Source: Maylandia zebra (Eukaryota; Chordata; Actinopteri; Cichliformes; Cichlidae). Taken from it: 64,000 nt of DNA. The translations under genes were made by a program, and so were the position numbers. The notes beneath the pieces are model-generated. The model ran no database searches. It worked only from the letters and a program-made list of their open reading frames with translations, and had not been told where the DNA came from. The stretch spans positions 24,030,560-24,094,559 of the forward strand of contig NC_135177.1 in assembly GCF_041146795.1 (NCBI RefSeq), written 5' to 3'. Of this stretch, positions 1-64,000 are shown in pieces. Every line of letters begins with the position of its first letter. Positions within the stretch are counted from its first letter, which is position 1.

Positions 1-3000
1 TCCAGGACAAAAAACAGCGATAACTGAAGGCATGCCACAAAATGCCCTGGTTTTACAGTTTTAAATATTATTTCATGCTGTGCCTAAGGTCTTTATTTTA
101 TAGTCTTGAAGAAGTATCCCAGTTTTCTAAGGCAGTGAGCCTGCAGCCAAGCTGATGAGTGCAATAACCCTACTGGTTTCTATATCCTTCAGGTAGTTAG
201 GCTGTTTACACTTTACCTCAGTCTTTTTCTTTTTTGGTGAAAATGAGTTCCTGGTATGAAGGAATCAAAACCAACTGTGCCGGTTTTCTACTCTGTTAAA
301 GCTGTCCAGCCATGTGGCGTTTATACAAAGTTCAAAAGCTAAAGAGCACCATATGTGATCTATGCTCGGCCTGCACGATGCCATCCTTCATCACAGCTGT
401 AATGTAGAAATGACTAAGTGCGTCCTCAAGTGATGTCATTCAGTTCAAGTGGCTGGTAAGAAACCGCAACCGGGGTTTCTCACCCACCACTTGTACTATG
501 ATTTTCAGAAAAGACTATGAGATACAAATCTATAGCTGTGCTCCTTTACAGAAGATTAATACATACATTGGATTATGAGGGCAAGCAAAGACATCCATGT
601 CTTGTTAAAAGAGAAAAAAACACTGCAAAGATGCATAGAAGGAAATGGTGATTAGGGGAAAGCAGAAAATGGGGGAAAGGGGAGGGGGGGGTGATGTCAT
701 TGAGTTGGTGTGCCAGAAATGTTCCTCAGCTGAGGGTCTCTCTCATCTCAAGGATCAGGTTTCAAGATTTGCAGCAGGGCATCTGGACCTGAGTGTGTGG
801 TGATCTCACCGCCTTGAATCCCCCAAGACTGCATCGAGGAACATATGAAACCTAACGCTAGCTTATCATCACTGTTTGAATAATTAAGAGGACTATTGTT
901 GATTTAGAAACTGTAACTAAAGGGCGAACTCATAGCCTCCCATTTTAAGAAGGCACTCATTTTAGAAAGCCACATGGAGCTAAGTGTTCTGTTTAGAGTC
1001 TGTTGTGGCCACTACTTTCAACATGAAGTAGGTCTTGATAGTAGGTTAATAAGTAGCCAGCCATTTTTCCAAAAGGCTGAACACTCTTTCTTTGAGTAGT
1101 CTTATTCTCCCATTCCTGCAGCGAGTAGTGGAGCCTCTCTGATGCCACTTTCACCTCTTTACAAATGAAACAAAATGGTTTACATCACATCATGCTCAGA
1201 TTCTACTTTACAGTTAAACTAATTTATTCTGTCTAGGTGACTCTAGTGTGCACTATAAGCAAAGAAGAAGCGAGAGGAAGGTAAAGGAGAAAAGGCAAAC
1301 CGAGGGAAATCGGCTGTTAACACATTTCTTTCAATATAAAGTTGAGCAGAGCTGAAAGGTACAGAAGTGTTGAGCTGTTAAAACCAGAGTGACACTGTCA
1401 TAATTACCTAGCACAAGTTAACATTATGAAACGCATGAGCCTTAATTTTAGGGTGCAGTATCTTGCACAAGGACTCTCCAACATACAGACGAAGGAGCCG
1501 AGAATCAAACCACTGAAGTTTTGAATAAATCTCTAAATCCTGAGTCACCATGAACAAGACTCTTTGGGAGGCACAGATGAGAACTGGGTAACCAGTGAGT
1601 AGTGTAAGGGCTTCATCCAGGAGTGTGGCTGAAGCAGATATTGTGATGTGTATGATTTGACATGAAGATGATTCAAAAAGCCAAGTTTAATTTCCCTTAT
1701 CCAAAAACAGACTTTGTTGACAGCCACTTTGAAGAAAGCCACCATCTTGGCTAATGGGGTTTACCAAAGAAGTCATCATAAAAGGGTAACTATAGCAGTT
1801 TGGGTACTTGAATCCACCTACAGAGAATTTCCTTGTAATGCTAAATTTCTGCGGCACTATTAAGCTTTATCATATGTTGGGCCAGTTGGTTTTAACTGGT
1901 GGGCAGTGAGCTATCCAAGACATTCTGAGGAAATTGCATTTTCAAATGCCACAATGACATGGCTTCTTAATTTAAAAAACAAACAAACATGGGTGCAGGT
2001 ACTTATTTATATGGGGATAGATGCATTTTTTATTTCTTTTGCTTTTGCAAGTTCTAATCAAACCTTTGCACACTCATGCAAACACATGCACCACTAAATT
2101 ATTACGTATCTGGAAGACTGGCTGGTATAGAATCTCATTTAGTAAACATAATTTATTGTAATGCGTATTACTGTATTGGTATTAGTTACTGTAACTTCAG
2201 CGTTACAGTACCCGTGTAATATCAGACACTCTGTTAATCTTTTACATTTATCAGGATAATACAATCATTTACAATTATGGTGACCTCTGATCTCTTGTCC
2301 CTTAACACCAGAGAGGTTGATAAAAGGTATCTGGCTATAAACAGCTTAAGAGGCTATTTATCAGTCGCGTATGTGCCAGTCTGTGTAACAGATAATGAGC
2401 AAAGAGATGTGATACAGAGTACAGGCTGTTGAGCAATGAGGGTTGAAATGTCGAGGGATCGAAACTGCAAACTCATCATAGATGTTTGTTTGTTTATTTA
2501 TTTGATTTTAATGTGGTTCATGAACAGTTGTCAATTACTGGTTATTCCAATGAACGCTACAGACTGCTGTCTCAATTGTTTGTTAAAAACGACAAGTAAC
2601 AGAGCGTCCATTTTACATAAATGTTTAAGGGTCATATCAATATGTAGGATGGGTGGCTATTCAGATTTTCCTTTAGAAAATACCTTTGACACATGAATCA
2701 TCATCGTGTCTCGTATCAAATTTTAAGTGAAAAGGGGGCTTAAGTTACAAAAAAAAAAAAATGTAATAACCGAAATGGTAAAAGCTAGATACATCAAGCA
2801 GGATCTCTGCTGCAGCGATTATTTATCTCATGAAACTTTGTCTTGTAAAAAGGAAATCTGTTGCTCACAACTTTTTACTGGTATTCAATAATGCACGGAA
2901 AATATGCTCAAAGCATGAATCATGACTTTCACATCAATCTATGATTCAAAAAAGGATGCCTTAGACTACGTCATGACGCAGTGGAGCAGCTGACACTTGT

Positions 3001-5239
3001 GTGAAAGTTTTAACACCGTTGGTTTGGACATATATGGTTAGAATTGTTTACCATCAATAAATCTTGCGCTGGAGGAAGCTGACCCTGAAAGCAGAAGTAC
3101 TGCCGTCTCATCAGAGAAGCTAGTAAATCATGAGCACCAGGAGGAGCTGTGAGGGTTTTCGTGTCTTGTCAGAACATGAAGCGTTGTCTGTGTCCCAACA
3201 AAAAGGAATGAGGATGAAATGCTCACTGTTATTCCTGTTTGGTTTAGTTTTTACCATCCTTTCGGCTCTGTCTACATAAAAGTTTAAAAGCCTGTATCAA
3301 ACCCCATCTCTTTTTTTTTTCTTTTTTTTTTTGGAAAGCATATATGATAACTCTCGTTTTTTTTCCATAACAACAACTAATAGTCTACATTTTAACCAAA
3401 ATGCAAAGTATTTTCTTGATGTTTTATGTAAAAGTTACTGCATCTTTGCCTCTAAAAGTACGTCTCTGCTTTAAGGAGTCCATTTCAGTGCTATGATAGC
3501 AAAATATTTTCGATAATATTTCCATGGCAGTCTGTCATCATCTCTATCAAAAGAACCTTGGCAACATTATTAACATACTAGGAATTTATTTCCTTTTTAA
3601 GGAAAAACCATGCACAGCAGCTCCTCTGCAGTAATAGAAATGTTGAACCAAAGAAAGCTGTATCAGTACACACTGCTTTGCTTTGTCGGATCAGTTGTAA
3701 AAACATAACTTTTGTAGGAACTGCCTTCAGTACAGCAAGCTTATAATTGATGCACATTTACTGGATTGTTATTAAACTGCAAGCGACTGAGAAAACGGTT
3801 TTGCACTCCTCTCAGTGTTTCCCCACACATAAACTTTACTTCTCTGAGCCCCACAGGCTTATTAATGACCACCCAAGAATATTTGGCAACCTCTTAGCAG
3901 TTCTTTCCTGTGTTTCCATACTGAGCATTGCTGCTGTGGCATAATTCCCCTAATTTTCTAACATAGGCTGTGTAAATGGACGTAGCCACCATGACATCAC
4001 TCATCGTTAATGAAGTCCTCGTATGAAACCTTTAGATACTTTGCTATTTTGAAAGGAGAGCTTGGTGAACATGAATTGCCCAGCATACCCTCAAACCCCC
4101 CTTTCTCACTCCTACAGTGGACTGGATGACATGTTTTATTCAGTGTGACCTGAAACAAGCAGTTGAGCCCATAAACGCATAAGGAAAGTATTATTGAGGT
4201 CACAGAGCAAGACAGCTGTGCTCTGCTTGTACCCAGAGGAGTTGCCCCCTGCTGGCCTTTAAAAAGAAGACAGGTTTGAGGGACTTCCATCAGGCCTGGA
4301 AGCTTGATCAATCTTTTATATTGTTTGTGTATTTCCATGTTTGAACTCCAACTCCACCTTCTCAGATTGCAGTTGAAGACACGTGCCTGTCCACCCTCCT
4401 CAAATATAATCTAAATATTTAGGACACATTGCTTCCGTGACATTTATGAACCCAAAAAGTGCCAAGTAAGATTAAATGACACAGCAAATTACATATTGCT
4501 TGTTGCCTTCACTTTATCTAATTGTTTCCATGTGCAACTCACTCTGTCAAATGTTATGACTTCATGGCTTTAAGGCGATACCATATCTGGAGTAGTCGTC
4601 CAAGGACCGGTTGTTCAACTTTTGCCACAGTTCAGATCATTATTTTTATGTATTTTAAAGCTTCAGAATAAAACTGTTAAATAGCAACAGTGTGTGAGTT
4701 AAGACCGATCGGATGCAGGGTTGGATTTGTGTGCGTGGACGATTATGTTGGAACAACCATGCTTTTGACTAAAGGTCATGTCTGGGGCCGGTGGCCTTCA
4801 GGGAAATATTTGCAGACTTGGCGAGGAATCTCGGTGGAGACACAGGACTTACGTCAGTGTTTGTTTATCCACCAGCATATGTGAAGTAAATATTTGAGCT
4901 CAGCATTACATAAAAATGTTACGATAGCTGCCATTGCACTTTGAGCAAAGTGGCCGCACTCTGAAAAACATGCACTTGCTGCGTTTTATACCACTGTAAA
5001 CAACCATGTGTTGCTTATTGTAAATTATCTCTGACATCGGGGAGTGCCACTGTGTCTGTCAGCTCTGTATGCATGGCCTCAGGACATTTTCACACACTTG
5101 GCTCTCTCGTGCTTTCTCATTCCGCTGTAGACTATTTGCCAAAGCCTTTTTGTTTAAAGAGTACTGTTGGTTTTGCAGAATGCTTATGGGTTATTTTCTT
5201 CCTTACTGCTATTTCACTAAAACCAGAAATGGTCCAAAC
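1..5239. other. Intergenic stretch, no gene recognised
   Basis: No exon, RNA gene or complete transposon could be supported on either strand. The stretch is AT-rich with short open frames lacking family resemblance or codon character. Homopolymer runs occur near 2749-2760 (A) and 3310-3332 (T). It is probably the 5' flank of zyxin and may contain a non-coding zyxin exon or the UTR of an unseen neighbour; neither can be shown from sequence alone. Confidence 0.5.
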
Positions 5240-6169
5240 TAGGGCTGGGCTATATCATACCGTTTACGGTAATACCGGTGTAATGTTGGGCAACGATAGG
5301 AAAATGAAATATCGCGATAGAAGATGGGTAAAATGTGCATGCGCAGTGCCTATGTTTACATACACACATGGCGGCGACGCAGAATGAGAAGAGCGAAAGT
5401 GGATCGTTAAATGAAACGGATGAACCAGAATTGGTTTGTAAAAATGCTGCAACTTCAGTGGTGTGGAACTGGTTTAGCTTTCATCCGTCAGATACACAAC
5501 AAAGCACTATTTTTGGTAGAGCATGCTAGCGGGCCGTCGTTATTACCGTGTTTTTTTTGGAAAATACGGCACACTTAAAATCAATCCTTTGATTTTTCTG
5601 AAAATCGACAGTGCCCCTTATAATCCCGTGTGCCTTATGTATGAATTCTGGTTGTGTTTACTGACCTCGAAACGATTTTATGTGCACGGCGCTCGAAAAT
5701 CAGTCAAATGTTCCAGTACGACTTTGCTAATCTACGAACCTGCACCGCTTGATGGATTGTCGGAGCACTGTCGTAGGCAGGAGCCTCGCGGAGTGATACG
5801 TACTGTGCTTCAACATAATATTACCGTATTGTGTGTGTGTGTGTGTGTAACCTCTTTTTAAGTTTTGTGGATATTCTACATGGTTATGTTGAGGATATGT
5901 CGGCCAATTTCCACTGGAAAAGCCTTTTGGTTAAACTCTCAGCAAGGAATTTGCATTTGTACTGTTACATTTTTTTATATAACTTTAATGCACTTAAAAA
6001 AGCTGCTGGTTTAAGTGAAAATACATTGATGTTTGTTTGTTTGCACTAATAAAGTTGAGGAGTTGTAAAGTATTTTGTCTAGTGTCAATTATATTGTCAG
6101 TTATATTGTTATTGTAAATTTTCAAATGTATATCGTGATAAATATTTTTGGGCATATCGCCCTGCTCTA
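5240..6169 (+). mobile_element. hAT-superfamily DNA transposon, non-autonomous deletion derivative
   Basis: The element is bounded by identical 8-bp direct repeats GTCCAAAC at 5232-5239 and 6170-6177, the target-site size of hAT transposons. The ends form imperfect inverted repeats: the left starts TAGGGCTGGGCTATAT, the right read in reverse starts TAGAGCAGGGCGATAT. At about 930 bp it is too short to be autonomous, but it keeps the start of a transposase reading frame (5368-5529), so it is an internal-deletion derivative rather than an unrelated MITE. A stretch from about 5540 to 5830 resembles a different fish repeat (TTACCGTATT-type motifs) and may be a nested insertion. The terminal match and perfect TSD are read directly; the family call rests on TSD length plus the BED-type frame. 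Confidence 0.85.
5368..5529 (+). pseudogene. N-terminal remnant of a hAT (BED-finger) transposase
   Basis: An ATG-initiated frame of about 53 residues contains SVVWNWFSFHPSDTQQST, which resembles the first BED zinc-finger strand of fish hAT/ZBED-type transposases (typical form VWxWFGFxPSDxEQ). The frame stops soon after, before the zinc ligands would be complete, so no functional DNA-binding domain is made. It lies wholly inside the hAT element whose ends were identified independently. The resemblance is from memory of the family, not from a search. Confidence 0.6.
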
Positions 6170-6317
6170 GTCCAAACTAAATTTTTTGAGATGCCACAAT
6201 AAAGGTCAGTTAATTTTACTTGGACTTCAGGGATAGAGATGGTACCCAGTAGATGCTCATTTTAAGACTGTGCTGATTTTTCGTTAATGCAAAATACTTG
6301 TCATGCATCCTAGTTCA

Positions 6318-6354
<37 letters not shown>

Positions 6355-7318
6355 GCTGTGGAAAAATGTAATCTAAATTAATTAATTTGCATATATAATT
6401 CAGGCTTTTTTACTGGCTCCCAATGGGACCCTGTGTTGAAAATATAAGTAAGCAAGATTGGTCAGCATATTGTAAAGGCAAAGAACCTTACTTAGTAGAA
6501 TTCAGTGCATGTTATTGCTATTTCTGGTCATGTAATTAAAATGTGTAAAAAGTATGGTTTATCTTTGGTGTTCTAGGAAAAAAACACATTTTAAGTTATA
6601 TTTAATTCCAAAATTTATAAAGGAAAACTAGTTGAAAAAAGATGAGGTTTGAAATAATGTAATACAACAATTTAAAGAATTTGGGAATTTCATTCAAAGT
6701 GTCACAGAATCTGGAGAAATCCTGTATGAAAAGGCTAACACATTGACACAACAATGTCTGTAAAAAAGGGCAAAGTTGTGGAATATTTTCACTATGTGAT
6801 AACACACACTTCAATTGTGATAACCATTGTTGTTGATCTCTGCGCCTAGATGCCACCCCCGCTTGTTTTGCAACTGCCCCACCACCATCCACAACTTGTC
6901 TTAACTTGTAAAGCTCAGACCAGCTTCAGTTTTAATTGAAACACAGGTGACAACAATTAAGCATATTTTTGTAAAAAAAAAAAAAAATTAAAAAAATCAG
7001 TGTTGAGTAATTACAATGTCTAAAGCGGATTATAATTGGGCTTTGATTTGCAACTGTGTCTGGCCAAGCGTTTCACTGCTGTGTCATCACCACTAATGCA
7101 AAAATGCAGGACGTGCATCTGCTGCCAAGGAATGCAAGCCCTTTGAGTTCAGTCAGCTGATTAACGTTGCTTTTATCATGTGGATTGTAACAGTAGGAAT
7201 TCTGAGGCTGTAGCTCTTTGATCGTCACTGCAGCTTGTTTCATGTTTCTCTGTTTAAAACAAAAAATTACATTTCCTGTACGGTACCCCCTCATTGTGTT
7301 CCCTGTTGTCATCCTCAG
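6170..7318. other. 5' flank of zyxin / probable 5'UTR intron
   Basis: There is no coding exon here. A poly-A run lies at 6321-6351 and another near 6975-6987. The zyxin start-codon exon is preceded by a good 3' splice site (CATCCTCAG ending at 7318), which implies a non-coding first exon upstream that I could not place. Confidence 0.5.
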
Positions 7319-7331
7319 ATAAATACAGAAA

Positions 7332-10300
7332 ATGGAGGACTCCAACAGCAACAAGCCATTCATGGTGACATCCTCTCTGAACTTCAAAGTCACCACCCCT
7401 TCCTTCTACAACCAGCCAAAGAAGTTTGCTTCTGTGGCCCCCCCACGACCCAAAAGTCAGACACCTCCCTCTGCTCCATCACCAACACCAGTAGGCACAG
7501 GTGTTATTGGCCGAGTTGGAGACCTGCCTCCACCGCCCCCTTCACTCTGTTATGGTATTTACGTTTATTTTTGTCTGTATTAAGTTGTATCCACTGAAAA
7601 AAGCCCCCATTCCCTATCCCGTCCACTGCTGCTTCTTATGCTAGAGCATGCAGAGCTTCACAGTTGAGTACAGGATGGCTGTGGTGCTGTCTGTCTCTCC
7701 AGCACATTACATTACTGTGCTCTTAACGCCTGCCTTTTAAGGGTTCTTCTGAAATATGCAGATAGTCTGGGCGATCTTGCTTTTGTTGGGAAATTTCGTT
7801 TTTACTTTTAGAGCTGTGCACAATTACACTTCTATAAATGCAAACAATCAGACAGTTCAAATTAAAGGTTGTAAGGATTTAAATGCAATGCATTTCCTAC
7901 AAGGTAGGAAATGCATTTGGTTGTGTTAAGATGCCAAAAACGCATTTAAAGCCACTTTCGGCTGCATCTTTATTCACAAGAGGTCACCACACAAGTATCT
8001 CCAAATGTTTTATTTATTTATGTCGAATACCCTTCCTGACACACACCCAAAGAGTTTGTCTCCTCCTGCGATTGAACCAAGAGTCTTTTGCTAATCTAAA
8101 CATGTTTCTTGTTTTATCAAAAAAACCTCCACAGGGCGCCTTTTAATGCATAAAGTACATAACAGGATACCTACCAGGCATCAGTGCAACAGCCAACCAG
8201 CAGATCTCAGTGGCCAAATATTCCAGACAGTTTTGATGCTTTGTTGTCCTGTTTTGTGTTAAATTGAATACTTGGACGTTATTTTTGTGAATGCTTTTAA
8301 CCAATCATCCCTCCTCGTTTTTGTCAGACTTCCCACCCCCTCCTCCTCCACTGGATGATGATTTGCCAGCCCCTCCCCCTGAATGCTCCACCATTCCCAC
8401 TGCCTCTGATGCTCCCCCTCCCGCGTTCCCCGCTCCACCTCCAGTGGCAGATGACCTGCCTCTCCCAGCTCCCCCGGAGGAGAGCCGCTGTCCACCCACC
8501 TGTCCCTCTCCCCCTCCTCCTCCTCCACCTCTCCCTGCCTCCAGTACCAATGCTTTCAGTTCTTCGGGGACCCCACAGGTGAGTCACAGTGGTGTCTTCA
8601 TCCTCCTGCACACTGCTTCCTTCCTAACTGCATTTAAATATAATTGGATAATTATTTAGGACATTTTTGTGTGACCATATTGAGTCTGTGGACTGACTGT
8701 TGGCAGGAAATGCTGTCTTTTGAGATTTTTCCCACAAATTATATTAGCATTAGTCCGGGGTAAATCACCCACTTTCATTCGTCTAACAGGATTATTGCCA
8801 ATTTACGTCACTAAAATACTTCTTAGGCATGCAGTGTGTTATGAGGTTTATTGTGGAGATGTGTATTGTAGGCTTTCATTAGTTCCAGTTTGATTGTTGG
8901 ACTACAAGAGCAACATAAAGATGAATTATTTTTATTATTCTTTTTGGAAGTGCTAAAAAATGGCTGTAAAATAATATAAATATGATTTAAACCTCATGTT
9001 TGTATCAGCATTGAGTCTGTGCTAAATGATAATCAGCAAACAGCCAGATAAGTAACTGAAAATAAAATATTCTCTTTCATCTAACCAGAAATATTAACAT
9101 AGCAAGCTTTTATCATCATTATAATCACCTTTTTAAGCTTGTTTGTCATCGTTCTTTCATTTTTGTGTTTTGTCACATCAGTAATTGTTCAAGCGCTGCA
9201 TATTGTACCCACTTTGGTCACATTAGTTTTTTTTTAAGTATCCATATTTAATGTTTTTGCTGTGTATTTATAGTCTGTAACAAAGTAACCTCTTCAGCTA
9301 CATTTCTGCTCCTCGCTCATCCATCCATCCTTTTTGCTTCATCGTGATTCCCCAAATTGTGTATATTAACTTTATTTCTGTGATCTCCATTCTTCCGCCA
9401 CCAGAGATTCACGGAGAAGCAGACAAGTTTTGATAAACAGCTCAACTCTCTGACTGGCATGTTGTCTGAGATGGAGACCAAGGGACCTTTCCACCCCAAG
9501 GTATAATGCACAGGAAAATAAGGACTACAGTTTAAACATTTTGGTTTTCAAAATGCATTTAGTGGATAGCAGTGAATACAAGTGTAAACAACTGCCATGA
9601 AACTCCTTGGTCAGGTGCACTGGGACACATTTGACCATATTTCTTTTGTAGTGTAAATATAGATGTGTCCCCGACAGACGTAAGAGAAACAAGAACAATA
9701 ATGGGGGACATGGTGGTGTTGTAGCTTGTCTTCACCCTTATATAGTGTGTGCTGATCTATTTTACCCTCTGAGCGAGATGTTGACATTAACAAAGTACTA
9801 ACGGGTGGAAATGGCAATACGTCTTGGTTGTTTACTTGTGTTTAGATCCCTGAAATGGATTTAAAAGGCAAGTGTAAACAGAGGTTGCCTACAGAGCAAA
9901 CAACCAGATGAGTAGCAAAATGACAAGACTCAGAGGAAGCCAGCTGTAGAAAAACAAACTGACTCCTGTGGAGAAGAGAAAAAGGTAATGCTACATGGGT
10001 CAGGAGAAATAGTTTGGGGACATACCAGGTCGGTTTCATTAGTCTCCCTTCGTCTGTTCAGGTGGAAAGAAGTCAATTAGTAGTGAACTGTTCGCACGGT
10101 GCACCAGACTGAAAGAGAAAACAAAAAGTGAGATAGCCGGTGATTCACACTGAGAGAAGAGACACTTGCAGAGAGGCAGAGTGATGCACGCAGAAGTGAG
10201 TGGAGAGCATGAGAGTGTGATGAAGCCAGAGTGTGCTGCCAGGGACCCAGTGAGAGGGCCATAAATGGAGAGTGTTTTTAATCCAACAGGGAGGTACTGG

Positions 10301-13300
10301 ATCAAGGCAGAATAATGCTGGCTCAAAACCTGCAAAATAAATGTCAGAAAGACGAAGCACTTCTGATAAGCTCAAACTTTGGAGCGCCTCCAGTGTTTAC
10401 TTTAATCAAAGTACCTCATTCAGTATTATGATAGTGTCTGCTTGTAGCATTTCACCATGCAGGGAATATTAACTTCCCTCAATTCAATTATAGTTCATGG
10501 TAAATCAGAAAAACTCCATTCTTACGTGAAATTAGCGTTGTTGTTGTTTTTCTTTTCTTTGCTTTTCCATCATGATAATCTTTTGTTTAATGTTATTTCA
10601 CCCACAGATACCAAGCCAGTATTCATCAGCACCCAAGGTCTCAGCTCCTCCAACCGCTCCCAAACCAGCCCTTTCCTTCCTCCCACCTCCCGAGATGGGC
10701 GATCGCCCTCCTCCTGCGCCCTGGGCAGAAGAACTCAAAGCCAGAACGAACCGACAGGGCAATCACAACGCTGCGCCAAACTCTGCCGCTCAGTCTTTCG
10801 CTAAAGCGCCGGCCGTGGCTCCCAAGTCTGGATTCGGAGGAAGAACGACGACATCATCAGCTTCTCTGGCGCAAAAAATCAACCTGAACCTGAACCAGAC
10901 ACCCACCGCTGCCAGCAGTGCACCTAAGCCTTCCCCTCCCATAGCTACTTGCTCTTTCCCTCCACCTCCTGCGGCTCCGCCTGCACCTCCTGCTCCACCA
11001 AATAACATGGCCACTGCACTGGCTGCTAATCACGTAAAGAGTTCTCCCTTTGCCAGTCAGATGAACGCAAACCAAAACACTCCTTCTGCTGTGCCACCTC
11101 CTCAACCCAAAACGATGGCATCTCCGCCCTCCTCCTTTAACCAGCCAATGAAAACTACCCCTGCATCGACGGTATGTTCCTGCTTTTTGCTTTGCATGTA
11201 CTGTGGAAAGTCACAGGAAGTACAGATAATTGATTGTCAGTAGATAGGAATGCTGGACATGCACAGTGTTTGCAAAGGTACAGTTATAAATAACAAAATC
11301 CTCTATAAGACGCGTATGAAACTATAACATGCCTTAAAAAAATTATACATCTGCACTTATGGCTTCTTCCTCTTCTGTGGCAGCCCTCACCCCCGGGCCC
11401 AGTTCCTAGTGCAGGTGGAGGTGTTCCTCTGAACATGAAAGAAGTGGAGGAGCTGGAGAGGATGACCAAGGACTTCATTAGAAACATGGACGCGAACCCA
11501 CCTCTCATCACCTCCCCTCCTACAGGTGCAGACACGAAACTTCAAATCAAAAGACACTTTTATTTCACTTGTATTTTGCATCTTTCTGATTTAATTAGAA
11601 AATAATTTATTATAATTATCTCCAGAGAGTGCACTGATGTGGCTGAATTTTGAATCTCATTGTTGTTAATTACAGTCATTAAGTAGCTGCTCGTTTGGAA
11701 AAACTTGAGTTGGTGGCATGGGAGAGGCGTTAACAAAAGTAATGGTTTAACTTTTTGATTGTTGATAATCTTAGTGAAATGAATGCAGGAAAAAATATTA
11801 CCAATGAAATATTAATGTCCCAAACTGCAAATATTCAGCAGACATAAGAAATTATTCACCTTTCAGTTTGCTGACTGGTTGCAAAATGCAGATTTTTATG
11901 GACATCAAAATATATTCACAGTTTATCCTTTGTGATCTACAATTTAAATGTGGTCAGTTTTTGTCTCTCCAGTGTTACATCTATAACCCTAAAAAATAAG
12001 CTGCATCTTTGGGATAACATATTGACTGTGCAGAACAGTTTACACAAACCAAACAAATGCATAAAACTACAAGTTTCCCATCTGTGTTTATTACACTGTT
12101 GTACCAGAGCTGAGTAAAGAGACGGAGAATTTGCTTGTTCATAAAGTTGTTTGTGTATCTTTCTCTTTTCTTCAGAGGTTTGTGGAAAATGTGGTGAGGC
12201 TCTCTCCCGTACTCAGCCAGCAGTGAGGGCCATGGATAAACTCTTCCACTCCACCTGCTTCTGTTGCATGACCTGTCACCGCCCCCTGCAGGGCATGCAG
12301 TTTTACGACAGGGATGGTTCACCACAGTGTGAGGACTGCTACGTGGTGAGGAGATGCAGACATTTATTCATCTTATATTCTTGCTGAATTGAGTATATAA
12401 GGTGCACGTTTAACTAGTTTCTCACCTCCATTCTCCTCACATTCATGCTGTTGCTCCTCAGAGCTCCCTGGCTGTGTGTTCTCGATGTGGGGAGAAGATC
12501 ACAGACCGTGTGTTGAAGGCAGTTGGACAGTGTTTCCATGCCCACTGTTTCCGCTGCAGCACCTGCTCTTGTGTACTTGAGGGGGCACCCTTTATCACTG
12601 ATGACAACAACAACCCCTACTGTGTCCAGGATTACCACAGGTCACTATGGATTTCCACATAAAAAAATAATATATTTCTGTTAATTCCTTATGAGAAGTG
12701 ATCATGTGGTGCAGTTCTTCTTGCAAACATTGTCAGAACAAGGATGTGTGGTTAAAACCAACAGTTAATTTTGGATTCCAGTATTTGTACCCATCTAAAT
12801 GATCAGTGAGATAGTTTATGCTAGAGGAAAGAACACTTTTTAAAACCTCTTTCTCATTTTGATCAGATCGCTTAAAACTTTGTTTAGAGCTCACTCAAAA
12901 TGTGTTTGACAAAGCCAACTAAACTTTGCTGCAACTTGTTGCCAGGCCCAGAAGCAACACACTTTATTACATCTCAGTGGAATATCACTGATTGTTTCAG
13001 TGTTTCCTCAGCTAGGGGTGTGAATGCATAAGAGTTCAACTGAGGTAATTAACTCAAATCCACCTCCCTTCTCGTAGGCGTTTCTCCCCTATGTGTGTGA
13101 GCTGTAATGAACCCATTATTCCAGCCCCGGGCAGCGAGGAGACGGTCAGAGTGGTAGCTCTTGACAAGAACTTCCACCTCAAGTGTTACCGCTGTGAGGT
13201 AAGACCTATACATAGTTGTTTTTGTTTGGGGTTTTTTTGTTGTTGTTTTTTTATGTGTGTCACAGGGTGTTTCAGCTTCTGATAATCAATATTTCAATTA

Positions 13301-13422
13301 CTTTGCAGGACTGTGCTCGCCCTCTCTCCATAGAAGCAGATGAAAATGGCTGCTATCCTCTGGATGGCAAGATCCTGTGTATGAAGTGCCACACCCAACG
13401 AGCCAAGCAGGCCGCGCACTGA
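7332..13422 (+). CDS. zyx: Zyxin, focal-adhesion LIM protein
   Basis: Zyxin is an actin-cytoskeleton adaptor at focal adhesions and stress fibres that recruits Ena/VASP and alpha-actinin and shuttles to the nucleus. Nine coding exons join in frame: 7332-7554, 8328-8578, 9405-9500, 10608-11171, 11384-11525, 12176-12345, 12462-12640, 13078-13198, 13309-13422, giving 619 residues (human is 572). The N-terminus has the alpha-actinin-binding-like segment [16 protein letters not shown]. Residues 75-86, [12 protein letters not shown], form a canonical ActA-type EVH1 ligand. The middle is proline-rich and low complexity. Residues about 396-414 ([15 protein letters not shown]) match the zyxin nuclear-export region. 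Three LIM domains follow: LIM1 from about 428, LIM2 from about 488, LIM3 from about 546 to the end. All zinc-ligand Cys/His pairs I checked are present. Splice sites are GT-AG. Start choice: first ATG after a 3' splice site. Confidence 0.97.
7887..7917. repeat. Perfect hairpin in zyx intron 1
   Basis: Two perfect 14-bp inverted arms, AATGCATTTCCTAC at 7887-7900 and its complement at 7904-7917, are separated by 3 bases. No function is apparent; it may be the core of a small MITE. Confidence 0.6.
9501..10607. other. zyx intron 3
   Basis: This 1.1-kb intron holds no recognisable gene. The minus-strand open frames here are short and have no family resemblance. Confidence 0.6.
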
Positions 13423-15530
13423 TTGGCTAAAGCAGCATCACTCAGTGTAACAATGAACCAAAAGCACAGGATTCACCCAGCTGCAGATTTTTTGCCTTTG
13501 CGACAGGGCTTTGTTCAGTATATGTGCGCAGGTGTGTGGGTGAATGTTCAGCGTGAATACGTATGTTTGCATGCAGATAAAGTGTAGTGTTTCCTTCGTC
13601 TTTGTTCACTTTATTCAGTGCAGAGGTAATGTACTGCACCGAAATTGGTTTTATTCCACATCTCCTATTCTCCAATCGCCCATCTCGCCTTCTTTGTTAC
13701 TAGAGCCTTTTTTTTTGTTTTTTTTTTTGTTTTTTGTGCCAACTATATGTTTACGCTAAAAATTACCAGCAGAACTTGCACAAGAACAGTTGGGTCAAAA
13801 GAACAGTCTGATAAATATAAAGTTGCCTTTCTCTGTTTCTTGCCTAGATGTTGGTAGTAGCATCATAAACTGGTTCCACTGGCTGTATTCTTTCTCTTTG
13901 AGCATTTTAACTATGCTTTTTGTGCCTGAGACCGAGGAGTGTAAGAAACCTCCAAATTGACAGTCATGCAGATGTCACCATCCTCGTTGCCTGAGAGTAG
14001 AGTACATCTTTTAGATTTCGGTAGTTGTTACACAGCCAGGCATGATTAATGACGCTTTCCTGCCTAGAAAGTACTTCATATCAGCTAGTCTACTCCTAAT
14101 AGCATTTTAAAGTCGCGTAGGGCTTTAAGGCAACAGCAAAAAGAAAAATGGTGAATATTGCTTTGATTTTTTTGTGATGTGAATTTAATGCTTTACAGGC
14201 ATGCATTGAATTAACTCTTGTTGCTCTCGCTACTCGATGATATTGTATAAGGGCAAGATGAGAACAAAAATCAGCTTTTTTTTTTTTTTTTTTTTCTTTT
14301 TTTTCTCCTACAAAATAGTTTAGAGCTGATTGAACCATGCTAAGTATTTTTAGATGCATGCTTTGTGGACGGCGAGATTTCGTACAAACAAACGAGCACA
14401 GATTTCCCGAGCACAGACTCCATCCTGGGGATCTCACAATCAAAAACCGAGTTACTTTTAACTATCAGCTGTATGGCTGAAAACGGGACCTATCAAGTAA
14501 TTTCACTGTGCAGGGGCCATTTTATTCAAAGTCATACTGAGAGCATTTTACACATGTGTAAATAAAATTGCCCCTGCACAAGGTCATTGTAAGCAAATAG
14601 AAACAAAACACCAGTGTTTGATGTGCATTTATTATTATCTCTTAGCTTATAAGCTTTGTATGATATAAATCATGGTCCTGTTTTTCCTAAGTATTAAGGT
14701 TGCATACGCAGCAGTACTACAATAACCTGTCCTGGCAGCAGAGCGATAGAAATGTAGAGGCATTCCAGTTCTAGGTAGCAATGTTTAAAAACACAGACCA
14801 AATCTTTCTGTTTAGAGCTTAAGATCAATAAAACGGTTACATGGGATTTGATGTTGTAACATTCAAGCGTGGTTTTTGTTTGTTTGTTTGACCTAAGTTT
14901 CTGGTCAGTTTCTCCCGTTGCCATGATTACCACTATTCTTGCCATTACTTAACTTTTGTACGTTTAGTCTGTTCGTGTCAGTTATATACTATTTTATTCT
15001 TTTCTTGCTGTTCTGTATTTTGCTAATTAAAGCTTACATTTATTTGGTTTCATTTTAACCTGGCGCTGTGCCTTCTCCATTATTCTATCCTATTGTTCCT
15101 TCTGAATTGAGCCTGGTTTGCAGCCACAGAAATGAATTCCTCAGTAAGAAAATTGCTGCTTGCGCTTGCAATTGAGCCTGGTGCAGTAAATCACCAGAAT
15201 GACTAACAAAACATGGCAATAGTGATTCAGCATTGCATGCTATCTGTGGAAGCAGTGGTGGAATTTCCTCTAGTATTATGTCCTGTGTTTCCACCGACTA
15301 CTCCACCTTTGTGGCCCTGCCTTTGTCATCACCATGTGATATAAACTCTACCATAATGCCTTCATGGCTGCGTTCATCGGGCATTGCATTGTGTTACATC
15401 CTATTGTATTACATGTGGATGCCTTGTCCTTTCATATAACTTTTTATACGTTTGATATGTGTGAATGTCTTACATTATTCTAGTCCTATCCATCCTTTTT
15501 GGCTGTATCAAAAAATAAAGAGAAATGTTA
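13423..15530 (+). other. zyx 3'UTR and downstream flank
   Basis: Non-coding sequence follows the zyxin stop. The first clear polyadenylation signal is AATAAA at 14561-14566, giving a 3'UTR of about 1.15 kb. A later AATAAA at 15514-15519 could mark a longer isoform or belong to something else. T-rich tracts occur at 13709-13735 and 14276-14305. Confidence 0.55.
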
Positions 15531-16119
15531 AATCCATGTCCCAGTCTTTCAATTTCAGTTATGTGCTAATATAATGTATACACCCACATCGCTGGGTACA
15601 CTGCACCCAACTGATACCCGTGAAGCATGTTTTCTCTCAGACCCTCAATGTGGTTCACTGCTAGAGTTTGACTGCTCTATCAGTTGTAAACAGCCATATG
15701 TTGCGCTGATAATGACGACAGCAGACCTGTGTGCGTATGCATTTAAGCGTTCTTTCCAGGAAGAACTATTCACCCCGTTCCAATCCGATGCAGCAACGAA
15801 TAAGCATAAGCAAGGTACTAGACTCAACTTACCACTACCTGCCTTGTTCTAAAGCTTTTACCACTACACACAGGAGTTATTCATGGTGTCACTGTAGTTC
15901 ACAAATCCCAAAACATCCTGTCTGCTTAGAAGAACCACAGCATTTGCTTGATGAGAAGAGTGAGTCGCAGCCTGCAGAGTGGTTTTTATCAGTGTCAGAT
16001 GAGGAGAGAAGTGACTGATGAAAAGAGATAGCTGAGATGACAGCTATTTGACGGGGGGGGACAGGAGGCGGTAGACATGTAAAAGAGGATGTAACACGCT
16101 GGGAAAACACAAGTCAAGA
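15531..16119. other. Upstream region of kel
   Basis: No exon is recognised between the zyxin flank and the kel start codon. It presumably contains the kel promoter and 5'UTR; no TATA box or CpG-rich block stands out. Confidence 0.45.
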
Positions 16120-19100
16120 ATGAGTGAAACAGAGCTTGAGGTAAGATCTCAATAACAAAGTTGGTTATGTTGTTACCAAGCTGTTTTAGGCTAATGTGTA
16201 TGTTGTAACTGCTGGAAACAAGGCCGAGTCACTGTGCCTAAGAAATATAATATTTAAAGAATGTGACTTTGAAAGGGTGAAGTCTGCAGTCTCTGCAAAT
16301 TAGACTTAAACTGCTCTGTGCAAAAGATTGTGCTTAAATAAATTACATGAAACTCATTAAGTTGACATACATGCCCACCTAATGAATTTCATGTCATGTG
16401 TAGCTCTTGATCACGCATTGTTACTGTTAAAAGTAGTTTTTACGTAGAAAAATAAAAATCACTTCAGCTGCGCTATTGAATGTCTACAGGTATAAGCAAG
16501 TATTTTTAAAGTTATTTTAAAACCACTTAAAATTTAGCACACATTAGCGAAAATGAGTCACTCTTCCTTGTTTTATATTTTGTTTCCAAGGGCAAAAACT
16601 TCCTTTTAATTATTTATAGTGGTCTTGAGCAATAGTTCTCCAGGCTTTCTGAAGGTCTGTCTTTGGCCATTGGCTGCTCTTTTTTTTTTTTTTTTTTTAC
16701 TTATTTTCATTCCAGTCCTTGTACCTGTCATTTTCAGAGCAATGCTTCTTTTTCTTTTATTTAAGTCACTTAACATTGGCCGAGAAATCACTCAAGCATA
16801 AAAGAGGCAACCTAGCAAATGGCCCATTTCCTTAATAGCCTGCTGAAAAAAACAAAGTATGTTCCCATTTCTATAGTTAAAGCCACAACAAATGTCAGAG
16901 AATTCACAGGGATAAAGCAGTAATTTTTCTATTAACAAGATGATTGCAGGAGGGCTATTAGACAAAGACTTGATATATATTGGCATGGTGTCCAGGGTAT
17001 CCTAAAAGACTTTCTAAAACTGGACAAGCAGGTTACAAAAGATCTGACACAGCACCTGAGAGATACATCTGTCTATTTAGCTGCATCCAGAACCTGGGAG
17101 GGTTCAGCCTTCCCCTCTACTGCAACTGCTCACTCATTATCCCCACCAGATCCTGCAACAACTCGAGTCTGACCGACAGCGACTGCATATGTCATACTCT
17201 AACATCGAGCACCGAGTAAAACCAGTGTGGATGAAACATCGAAAATGGCTACTTTTCCTCTTAAGCTGCATCTTACTTGCTGGCATGGTGGGACTAATCA
17301 ACCATCTGGCTCACCATTTCCACACTGGTAGGAGTTCAGAAAAACACACCAATACGAGACAATGAATTCACAATTCTGCCATTTTGTCTGACTTTTGTCT
17401 CACTCTTTCCTGCAGTTACTCCGTGTCTCTCTCCTGCCTGTCAGTGGGCTTCAGCCCGTCTCTCCACATCTGCTGATCCCTTCACGCAACCCTGTGATTA
17501 CTTTCTGTTCACATGTGGATCAGACAGACTTTTGCTGGACAGTGAAAGGCGACAAAGAAGTCATGGTTTTACTTTACATGCAGAAAACCAAAGAAAGTCT
17601 GTGCAGTCAAAGCAGGAAGACGGAGGACTAAGAGAGAATAAAACACTGAGCAGAAAAGCTGTGTTGCTGCAGTATCTCAAGAAGATTTTAGGTATGAGTC
17701 TGTATTCAGTGGGAATTTTTTTTAAATGTCCTCTCTTGTGTGTGACTCCTCATTTCATGCTACCTTAACAAATGATCTAAATAGTTTCCTTTTTTTCCGG
17801 ATCTGTATGTCAGAAACAGACAGCGGGATGAATAGTTCAGCAGTGCAGAAGACTAAAGGATTCTACAATTCCTGTCTGGATACAAAATCTATAGAAACTG
17901 CTGGCGCAGACCCCTTCCTCTCACTCATAAAGAAAGTATGATACTCATATTCCAAACATAGCAAGCTCTTCAAATCACACTTAAGCTTACATTGGTTATC
18001 ATATGTGCTCATAAGACTTAATTACTTAAATTACCATTATGAACAGTATCCCATTAAATTTTAAAAAACAAACAGAAACCATCACCAGTTTTTTAATGAT
18101 GCCTGTTGGCCTACAGGAGGTGCTGTAACTACATGAATCACTGTCATAACCTTAGTTGAGGTCAAAAAGAAAAACAAACAGTTTAGCCGAATTGTCTCCT
18201 TTGTAGTTCTACAAGATCTAAAATGATTAGTCAATTTGTAATTTGACCAAATTTTGCAAAGTCCACCTTCTAAAATGACAGAGATTGCTTGTTTAACACT
18301 CAATATCTGCTGCCCAGAAGAATCAATCAGTTTAAAAACATCCCCTTTGGGTTCAGGAGACTCCAAACTGTTTGGTTACATTTTTTCCCCCAATTTCATC
18401 TACTAATATTGTTTCACTGTATCTTCTCCGTACACAGCTGGGAGGCTGGGCCGTATCGGGGCAGTGGAATCAGACTGATTTCAACACCACCTTGGGATTG
18501 CTAATGAGAGACTACAATACCTTTCCATTCTTCAACATCTATGTGGGCAAAGACCCTTATGAAGCAGCACGTGGGATTAACAAAAAATACATACAGGCTA
18601 GTATGAATTAAGATGATTTAGGTTTTGCTGCTCTGAGAGCTGCCAGAGCAATGTAAGCTTTGTGTTTTTGCTTTAAATCAAGTCTCCTCTTTGCCAACAG
18701 ATTGATCAACCTGATTTGTTGATCCCAATTGAATGGAACAGCAAGACAGAGAAGTCTAGAGCTAAAACTGAGGTTGAGTATCCTTGTTGATTCAGGAAAT
18801 GTCTTTAAATGAATACAAAAACATTTATCCATCCAACTAAGGCCTTTCCTTTTGTCCTGTCTCTTTTATCTAGACTCTACGTCCTTTCTTGGCCTCGTGT
18901 CAGCAATACCTCAACCTGCTGGGTGCCCCGAAGAGCAGCAGCTTGATCCATGTGGGCTCTTTCGTCTCTCTGTCCTCTCAGCTTGCTGTGGCATCTTCAC
19001 CCCTGGACTCTCGCCTGTCCAAAGGACAGCTCTACCAGCACATGACCATCAAAGAGCTACAGGTAAAGGATTTATGTTTCTTTGTGCTGTGCTGCTCTTC

Positions 19101-22100
19101 TGATAGAAGCAATGTCGGTGCATACTGCAGAGACAGAAGTTTTACCTAAATCAATTACAGATGATACCATTATACTGTACGTACTATTAGTTAGTAAAAC
19201 GTACCTACAAATTAACTAGAAAAACAATGACAACTATATTTTAGCAAAAATGCAAATACATAAATAGGACTGTACAGAAAGGATGCTATAGTGCATGTGT
19301 TTAGTGATATTTGGTCCACATTAACTTGAGTCAAGTTTTTGTATGTTCTAAACACCTTAATACCCTGCAGAGGTCACCAGTCCATCACTTAGCGAGCACA
19401 TAGAGGCAGAGAATCACAATGCTCACACTTAAACTGAAATTAAACAATAAATACATTTAATTTAAAAAACAACAACAACACTTTGAGTACCTGTTGTCTG
19501 GATACATGTGATAACAGTATTTTTTATATGGAAATGTCCCTACAGAGACAAGCCCCTGCTATTGATTGGTTGGGCTGCCTCCAGGCTGCTTTCCATCCCC
19601 TGCCCCTCAGCGCAGATGACGATGTCCTTCTGCATAACTTACCCTACATCGTGCAGATGTCCAACACCATCATCAAATGGCAGAACAAGCCTGAACTGAG
19701 CAACAGGTACTGTAAAGTGACATAAAAATGACAAGCACATCCTTTCTCTTTTTTATGCTTATCTTTGTTGCTGGGTCATTTGTTTCCACTCAGCGCTCCC
19801 CTTCATACTTTTATGGTCCTCAATCTGCTGCACACCCTGATGCCTGCCATGGACTCCAGATTTTTTGAAACAGCAAAGAACTTTTCTATGGCTTTGGGTA
19901 ACAGTGAAGAGGTTAGCCGAATATGCTACAGAGGAAAGAAAAACTGGATCTGTGAATTGATTGGTTACTGTAATATCTTTATATTTTGGCTTTCCACCAG
20001 GAAGCTCCTCGCTGGAAACACTGTGTGCTGGAAACTGAGAGAGGATTTGATTCAGTTCTCACACATCTTCTCAGTAAAGTGACAGCACAGAAGGAGGTGA
20101 GGAGACATCTTGAGACCTAATGAATTCAATAGAGAGAAAAGGTTCTGTCTGATAATCTGTCATTTAACTCTCCAATAGGCAGAGAAGATTATTCAAAGTG
20201 TTTTTCACTCCTTCAAGTCCAAACTAAATGAGTTTGAGTGGACAGATCAGACATCTCGTCAGCTTGTCATGGAAAAGGTAACGAGTGAAGAATTTGTTTT
20301 CTTTTTTTAATTTCTTCAGAAACGAACGATTTTTAAGTTTGATATTTGTTTAACGATTCTGCAGGTTGATTCTGCAATTCCAAAACTATGGACTACAAAG
20401 GAGCCCTCTAGTGAAGCCAAGCTTGACCTGCTTTTTTCGGAGGTACATCAAAAACCTCTTGGTTTAATGTCTTGATGGCATTTATCTATGTGGGACTTAA
20501 ACTATATCTCACTCAGTGCTGTCAGAGAGAACTCTTTAGGATCCCAATGTCCATCTAAGTTTTAATTTGATCTGTTTGGATCTCACTTCAGGTGAAAATT
20601 CGCCACTTAATTCAGTAGCCTGTATGAGAGTCGAGCCAGCCTCCCTAGTTCTATTAGTTTTTAGTTTTATTATACCACAGAGTGACAGGTGGTGTGGAAA
20701 GGGCCCTCCACTGGAAAATAATGAGCTTACGCCCCAACATCAATGCAGTCTGCACCTGTTCGGCAACATTAGGTGGAAGATTTTTGAAGGGTGATGGATT
20801 CCCTAGATTTAATAGTGTTGGCAAAAAGGGATTAAACAAATTTGTGAATCTCTGTCCAAAAATTTGGTGATTTAGGACAGCTGCAAATCATGTGGGTCAA
20901 TGTGCCCACCCCAGTCGGACATTTCCAGCATTCGGGGGTCTGTATGAGGTTCGCCCTGCATAATCTGTTGGTGACCACTAAATTCGGTGTAGTAGTTTGA
21001 ACTAAGTTAGTCTTGTTCTAAGTTCCCTGGACATCTTTTTAATACTCTGTAGATTCCTGATCAGTAAGCGCTACACTAAGGTCAGTTTCCCAGGCTCGTT
21101 GCAGGGTGGTGAGCCCTTTATCCATGTGTTTTACAAGCACTGAATAATATTTAGGGACCTCACAATTTCCCTCAAAGACTTTCCCAACATAGGTGAGATA
21201 GCCTATAGTTAAAGCAGGTGTGGAGGGAGATCCAAAGATCATGAGGAGTAGATGTAGACTTAGAATAGCTGCAAATATTTCAAAAACTGTCTCTGTGGCA
21301 GCTGAAACTGTGTCCCCCGTCACATAGATCTCCAAGAACAAGAATTCCTCTCTGAACCCAAGTCTCCAAAGAAATGGAGCCTTTTTAATGCTAAATTTGG
21401 GGTTAAGCCTTATAGAGGCCTCAGTGTGGAGGTGCATTTTCTTTGTTTTCTTTGTATTATTGTAAGGTATTTACCTTACAATATAAAGCGCCTTGAGGCA
21501 ACTGTTGTTGTGATTTGCTGCTATATAAATAAAACTAAATTTAATTGAATGTTTATTTATCATATAGAAAATCTGTTAATGCCGCAATAATGACATTAAA
21601 CTAATGGTAAAACTGTTACCACGAATCTCAACTTTTAAATACTATGTTGACATCACTGGTTTTGGAAAATAAGGATTAAAAAGTGTAGAAATAAAGCCAA
21701 ACCACTGACCTTCAAATATCTATAATTTCAGATGATAGTCAGCAACCAAAACTTCTTCTCCAACTATGTCCAGCTTCTATCCCTGCGGCAGAAGAAACGC
21801 ATTGAAGTCCTGATCACCGAGCCTGAGGATATTGATATGTAAGTGTCAGCTTAAAGCTGATAGCTGCCAATAATCTGGAGTGTGCATTAATCTTTTCACT
21901 TTTCTTTTAGACTGTCTGTCACACCATTTCTCTTTGGTAAAAAGCTCCTCTTTCCCTTGGGAATGTTTGTACCTCCACTTTTCCATCCAACCTATCCTAG
22001 GTAACACATACACTCACTCAATAACTATTAAATGCCTTCCATTGTATTTTTCAAATAATTCCAGCATTGGACTTCTTCTGTAAACAGAGCCATTAATTAT

Positions 22101-22822
22101 GGTGCAGCTGGTTTCCTTGTTGCTAAAGATATCCTCCACCTGCTTCTGCCTGACAGTAAGAGAGATTCACTTTCCTCTTCTTCATTTACTACACAAAAAA
22201 TACATTTTGCTTTTGTTAGTAATATTATGTATATTTATCTCTGCAGTTTCGTCTCAAAGTAAGACCGTGAATGCTGTGGGTGAATGTGTGTGGACTCACT
22301 ACCTCACAGTGTCAGAAAAGGCAGGCAGAGGTGGAGGGTTTCCGCTGTCAGCAGCACAGCAACAGGAGGTGTGGGTGCAGTATACTGCACTGCAGGTAGC
22401 GCTGCAGGTGAGGATCCATTGTCAGGCTTTAGTGTCTGTTTTTAAGGATGAGATCAAGTTTACATGTCTTCGTGTTATCTGCCTTTTTTTTCTTAGGCTT
22501 ATCATCAGAATCTAATGCAACAGCCTAATGACACGTCTCTCTCAGGAATCTCATATACTCGCTTGTTCTTTAGATCCTTTTCTCAGGTGATGTACTTTCA
22601 TTACTGTCTTTTCTTTTTCTGCTTTCCTCCCAGCTACACTCGAGTGTAATTCCCTGTAATGTGATTTATTTGCAGATTAACTGTGAAGCTGATCCATACC
22701 GTGACTCCATGCCTTTTAAACCCTCCTTCTTGATCACAGTCATTTGTGCCAAATATAACCTGTGTCCTACAAGCCCGCAGTGCTCCATTCAAACCAAGCA
22801 GAATTCATTACAAGCATGCTGA
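16120..22822 (+). CDS. kel: Kell-family (M13) membrane glycoprotein with degraded zinc site
   Basis: Kell-family type II membrane protein; active relatives are zinc endopeptidases that process endothelins, and human Kell is disulphide-linked to XK on red cells. Eighteen exons join in frame to 743 residues (human Kell 732): 16120-16140, 17150-17327, 17416-17691, 17814-17935, 18438-18596, 18701-18772, 18874-19062, 19546-19706, 19794-19911, 20001-20096, 20179-20277, 20365-20442, 21732-21838, 21911-22000, 22088-22155, 22247-22407, 22497-22586, 22676-22822. A short cytoplasmic tail precedes a membrane segment at about 40-60 (WLLFLLSCILLAGMVG). The M13 N-lobe is clear (PCDYFLFTCG; GGWAVSGQWN). PRAINYGAAG aligns with human Kell PRAVNFGAAG, but the HExxH motif after it reads KDILH (602-606): first His and catalytic Glu are gone. 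E652 survives in the third-ligand helix but its partner Asp is Gln656, and the usual C-terminal motif is missing. Intron 5 uses a GC donor. Peptidase activity is therefore unlikely. Confidence 0.9.
18597..18700 (+). other. Non-canonical GC-AG intron in kel
   Basis: Exon 5 ends ...ATACAG at 18596 and the intron begins GCTAGT; it ends at CAACAG (18700). Using the GC donor keeps frame with exon 6 (IDQPDLLIPIEW). The nearest GT, four bases on, creates an immediate stop. Confidence 0.8.
20640..21440 (-). mobile_element. L1-like LINE ORF2 3' fragment, in kel intron 12
   Basis: Read on the minus strand, the region encodes pieces such as CWKCPTGVGTLTHM followed by NFWTEIHKFV, the Cys-rich C-terminal segment of L1/Tx1-type ORF2, and a downstream frame with KGLTTLQRAWETDL. 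The fragment is antisense to kel and truncated at both ends. Frames are interrupted, so it is an old relic. The clade assignment is from recognition of the C-terminal motif only. Confidence 0.6.
21475..21545 (+). repeat. LINE/SINE 3' tail (GCGCCTTGAGGC type)
   Basis: The segment reads AAAGCGCCTTGAGGCAACT, then TGCTATATAAATAAA and a TTGAAT-type end. This is the common 3' tail of teleost L2-like LINEs and SINEs that borrow it. A second copy is near 46858-47000. Confidence 0.6.
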
Positions 22823-23512
22823 CCAGTCTCCTCTGATTTGACATAAAAGGTGTACCTACCATAAGTAGGCTACAACCCAAAGCACATTTATGTATTTGCT
22901 TTTGTTGTAATTGTTAGGTTGTGTCTGCATGTTGTATAATTGCGCAAGCGGTTTAGTTTTGTTTGTTTTCATTTTTTGAAAACTGTTGAAACCTTGTTTC
23001 CAGCTTTGCTTTCAGTGATGAAAGTTGCCAGAAAAGGGACATTGGATTGAACAACAAAGTTCTCCTACTTAAAGATGATTTTGTTCATTTAACTTTAACC
23101 ATCTTGAGTGGAAAAAGTAAAAGTTAAATTCAAAAATGGCCTCTTATTTTAAAATAAAATCATCCGAGATGAGTGGGAAAATGTATCTTTGCTCAAACTT
23201 CATATAAATAACATAAACGTGAAAAAAAAATCCATGAATTCTGAAAAATATCCCCACCTGACCCGCAGCGTATCTTCTGATTTCTGTACACTAACTTTAA
23301 AATGTAAAACAGTTCTGCAAATTGAAGTACATAATTGTATACATAAGGAATCAAAGCTAGAAGATGAACCTATCAAAATGTAGTTAGTAGAAGCCATATG
23401 CACCCATCTGTCCCACATGGTAATATGACCTGAGAAAGATGACCCAAAATTTCCTCTAGTTATTATTAGAAAACACATAAAACATCAGGATAGCAATGCT
23501 TGTTTCTCTTCA
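22823..23512 (+). other. kel 3'UTR and intergenic
   Basis: The 3'UTR of kel probably ends after AATAAA at 23153-23158. Nothing else is recognised up to the MITE at 23513. Confidence 0.5.
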
Positions 23513-23838
23513 GGGGTGTCAAACATAAGGCCTGGGGGCCAGAATCAGCCCAACAAAGACTCTAATCCAGCCCATTAAATGGCTTTGGAAAATGTGAGAT
23601 TTTTAACTGTATTTTAGAGCTTTTCTTCTCCCATGGCAATTCACACTACACCAAAATGATTACGTTATAAATTTATGTATTTTACACCTTTATTTCTTAT
23701 CATTTAGGCCCAAAGAATCATCTAGAGAGATTTCTTTCATTTACTACAGCAGCATTTCTTTATTATGTAAGTGAAGTGTACTTTTAAAATTGCACTTTTT
23801 TCTTTTTCTTATATAAAATCATTTGACATCCCTGCTCT
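23513..23838. mobile_element. hAT-like MITE
   Basis: The left end CAGGGGTGTCAAAC and the right end, read in reverse, CAGGGATGTCAAAT form a terminal inverted repeat about 326 bp apart. The interior (GGCCTGGGGGCCAGAAT) matches the widespread hAT-type vertebrate short element. I could not find a convincing 8-bp target duplication, so the exact boundaries are uncertain. Confidence 0.6.
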
Positions 23839-23917
23839 ACATCACAGACATTAAACTAGTGCAATTTCACTTTTTAAACTAGGATTTATCCCATGATGTT
23901 GATGCTCAAAGTTGCTT

Positions 23918-23922
23918 ACACA

Positions 23923-23978
<56 letters not shown>

Positions 23979-23982
23979 CACA
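23918..23982. repeat. (CA)n microsatellite
   Basis: About 65 bp of nearly pure CA repeat with one CG interruption near the right end. Confidence 0.95.
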
Positions 23983-24129
23983 AAATATATTGAACAAAAG
24001 TTAGACTTTGGCTTCAGAATGTTACAATTGGAAGTGGGTTTAAAATTCATTTGGCTTCATTTAGGTGAGCAAACATGTGTTTTTGAGCCCTGAAATGCAG
24101 TGACTAAAAATATCTGGTTCATAGTAACA

Positions 24130-24345
24130 ATGTTGCTGATAATCAGTGTTTGTGTTTATTGTACTTTTCCATCCAACTGCTTATCCAAGGATAGGATGGT
24201 GGGGGTGCTGGAGGCAATTCCAACTCTTATGAGATGAGAGGCAGCATATACCCTTCACAGTCTTCCAGTCCATCATAGGGCTAATATAGTTACACTCAAT
24301 TCAGAATGACTAGTTAAACTGACAGGGATGTCTTTGCACTGTGGG
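24130..24345 (-). repeat. Teleost interspersed repeat, antisense copy
   Basis: The run CCATCCAACTGCTTATCC, GGTGCTGGAGGCAATTCCA, then AGTCCATCATAGGGC and TTTGCACTGTGGGGGGAAG is the reverse of a very common fish repeat (the sense copy is at 41225-41540). It is diverged and 5'-truncated. Confidence 0.55.
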
Positions 24346-24693
24346 GGGAAGCTGAGGCACCAACATTTCTGTTCCTATCATTTATTTGTCTTTATCGCCT
24401 ATAGGTACATGTCATGTAATGTCTATTTTCATCAAATGCATGCACTCAAAATAAAGTAGTCAAAAAAACCTACTTATTGATACTTGAGTGGACCCATCAA
24501 TTATTTTGAATAACTTCCTGACTCAGTTAAGGCTCTGGACCAGCAACTGAAGAACTGTTATTTTTCAAAATGTCACAAAATCAGCATTCCTATTTTAAAC
24601 TCTGACCAATACCTGTCAGTGAATCTCAGTAGATGAGTTTCCATCATTTCAGATTTCTTCCTTAATTATGAAATAGTGTGTAAACCTCAAAAA

Positions 24694-26445
24694 ATGCGGA
24701 GGAAAGCCACTGTTACAAACTCCACGCAGCTGAGTGCACTGGGAAATGGTGCGAGCGAGAAGTCAGAAGAAAACACACATTTGAAGGTGATAAAACAGAT
24801 AGAAAGACCTTCTAAAACTCCAGCTGGGAAAGGCCTCGGAAAAGCAGGAGCCAAACGTTTGGGCCGACTACTGAAACGAGCTATCCCTAACCAGGATGAG
24901 GCGACAGGAAAGGCGAACGCTTCTCTTCCCAGTGAGTCCCTGACGGTTCAGCTAAAGCTAAGCTAATCAGCCAACTGCTGAGGCTAGCTAAATTAATACA
25001 AATTAAGAATTTATGTGTCTTTGATTTTAATTATTTTTAAATCTGCTTTAGATTTCAAACAATAAAAAATAATACTATGACACAGAATTTATTTCCAGGG
25101 TCTTTCCTGGTTCAAAATGGGTGGGGGGGCTATGCATTTTAGCAGCTGTTGATGAAGATGTTAAGATTTAGAGTACATAAAAGGGTCAGCTCAGTTTGGA
25201 GACAAAGTTATAGAGGCAAGGCTGAGAAGGTTTGGACATGTGCAGAGGAAGGATAGAGGATATACTGGACAAAGGATGCTGAACATTTAGCTGGTTCATA
25301 ACAAAATACAACAGTGAGAATGGATGGAGACATTTGTACTATACTATAACTGGTTTGCACTGATCTGTGATTTGAATGTTATTTTCTTCATTGATTTTTC
25401 AGAGACTCCCGTCCGGCTTTTCAAGCATCAGATTCAAACAGAGGCTGGAAATGCACCCAAGACAAATTCCGCAAAGCCAACCTCGCCTCACATCTCCCAG
25501 CTCATCCTCAGTGTGGTTTCCCAGTGCAAACACAGAGGCGGCATCTCCATGGCAGAACTCAAACAGATGCTGGCAGCTGGAGGCTATGATGTGGCCAAGA
25601 ACAACAGGCGAGTGAACATAGAGACCAAGAGGCTGGTTAACAACGAGACACTTGTACGAACTACAAGAAATGCATCATTCAGACTCAACCATAAGGTAAT
25701 GCACCTTTAATCTTTGGTAACTGGTATTAGTTCAACTAAATGCAGCACTGCTGCGTGTAAGTTATGCATGTAGCTTATTGGCATTGTGGCTAAAAAGTGA
25801 TTTTCTTGCCCGTGTGTTGCAGTATTACAGTGAGATTCTCAAAACAATTTCATGTCACATTAACTTTTACCCCCCGAAAAATAGAAGCTGACAGACATAA
25901 TTCAAGTAAGGACGATCCCAGTGAAGACTCCAAAGCCAAAAGCAGAGCTGAAGCTGACTCCGAAAACAGCAACAAGCAAATCCCCCAAAGGAGCAGAGAA
26001 CCAAAAGAGACGAGTATTAAAGCCAAACCAAACCAAACCAAAGAGCAAATCACACCAAACAAGGGCAACACCTCGAAAAGTTAGATCACCCAAACTAAAA
26101 CCTAAGCCTCGCAGAATGGCGGTCACATCACCCAAACTAAAATGCAAGCCTCGCAGAATGGCGGTCACAGCGCACAAACTAACACGCAAAACTCGCAAAG
26201 CGGCAGCCAAATCACACAAACAAAGAAGGAAGACAACCAAAGGAAGAAAATCACCAAAACCTGCTGGCAAGAAACGCAGACCTGCAACAAACAGGGGCGC
26301 ACGAGTTCGAAAGGTACCGAGGAAGGCTCAAAAGACTCGGAGACGCCGACCAAACCAAGTTCAAAATCGACATAAAAAGCAAGCAAGACGAAGGCTTCCA
26401 AAATCAAAGTTGAGATCGAGGAAAGGCACTTACTACTACCGCTAG
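24694..26445 (+). CDS. Linker histone H1-like, Lys/Arg-rich tail (germ-cell type?)
   Basis: Three exons, 24694-24931, 25403-25695, 25885-26445, join in frame to 363 residues. Exon 2 encodes an H1/H5 winged-helix globular domain: ISQLILSVVSQCKHRGGIS, MAELKQMLAAGGYDVAKNNRR, then LVNNETLV and ASFRLN, parallel to canonical H1 (GYDVEKNNSR, LVSKGTLVQT, GSFKLN), with the last hairpin shortened. The tail is very basic with as much Arg as Lys, ends GTYYYR, and contains 14-residue repeats (SPKLKPKPRRMAVT). Canonical H1 genes lack introns; introns and an Arg-rich tail point to a germ-cell or protamine-like H1, which is inference. Start: ATG at 24694; an in-frame GTG upstream is not credible. AATAAA at 26462 is the likely poly(A) signal. 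I do not assign a symbol. Confidence 0.8.
25085..25315 (+). mobile_element. RTE-like LINE ORF fragment in H1-like intron 1
   Basis: The stretch containing AAGGCTGAGAAGGTTTGGAC followed by ATGTGCAGAGGAAGGATAGA and TATACTGGACAAAGGATGCT reads as a remnant of the LINE C-terminal segment RxRWFGHVQR. It is short and diverged. Confidence 0.5.
26086..26211 (+). repeat. 42-bp tandem repeat inside the H1-like tail
   Basis: Units at 26086-26127 and 26128-26169 are nearly identical and each encodes 14 residues (SPKLKPKPRRMAVT and SPKLKCKPRRMAVT). A third, diverged unit (AHKLTRKTRKAAAK) follows in register. This is recent in-frame expansion of the basic tail. Confidence 0.9.
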
Positions 26446-27763
26446 GCTGAGTCTTCAACAGTAATAAACAGAACCCCTTTTAGCATCCTGAAATACACGT
26501 AGTTCTATGTTGTGTTTGTGTTCCCATATCATTTTTTCTTCACTTCACTGTACAGACCATAGATCGCATAAAACATGGACAGTTTTCAGATACAAGTTCT
26601 GAAAAGTGAAGCTTCAGTGGAAACTTGTCTTTCTTTTAAATGCTACTTGAATGCGATACCTGTGGTTGCAAAAATATCATGTATTGAGGTCAGACAGACA
26701 TGTGATCATTAACCATGTGATTGCCATTTTAAATGGGTGATAATGTAGGATCAAGTGAATAAGGCTTCAGTCACACGAGCCTAGAGACAGTCTGTGGCTA
26801 CCTGGCAACCACCAGTTGTGATTGAAAAATGAGTATTCCCTGGCCTATTATGAGTGGTTGTTGGAGGTTGATGGCAGTCTCTGGGACATTGATTGCTAAA
26901 GTACCCGACACACAGGCCTACAGGCTGTCAGTGATCTCCCTGGCAATTACCTGTTGTTAGGGAAAAAGGGTATATTTCCAGCATAAACCTCCTTGTGAAT
27001 GCTTTGATCAGCAGCACATTTTTGCAGTTTGAATGGAAGTGATGAACTTATTGCCTTCAAAGTAAAACTTGCACCCTTTGAAATATATTGGCTGCAGCAC
27101 TGAGGCTGAACTTTATTCTGAGGGCAAACATTCGCCATTTCGTGTTGCATTCTTTCAAGTTTTACTACTGCTAGACTAGTAGTTGGCAAATGCTGGCAGA
27201 TAAACTAAAACTGCAGGCAACCATGGCAATCTGCTAGTAACCAAAGTGCTTTTAATGCAGCACCTTCTTTGCAACTGATTTTATCCTGGGAGAGCCGGCA
27301 ACCTCGAGAAACCACTGTCAGCCAGTTGGAGAATACACGTCCCTAGCAACCGGTGATTGTATGACACCCAATATGGACTCTAAAAGCATTGTGCACATGA
27401 CGTCACTTGAAAAACCTCACTAGGAGACAATTGCAAAACAGCTCTTAGACTTGACCTCTGAAGTCTTTAGAGGTCAAGTCTAATAAACTCTTGATGAGTT
27501 TATGGGCTGAGTCATGAGGCTTGGGTCATGTTGAATAAAATGTTATGTCATTTGTCAAACTGTGATCATTTCAGAAGGGAGTATTTTTCTGGTATCGTGG
27601 TTTCACAGTCAATTCTGTCTCTCATTACATTATCTTGATGCTTCGAAGCAGGACTTTATAATCAGTGGGTGACATCAAAGTAGCGATGTCCATCTTGTAG
27701 TTTATGGTTGTCTATGTGTGAAACTTTGCACAAATCAAGAGCAGTCGTTATTTAGTCACACAT
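26446..27763. other. Intergenic, probable unclassified repeats
   Basis: This 1.3-kb gap between the H1-like gene and emg1 has no gene. Repeated phrases (GGCAACCACCAGTTG, CTAGCAACCGGTGATTG) suggest an old interspersed element I cannot classify. Perfect 15-bp inverted arms lie at 27445-27459 and 27469-27483 with a 9-base loop. Confidence 0.5.
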
Positions 27764-27769
27764 TTTAAT
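27764..27769 (-). terminator. emg1 polyadenylation signal (ATTAAA)
   Basis: TTTAAT on the plus strand is ATTAAA on the coding strand, about 260 bp past the emg1 stop. No AATAAA is closer. Confidence 0.5.
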
Positions 27770-28024
27770 GTAACTACAACAATCCATAATCAAAACTGCA
27801 ATTGATACTGGTATAAAAATAACTGCCATGCTCCTGCATGGAAAAGGAACCAATGTGTCTTCCACATGGTGCTCACATGCCATCGAATACATATACAGGA
27901 CAGTGTATAGCAGGATAGAACACTGGGCATCAGTGGACACTCAGTCCAGTATTTCTAGTGCACTGAAATAAAGTCCATATAGTCAACTGTCTCTTTCCAG
28001 TCAGCATCAGCACTTTTCTATCCG

Positions 28025-30257
28025 TCACAGGATGCCCCACACCTCCTCAAAGGCAGAGCACATCTTGGCACAGGTCAGTGCTGCAGACAGGGGGTAGTTA
28101 CTGATGGACACTGTCTTCTCTGTGTAGTCCACGTTAACCTAATAAGGACAGAGACATCAGTAACACACAAGGAGTATTTGACATAACTGTAACAGACTAA
28201 AAGAGTCTGTAAAAGAGAATGCCTCAATATATTTCTCACCGCTCCATGTGCGAATGCTCCAATCACCACTGCAGCTGGTCCCTCTGGTACCAAAGTCCGT
28301 GGGCACACGGCCTCTCCTGAAGAGAAGGAGGTGCTGATACGAGGGCAGCCGGGAGGTAGGTGATCAGACACTGGATTTTTAATCATCCTCAGGAGCTTCT
28401 GAGGACCATCAGCAGCCCTGACACTCAGCTTGTGCAGCAGCTGAACTAAGAAAGTAGAGAGAAGAAAGAAGAATTAGGAGAACAGTAATGGAGTGAAGGC
28501 TCACTTAAAGCCAGAACACATGGGAATAAGACTTAAGTACAATGCCTACAGCATGATCAGTATGTGTATTATCCATGCAGAAAAAATAACAGTTATAGTT
28601 TACCCATAAGGCCACAGAAACGTGTGAATGTTCTTGGGATGCGGGTCTGCGGGTTGATCTCGATTAAAGCGTTTTTCTCTGTGTGGATGTAAACCTGCAA
28701 CAGCCCCGCCCTGTTCAACGGACTGTCCATCAGCATGAGCAAACACTGGAAATACACAGTTCAAAGTTAAAACCATTCATACAGCCCTTCATCACAAACA
28801 TGCCACTACGCTTTATATAAGAAAACACAGACATAAAGGATAAATAAGAAAAAACACTCTAGTTAAATTTCAGACTTGATGTATTGATTTTTATTTCAAT
28901 TTAATTTTACAATTTAGTTTCAGATTGCCTGCAAAGTATTTTGTTTCATTTTTCAGTTTCCTTATTAAGTGTTAGGCCAAGATATAAAAAGTTCAGGTAG
29001 GTAGGTATTACAATACAAACAAAAGGCAACTGACTCACAATCATGTACATATCCCTGTCTCAATAAAATGCGCACAAAAGCGGCTCATGTCTGTTGTCCT
29101 ACTTTTATTTTTGATAGTTTTTTTGGTTGTTTTGTTCCTAAAGTACTTCTTACACTACTTCATATTATTCTTACACTACTTAGTACTTTTTATTCATACT
29201 ATACTGTTATATATGTGCACTATTCAGATTAGTGAAATATTACTGATGCAGTAGTATCAAAAGTCAGCTAATGAAACATGCTGGTTTTGTTTTTGTCTCT
29301 CAGTTACACTGTAATAGTTCCTAAGTAGTAGGATTTGAGCAGGTCCAGATGTTAGGGATGTTGAGTCAATGATACTGTATTTCTGTAACTATTAAAAAAC
29401 CCCAATATGTCACAGATTATAAATATCACAGACTAAGACAAATTAATATGAATTAAGACCACAATACTGTGGATACAATAAGTACCAGAGTAAGGAGCAC
29501 TAAAAAGTAATCATAAGGATCTATTTATTTCTAAAGGGGACTTTTGGAAAGCGTTAGATCCCAGAAACCATGCTACGCAAAAAAAAAGAAAGAGAGAAAA
29601 AGATATGAATATGCTCTTTTAGCGCTTTGATTCATACTGGGGGAGGATTGCTCCCCAGATTACTTTTTAAATGCAGAAATAAAACTAAATGACAGGCTTG
29701 ATGCTCAGTACTGTGCTATCAAACATGTACAGTATGTTTGATAGCACATAATTGCAATGACTTAAATGCAATGAAACTCCACTCTGGTTAACTGTGACAG
29801 ACTGACAAACACAAGTGACGAATAAGGCTGTACATTATTATTGAGGAATGAGTGTTTACCTGATGTGTGATATCTGGTCTTATTTTTCCGGGATCTCTTC
29901 CACTTTTGATGATCATATTTTTGTGTTGGTCGCAATTTAACAGCTCAAATGTTTTCCCGACCTGAAATATGAAAAACAAGCCAAAAGCATGTATTAACTC
30001 GCCTTAAGTTAAGTTATTATTAAGCATCGTTGTTGGTGTCACTTCCACTAAAAACGGGTAGGGGTTGCATCACAACAACGCGCAAAGACAGCTCCATAGC
30101 GCCTTACCTTCACCGTCTCTAACGACGCTCCCTCCAGAATAACCACCAGCCTCCTCTCCGCCATGCGGTCGTGCAGGCTGCGGAGATGTTTGGCTGGTTT
30201 AGGTTCATATTCGTCCAAATGTTCAAGACCACGCTTCTTCCCATTACCCGCCGCCAT
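28025..30257 (-). CDS. emg1: EMG1/NEP1 18S rRNA pseudouridine N1-methyltransferase
   Basis: Emg1 is a SPOUT-fold, SAM-dependent enzyme that N1-methylates a hypermodified pseudouridine of 18S rRNA and is needed for 40S assembly in the nucleolus. Five exons on the minus strand join in frame to 237 residues (human 244): 30108-30257, 29860-29961, 28604-28745, 28240-28445, 28025-28138. Family landmarks are [36 protein letters not shown] (the Asp mutated in human Bowen-Conradi syndrome is intact), [34 protein letters not shown], the SAM-knot segment VVIGAFAHG, and [15 protein letters not shown]. The start is the ATG of [10 protein letters not shown]; an upstream in-frame GTG is rejected. Divergent to nop2, sharing its promoter. 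Confidence 0.97.
29713..29747. repeat. Inverted repeat in emg1 intron 2
   Basis: Perfect 13-bp arms GTGCTATCAAACA / TGTTTGATAGCAC are separated by 9 bases. The remainder of the intron (28746-29859) is AT-rich with no recognised feature. Confidence 0.6.
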
Positions 30258-30605
30258 GATGCCTTCCTCTGGACTGTCGCAGGAAGTACACGTCACTGCA
30301 GAGGTGCGCGTTCACAGGTGAGTGTATTGCACATAAAAATTTCATTTGTGGGGTTTTTATGAAGGTAACTAGATTTTGAATATGTAATTATTTGGTAAAA
30401 AATCAGTCAGTTTTATCTTAATAAAATAAAACGTGTTTCCTCAGCGCCCTCGTTCTGCGCGCGCCACCCTTTCGTCACTATTGTGCGCCGGATGTCACGC
30501 TACAACGTGTTGAAGGAAATTTCACGTGTAGAAATTTTCGTCCTGCATCGCTCCACAATCACACTATAATTAGTGTCTGCGGACCTTAAAGTATCCGGTT
30601 TATTG
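30258..30605. promoter_or_regulatory. Shared emg1/nop2 bidirectional promoter
   Basis: Only about 350 bp separate the emg1 ATG (minus) from a likely nop2 non-coding exon that ends at TATTG|GTGAGT (30605/30606). The interval is CpG-rich relative to its surroundings (GCGCGCGCCACC, GTGCGCCGGATGTCACG) and lacks a TATA box, as expected for a divergent housekeeping promoter. ETS-like GGAAG/CCGGAT cores are visible. The nop2 5'UTR intron would run 30606-31117. Confidence 0.65.
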
Positions 30606-31139
30606 GTGAGTATTTGAAGAATCGATGCTGCGATTCGCGCTGCAGCTAAAGAGCGGTTCAGTGGCGATAAGCTTTGAGTTGTAAGGGTATACTTTTTAAA
30701 ACTGTGCGGTCAGGTAATGGCTGTGAAACTGGTCACAAGTTTTTAACGAGGCTGTTTGATAACAGTCTGATCATACATTAATATTTAAACAGTTTAATCC
30801 CCAGCAGATGAAGTGGGAGAATTTGTAATAAACGGTTTATCATTTGTTATAACCAAACATATTTATTACTGTTTCAACAGTAAAGAGACCCTCTCTGTAA
30901 CACTACATAATTTAATCACTGCTTATAATTATAAAGAGCATTGGTTGTGTTGGAGCTGAATTTATTGTACTGATGTTGGACGGTTTTCTTTCCCGCAGAT
31001 CTCCATCCAAAACAGTTTTACTTTTTTTCTTCAATGACGCTCCTCTCTTTCAAATATACTGTATTTTTGGTTTTGTCTTAGGGTTTTAAAACACTCTTGC
31101 TGTGTTTTCTTTTTCAGACTGTCTGTGTAGAAGGAAATC

Positions 31140-32756
31140 ATGGGTCGGAAGTTGGATCCCTCCAAGAAGTTGAAGAAAGGTCCGGGTAAAAAAACCCGGA
31201 AGCAGCAGGGAGCAGAGACAGAGTTGGCCAAGTTTATAACTGATGGTAACTATCCCTTTCCAAGTCAAAAGTTTCTGTTTTGGAGGTTTAGTAAAACACG
31301 CTGTCAACATTGTGTTATTTTTTATATTTAATCTTTGCAGAGGACACTGGATCAAAACGTCTCTCAAGTAGAGCCAGAAAAAGGTAAGAGGTGGACTGAG
31401 GATGTAACATGACATAAAGCAAATGTGTTTACAAGCTCCTAATTCATGTTAAAATGTTTCAGAGCTGCAAAGAGAATCCAGAGTTTGAAAAAGCCCAAAG
31501 ATGTTGCTGAGGAAAAGCCTAAGAAAGGTAAACAATTAACTTTTGCTCAGTCTGGTCAACGCATGATTTAAATATTTGCCCAGATGCAAGCATGAGATTG
31601 TTGTTTTGATGGACCATCCTTCTCCAGTATCATTACAGCTATGTAAGCAGTTGTTTATTATTGATTATCAAGGGCAATTATGGGAATATCAGCAAGGGAT
31701 AATGGTCCAAGGTGAACAGCCAGACTAAATGTGATTCATAAGCCTTCTATGGAAAAACAAGGATTGAAACATTTTACTTCACCCGGATTGAGGTTTCCGC
31801 GGCTCGTTGGCAGCATCTGCTGTTCATCCTCTTGGGTCTCACCACCTGAAGGAGGGGCCCAAGGGGTTCAGTGCTATGTCGATCAGGAGGTGGCCTTGTT
31901 AGTCTAATCCCAAGTTACTGAAACTGGTTTGTTAACCTCAGAATTTTGTTTATGAGTGAAGGGAGACAGGAGCAGGAGACTAGCAGAAGTATTGGTGCGT
32001 TAGCAGTTATGCAGCTCCTGTACTGGTTTACTGTTGTGTGAGCTTTGGGTAGTGACTGAAAGAATAAGATTGGTGATATAACCAGCAGAAATGAACTCCT
32101 TTTGAAGGCTGTCTGGACTCATCCTTAAAGTTCACCGTGAGGAGGTTGGTCATTCAGGAGGGGTTTTGAGTGGAGCCATTATTCCTGCACATGGAAAAAA
32201 GCTAGTTGAAGTGGTTAGGGCATCTCACCAGAAAGACTCTTTGGCACCTCCTAAGTGAGTTGTTTCAAGCCCGTTCCACTGGGAAGAGGTCCTGGAGCTA
32301 TCCAGAGGCTTTTGAGCTTGCATCTCTCGGCTGGCTTGCTAACAGCTTGGTCCAGTCGTCAGTCCACTCACAATCCTGATAGGAAAACCGAAAGGGAATG
32401 GAGGGAGGGATGGATGGATATTGATTATTAATGCATCTTGTATGTGTCATGATTTCAGCAAGGAAATAAATGAATAAATACACATATATTTACAGTTTTG
32501 TCTTTCTTTCTTTCTCCCTAAAGGGTTCACAGATGAGAACAGCAAATGGTTGAAACCGTCAAAGAGGAAGCGCAAGATTGATGAACAAGAAAGTGAGGAT
32601 GACAGTGATGAACACTGGGAAGAAGAAGATGATGAGGAGGAGGAGGAAGAGGAAGAAAAGGTTGTAGAAAAGAAGGGAGGCAAAGACCAGCAGAAGAAGG
32701 GTGTAAAAGGAGTGAAAAAAGAGGCCGATGATGAAGACGATGACGATGATGAAGGC

Positions 32757-32792
<36 letters not shown>

Positions 32793-35700
32793 GGCGATGA
32801 TGATGATGAAGGCGATGATGATGATGATGATGATGATGATGACATGGTTGATGACTATGGTGTTCAGGATGACAGCGATGAAGCAGCAGAAGATGACAGT
32901 GATGGAGAGGATGTATGTGCTCTTTCTAACCTTTTTTACCCTTTTTAATTTTAATTTTTTTAGTTTTATTCAGAAGCTGAAACGAAATATTCTTCCAGCC
33001 TGGAAATGTGAAGTTTGAAGCCTCATTTTATTAGAAAATTTTCACTTATGAGCTACAAAATCGGGAGAGTATTCTGTTTTCAGTGGCACTAGGCCTTATT
33101 ACAGTTACATTTTTAAGAGAACATTGTAGCAGAGGCTGGTTAACTTAGAGCTGTTTTTTTTTTTTTTCTACCTCCAGCTTCTTCCCATTGAACGTGCAGC
33201 CAAGAAAGAAAAAAAGCAGAAAAAGTCCAAGGCTCCTGATAGTGATGAAGATGACGATGATGAAGAGGATGAGGATGATGACGAGGAGGAGGAGGAACAG
33301 GAATCTGATGCTGACATGGATGAAGAAGATGAACTAAAAACAAACATTGACGAAGAAGATAAATTCAGGCTTCCTAAACCAGAGGAGGGTGAGTTTCAGT
33401 GAAGTTTTTGTCTTTTAGAGCAGCAAATGTGCAAAAAGAAATTCTCTGATTTTCTACAAACAATCAAAACGTATTTTTTTGGTCCACATTTTCTAGGACT
33501 TCTGCCTCTAGACCTGAAGGCAATCTATCAGCGGATAAAGGACAACATTGACCTCCTGTGCAATTTCTCAACAAAAAGAGAGGAGGGGAAAGACCGAGCA
33601 GACTACATCTCACTTCTGAAAAAAGATCTCTGCACCTATTACAGCTACAACGAGTTCCTCATTGAAAAATTTATGGACCTATTCCCTCTTTCAGAGGTGT
33701 GTTTTCTTCCGTGCATGGTTTTGGTTTGTTTTTTTTGGGTTTGTTTGTATGTTTTTTCATTAAATCCTGATTTAAAAGAATTCATGGATGCATTGATTTA
33801 AACATGCAAGGTCTAGCTGAGAATATCTATTTGACTCCAAACATTATATTTTCTTTCTGCCTTACAGCTGGTTGATTTCCTCGAGGCCAATGAAATTCAT
33901 AGACCTGTCACTATTCGAACCAATACACTGAAAACAAGGAGGCGGGACCTTGCACAGGTAGGTGCCTGATCTTAAGAGACATGGACAAAATTGGCATTTA
34001 GAATGTTTTAACAAGTTAAAATACATAATGTGTGTCATGACTGTTAGCTATTTGGTAGTTTATTGCTTTAAAGATTGTATCTGTTGTGATATAGAATTGT
34101 TTTTGTTGAACAAAAATTTGGCAGCCAGGATGAAGAATTCTGTACTTAGGTTAGCATTTTCAGAAGAAGATCTATAGAATATTACATATATATTATATGT
34201 ATTAATGGATTTACTGTTGATTATGGAGTTAAGAAGCAAAGTCTCACAAGCCTAAAAAGCAGTCATTGACATCTGCCAATGTGATCAGGGAGAAATGTGC
34301 TGGATGTTTGCTGGATGTTGGTTGCTAGGTTAAAATCTGTTGCACAGAGGGAGCGGTGCCATAGGCCTCCTATTGAGGGCTGTGGTCACCCTTATTGTGG
34401 GAGGGGCCAACTTCTCAAACACTCACCAAGTTGTCATAAAAGGAAAAACTACTTAAATGACAGGAGGAAACTCAAGTCTTTACATATTGAATTCACTTGT
34501 TTGTGCTTTTCCTTGTTTAGGCTTTAATCAACAGAGGAGTGAACCTTGATCCACTGGGGAAATGGTCTAAAGTGGGGTTGGTTATCTATGACTCCTCAGT
34601 ACCTATAGGTAGGTTTCAAAAGTTATGTAAGTGACCAACTTAAGCAATTAAGGATGCTGAGTGTGACTGCAGCTTCTTTACATGTTAACTAGGTGCAACT
34701 CCGGAGTATCTGGCCGGTCATTACATGCTCCAAGGAGCCTCCAGCTTTCTGCCAGTCATGGCGCTGTCTCCACAGGAGGGAGAGTTGGTATTAGACATGA
34801 GCTCAGCTCCAGGAGGAAAGACTACCTATATTGGTAAGATGTATTGCCTTTATTGCAAATTATGTTGTCATTTCACCCTTAAAAATAGTGGAGTCCTTAT
34901 GCAGATGTTCTCACCCTTAGCTCAGCTGATGAGAAACACGGGGGTAATAGTGGCTAATGATGCCAATGCTGAAAGACTGAAGAGTGTGGTGGGAAACATC
35001 CACCGTCTGGGGGTCACCAACACTGTGGTCTGCAACTATGACGGCAGAGAGTTCCCAAAGGTATCCTGTCTAAATGTGTAGATCACCAATATCTGTGGGG
35101 TTAAGCCTTATTACAGTTCCAATGTTTTGACCTGTTGGAATTCTGCTTTAAGGTCATGGGTGGCTTTGATAGAGTGCTGCTTGATGCACCCTGCTCAGGC
35201 ACAGGAGTCATTGCTAAAGATCCAGCTGTGAAGACGAGCAAGGTAAAAACCAAGAAAGAAACTTTTTCTGTCTTTATATACACACACGTCTGTTTGCTTT
35301 AAGTAGTGTGCTAATACTTGTTTCTTTTTGCCCTTCTGTTCACTGACAGGATGAGGTGGATATCAATCGTTGTGCTCACTTGCAGAAAGAATTGATTCTG
35401 TCTGCCATCGACTCGGTCAATGCTGATTCCCCATCGGGAGGATATCTGGTCTACTGCACGTGTTCAATAACTGTATGTGGAAACTCTGAATTTCTACCAA
35501 ATTTATGTACAAACATAGTAAATATCAGACGAGCTTGGTAAGTGATTGCATTTTTTTCAACTAGGTGGAGGAGAATGAATGGGTGGTGGACTACGCTTTA
35601 AAGAAAAGAAACGTCAAATTAGTTCCCACAGGACTCGACTTTGGCAAGGAAGGCTTCACCAAGTAAGTTGGATAACCAGTGTTATTATTTTAGGAGCAAG

Positions 35701-36387
35701 TAAGAAATTGAATAAAACATGAATATTTTCCTTCTTTTAGTTTCAAAAAGTTCAGGTTCCATCCAACTCTGCGACTCACGCGACGATTTTACTCTCACTC
35801 CCACAACATGGATGGATTCTTTGTGGCCAAGCTGAAGAAGTTCTCCAACATTATTCCAACTGCACCACCAGGGAATGGTAAGAGTTTTTGTCATAGCTTC
35901 ATGCCTACGTTTATCATGATATTTTCCCTTTCATCACTAAGTAACATCTGTCTTTGTTGTTGTTGTTGTAGAAGATGAGAAGGCAGAGGCTCCTGAGACG
36001 ACAGCGGCCACAGAAGCTCCTGAAGAGAAAAGGTCCAAGAGCGACAAGACAAAGAAGACTGTCCTCAACAAGGCAGGCGGCCTGAAGCAAGAAAACAAAG
36101 CCAATGGAACAGCAGTCACGAAAAAAGCAATCATCAACTCACAAGGCAAAAAGGAGTTGCATACTGGACCAAAAAAGGCAAAAGTCGCCAAGATGGATGG
36201 AGAAACTGTGAAGGGCACAGAAGCCAAGAAGGCAACAGATGATGGTAAAGCATCAAAAGCTGACACAAAGGAAGGAAGCAGGTTTGAGAAAAAGCAGGCC
36301 ACAAAGAGGAAAACACCCATGAAGGCCAAGAACAGAATGGGGAAGAATAAATTCAACAAGTTGAAGCACATGTTGCAAAAACAATAA
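31140..36387 (+). CDS. nop2: NOP2/NSUN1 28S rRNA cytosine-5 methyltransferase
   Basis: Nop2 is a nucleolar m5C methyltransferase of 28S rRNA needed for 60S assembly. Fifteen coding exons join in frame to 778 residues (human NOP2 about 810): 31140-31245, 31341-31383, 31463-31527, 32524-32912, 33178-33388, 33497-33696, 33868-33957, 34521-34608, 34693-34833, 34921-35060, 35153-35242, 35350-35472, 35565-35662, 35741-35877, 35972-36387. The N-terminus is basic ([18 protein letters not shown]), then come two Asp/Glu-rich blocks. The Rossmann core shows motif [13 protein letters not shown] (about 431-442), motif [13 protein letters not shown] (Cys about 505) and motif VI YCTCSI (catalytic Cys about 559). 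The C-terminal tail is Lys-rich. ATTAAA at 36426 and AATAAA near 36622 follow the stop. The start ATG lies in the first coding exon after a spliced 5'UTR. Confidence 0.97.
31790..32430 (+). mobile_element. LINE 3' fragment in nop2 intron 3
   Basis: The sequence GTGGTTAGGGCATCTCACC, then TTGTTTCAAGCCCGTTCCAC and TCTCTCGGCTGGCTTGCTAA, matches the C-terminal coding end of a very common fish non-LTR element (protein form RWFGHL, REVFQACPTGRR, YVSRLAWERL), finishing at a GGATGGATGGA tail. It is sense to nop2, decayed and 5'-truncated. Confidence 0.65.
32722..32852 (+). repeat. In-frame (GAT)n microsatellite coding poly-Asp in nop2
   Basis: About 130 bp of GAT/GAC/GAA-type triplets encode a run of Asp broken by Glu-Gly units (GATGAAGGC repeats). 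It lies within nop2 exon 4, so unit changes alter protein length without shifting frame. Confidence 0.95.
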
Positions 36388-37286
36388 ACAAAAGTGACAG
36401 TGTGTTAAATGCATGTTTGGATTATATTAAAGCTTTGTTACACACCTGGATCCACCTCTGTCTGATGAAGCTGCTCTGTTTGTGCAGCAATTGTGTCAAA
36501 CGTGATTGTAACATGGCTGCGTGCTGATGATTGGACTCACAAACAATGCCCCTACTAAAGCTGGAGCTTTCTTTTTTTTATTTCTGTATACAGATTCAAT
36601 GCTTTCCATAATCCTGTGAGAAATAAATCTTTTAAGAACATTTAATACTGACCTATGAATCATTCACACACAAAAGAGGCACCTAACTCAAAGGATGAAA
36701 CAGTGTTGTGTCCAAACATATCAGATTATTCTCAAAAAGCTTGTAGTTAAAAACTTCTTTTAGTGCAGTGTGTCCTTAAAAAAAATTAGAGGAAATTGGA
36801 CAAATGGAGGAGTGGTGGGTATAAAAAAAATCTACTGCAGATGAACAGTGTTTAAAAGTAATTTTCTTAAAAAACTAACAAATCCAGCAAAGACTTGACT
36901 TGGGACCTGAGAGGTCCTTCTGAATCCATCTGTTTGCTGAAGGGGCATCAGAAGTCTCAGCAGTTCTCGACGGCCACCGTTCCATTGTCTAAAGAAGGGA
37001 AATGGGGAAAAAGCTGAGGTATGCCAAATTAGACAAGAACTGGACTGAAAATCAGTGGAAACCGGTCTTACAGACTCACAAATCCAAATTTGAAATTTTT
37101 GGTTCAGATCATCACCACTTATGTTTACATGTGTTCCAGTAAATTGCTGCATCTATTTCACATTTTCAGAAAATATAAAGAAATTTCCTGTAATATGTGT
37201 TGTAATTTCACAAGGTTGTTTCATTTATTTATTTTCATTCAGTCACCTAAAGACGTTTATTTTTTTATTCTTTAGTTGAGATTAAG
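36388..37286. other. nop2 3'UTR and downstream gap
   Basis: After the nop2 stop, polyadenylation signals occur at 36426-36431 (ATTAAA) and near 36622 (AATAAA). Nothing else is recognised before the LINE tail. Confidence 0.55.
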
Positions 37287-40040
37287 GCAAGGCAAGGCAA
37301 GGCAAGTTTATTTGTATAGCACAATTCAACAACAAGGTGATTCAAAGTGCTTTACAGAGACATTAGAAACAAGAACAAATAAAAAGCATGATTTAAAATT
37401 GATTAAAACAAGCAAATAAACTAACTAACTAATTAACAAACAAACAAACAACAGTATATAAAATCAAAACAGATAAAATCAGAACAGTAGATAAAATCAG
37501 TAGTTAAATTTAAGTTTTGAAATTTAAGCTTAAAGTGTGGATTTGGTGCTTTATTCAAATGCAGCTGAGAACAGGTGAGTCTTCAACCTGGATTTAAATA
37601 AACTGAGTGTTTCAGCTGATCTGAGGCTTTCTGGGAGTTTGTTCCAGATATAAGGAGCATAAAAGCTGAATGCAGCTTCTCCGTGTCTGGTTCTGACTCT
37701 GGGAACTGATAAAAGACCGGATCCAGATGACCTGAGGGATCTGGATGGTTCATACTGGGTCAGGAGGTCATTGATGTATTTTGGTCCTAAACCATTCAGA
37801 GCTTTATAGGCCAGCATCAGAACTTTAAAGTCTATCCTCTGACGGACAGGCAGCCAGTGTAAGGACCTCAGAGCTGGACTGATGTGGTCCACTTTTTTGG
37901 TCTTAGTGAGGACTCGAGCAGCAGAGTTCTGAATGAGCTGTAGTTGTCTGACTGATTTTTTAGGTAGACCTGTAAAGATGCTGTTACAGTAATCAAGCCT
38001 ACTAAAGATGAATGCATGGACTAGTTTTTCCAGGTCCTGTTGAGACATCAGATCTTTTATCCTTGATATATTCTTGAGGTGATAGTAAGCTGACTTTGTT
38101 ATTGTCTTAATGTGTTTTTCTAAGTTTAGGTCTGCATCCATCACTACACCCAAATTTCTCGCCTGGTTTGTGGTTTTTAGATGTATAGATTGAAGTTCTC
38201 TGGTGACCTGTAATCGTTTTTCTTTGGTGCCAAAGACTATTACCTTAGTTTTGTTTTTGTTTAGCTGGAGAAAATTGTGGCACAACCAGTCATTGATTTC
38301 CTCAATGCATTTACCAAGAGCCTGTACAGGGCCTCGGTCTCCTGGTGACATTGTGATATATATTTGTGTGTCATCTGCATAGCTATGATAGTTTATTTTG
38401 TTGTTGTTTATAATCTGTGCCAGTGGGAGCATGTAGATGTTAAACAGAAGGGGTCCCAAGATGGAACCTTGGGGAACTCCACATGTGATACTTGTCTGCT
38501 CAGATGTGAAGTTACCTATTGATACAAAGTATTTCCTGTTTTCTACGTATGTTTTGAACCAGTTTAGTACAGTTCCTGAAAGACCTGTCCAGTTCTCCAG
38601 TCGTTTGAGTAATATGTTGTGGTCAACTGTATCAAATGCTGCACTGAGATCCAGTAAAACTAGGACTGACATTTTTCCACTGTCTGTATTCAGACATATG
38701 TCATTAAACACTTTGGTCAGAGCGGTTTCAGTGCTGTGGTTCTGTCTAAAACCTGACTGGAAGGCATCGTAGCAATTATTCTGTTTTAAGAAGTAACTGA
38801 GCTGTTGAGAAACTGCTTTTTCAATGATCTTACTTAAAAACGGGAGATTTGAGATCGGCCTGTAGTTGTTCATTTGTGTCTTGTCAAGATTGTCCTTTTT
38901 CAGTATAGGTTTGATTACAGCAGTTTTTAGTGATTCTGGAAACACACCTGATAATAAAGAAAAGTTGACGATCTGTAACAGGTCTGACTCTAAAGTCTTT
39001 GAGACCTTTTTGAAAAAACTTGTTGGCAGGACATCTAAACAGCAGGAGGAGGAGTTCAGTTGACCTAAGATGTCCTCCAGGTCTTTGCTGTTAATAGGTT
39101 GAAACTGTTTCATGGTGTTTAAACAGTTTTTTGGTGGACACAGTACATATCCTGGATCTGCTGTTGATGTACCAATTGCTTGTCTAATTTTTTGGATTTT
39201 TTCAGTGAAGAATTTGGCAAAGTCATTGCAGGCCATGGTCGAATGAAGTTCAGCTGCCACTGACACAGGAGGGTTTGTTAGCCTGTCAACTGTAGAAAAT
39301 AAGACCCGAGCATTATGGCTGTTTTTAGTGATGATGTCAGAGAAGTAGGACCTCCTTGCATTCCTCAGTTGTAAATTATAATTGTGAAGTTTCTCTTTAT
39401 AAATGTCATAATGAACCTGGAGGTTTGTTTTTCTCCATCTGCGCTCAGCTTTCCTACACTCTCTTTTTTCATTTTTCACCAGTGTGGAGTTTCTCCATGG
39501 AGACTTTTTCCTTCCAGAGATAACCTTCACCTTAATGGGAGCAATAGTGTCCATTACATTTAACATGTTAGCATTGAAGCTATTGACGAGCTCATTGACT
39601 GACCCTCTGGGCAGGTCAGGTGTTAATGGGAAGACCTGGTTAAAAATTGCACTACTGTGTTCAGTTATACACCGTTTTGTGATCACTGTTGTTGAGATAT
39701 TTGTGTGGGCTGAGATTTTACTTTCAAAGAAAACACAGTAATGATCAGACAGGCCCACATCAGACACAGTAACCTTTGAAATGCTCAGGCCTTTGGAGAT
39801 CAGTAGGTCAAGAGTGTGTCCTCTATTATGTGTGGCCTCTGTTACATGCTGAGTCAGCCCAAAGTTGCCCAGAGTGTTACTCAGGTCTTTAGTCCCTTTG
39901 TCCTGAGGGTTGTCCACATGAATGTTAAAATCCCCAGCAATAATTACACAGTCAAAATCAACACAGATCACAGACAGCAGTTCACTGAGGTCATTAAAAA
40001 AGTCTGTGCAGTATTTGGGAGGCCTGTAACTATAATATAG
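37287..40040 (-). mobile_element. L2-type LINE, 5'-truncated, long open frame
   Basis: A 2.75-kb non-LTR retrotransposon lies antisense to its neighbours. Its 3' end, on the left, has the L2-style tail (GCTATACAAATAAACTTGCC) followed by an AAGGC pentamer array at 37286-37305. The 5' end breaks off within the endonuclease near 40040, the ordinary result of incomplete reverse transcription. I found no unambiguous target duplication. An open frame of about 830 codons suggests a recent insertion. Clade (L2 within the CR1/L2 group) is assigned from the RT sequence style and tail. Confidence 0.85.
37551..40040 (-). CDS. LINE ORF2: partial endonuclease plus reverse transcriptase
   Basis: The open frame starts inside the apurinic-like endonuclease (YRPPKYCTDFF; GDFNIHVDNP; LSDHYCVFF) and runs through a complete reverse transcriptase: NNYRPISNLPFLSKIIEKAV, SVLVLLDLSAAFDTVDH, CGVPQGSILGPLLFNIYM and the catalytic YADDTQIY. 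A C-terminal region follows (RLDYCNSIFTGLPKKSV; LHWLPVRQRIDFK). It lacks the N-terminal part of the endonuclease, so the copy cannot be autonomous. The window frame opens at 40079 with 13 or so non-LINE codons from the flank. A real start codon for the element is not present. Confidence 0.85.
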   Translation of the reverse strand, partial: LYYSYRPPKYCTDFFNDLSELLSVICVDFDCVIIAGDFNIHVDNPQDKGTKDLSNTLGNFGLTQHVTEATHNRGHTLDLLISKGLSISKVTVSDVGLSDHYCVFFESKISAHTNISTTVITKRCITEHSSAIFNQVFPLTPDLPRGSVNELVNSFNANMLNVMDTIAPIKVKVISGRKKSPWRNSTLVKNEKRECRKAERRWRKTNLQVHYDIYKEKLHNYNLQLRNARRSYFSDIITKNSHNARVLFSTVDRLTNPPVSVAAELHSTMACNDFAKFFTEKIQKIRQAIGTSTADPGYVLCPPKNCLNTMKQFQPINSKDLEDILGQLNSSSCCLDVLPTSFFKKVSKTLESDLLQIVNFSLLSGVFPESLKTAVIKPILKKDNLDKTQMNNYRPISNLPFLSKIIEKAVSQQLSYFLKQNNCYDAFQSGFRQNHSTETALTKVFNDICLNTDSGKMSVLVLLDLSAAFDTVDHNILLKRLENWTGLSGTVLNWFKTYVENRKYFVSIGNFTSEQTSITCGVPQGSILGPLLFNIYMLPLAQIINNNKINYHSYADDTQIYITMSPGDRGPVQALGKCIEEINDWLCHNFLQLNKNKTKVIVFGTKEKRLQVTRELQSIHLKTTNQARNLGVVMDADLNLEKHIKTITKSAYYHLKNISRIKDLMSQQDLEKLVHAFIFSRLDYCNSIFTGLPKKSVRQLQLIQNSAARVLTKTKKVDHISPALRSLHWLPVRQRIDFKVLMLAYKALNGLGPKYINDLLTQYEPSRSLRSSGSGLLSVPRVRTRHGEAAFSFYAPYIWNKLPESLRSAETLSLFKSRLKTHLFSAAFE

Positions 40041-40279
40041 ATTAACTATAATAACCTTGATAAAAATACAAAAGACCATCTCTAAACGGAGTACATCTTG
40101 GACGCTCTTGCATACCTGTTATTGTTTATTACCTATATGATAATTTGAGTATTACACCTGTAATTGGCCGTACTTTGGATGGCAGTTGATTCTTCCTTCG
40201 GTGTTGGGTGCGCTCTGGAGATAACCAATCAGATCAGCTCTATCTCGGTCCGGAAGCTGTGTTGTTTACATTTTCCAAG
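40041..40279 (+). promoter_or_regulatory. ing4 promoter and 5'UTR
   Basis: Only about 240 bp separate the LINE break point from the ing4 ATG. A YY1-type element, CCAAGATGGCGGC, overlaps the start codon (40275-40287), a common arrangement in TATA-less housekeeping promoters. No TATA box is seen. Confidence 0.55.
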
Positions 40280-43200
40280 ATGGCGGCGGGAATGTATTTG
40301 GAGCATTATTTGGACAGTAAGTGAATTTGCATGTGTTTCTGACGCATTGAAAAACATTCTTAGTCGTTTTATAGTTTAATTTCTTTGTGTAGTGTATCTC
40401 CTGATCAGCTTCAGCGCGGAAGGGAATGTTCTAACGGTTTCCTAACGGTTAGCGGTTTAGGCTCAGTCTATTTGCTGGAATAGCGCGTCGCAAGGGAGCA
40501 AAGAAAGGCTCGCAAGCATCCTGTATTGCCACTACTGGCACAAGTTAAATGCAGTTAGCATTCATAGTCAGCTGTATTTGTGCCACTTGTTGTTTAATGG
40601 GGTGCTTGAGAATTTTAAAGCTTAACCGAAAAAGCATCACTTCAGACATTAGATTGAGCTAGCCAGTGTTGTTATTTCATTGTTTCGTGTTGATGTCTTA
40701 AAAATCTTTGTTCTCCTGCCTTCCTGCCACACCAGGCATAGAAAACCTGCCCTTCGAGTTGCAGAGGAACTTTAATTTGATGAGGGATCTAGATCAACGC
40801 ACAGAGGGTAAGCTCAGTGAACACGGATCTTCATTAACCCACAAAACACGGTCCTTAAATGGAGGTAAATGGGTTACCCCCACACAGGGACCCCAACGAA
40901 AGTCCGAGGAATCATTAGATTACTAACGAAAAAAAGCCCCTAATTATTATTATTATTATTATTATTATTTGTCTTGTTCTTCTTTAACACTTGGATGTAT
41001 TTTTATTTAGTGCTCTTACATTGACACAGCTCGAACCCTATCTTAATGTGTGATGAGGAGTCACATAATAACATTTTTAAGTCATCTTTATTTAAATATT
41101 ATTTTTAAACCCCAAAACAAATAAATGATCAAAATAAAATAAATAAAAATAATATTAATAATAATAACAATAATAATTATACAGAGTGAAAACAATTAGG
41201 TGTGTTATTATGTATTTATATGTGCTAAGCAAAAACATTTTTAAAGGTTTGGTTGTGGTTAGTGCTGTCTACTTACAGCAAGTAGGTCCTGGGTTTAAAT
41301 CCAGTTGAAGTCCTTCTGCCTGAAGTTTACATGTTCTCCTCGTACTTGTATGGGTTCTCTCCGGGTGCTTTGACGTCTTCCCACAGTTCAAAGACATGCA
41401 TGGAGTTAGATTAATTGGTGATTCTAAATTTGTTGTCCGTCTGTCAGTGTTGTGCTGGGTGTATCCTGCTTTTGGCAGCTGGGATAGGCTCAAGCCACCC
41501 CAGCAACCAGAAACAGATAAGGAGAAGAAGATGAATGTATAGAACCCAAAAGTTTATTAACATTTTTGAAGCCTTAAGATCATAATTTACTGTTTTAGGT
41601 TGCTGGTTTTATGCTTGTTAAATAAGAAAACTGAATATCCAATTGTGTTATTTTCAAAAACATTTTGACTTATTTGTGTGAGGTATTAAAATTATCTTTG
41701 TAATTACAGACAGCGTTGTTTAGAAGTTCTTCTCATCTTTTTTTTTTTTTATTATTTTTTTTATTTTTGTTTAGATCTTAAAGGCCAGATAGACTCTCTG
41801 GCTAAAGAATACACTGCCAATGCCCGGACTCTCTCCTCTGAGCAAAAGCTGTCCATACTGAGGCAGATCCAGCAGTCATACAGTAAATGCAAGGAGTTTG
41901 GAGATGACAAGGTGCAGCTGGCCATGCAGACCTATGAAATGGTTGGTATCTTAGAAAATAAACATATTTTAGATACATGTTTATTGGGAGAAAATAACTT
42001 GAAAAATACACTGCCCTGTATTTAAGTAAGCATGGCCTGAATTTTGTGTAGGTGGATAAACACATCAGACGTCTGGACACGGATCTGGCTCGGTTTGAGG
42101 CTGACCTGAAGGAAAAGCAAATCGAGAGCACAGACTATGATTCCACCTCTAGTAAGGGGAAGAAAGGTGGGTTAACACTGTATTTGCCCACAGTTATGTG
42201 CTCAGTTAAGTAAATCCAAACTCAATATAATGCGTGTCTTGCATGCTTTTGTAATCCCAGGAGATTCCAGGCAAAAGGAGAAGAAGGCAGCTAAAACGAG
42301 GTCTAAAGTGAAGAGTTCAGATGAAGACAGCAGTCCTAAGAGTGCACAGAAGAAAGTGAAACTCCTTCAGCCGTACGTTGTGCATTGTTTTGCTTTTGAT
42401 GGTCTTGTCATTGTTGTTTTTTTTTCCTTTTAAGTTAGTGTCATACTCTTTTTCTCACATACAACATTTTTTAATCATCAGAGGAGAATTCAACAGCCCT
42501 TCTTCCAACTTTGGGAACGTGCACCCATCCGATGTGCTGGATATGCCAGTGGACCCCAACGAGCCCACCTATTGCCTATGTCATCAGGTCTCCTATGGCG
42601 AGATGATCGGCTGTGACAACACTGATGTGAGTTTTGTATTAAAATGCCCTCTTACAGTCAATCAGAGGACACATGAGATTGGTATGGACATTTACATTTA
42701 ATGTTGATGAATGTGTGTTGTCGTTTGTACAGTGAACCTGCTTAGAAAATTATAAAATTTGAAAGGGTACATGGTTTAGAGCACAAGTAATGATTCAGTA
42801 AAAGGACTAGATGTTATAGTCCCTGATAATGCATTTCTTTGAATGGAGAGAATCTTGAGGAAAGGCAGCCCAGGAACTTTACCAGCAACACATATCGTTG
42901 TGTGCCTCAACTTTTTTGTATTGTATTGTATCTTTATTTCAGACATATACAGAAAAAAAAAACTTTCGGTCTTTTACCCAAGCAAATCTGCAATTTTTTG
43001 GTAGATTAGAGATTTGATCTAGATTATCATATTAAGATTTGGGACACATCGTCAGTAGTGGACCTTGGATTCATCAGGTGTTTCGCCCATTATCACTAGA
43101 CACCCTCGTCCAATGAGGGCCTACCAGGGTTGCTCAGGCCACGGAGTGTGTCACTAGTTTATGTTAAATTGTTATTTCTCTTCTTCTTTCTTCTGTTTAG

Positions 43201-46200
43201 TTTTCTACAGTTTATTTTCTCCTATCTATTCACTGCAACTGAGAAATAATACTTACCTCTTTAGCATTTATGGAGCCTCACTTCTTCAAAGGGATAGAAA
43301 AGGTGATAGAGAGAAGTAAGAGAAAAGGGACAAGATAGGAGAGAGCAGAGAGGAGAGCCGGAAGGGGGACGCACGATCTGGCTTCCCACACCTCCCTGCC
43401 GGATCGGGCTGTACGCTCTTCCTCCCTACTGCCTCCTAGAAAAGGGAAGAAGAGCGGAATATTTTCTTTTCTCTCACAGTTAGCGGGACTGCCTTTGCTG
43501 CCCAAGTGAAGTCAGCCCTTTTTAACTGGTCCTCTCAGCAGTGTTAGCTAATTCTCTTATAGCCTGTCATTGTGCCTGTCTGATCCCAATCTCTCTAAGC
43601 AGTTTTGCTGTTGTACTGGCAACAAAGCCCCTGCACCCCAATTCCACCGGGCGCACCTTGATCTTCCAACTTCTGTCCTCTGCTTCAGCTGCCAAGTTGG
43701 CATACTGCAGCTTCTTACGCTCAAATGCTTCCTCGATTGCTTCCTCCCATGGTACCGTCAGCTCAATGACGTACGCAAGTTTTTGGGAGTTAGACCAAAC
43801 GATAAGGTCTGGTCGCAGAGCACAACCAAATCAATTTTATAACCCACTTCAAGTGTCATAATATAAAGGCAAATCATACAGAGTAACAGAAACAAGAACT
43901 GGTGTTCTGAACGCTTTATATATTTTCTGGTGTTTTCTGGCTCTTTTCACTGAAGAAAAGAGCATTTCTGTGTAAACACACAAAGGAGGCTGGACCACAG
44001 AGAGTCTTGGGATGCTTTCTTTGCAGTTGCTTCATTTAGCTTGTGACAGTTGTCTTTTGGCATAAGATGAAATGTCCCTTTTTATTGTCTTTACTGAACT
44101 TGAGAGGGAGATGGCCGGTTGTTTGGGTTCAATGTGCTGTCCTTATCCACATATCCACTGATACCATTTTGTTTGGCAATAACAAAATTAAATATATTAA
44201 TGATTGCCCACTTTTATTTGAGTTTTGTTCTGCTGTTTCAATACGAACCAAATTAAAAGAGGTTTGGTTATAGTGAAATACTCACACACATCCCTCTGAT
44301 GTCCTCGGAACCACCAAACACAGGGAAACAGTTTTTTTTTTTCATTTAGTGCTTATGGTCCGTATATTTTTAACTTGGCGGCAGTTACATGTGTTTGTTT
44401 TAACCAGTTACAGTATGTCAGGGTTCGTACGGGTGCTTGAAATCCTTGAAAATGCTTGAATTTTAATGTTGTCTTTTCAAGGTTTGAAAAGTGCTTGAAT
44501 TTCAGATGTGGTGCTTAAAAGTGCTTGAAAGTGTAACTGTATTTCATTCACCACAAATAACTATCTGATTGAACAGTTTTCTTATCAGATAGAGAAATAA
44601 AATGAGTCGCAAAATGTAGAGGCAAAATTTCCCCGCCTGGCTGCCTTGTGTCTGTTTCAATATGTGACCCCGCCCCTCCCTCGGACAGTCGGGGATGTGT
44701 GCGCTAACATACCTGTTGGTCGTTGTTTTAATAAGTGTTTGATGGAAAACAACAATGGCGGAGTTTGCGCTCTCCAGTCGCATGATAGGTGAGTCCTAGT
44801 AAATAATTTTCCAGTACGTGTACGTTACACATGCTATTTTTAAAAAATTATGATTATTATTTTGCTAGCTATCAAACTCGCTGGAGAAATGATTGAAACG
44901 CACTGAGTGTGATGCAGTATGGCAGCGCTATTATGGAATATGCTGTGAACTTAGCTAACATTACTTAGCAGTCATATGAGTTAATTTACTCAAGTGAAAG
45001 CTTTAAACATTAGCCTGATACATAACTAGCTAACTTGGCTTTCTGGTTAACCCTCTGGGGTCGACAGACCCAGAGTCTCCATTTCAACTTGGGTCGAACG
45101 TGCGGACTTCAAACTATATACCAGTGTTTAAATTGTGTTGATAGGCCACGTAAAACCGATGTTTTTTGTTTTTAATAAAACAGTGGCGTTTACTCCAGGA
45201 AGAAACGGTAAAAACGGCCTTTTCTAAGGAGAGCGCTAGCAAACACGCTTTGATTGTGAGTGAAAAACAACAGTCATTGGTGAAAAAAGAAAAAACACTC
45301 CTTCCCTATTGGTGGAAAAATGTACCACGTCGACCAATCAAAAAAAATGATATGGCAACATGTGGCATTTGGTTGTTTGGGAAGAGAGGGAAGTTTTAGG
45401 AGTGAGCGAAAGAGAGAGAGAGACAGTTTTGATACATGAGAAATTTGTGAGGTTTACCGTGTTTGGAGTCTCATGTTAGTGTGTTGTCTTGTGTAGTTAG
45501 TGTGTAGTGTAGTCGTTGTTTTGTTTTGTGTGTCAGTTCTACTAGTGAATGTGACAGTAGCTGCAAAAAAGCCACCAAAGGCAGATTGCAGTGTAAACGC
45601 TGTGTGACACACCTGCTGTCAGACCTGCAGGTTTATCCCTGTACTGTTCTCATCTGTGTTATAGTGGACACAAACTATTTTTTGGAGTTGCATAAATAAT
45701 TTTTGTGCCTTCTTATTTGATGCAGAACACCTGATTGTTCTGTAAATAGTTTGAAATGGTTACATAAAAACCATCTCAGCCTTGGCTGCATTTTTAGGTA
45801 AATAGTACAATATAACTTTTTTGTTTGCAAAACCTGTGCATATTTTTAAAAATGTACAATTTCTATTTGCATTTCAAGTTATGAAAATGATTCGTTAAAC
45901 ATGCCTGTGGTTTTTGCAGTCAAAAATATCACTTTCTACTCATATTTTAAATTTTGTCTGAATTTAGATAAATTGTGCTGATACAGTTTGTCAAAATGAG
46001 AAAATAACAGATTGGCAAGATAAACAGTTTTTAAAGTTGAAATATAGAGGCCAAATCAAAAGTAGTCAAAAACGGCCAATTATACCCTGGACCCCAGCTT
46101 TTTGGAGTATTTGAAATAATGGTAATATGAAGGACCGATCCATATGGTCACAAAGAATAGCCACTTGTTTCTGTGCCATCAGTTCCCCGGCTTTCATTCA

Positions 46201-48202
46201 AAATGTGTTTATCTTCAGCACCTGCACATTAAACTACTTAAAACTCATACATGTCTTCAAGCTCACACCGAGACCTGTGGGGCACAATCAGCCACTGAGA
46301 CAGTACACACATTTATATGTGTATTTGTATATGAATATTTCATACTTTAAGGCTGCCTGTTTATTTAAGGGAGATGAACAAAATACATTGGAATTGTACA
46401 TAATAATATCACAGATGATAAATTCAATAGATTTTAAGTAGATGCTTGTGCATTCTTAAAGTCTTATATGTTGAATTGAACTATGTTATCTGAAAAGCTT
46501 GAAAAGGGACCTTGAAAGTGCTTAAAAAGTGCTTGAATTTGACCCTGAAAAAGACGTATGAACCCTGGTATGTGGAAAGCTTTTTTTTCCAAGATGTCTG
46601 GTCTTGTCAGTTTTTAGCTTATTCTACAGGGGAAGAATGTTCATAATCAGACACATCAAGGAAAGGAGCATAAAAAAGAGAAGAAAATGAGGCTGCATTA
46701 AAAAAATACAGCAGCTGCTTTAGTAGTTTATACCTGTTCAGCTGTTCATTAATGCAAAGAACTAATTAGCCAGCCAATGACAGCAACTCAATGCACGTAG
46801 CTAAAAGTGCTTGCTCATAGGGGGTCATATGATTGTTGGGTTTTTCTCTGTATCTATGAAGCGCCTTGAGGCGACTTATGTTTGGCGCTATATATATAGA
46901 CACAAGAATTTCACTCACATGTGCTGTACCAATGTACCTGCACATGTGATGTGACAATAAAAGTGATTTGATTTGATATATAAATAAAATTGAATTGAAT
47001 ATGGTCAAGGACCTGCTGAAGTTCCATCTGAGCATCAGAATGTGGAAGAAAGTTGAATTAAGTGATTTGGAATGTGACATCATCACCATCGTGGAGCTTC
47101 ATGGATATGCAGCTGACAAATCTGCAGCAACTGTGTGACGCTATCATGTCATTTCGGACCAAAATCTCTGAGAACGTAATCAACACCTTGTCTTTGTGCC
47201 ACAAAGAACTAAGCAGCTCTGACGGCAAAAAGAGGTCTAACTTGGTACTAGCAAGGCCTACCTATTAAAGTGTCTGGTGAGTGCACATTTATGCAATAAA
47301 GGCAAAGCCAGAGGATTGTGGAAAGTGGTTTAATATGTAGTAAATCACCTTCTAGTTCTAATTTCCTGTTACTTATTTGCTTATAATGGCGTTTTAAGTG
47401 GATGGAGCCCTGCTATTATCAGATTTAAAGAGCCATCTGTACATCTTAACAAAGGAAGAGAGGTTGCATTTGGAAGTGAGTAAATGACAGTGTGTCCCTT
47501 TGTGACATTTAATAAAGCACACAAAATGTGGTACCTTCACTGGTCCCTTTAATGAAGGAATGATATTATTTATTTTAATATCAATAAATACCATCCACAT
47601 ATCAAAAAAGGTCACGACAGTATAATTGTATCATACAGAGCTGACTCTGCGAGCATTAAATCAGATTAATAATAAAAAATAGAAGCTGAAATGGTATTAT
47701 GTGTCTGTTATACTTTATAAAGTGCATGTACAGGCTCTCTCTTACATACATTTCCAAGATGCTAACCATAAATTAAGGTGCTGCAGCCCGGTGCCTCGCT
47801 GTGTGGATAAGGTCACAGATGGCAGTGTGACTGATTTATTAGCAGAAGCCACACTGTGAATATTACATGTGATGGCTCTTTTTGAACAGATTGTTCTCCA
47901 TCATGTGTTCTAGAAAAATTTGATTTTTGTCTGTCCCAACTGCTTCACTTGCACAACACTTACCAGTATTTTGTCTGTTTTTGTTTTTTTCCAGTGCTCC
48001 ATTGAGTGGTTCCATTTCGCATGTGTGGGGCTGACAACCAAACCGAGAGGCAAATGGTAAACAAAACTAAAAGAAATTGAGACTGTGATCTAATTTCACA
48101 AATGTGTTCAATAAGAGTGTTGAAAGTGTGCACCCTCACCACTCTTCATTTATGCTATGCAGGTACTGTCCACGGTGCTCTCAGGACAGAAAGAGGAAGT
48201 GA
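40280..48202 (+). CDS. ing4: Inhibitor of growth protein 4
   Basis: Ing4 reads histone H3K4me3 and is a subunit of the HBO1 acetyltransferase complex in the nucleus. Eight exons join in frame to 249 residues, the same length as human ING4: 40280-40316, 40736-40807, 41775-41941, 42052-42166, 42261-42372, 42482-42626, 47995-48056, 48163-48202. The N-terminal ING helical dimerisation domain is clear ([40 protein letters not shown]). A basic, Ser-rich nuclear-localisation segment follows in exon 5. A C-terminal PHD finger ([40 protein letters not shown]) is split across exons 6-8 by a 5.4-kb intron. All PHD zinc ligands (C4HC3) are present. AATAAA at 48525-48530 gives a 3'UTR of about 330 bp. Confidence 0.97.
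40943..40968. repeat. (ATT)n microsatellite in ing4 intron 2
   Basis: About nine ATT units. The surrounding 41040-41220 is strongly AT-rich. Confidence 0.9.
41225..41540 (+). repeat. Teleost interspersed repeat, sense copy
   Basis: In order the copy reads GGTCCTGGGTTTAAATCCAG, TTTACATGTTCTCCTCGTAC, GGGTTCTCTCCGGGTGCTTT, CCCACAGTTCAAAGACATGC, ATTAATTGGTGATTCTAAAT and GGCAGCTGGGATAGGCTC, ending near GATAAGGAGAAGAAGATGAA. This is a ubiquitous ray-finned fish repeat; a diverged antisense copy is at 24130-24345. I am not sure of its class. Confidence 0.7.
42627..43540. other. ing4 intron 6, left part
   Basis: No gene is seen. A TATTGTATTGTATC-type tract near 42920-42940 and the phrase ACACCCTCGTCCAATGAGGG (43101-43120) look like LINE non-coding debris linked to the fragment that follows. 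Confidence 0.4.
43545..43835 (-). mobile_element. LINE fragment with restriction-like endonuclease (REL) end
   Basis: On the minus strand the region reads [40 protein letters not shown] and [15 protein letters not shown]. The RPD...IELTVPWE pattern is the PD-(D/E)xK-like nuclease found at the C-terminus of REL-type non-LTR retrotransposons and related fish ORFs. Only this end is present. The frame is open over about 95 codons. Confidence 0.6.
44419..46567. mobile_element. Composite DNA transposon with long terminal inverted repeats
   Basis: The outer ends are CAGGGTTCGTACG at 44419 and, reversed, CAGGGTTCATACG ending at 46567. Both are followed by sub-terminal runs rich in GTGCTTGAA/TTCAAGCAC motifs. 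A 6-bp direct repeat GTATGT flanks it (44413-44418, 46568-46573). An internal ATGGCGGAGTTTGCGCTC start with a GT donor near 44790 resembles a transposase first exon. A second element appears inserted within it (see 45053-46104). I cannot assign the superfamily with confidence. Confidence 0.7.
45053..46104. mobile_element. Nested piggyBac-like element, decayed
   Basis: The left end is TTAACCCTCTGGGGTC, fitting piggyBac ends (TTAA target, CCCTCTGGGG terminus). The right end CTGGACCCCAG is its approximate complement but the outer bases and second TTAA are lost. The interior has no intact transposase frame. Boundary and class are tentative. Confidence 0.45.
46855..47000 (+). repeat. LINE/SINE tail with a second retro-tail inserted in it
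   Basis: A GAAGCGCCTTGAGGCGACT tail, as at 21475, is interrupted after GCGCTATATATA by a different tail (CAAGAATTTCACTCACATG, then GACAATAAAAGTGATTTG) and resumes as TATATAAATAAAATTGAATT. The host tail is older than the inserted one. Confidence 0.6.
47001..47994. other. ing4 intron 6, right part
   Basis: No feature recognised. Short open frames here show no domain. Confidence 0.5.
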
Positions 48203-49078
48203 GAACAAATGGTTGTCCTGGAACGAAACACGGACTCTGATCAGATGGAAAATGAGAAGAATATTTCTTCATTAGTTACTAGAACTTTTTGTTTCTCATC
48301 TTCCTTAACATTTGGTGCTTTTTAAATTTCGGTTTACGTACTTGCCTTGGTCTGATGCAGAGTGTTTGAAGGAGCCAAGTGTTACAAATGTATTTAAATT
48401 TTGTTTTGGTTTTTTTTTTTTTCTTTTTTTAATGGTTAACACTAATTTTGAGTTTTTGTTGTTACCTTTGGTGCTCTTTTTGTGACTTTTTTTTTTTTTT
48501 TTACATTTTATTTTCTGAGTGATTAATAAACACTATAACTGCCCATAATGGTATGACATTTGAATTTTCCACGATACTCTATACCGTATTCACATGTACA
48601 ACTACAAAATTATATTTTCTTCCAAAAAAAAAAAGACCATGGATGATTTGATGCTTTGTCATATGGTTAGTTTCTTGTGCTTAGCCTTGGAACACTAGTT
48701 TAATTTTTCGATATAAGAAGAGGGCAAATTACAAAAAAAAAAATGCTGCACCTTGACAGTATTAGTCACCTGTGGTAGTGAATTGAACCATTTCATTTTA
48801 ACATTTGACTGAGTGCTGCATAGGAAGTAAGATTTTTTTTTTTTTAAAGTATTGTCATTTCTGTAGCTGAAATATTGGTACCGGGGAGAGGGGGTGATTG
48901 TGTTTCAATCATTTGAATACAGCTACTACCTCAAAAACCTTTTCTCTGTCCTTTGTGTGTGTCTGCGTTTGTAATTGTGGTTTGTAAAGTTTCTGACTTT
49001 GTGCTGTAGTGTGCCCGAGCGTCCGGCAGGTGGCAATGTTCGGTCAAACAGCAGCATGTCAACGTGGGCGGGGGCAAG
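48203..49078 (+). other. ing4 3'UTR and ing4-ncapd2 gap
   Basis: The poly(A) signal AATAAA at 48525-48530 ends ing4. The rest holds T-rich runs (48409-48430, 48487-48502, 48834-48845) and no gene. Confidence 0.6.
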
Positions 49079-49126
49079 TGACGTCAGAGTGTCGCCGCTT
49101 TGGCGCGATGTTCGGACAAATTTGAA
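49079..49126 (+). promoter_or_regulatory. ncapd2 promoter: CRE, E2F-like and CHR-like sites
   Basis: Within 50 bp lie a perfect CRE TGACGTCA (49079-49086), an E2F-type TTTGGCGCG (49099-49107) and a CHR-type TTTGAA (49121-49126). E2F/CDE plus CHR pairs drive G2/M transcription through DREAM and B-MYB complexes, which is known to control condensin genes. Site matches are direct; use is inferred. Confidence 0.6.
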
Positions 49127-49139
49127 AACTTACTGGATT

Positions 49140-49228
49140 TAGACCGTTTAGAGACGGTGAATACTAACAGGCTACGCGTGTTTCTACAGAGGTCCAGAGT
49201 TTGGCTAACAGGAGTACGTTTGTTACGG
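49140..49228 (+). other. Probable ncapd2 non-coding exon 1
   Basis: The 3' boundary is supported by GTTACGG|GTGAGC at 49228/49229 and by a matching acceptor GATTCAG ending at 49636, two bases before the start codon. The 5' end is not determined. Confidence 0.5.
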
Positions 49229-49638
49229 GTGAGCTTTATGTTTATAAACTATAAGAAGTTGGTAGTTTGTTGTTGAAGCCATTTCCGTTTTTCAATAATG
49301 TAACTGCGTACAAGATACTGAGCTAGCCCTGCTAATTAGCCCGCTAACTGCGTTAGCAGTAGCTGTTTTGCTTTGGTTAGCTAAACCCACAAAAATAAAT
49401 GTTAGTCTTTGGTAAATAGAAGTAATTCTTCACATGGGCTGGAGTGTCTTAGAGAGTGTTATGCTGCACTTTAGCTCCTTAGGTAGGATCAAGAACGAGT
49501 TAAATTTTAAATGTGTTTAGTCGAATATTCGACTATCTCGCTTTGTAAAACAGTAGATATCAAGTAATATCAAATTCTTTCCCAACAGGAGCTAAGTTAG
49601 TTAAACATACAAATAAAGGCTGTCTTAATGATTCAGGG

Positions 49639-50594
49639 ATGTCGTGGGACTTCTTTGTACCTGTGTGCGTGGGGGACCTTGTGAAGACTGGGGGGATCAA
49701 CCAGTACGTCGTTCAGGATGTGGTCTCCGCAAAACAGCTCCCGTCCTGTCTCAACAGTAAGTTGTCAACATGTAGGCAGGTCACTGATAGTTTTTGGGGT
49801 TTTTTTGTTCTTTGGGGGGTTATTTTTTTAAACAAAATGTAGAACATCTTCACAGAAGGCATCACATTTTCTTCAAACACCTCCAACAAGTCATTACCAT
49901 CCAAGAATTGTCCCGCGCTAAGAATCTTTTTACTAACTTGTGTGTAACACCAACCTGCCAGAGGGTCTGCAGATGGAAATTAGCTAAAATTAAAAAATAA
50001 TTATAGTACTGGATTGCACCCAGCTTCTTATGTGTATATCACCATCCCCTAAAACAAACAGACCCTTCAGTGATGGGTCGAGCCACTACTTAAGTCTCAG
50101 ACACAATTATATAAATCTTTCCCAAGATTCCTGCTCATGTAACCACACCCCCAAGTAAGGTTAATTAAAATACCTATGTACTTGCATTTTTTGTTTTGAT
50201 TTTTTTACCCAAAATGACAAAATGTTGTCACTCTTCGAATACTTGGGGATGATTGTGCTAGTTTATTTGTTTATTTTTTTTTAAATTCTGTTTCACACAG
50301 AATTCAAGGCAGCATTAAGGAGTCAGGGGCCTTTGTGTATACTAGAGCACTTCGACACTGGCTACAGTGTGCTGCAGTAAGTGTTTTCATGTATTGCCCA
50401 CTTTTATTTATTGTGACTATTACTGTACAAAACAACTGTCTTTGTTTCTTTAGGCACTGTAAGGCGGTAGATCTGGCTGTTAAAGAAGATACTCTGGAAT
50501 TACTAGTACAAGGTTGCTTTTTTTTTTAAAGAAATAATATTTTCTTGATGTTTAAATTGATAACTTTGATTTGTTGATGTGCTCACATAACCTG

Positions 50595-50632
<38 letters not shown>

Positions 50633-53600
50633 CCTTGCCTTTCAGTGGTTAGTGGGCTGTCTGTTTCACTGCCGAGCATCCTTGTCTCCACCTCCCTGTC
50701 AGCTGCAGAGCGCAAGGAAAAACTTAACGCAGTTAAAATGAGCGTCTTCCTGCTTTGCAAACTCACAGAGAACCTGGAGAGTGATTCCTATAGGCAGAAT
50801 ATTGTCACAGCACCTGGGAAGGTATGCTCATTGCTTACTTAGCTAAAGGGTTCTTTGCATATGCCTGTTATCATAAATGTCCACTGATGAGCTTTAACTA
50901 GCTTTATGATTCAGTCAAACTAAGAGATTGAGTTTCTAGCCTGTTGTTATGTGGTTATTCTTGGTTGTGTGGTAGAGTGTTATTGCACTGCTGTAAGGGC
51001 CCACCCAGAGGGAAATTGACACTTTCTATGCTGTGCCACTTCAAGAGAAATTGGGTAGTATAAGCAGAAGCTGTCAAACAATGTGTGGATGTTTGCCATT
51101 GTGTGCATAATGATCAGCTAGCAAGAGGCTATCAGTCTCTGTATAGTTGGTTTGGCTGGTGTGAATTGTTTTCTTTGGTAATCTGAGGACATGTATTGTG
51201 ATTTACTTGATCTCAATACTATATTAAAGATTTTATAGTCCAACATCTATGAAGCTTAACTGCTCTTTTTATGTTGTACAGGGTGGTAAAAAAGGCAAAG
51301 CATGTGGAGAAGGACTTGTGCAGTGGGACTCAGAAAGAGAGCAGGTGCTACAGGCACTTGTGCAGCTCTTCCAATTGGACATCCGTTCACTGTGGAGCCT
51401 CTCCTTGGTGGAGGAAGAGTTCATCAGGTACTCTGCTGTCAGGAGAGCTCTGGCAGAGAATACAGTATCACGTTTTGCTGGTTTAATTCAGTTAGTTGGT
51501 GTCATTTACAACTTATCCATATCACTTCCGAGCATTCGGAACTCTGTAGCTTAATTGGAACTCTTATGACAAAGATGTGTGACTCTTCATTAATAATCTA
51601 CAATATCTAATAAGGTTAGAAGAAATTTGGACTGTGGTAAATTGCCCAATGTAATGGTTTCGTTATGCACATTTCCTCACTTTCCACTTGTTTTATGGTT
51701 CTCAGTAAGGATATTCAGTAAATTTTTTGTCAGTAGACATTTATGTGGTAGTTTAACACTCACAACACTCCTAGCAGCACTTACCTCAGCTTTTAACATG
51801 CACTGTGTGTATCTGATGCTTCTGATGAATTCAAAACCTTGTCTACTACTCATTGTGGATTTTTGGTAACTTTTCATCCAGGTATTACCATAATCTAATA
51901 TATAAAAAAACACACATTTATCTCTTCTTAGCTGTGTGACCTGCTGCTGCTACAAGCTCCTTGAGAACCCAACCATCAGCCATGTCAAGAGTAAACCCAC
52001 CAGAGACTGTGTAATCCACCTCCTGGGGTTGCTGATTAAGAAATATAATCACCTCCTGGGTGAGTTGGTCAGACAAATGCAGTCCTATTACCGAGGAAAC
52101 AAATTAATCCTGTCACTTTTGAGAATATTGTCTGTAAATGGTGGTGGTGGGGGCCACTATAAGGTGTTCAGCTTTTCGGGAGACATAGCTGACTTGTAAG
52201 GTTTTTTTTTTATTTGTCCTCTAAACTGTCACAGGTGCTGGTGTAAAAGTGATCCAGATGCTTCAACATTTTGAGCAGTTGTCATCAGTGTTTGCCCAGG
52301 CTGTGTCTGTGTGGAGCACAGAGTACGGAGTCAGAGCTATCATAGGAGAAGTCATACGGTCTGTACAATTTTTGTGTGTATACAGTATCCAGTATGCAGC
52401 TTGATTTCGTGAATCTGTTTGTGAAGTCTTATTTTGTGTTACAAATTCCTGTCTTTGTTTGTTTTTGTTTTTTTGTTGTTTTTTTTATCTCAGGGAGATT
52501 GGTCAGAAGTCAAGTGAGGAGTTGGCCAGAGAGGGGTCGGGAGTCAAAGCCTTTGCCTCCTTCCTCTCAGAAGTCAGTGCTTTGGTGCCTGAATTGATGA
52601 TTCCCAACATCAGTGTTCTCATCACACACCTGGAAGGAGAGGTATGAGCACCGAACAGTGAGTAATTGATTGCAGCTCATGAATAAGAAAATTATTGTCC
52701 TTACATAAGTAGAGGCTGCCTGCCATATTGATTGGGTATAAACAATTGCTAATTAGAGGTCTATGTGATCATGTAAAACAGCACCAATTAATATTAATGA
52801 CTCATCACAGTGACAGCCTTGATGTGTGAGCAACAGGGTTGCTCATTAAAGGAACTGTCCCTGTGTGAGCCCACAAGGAGTGGGCAGTTTTAAATCATCA
52901 CAAACCTCTGCTCCTTGTGCTTCTTAAGTGCTTTTTTTTTTTAATGTCCTGTGTTGAGTTTTATGTAGTTTTGTTGGTCTAGGACAGACTGGGAAAGGAT
53001 CCATTACACTTTGGTCAAGTTTGTTGCTTTTAAATGTGTTATAGAAATAAAAGTGACGTTGACATCTACAATTCTTTTACAGTTGTCAAGATCCTGTCTT
53101 AGAAGTGGGTTGTCATTGGTTTTTGAAGTAATGCAAACACAAGATTAAAAAGGAATATAACAGTGTGGGATGAGCAAGCAGCATTCACTTTATTATTCTC
53201 TGCTATAGCCAGGAGACACTGTTTCTTGTATTTGGCTGGGTAACACACCACTGGACACAATACATTTTTTTAAGACAAGACAAGGAAGGGTCTTTACAGC
53301 TCTAGTAAAATTTTATATAGTGCTTACATTACTCAGAGTAACAGGTAATGATTGGCTCAGATATTTACACTATTTTTCTCTGTTGCAATGGTCACTGTGT
53401 CAGATTCGGCAATTACAAAGTCATGAATCTTGCCTTTTTGTGACTGAGAGCCATGACAGACTGCACATTAATTCTCTTTCAGTCATGCTTCGTGTCTTTC
53501 ACAGTGTACAAGATATTGTTGGAAGGTTGCTTGCTAGGGATTTACAGGAAAAGAATCTAAATAGACCTCTGCATGATACTGGCTGTCTTCTGTCACTTCA

Positions 53601-54229
53601 TACCTAGATACATTGGCAATGTCAGTCCTTTGTTTTTGTCATGATTTGTACCCAGCTGTGCAGTTGAAAGAAACCCACAAGGCATCGCAGGTGTAATGTC
53701 AGTTTTCATCCATTATAGTGCATTATGTGAGAGCACAGAGCATGTGTTACACCCATTTTGACCCTTGAAGACTCCCTTTTTCATTCACATTTGGTCATAA
53801 TCATGTCTTTATCATATAGTCTAAATCTGCCATTGCATACTTCACGTCTGTTTTTACTGTTTCCAACTTTTCAGCAAAATACTGTTTCTCAGTTATTTCT
53901 AAGCTATCTAATGATTGTGTCCTAAAACTGCAAATTCAAGGGCATTTTTTATTTCAATCAAAGTACATTATCGTTAAAAGCAGAACAGAGTATTCTGCCC
54001 TGTGATGAGACCAAGGCGAATACGAGCTTACTGAATGAGAGCTGGGTTTCTCTTGCCTTGACTGGCAGGTAATCTTGGCAGTGCAGAGGAGGATTCCTGC
54101 TCTGCTGTAAGGGCCTGCCTACAGTGACTTGGCTCGACCCAAATTATTCCTCTGCAGTCACAGTGGAGTAATTTCTGGGTTGTCGCTGACAGCGTGTGTC
54201 TTATGTCTGTGTGTGTGTGTTTGTGTGCT

Positions 54230-54265
<36 letters not shown>

Positions 54266-57200
54266 AAAAAGGCAAGAAGTTCACCCAGCTTTCTTTACTG
54301 TTCAGTGAGCCATGAGTTTTGTCTTTGGTAATCTGAGGGCAGAGTTCTTAGTGAGGTTTTTCTGTTTTTGTAGGATTTAACAGATTGTTTCACTGAAATT
54401 CTTAATTTCCAACCTTTTTCATTTCTTTTTCCCAGAGTCACACAATGCGTGTTGCTGTCTGTGAGGTGCTGGGAGAGATCCTTGTGAGGGTCCTGTGCGG
54501 TGATGGGCTAGATGAGTCCGGTAGAGCTGACCGTGACCGTTTCTTTGACACACTGCAGGAGCATCTGCATGACTCGCACTCTCATGTCAGAACACGTGTA
54601 CTGCAGGTCTACACACGCATCGTCAATAGCAAAGTAGGTTTGCTCATCAGCTATTGTGTTTGTAAAAGAATGCTGTTGCTCCTGGTAACATAAGTCATCT
54701 GTGTTTAGGCGCTGCCCCTGTGTCGGTATAGCGAGGTGATGGAGCTTGCTGTTGGACGGCTGATGGACAAATCTATAAATGTGGTTAAGAGTTCCATCCA
54801 ACTGCTGGCTGCCTTCATAGCACACAATCCTTATAGCTGCAAGGTAAATAACTATGCGTCAAACTCTAAATAGCAGGTGTTCTTCAGGTTTCCTGATATA
54901 ATAGAATATTTATCTTGTCTTTCAGCTGAGCAGCGCAGATCTGAAGAAACCACTGGAGAAGGAGACTTCTAAACTCAGAGAATTGAAAGAGAAACTGGAG
55001 GGGACAGCACCTGGTAAACAAAACCTGAGTGATTATTCATAAGTATTGCTATGAATCTCCCCTGATGTTTTATTTTATTATTTAAGACTAATTCACATTT
55101 TGCCCTGTGATGAGACCAAGGCGAATATGAGCTTGCTGAATGAGAGCTGGGTTCCTCTTGCCTTGACTGGCAGGTAATCTTGGCAGTGCAGAGGAGGATT
55201 CCTGCTCTGCTGTAAGGGCCTGCCTACAGTGACTTGGCTCGACTCGAATTATTCCCTTAAAGTTATAGCGGAGTAACCACGAGGATGAAGCTCACAGTGT
55301 GTGTTTGTGTGTAAGGGGCAAGAAGTTCACCCAGCTCTCACTGCTGTTCAGTCAGCCATGAGCTGTTTCTTTGGTAATCTGAGGGCCAAGTTCAGAAATT
55401 CGCTTAAATTCAGCATGCCATGTATGTCATCACAAGCAAACAGAAAACAAACCATTGTTTCAGAATTTAAACATCTGTTAAGTGTGAGATCCAGTTATTA
55501 AACAAAATGTTTTTTTTAAAGATGTCTTTCATCTGATGTAACCATATTCATGCTGAAAACAGAAATACGTTTTGTAATTGGTTTGATGAATAGCAATACA
55601 GCATAAATGATGAACTATAATATTTATTTTTAGATAAGTTGTTTGTTTGTTTTAAACTTTTGAAGAAATCTGTTCTTGTTTGTTTAATCTGTTTTTCACA
55701 ATGGGGAAAAATATTAACTAGTTTACTACATTGCCAGAAATCAGAACATTTAAATTTTTTATTAGCTTTAGAAGAATGACAAGTTTAAATATGAGGACTC
55801 TGGAGCCCACCATTCCTTACTAAATTCTTGGCCTAAACAACAATCATCTTACCATTTTGTCCTGCTGCTAAATTATTCTGTTTTTAATCTCTGTTGGCAC
55901 ATTGTTGTACTTTTACTTTTTTCATTTTCTTTTTTTCTCTCTTTCTCTTTGTAGGTCTAAGCTGAGTCATCACCATTGAATTTATTTTATTTTTTTCTCT
56001 TTCCCTCCCGGCAGTGGCAGTGATTAAAGCATCTGAGCTGTGGGCTGCTATGGTGCCTGAGCTCCTCGTCACTGTCAGGAAAGAACTGGAGCCCACAAGC
56101 GAAGAAGAGAAGGAGCAGCAGGAGGACGAGGAAGGCGGGGAGGTGGAGGAGGAAAAGGAGGCAGAAGACGACAGAGCAACCGCGGTGAAGATAGCTCAGT
56201 ACCTCCGTGTCAACAAGTACAGGTGATGATAATCACCAGTGGAGGCCTGTGTAGTGTCACTAACTGGAGGATTTTTTTTCCTCCCTTGCTGTCAGTAGCC
56301 TACAATTTTCATTTTTTATTTATTTTTTTTAATGGGGCTTTTCTTTTGTGTTGCATTCTACAGGGATGCTGTGCAGCTCAGTATAAGAGCTCACAGCTGC
56401 TTCCCAGAATCTGAGATGTTTACTTCTCTGTCCACTCTCACACCTGAGAATATGATGGACACACTGGCTCTGATTTTCAAAGGTAAAAGTTGTACTCAGT
56501 GTGTCTGAAAATTGCTCTTCCTGGTGACATTTAATAGAAGTTGTATTGAGAACATAAACATGTTTTTGTTTTGTCCCTGGGGGGTGTTTTTACAGCTGTC
56601 TCATTTGTAATGTGCACCATTCAGCCATGACATTAAAACCACTTAAGTGAATAACATCAGCTTTCTTTTTACAATGCAATATTTCGCTGGTTCCTAGCAT
56701 ACATTACTTTGGGAAATACTCCCACCTGTTCACACATCATTGGCTCAGAAACTGCGTAAAGAACATGAAAAAGAACCTAGCATGTACGCCATGACACCAA
56801 ATGTCTTCATTTGCAGCATTCTTGTAACTCCATCTGCTGCAACTGGAAAAAAACCCAACATTTTTTATTATTATTATTATGTAATTAAAGGTGAGAGGGT
56901 TTGCTATTGGTGGCCCTGTGCCAGACAATACAATATGTGCCCAGACTTCACACGCCTCGTCTTGAACCCATCCAAATTATTATTATTATTTTTAAAAAGG
57001 ACTTGGAAAGTGGTAGGCAGTTCGGTTTTATGTTTTAATTTGGAACGTTTTGTTTTTTTTTATCTCATACAGTTTCATAAACAGTTGAGCTGCAGTCAAA
57101 CAACGTTTTAAACTTGGTTGATTGAACGCCCATTTGATCTTAAGTGTACAATACTTGACATTTTCCTCAGGCTCTGATGATGACACTTCCGAGCTCAACC

Positions 57201-59974
57201 AGAATTTGCCACCGACGCCACAGAAAGAACCAGAGAAAGAGGGTGAGGATGGTGAGCTGAAGAAGCAAGAGATGTTGGTGCAGTACCTGAAAGATACAGA
57301 AACCTTCGCTTTACAAGTAGAGAGAGCAATCTCTGTGATCAACACCATGCTGTACTGGAAAACAACTTCAGGTAGACGGCTGTATCCATTACACAGTAAA
57401 CCAATGTAATCTTGTAGATTTCTGTAAAGTTTTTTAATCTAACAGAATCTTCAGCTGTTTTTTTCTTTTGTTTGTTTTTTGTTTCTTTTAGTGGTCCAGG
57501 AGGCTGTGCAGTTTTGTGTGACGGTGTGCGAGTTCAGTGTTGCTAACTCTATCAGTGGAGTGAGGAAAATGTTGCCTCTGGTTTGGTCAACTGATGCTGC
57601 AATTAAAGATGCAGTCATTCACGCTTACAGGCGTCTGTATCTGAACCCCCAGGGAGACACCATCAGGTTTGTAAGACCTCACACATATTTGAGTTATGAA
57701 TAAGTTACCCATTCTTTCATGTCCTAAGTGTACTGGCATTATGACGTTAAAAATAACTAAGCTAACACAAAATAAATGCTGGACGCTTCTCTAAGATGGT
57801 TAAGAATAGAAAGTATTGCTTCTAGAAAGACTTCTTCTTCCCTCCTTGAATTCTCTTTTCTTTTTTATCCAGTTCATGGTTGTGGGACTTTTCTGTTTGC
57901 ATATTTATTTTAATCAAAACAAAGTACTGTTGTCCCTCTGATTATGTCATTTTCTGTAATCTTTTCATTAACAATTACAGTAGCATTAGGCTATTGCTGG
58001 TTTAATGTCACTGACTAAAGCACGACTCGTATAGCATTTAATAAATATAAATAAATAAAATGACTTGTCTGGCTTATATTGTTTGGACCATTTTTTTTAA
58101 ATCAAATTTTATTACTTTTTTTAAGGCCTGGGCCAAAATTAATGGTAAATACAATATTGTGATTAAAGCAAAACCTTAAAAACAAGCATCTGTCTAATCC
58201 TTTTTTTTAGGACGAAAGCCCAGACTCTTGTTGATAGTCTCTCTGAGCTGATGGTGGATTCATCTCTGGGAACAATCCAGTGTCTTGAGGAAATTGTAAG
58301 TGACTCTGTTATTACTCTCATGGATATTTCTGTGTGTGATGCTCGGCTGTAAAAACGCATCCTCTAATCCTGAAACATTAGTGTCTCCATGTTGAGGTAT
58401 TTACGAGTATATACAAGTTGTTGTTTTGTTTTTTTACTGTAACTATTCAATCATGTCTCTATAGGTACAGGAGTTCTTCAGCAGTGGCAGCAGTCTCCAG
58501 TCCACTGTAGTTCAGGTCTTGTGGGAGAGATTTACTGGTAAACGAGAAACTTCTAGCTTATACAAGCGAGCTGCAGTCTTACTGCTGGGCATGGCTGCAA
58601 GGTGAGAGTTCCACTGCTCTACTCTAAATGAGCCCAAAGTGACTAGAGTCCCTGTAGTCCAGCAGTTATGTATATATACCACATATATAGTTTTTGTTGT
58701 TAAGCCTATAAAGTGTAGTTATCACCTGTGGAATTGTGATCAGTCCTTTTTTTAACTTACTTTTTCATTCTGTCTATCTTATAATCTGACCTTTTTTTTT
58801 TGTTTAAAGTACTCTGTGCAACAGAGTACATGGGATGTCACCCAAAATGGTTATTGTGAGGTGTACAATAATTACCCATGGTGCTTTACAGCTTGTAAGA
58901 AGCTTCGGAAGCCTTACTTAATTAGACTTTACCTCATTTTTGTCTTCAAGATAATCATCTTGTGCTCCTCCAGACTGTTTACTGTGTGTTGCTTTTTATT
59001 TAGCTGTTTCCCCTTTTTCACATGTTGAATATCTTCTAGCTTGTAATATCGTAGATGGCATTTAGCTAGCATTCCATACCATATTTGGATGACAGGGTGG
59101 ATTGCTAAAGCTGCCAAAGCCAAAGCTTTAGTTCTGGCAGCTCAACACTAGCGTTCTCTATCATAACACTTGTCAGTCAAAGAGGCCACACTCCTAACTA
59201 AACTATACTGGTGTTTTATCCCAAAAAGTTCATGTTGAATCTGTTCATCTGGACCTTGTGTTTTTTTGTTTTTTTTTAAAAAGAAGAAAAAAAGAAAATC
59301 ACCTTCTGTAGAGGAGTTATAAAAGAGAAGGCATGAAGGAGGCAAAATGTGTTTTGTATACCTATAAAAATGTGTGTTGGTTGTCTGCTTATAACTTGTT
59401 TAATGTAGATGAGGGAAGGGCATTTGGAATTCCGCTGGCTCTCTGTGGAGGAGCGTGGCAAATTTTGTACTGAGTCATGGTGTTCCTGCTAAGCTAGCTC
59501 TTTATAAAAAAAATTTTCACATGTGGCTGACAGCAGCTAAGCTACAATCTCATTATGTCCCCATTATATTTTGTACTGACGATAAATGTGTAAAAATACA
59601 TTGCGTGTTAAGGGAACAGGACTGTTTCTGATTAAAACTGTTTGAATTACAAAACACGATACAAAGGTACTGGAATAAACATAATATTTACTATCTATAA
59701 GCTATATATGTTAAGTCACATGGAAGCAAAAAATAATATTTTATTTGTAATTACAATTACAATTAAGTTGACTAAACCGTTTAAAAGTGCGTTAAGTCTG
59801 TGCTCTTCCTCACCACACAAATGACTGCACATCACATCCTTTTACGTTTTGGTCCTGCATCAGCTACTTGACATTCAGTAAATCCTCCCATTAGTCAGAA
59901 TACAAGCCCTGCCTCGGCTCCTCTTCATTGTAATCTAAGTCACGACCATATAACTGGGCCCCTTGCCAGTGCTT

Positions 59975-60007
<33 letters not shown>

Positions 60008-60389
60008 GTATGTGTGTATGTGTGTATATATATATATGTGTGTATGTGTGTATATATATATATATGTGTGTATGTGTGTATATATATAGATAGATTTATT
60101 TATTTAAAAAAAAAAAAAAAAAAGCAGTGACAGAGAGGAAGAGTAAAGAGTCTATCTGCAGTCCACCCACACTGCTGCCTCTCTTCATCCAGCATCACTA
60201 GCATTCATAACCTATTAAACCTTATGTGCTTCTCCTCACCCATCCTCCTACAAGTGTTATCTGGTCTGTAGCCTAGCGCTGGTAAGGCCAGCATGGAGCA
60301 TTCAGGGTAATGTAGGGCAGAGATGTTCTTACTTCTCTTTGTATAATCACATGATCAGTTAGAACTATAAAATCTGTACTTAGTTCTCT

Positions 60390-60475
<86 letters not shown>

Positions 60476-63400
60476 ACCAGGGCAGAGAGAGAGGTGGTGC
60501 TCAGTAATCTGGACACTCTTTGTTCAGTGGCCCTGGGTGAAAAAGTGACTGAAGACTTCCTTCTGGCCAGAGATGCAGTTATTACCATCTGCAACATCAC
60601 TGATCATGTCAGGGTAAGATTATATAAAGCATACCTTTTAAAGGATTTCTTGATTATGGCTATATGAGTCAGGAAATTAAACTACTACCTATCTATAGAT
60701 ACAACTTTGTTAATTTAATATTTACAAATTACTGAATTCATAAAATGCCCAGTTTGGGGGGTCCAGCACAATATTACCATCTTGTACTGCACTGTTTCCA
60801 ATAGCAGTCAAAGGGTGCTCCATTCAGACTGCCTCAGGACCATCAGCTGTTCACCTGTCTCACACAGGCCGTTGCTGAAGGTAAATTCAGAAAAATGACA
60901 ATTTTTCTGTTTTTCATTCTTTTCTTTCCCTGCTCATGGTTTCTTCCCCTGACTGCCTCTGTCTGTGTTTGCTTCAGGTGTGGTGATGGAAGACCCTTAC
61001 TGGCAGAGCTTCATGGAACAGGCTGTCCGTCTCATCTACTTCCTGGCTGAATCGCCTGACCAGCTGTGCTCCAGGCTGCTCCAGCGAAGTGCCCGCCTCT
61101 TACTAGATCAAATTGCAGAAGGTGGCGAAGTCAACAAGGATGCTGGCCAAATGCAAGATGGCTCTCAAGAGTCTAATGAGCAATGTGAACAAGGTGAGTC
61201 CCATCATTGCTCTTTGAGCACTTTTGTGTTCTGAAGCAGGACTAAGCCTTTGTAGATTTTGATGTCTGAAAGGACACTATGTGACACACACGGTGCTTTA
61301 TACTCACACAACAACATGTCTTTCCCTCCTGCAGTGAACTGTGTGTGTCTGGCCCAGCTGTTGGCTGCGTGTGGCTGCGTGGCTTTCTGGCAGGTGTCTC
61401 ACCTTGAGCGCAGCGTGAGTGCTGAGCTGCGGAGGAGGAGAGGAGAGACAGAGGAGAGAGAGGAGAAGGAAAAAGGCCCAGCCGGAAAAGCCAAGGTAAT
61501 GATGATGTGCTGTATGGATGTTATAGAGTCTATAATATCCATACAGCATACATACATACAATTTTATTATACTGTCTATAATATAGACAGTATAATAAAA
61601 TCCATTTGACGTTCGGCAAAATTAGATAAAACATTCAAAGATCTAACTTTATCAGACTTTTAAAAGCATTTTTGCTGCCATGTGTGGCAGTGAAGAATTT
61701 AATTTTGGCAGTTCCAAAAATAATGTGAATATCAACTATTACAGAATTGGACTTCTATAGGTTTATGCTAACTGCCATTTATTACTACTGTTGTCACTGT
61801 GCTATTTGAGCTAATTGGTGGGTTTACTGAGAAAGAAAAGATAACATATTATGTTGCCAGCCCATTCAGTGTGAGAGGGAATATTCAGTATTTTATGACA
61901 TAAGCAAGATATAAGTCATGAGTACAATTACTAACAACCAATTAAGTTTAGTGGCCATCTTTTACTGTAAAGTGTAATCAGACATCTGTGCACAAATGTT
62001 TCGCTTGACAAAAGCAGACATGTTTAAATGTCAGGGTTTTTTTTTAATTTTTTATATGTACTTTCGTGTGACATAAAAATTACACATGAATCCATAACCC
62101 CCTGTGTGGGGAAAAAGCTTTTTGATAATCAGACCAAGCCTCAGCAGGATGGCTTGATGAGATTTCTTTTACCGATGGAATCAGATGAGTGATGGTTCAT
62201 AATTGTTCAGCCCATCAGGGAACAGGAAGATAAATGCTTCCTCAATTAGCATTAGAAGTTTCCAATGTTTTTTTTTTTTTCTTTTCTGTTGTTTTTAGTT
62301 TTTATTTGTGTCTTTTTAGATAGCCATGGAGGGAAAATATGGCAGAGAGACACAAGGCACAATTGAGTCAAACCCAAAATGTTACTGTCACCTGTTTTAA
62401 ACCTTGACAGGAATTCATGATAGTCTAGGCTATGCAGGGTGCTCATGGCTGTACTTCTGTCTCTGTGCTTACTTACACACATCGCAAATATACATTCTTA
62501 GGTGCCACATTTAGGAGTCAAAAAACACTTCTGTAATAGTGTGAGATACTGGCATATCTTATTCATTACCAGATCATAACCAGATTATCAGACATGTATT
62601 TGCAACATGCTAACGTGACCTTATTTTGTCTCTAAAGGGGTGTACAACGAAACGAGTAATAGGTGGCAGAGTTCTGTTCAGCTTCTAGTCAGAAATTTTA
62701 GTGACTTTTTTTTTTTTTTAACCTGGTTAGATCAACATGGTAATTTATGCTGAGTGTGCTCAGCATTAAAATAATTAGCTCAAGTTAAAATGATGATTTT
62801 AGCGTTCTGTGGTATAACCTGTTGTTAAATTGTTGGGATTTTTTCTTCTTCTTTTTTTTTAGCTACATTAATCTCGTCTTTTTCGCAACAGTGTTGCATT
62901 TTACTGTTATTTTTATGTTTATAGATTTTTTTTTACTATCATTTTTATCATAATCATCTAATAATGTGGGTAGAGATCATTTTTGTGAGAATCATATGAG
63001 GTGTGAAACACCCCATTTTATATGATCATGCACAGAACATGAAGCAGGAAAATTTGGTTCAGCAAGTTGAAAACCACAGTCATGATGCCCATGAGTTTGT
63101 CAAGCTAGCTAAGGCAAAGAAAGTCTGGTGGACTTCCTCTGTAGGACACCCCTCTGTAGTGGCTGCATTTTATATTATTCTGCATAAACCGTAATCTATT
63201 TTAAAATGTAATGATTTCCTAACAGCAAACAGCCAATGAGAGCACTATGGAGGAGGAGCTTGGGTTGATTGGTGCCTCTGCTGAAGATACCGAGGCTGAA
63301 CTCATCAGAAACATCTGTGAGACAGAATTACTGGCTGGTAAAGAACCCAACCTTTTTTCTTTTGTTTGTCTGCAGTCACACTAAACAACATTAACCCCTC

Positions 63401-63997
63401 AATTCATACTACAGTCTTTTTATAAATACCACACAAATACCCCACCTCCCTCCCCTCTGCTCTCTAGAGGAGAACCTGCTGAGTGCATTCCTTCCCCTGC
63501 TGGTGAGAGTCTGCGGCTCCCCAGGACGTTATTCCCACCCGCAGCTCACCACTGCTGCCTGTCTGGCACTCTCTCAGTACATGATGATTAGGTAAACACA
63601 TTTCACTTTTCACTACATTTATGTAGTGGTAATACTGTTTGGTGATTAATTAGGTTTTTATGCTGACGGTTGAAGAAATGCTGTAATTCTGTGTTGAGGG
63701 GAATTATTTTTTTTTTTAAAGATTTAAAGAAAGATTTATTACTTCTTAGTGGCCCAAGCAGTTAGCAACTTTATTGCTAACTTAAACATTGAGACTTTAA
63801 ATGCATTTCTTTCTTCTTTTTTTCCTGTATTTCTTAAAAAGCCCATCAGTGTGTGAAGAAAACATCCGTCTCATGTTTACTGTTCTGGAGCGCTCTACTC
63901 TCCCTGTGGTTAGGGCTAATGCCATAATAGCCCTGGGGGACCTCACTGTCCGTTTCCCAAATATTTTGGAGCCCTGGACACAAAATCTCTATGCCAG
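49639..63997 (+). CDS. ncapd2: Condensin I subunit D2 (CAP-D2), partial
   Basis: Non-SMC HEAT-repeat subunit of condensin I, needed for mitotic chromosome compaction. Twenty-four coding exons join in frame (about 1,099 codons of roughly 1,400); the gene continues past the window. Exons: 49639-49756, 50301-50376, 50454-50512, 50646-50821, 51282-51427, 51932-52059, 52235-52358, 52494-52641, 54436-54633, 54709-54843, 54926-55013, 56015-56222, 56364-56482, 57171-57371, 57492-57666, 58211-58295, 58465-58601, 60481-60613, 60805-60880, 60978-61193, 61335-61495, 63226-63337, 63468-63591, 63842-63997. Landmarks: MSWDFFVPVCVGDLVKTGG at the N-terminus, an acidic insert in exon 12, and EEELGLIGASAEDTEAELIR matching human EEELGLVGATADDTEAELIR. 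Introns 8 and 11 host U85-type scaRNAs. The last exon ends at a GT two bases before the window edge. Confidence 0.95.
52642..53993. other. ncapd2 intron 8, upstream of scaRNA copy 1
   Basis: No further gene or RNA is recognised. It is AT-rich with no clear transposon boundaries. Confidence 0.5.
53994..54343 (+). ncRNA. scarna10: U85-type scaRNA (SCARNA10), copy 1, ncapd2 intron 8
   Basis: Chimeric box C/D-H/ACA guide RNA of Cajal bodies modifying U5 snRNA. Box C GTGATGA is at 54002-54008 and box D CTGA at 54333-54336, closed by a terminal stem CTGCCC/GGGCAG (53995-54000 with 54337-54342). The guide TCTTTGGTAAT directly before box D pairs with U5 so that C45 sits opposite the fifth base upstream of box D, as the 2'-O-methylation rule requires. 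An H/ACA pocket has left guide AATCTT (54071-54076) and right guide GTAAGG (54107-54112), pairing on either side of U5 U46. It has a basal stem GGCAGG/CCTGCC, an apical GCAGAG/CTCTGC stem, and an ACA (54121-54123) 14 nt below the pocket. Human U85 is also encoded in an NCAPD2 intron. A GT-repeat tract (54205-54263) lengthens this copy to about 350 nt. Confidence 0.9.
54205..54263. repeat. (GT)n microsatellite within scaRNA copy 1
   Basis: About 59 bp of GT/TG repeat with a few interruptions sits between the H/ACA pocket and box D of the scaRNA, where copy 2 has only a short GTGTGTGTTTGTGTGT. Confidence 0.95.
55101..55388 (+). ncRNA. scarna10: U85-type scaRNA (SCARNA10), copy 2, ncapd2 intron 11
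   Basis: Second copy about 1.1 kb downstream. Box C GTGATGA lies at 55107-55113 and box D CTGA at 55379-55382, with the same U5-C45 guide TCTTTGGTAAT (55368-55378). The H/ACA pocket is unchanged: AATCTT at 55176-55181 and GTAAGG at 55212-55217, with the same basal and apical stems. Identity to copy 1 is high over the first 150 nt and falls in the 3' hairpin, where the GT tract is much shorter. The terminal stem is weaker (GCCC/GGGC, then a mismatch). At about 288 nt it is compact and complete, so both copies may be functional; which is the ancestral one is not shown. Confidence 0.88.
56621..56735. mobile_element. Tc1/mariner-like terminal relic in ncapd2 intron 13
   Basis: CATTCAGCCATGACATTAAA, then ACCACTTAAGTGAATAACAT, resembles the terminal repeat of a common fish Tc1-like element. 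Only about 100 bp remains, without a transposase frame. Confidence 0.4.
59966..60090. repeat. (TA)n/(TG)n compound microsatellite
   Basis: A TA run is followed by imperfect 25-30 bp units alternating TATATATATA with TGTGTGTATGTGTG, repeated about three times. Confidence 0.9.
60393..60473 (+). repeat. (TG)n tract abutting the exon 18 acceptor
   Basis: About 81 bp of uninterrupted TG ends seven bases before the ncapd2 exon 18 start (acceptor TACACCAG). It takes the place of a normal polypyrimidine tract; UG repeats of this kind bind TDP-43 and CELF proteins. Confidence 0.95.
61508..61601. repeat. Two adjacent long palindromes in ncapd2 intron 21
   Basis: The first has 20-bp arms with one mismatch and a 1-base loop (61508-61527 and 61529-61548). 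The second has perfect 19-bp arms with a 3-base loop (61561-61579 and 61583-61601). They are separated by a CATA repeat. Confidence 0.9.
61602..63225. other. ncapd2 intron 21, remainder
   Basis: No gene, guide RNA or bounded transposon was found. T-rich runs occur at 62036-62045, 62268-62280 and 62707-62719. Confidence 0.5.
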
Positions 63998-64000
63998 GTA

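Follow-up and report, generated by a model that had tools for sequence, protein, structure and literature searches.

A probable family of three U85-type scaRNAs in the introns of ncapd2 of Maylandia zebra

Introduction

How many U85-type RNAs does the ncapd2 gene of Maylandia zebra carry, does each retain the guides for loop 1 of U5 snRNA, and how did they come to share one host? Human U85 (SCARNA10) is tabulated as the guide for Cm45 and Psi46 of U5, and the copies described here agree with it in host gene (NCAPD2), in targets (U5 C45 and U46) and in chimeric C/D-H/ACA layout; however, the published tables consulted give one U85 for human NCAPD2, as against three copies at this locus. An initial annotation of the DNA had recognized two copies and had proposed that both guides are intact in each. 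We analyzed the window, meaning the whole stretch of 64,000 nucleotides (NC_135177.1, positions 24,030,560 to 24,094,559), for the number, architecture and divergence of these RNAs.

Results

The Rfam model RF01296 (snoU85; U85/SCARNA10) spans model positions 1-329 and has a gathering score of 41. Both intervals that had initially been assigned to U85-type RNAs, copies B and C here, match the model over its full length above that score, copy C with 61.5 bits (E 3.5e-13) and copy B with 49.4 bits (E 1.1e-9), and the outer limits of 53994-55388 proposed for the pair lie no more than 3 bases from those of the matches. The proposed copy number of two, however, was wrong: a third copy, A, had been overlooked, and it surfaced only once the covariance threshold was lowered (32.5 bits over model positions 1-329, with E 7.4e-5 calculated on the whole window). 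That listing omits two overlapping matches of lower score to families of the same clan. By gathering score, copies B and C belong to RF01296 and copy A does not; because it falls below the score, we label copy A U85-like, its kinship resting on its other features. Annotation by the Rfam cut-off only would hide copy A and thus under-count in this window. The copies measure 313 (A), 345 (B) and 286 (C) bases.

Table 1. Positions within the window of the host segment, the three scaRNA copies and their elements
Feature	Position	Strand	Remarks
Host segment, exons 2 to 14 of ncapd2 (likely numbering)	49589..56483	+	13 exons placed by hand; end of last exon unsettled
Copy A, divergent U85-like scaRNA	50879..51191	+	intron 5; C box 50885, D box 51183; ends GUCC/GGAC
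Copy B, U85 scaRNA	53997..54341	+	intron 9; C box 54003, D box 54333
Copy C, U85 scaRNA	55102..55387	+	intron 12; C box 55108, D box 55379
5' H/ACA hairpin and H-box region, copy A	50945..51013	+	weakened U46 pocket, 4 + 7 pairs
5' H/ACA hairpin and H-box region, copy B	54059..54127	+	U46 pocket intact, 6 + 7 pairs
5' H/ACA hairpin and H-box region, copy C	55164..55232	+	identical to that of copy B; 6 + 7 pairs
C45 2'-O-methylation guide and box D, copy A	51173..51186	+	exact CTTTGGTAATCTGA; 10 pairs, one G-U
C45 guide and box D, copy B	54323..54336	+	exact match to CTTTGGTAATCTGA; 11 pairs, two G-U
C45 guide and box D, copy C	55369..55382	+	exact match to CTTTGGTAATCTGA; 10 pairs, one G-U
Imperfect UG dinucleotide repeat, copy B	54204..54263	+	Tandem Repeats Finder: period 2, 29.5 copies, 86% matches

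A second model was built from the 5′ H/ACA hairpins of the three copies, so that the scores it gives to these (98.2, 98.2 and 80.5 bits) are high by construction. In the window this model gave 19 matches up to E 5; the 16 that are not the copies all score 15.5 bits or less, and none is a credible further copy. The best of these 16 lies at 14503-14581 on the minus strand (15.5 bits, E 0.013), where the full RF01296 model finds nothing up to E 1.

All three copies lie in sense orientation within introns of ncapd2. The hand-placed exons of the host are preceded by AG in all 13 cases and followed by GT in 12, the exception being the last one, whose end is off. They carry an open frame of 574 aa from the ATG at 49639, which is matched at E 1e-10 or better by four distinct solved sequences (best E 4.4e-37), all named Condensin complex subunit 1, which we take to be the yeast-type counterpart of NCAPD2. 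Because an AG acceptor stands ahead of the ATG exon, one upstream exon was counted; such an exon likely exists, giving introns 5, 9 and 12. The introns 8 and 11 named initially for copies B and C are correct if numbering begins at the ATG exon, and become 9 and 12 when the upstream exon is counted. Copy A lies in intron 5 (50822-51281), 57 bases past the donor site and ending 90 bases before the acceptor site; the corresponding distances are 1355 and 94 bases for copy B in intron 9 (52642-54435), and 88 and 627 bases for copy C in intron 12 (55014-56014).

We then compared the C/D parts of the three RNAs, with all guide pairing drawn against the human U5 sequence, used in place of that of M. 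zebra. Each copy has a box C near its 5′ end, a box D near its 3′ end and ends that pair. The terminal stem reads GUCC/GGAC in copy A and GCCC/GGGC in copies B and C, so that both sides of one pair differ while pairing is kept. Paired with human U5, the C45 guide is intact in all three copies, and in each of them C45 faces the fifth base ahead of box D. Every copy has one exact match to the 14-mer that comprises this guide and box D, and the window contains no other site at up to 2 mismatches. Shuffled sequences, at up to 2 mismatches, contain a mean of 0.75 matches to the 14-mer, and in 4 of 100 the count is three or more; the 14-mer by itself is therefore no proof of a U85 copy. A 16-mer taken from guide and box D was also seen in three viral contigs and was set aside, as it looks like chance, with no Rfam family reaching its gathering score in the three. 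In one of these viral loci (L001) the 10-mer of the pocket is present too, at a distance of about 4.9 kb.

In the H/ACA part, the pocket predicted to present U46 is intact in copies B and C and present in weakened form in copy A, where a single U-U mismatch at U52 of human U5 breaks the left arm. When every register on bases 1-103 of human U5 was compared, the best pocket target was U46 for each copy, with 11 (A), 13 (B) and 13 (C) pairs; the next best had 5. The H box was read at a fixed offset, set from the Rfam consensus, of 14 bases from where the right guide arm starts. The letters there are ACAGUGA in copies B and C and AGAGGGA in copy A, so that in this reading the sixth base is a G rather than the A of ANANNA in all three copies. 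Beyond the 3′ hairpin, each copy has an ACA. By eye, GAG or AGAG stretches (compare CAB motifs) are seen in the hairpins. The folds are more stable than those of dinucleotide shuffles, with z of -2.38 (A), -5.66 (B) and -3.95 (C). The initial description of B and C as chimeric C/D-H/ACA RNAs of the U85 type is borne out, and its view that both guides are intact in both of them also holds, here as in that earlier pairing check with human U5 as the reference.

The divergence among the copies is unevenly distributed. Copies B and C are identical at 253 of 286 aligned bases (88.5%), and copy A is 68.8% identical to B and 67.0% to C. In the alignment of B with C, 59 extra bases, mostly UG-rich, are found in B only. 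A run of 89 consecutive aligned bases, which holds the U46 hairpin with its stems and loop, contains none of the 33 differences; in a permutation test on the longest such run, which assumes independent sites, 0 of 20000 permutations reached 89, the maximum being 87. Conversely, 18 of the 33 substitutions fall at positions 143-192 of copy B, in the 3′ hairpin. The earlier observation that the 3′ hairpin diverges is thus confirmed, and the non-random pattern accords with the earlier statement that the differences are not random decay. An impression gained by eye, that the 3′ hairpin of copy C re-forms with its pairs shifted by one base, was set aside, and we make no claim of it.

We also asked how the B/C differences fall on the predicted folds. 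There was no excess of compensatory changes between the two copies: one was observed on either fold against 0.59 expected, and 929 and 906 of 2000 simulations reach one. Broken pairs numbered 10 on the fold of B against 14.1 expected (168 of 2000 simulations as low; 18 of its 117 pairs fall in gaps and were set aside), and 9 against 14.6 on the 103 pairs of the fold of C (38 of 2000 as low). The initial proposal of a local duplication under constraint stands in part: it is likely, yet gene conversion is also able to yield a run of this length, and the compensatory changes do not exceed what chance would give.

Discussion

These data make it very probable that ncapd2 carries a three-member U85 (SCARNA10) family that arose by duplication within the gene, each copy of which would mark loop 1 of U5. 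We propose that each RNA would be freed from its spliced intron and that a joint C/D and H/ACA particle would form in the Cajal body, where fibrillarin would methylate U5 C45 via the box-D guide and the H/ACA particle would pseudouridylate U46 via the pocket of the 5′ hairpin. Copies B and C would be alike and nearly redundant; copy A would be older or faster-evolving, keeping the C45 guide with a weaker U46 pocket. Expression, particle assembly and target marking in M. zebra, like the age of the duplications, are what we infer from sequence. With one divergent and two near-identical dual guides, the locus would be suited to the question of whether the two marks, C45 methylation and U46 pseudouridylation, are separable.

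A closely similar arrangement has been reported from the pikeperch (Sander lucioperca), in which three expressed U85 RNAs, LOC116049801, LOC116049802 and LOC116049806, lie in ncapd2 introns 5, 9 and 12 (2024; PMC11788885). As reported there, two copies are alike (91.38% identity) and the first is divergent (61.63% and 62.31%), which is the layout found here; this comparison is one of reported layout, not of sequences. The spacing from B to C is 1109 in pikeperch and 1105 here, whereas that from A to B differs more (2815 and 3118), and the lengths are 315, 325 and 321 as against 313, 345 and 286 (PMC11788885). The two look like the same trio, and the duplications most likely predate the split from pikeperch. 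According to the same report all three U85 RNAs are transcribed in pikeperch brain, the intron-5 copy at levels below those of the other two by factors of 11.5 to 67 (ratios that we computed from its Table 8). That study deals with how the RNAs are expressed and how they are predicted to pair with their host gene (PMC11788885), and the words methylation, pseudouridyl, U5 snRNA and paralog are absent from its main text. In the part of the literature searched, mainly open-access papers, we found no report of several U85 RNAs in ncapd2 besides PMC11788885, and no comparison of such copies at the level of their guides. The arrangement in itself is thus already published and mostly ordinary; the guide-level comparison of the copies, made from sequence, may be new. 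In stickleback, SNOU85 is listed among differentially expressed small RNAs.

Chicken GGgCD80 (U85/U89) likewise has NCAPD2 as host and U5 C45 as target, with an 11-nt antisense element in an RNA of 342 nt; however, it lies in intron 3 and one isoform is given, as against three copies here (PMC2653536). The chicken table places U89 beside U85 for the C45 site (PMC2653536), so a second human RNA may share that site. A further parallel in arrangement is the chicken pair GGgCD78/GGgCD79 (U87 and U87/U88-type), two related scaRNAs in introns 9 and 11 of one host; they differ in that this host is ATG16L1 and in their targets, U5 U40 (chicken numbering) and, for GGgCD78, also U4 A66 (PMC2653536). As stated in that study, many snoRNA paralogues cluster in separate introns of a single host, and intragenic duplication is the origin of nearly all chicken snoRNA paralogues (PMC2653536). 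For vertebrate snoRNAs this route is well documented.

The origin of the copies and the likeness of B and C could be read in other ways. An independent, recent duplication specific to the M. zebra lineage would agree with the high identity of B and C (88.5%) and with the likeness of their upstream 200-base flanks, 68.4% against 62.2% (sd 3.4) when shuffled, a slight excess of less than two standard deviations (the shuffled control applies to the upstream flanks; the downstream flanks are 64.0% alike). Yet pikeperch has U85 RNAs in introns of the same numbers, with nearly the same B-to-C spacing even if A-to-B differs, and we regard such a recent origin as very improbable. Gene conversion, rather than selection on each copy, might instead keep B and C alike: the 89 identical aligned bases include stems and loop together. 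Against it, the U46 pocket lies within the unchanged run, and copy A, too, shares an unaltered C45 guide and box D. Conversion would account for the run itself no less well than selection would; on balance we regard it as rather unlikely.

The status of copy A is a separate matter. It could be a decaying relic beside two working genes, its ends persisting since the C/D core stabilizes such RNA; it has the lowest covariance score (32.5 bits), the weakest fold z-score (-2.38) and a U46 pocket interrupted by a mismatch, and the copy at the matching intron position in pikeperch has the lowest reported expression (PMC11788885). Against this, its guide and box D 14-mer is shared unaltered with B and C, the H-box and ACA positions are retained, and its terminal stem has changed on both sides of one pair and still pairs; moreover, the pikeperch U85 at the matching intron position is transcribed (PMC11788885). 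We consider it unlikely that only B and C are working genes, and favor a family of three in which copy A would also function.

The UG repeat of copy B starts some 15 bases past the start of its ACA box and runs for about 60 bases. UG-rich motifs of human scaRNA2, 7, 9 and 28 are reported to bind TDP-43; human U85, by contrast, is not shifted to the nucleolus upon TDP-43 knock-down in the published account. Two CAB motifs direct human U85 to the Cajal body. The repeat is likelier to be a mere microsatellite than a TDP-43 binding site. A division of labour, with copy A acting mainly as a C45 guide with reduced U46 activity and the UG repeat of copy B letting TDP-43 bind, is highly unlikely; if true, the repeat would add a TDP-43-dependent step to a scaRNA that is independent of TDP-43 in human cells.

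Other features of the window

Two further RNA matches were rejected as artefacts. A SCARNA7-like match at 23889-24065 on the minus strand (27.6 bits against a gathering score of 65) rests largely on a GT repeat, and a mir-297 match at 59988-60056 (40.8 bits against 90) lies over an AT/GT dinucleotide repeat. Among the open frames scanned with Pfam, seven matched no family. In the same scan, an open frame of 854 aa at 37554-40115 on the minus strand matched RVT_1 (E 1e-37) and Exo_endo_phos_2 (E 4e-7), and probably belongs to a LINE-type retrotransposon.
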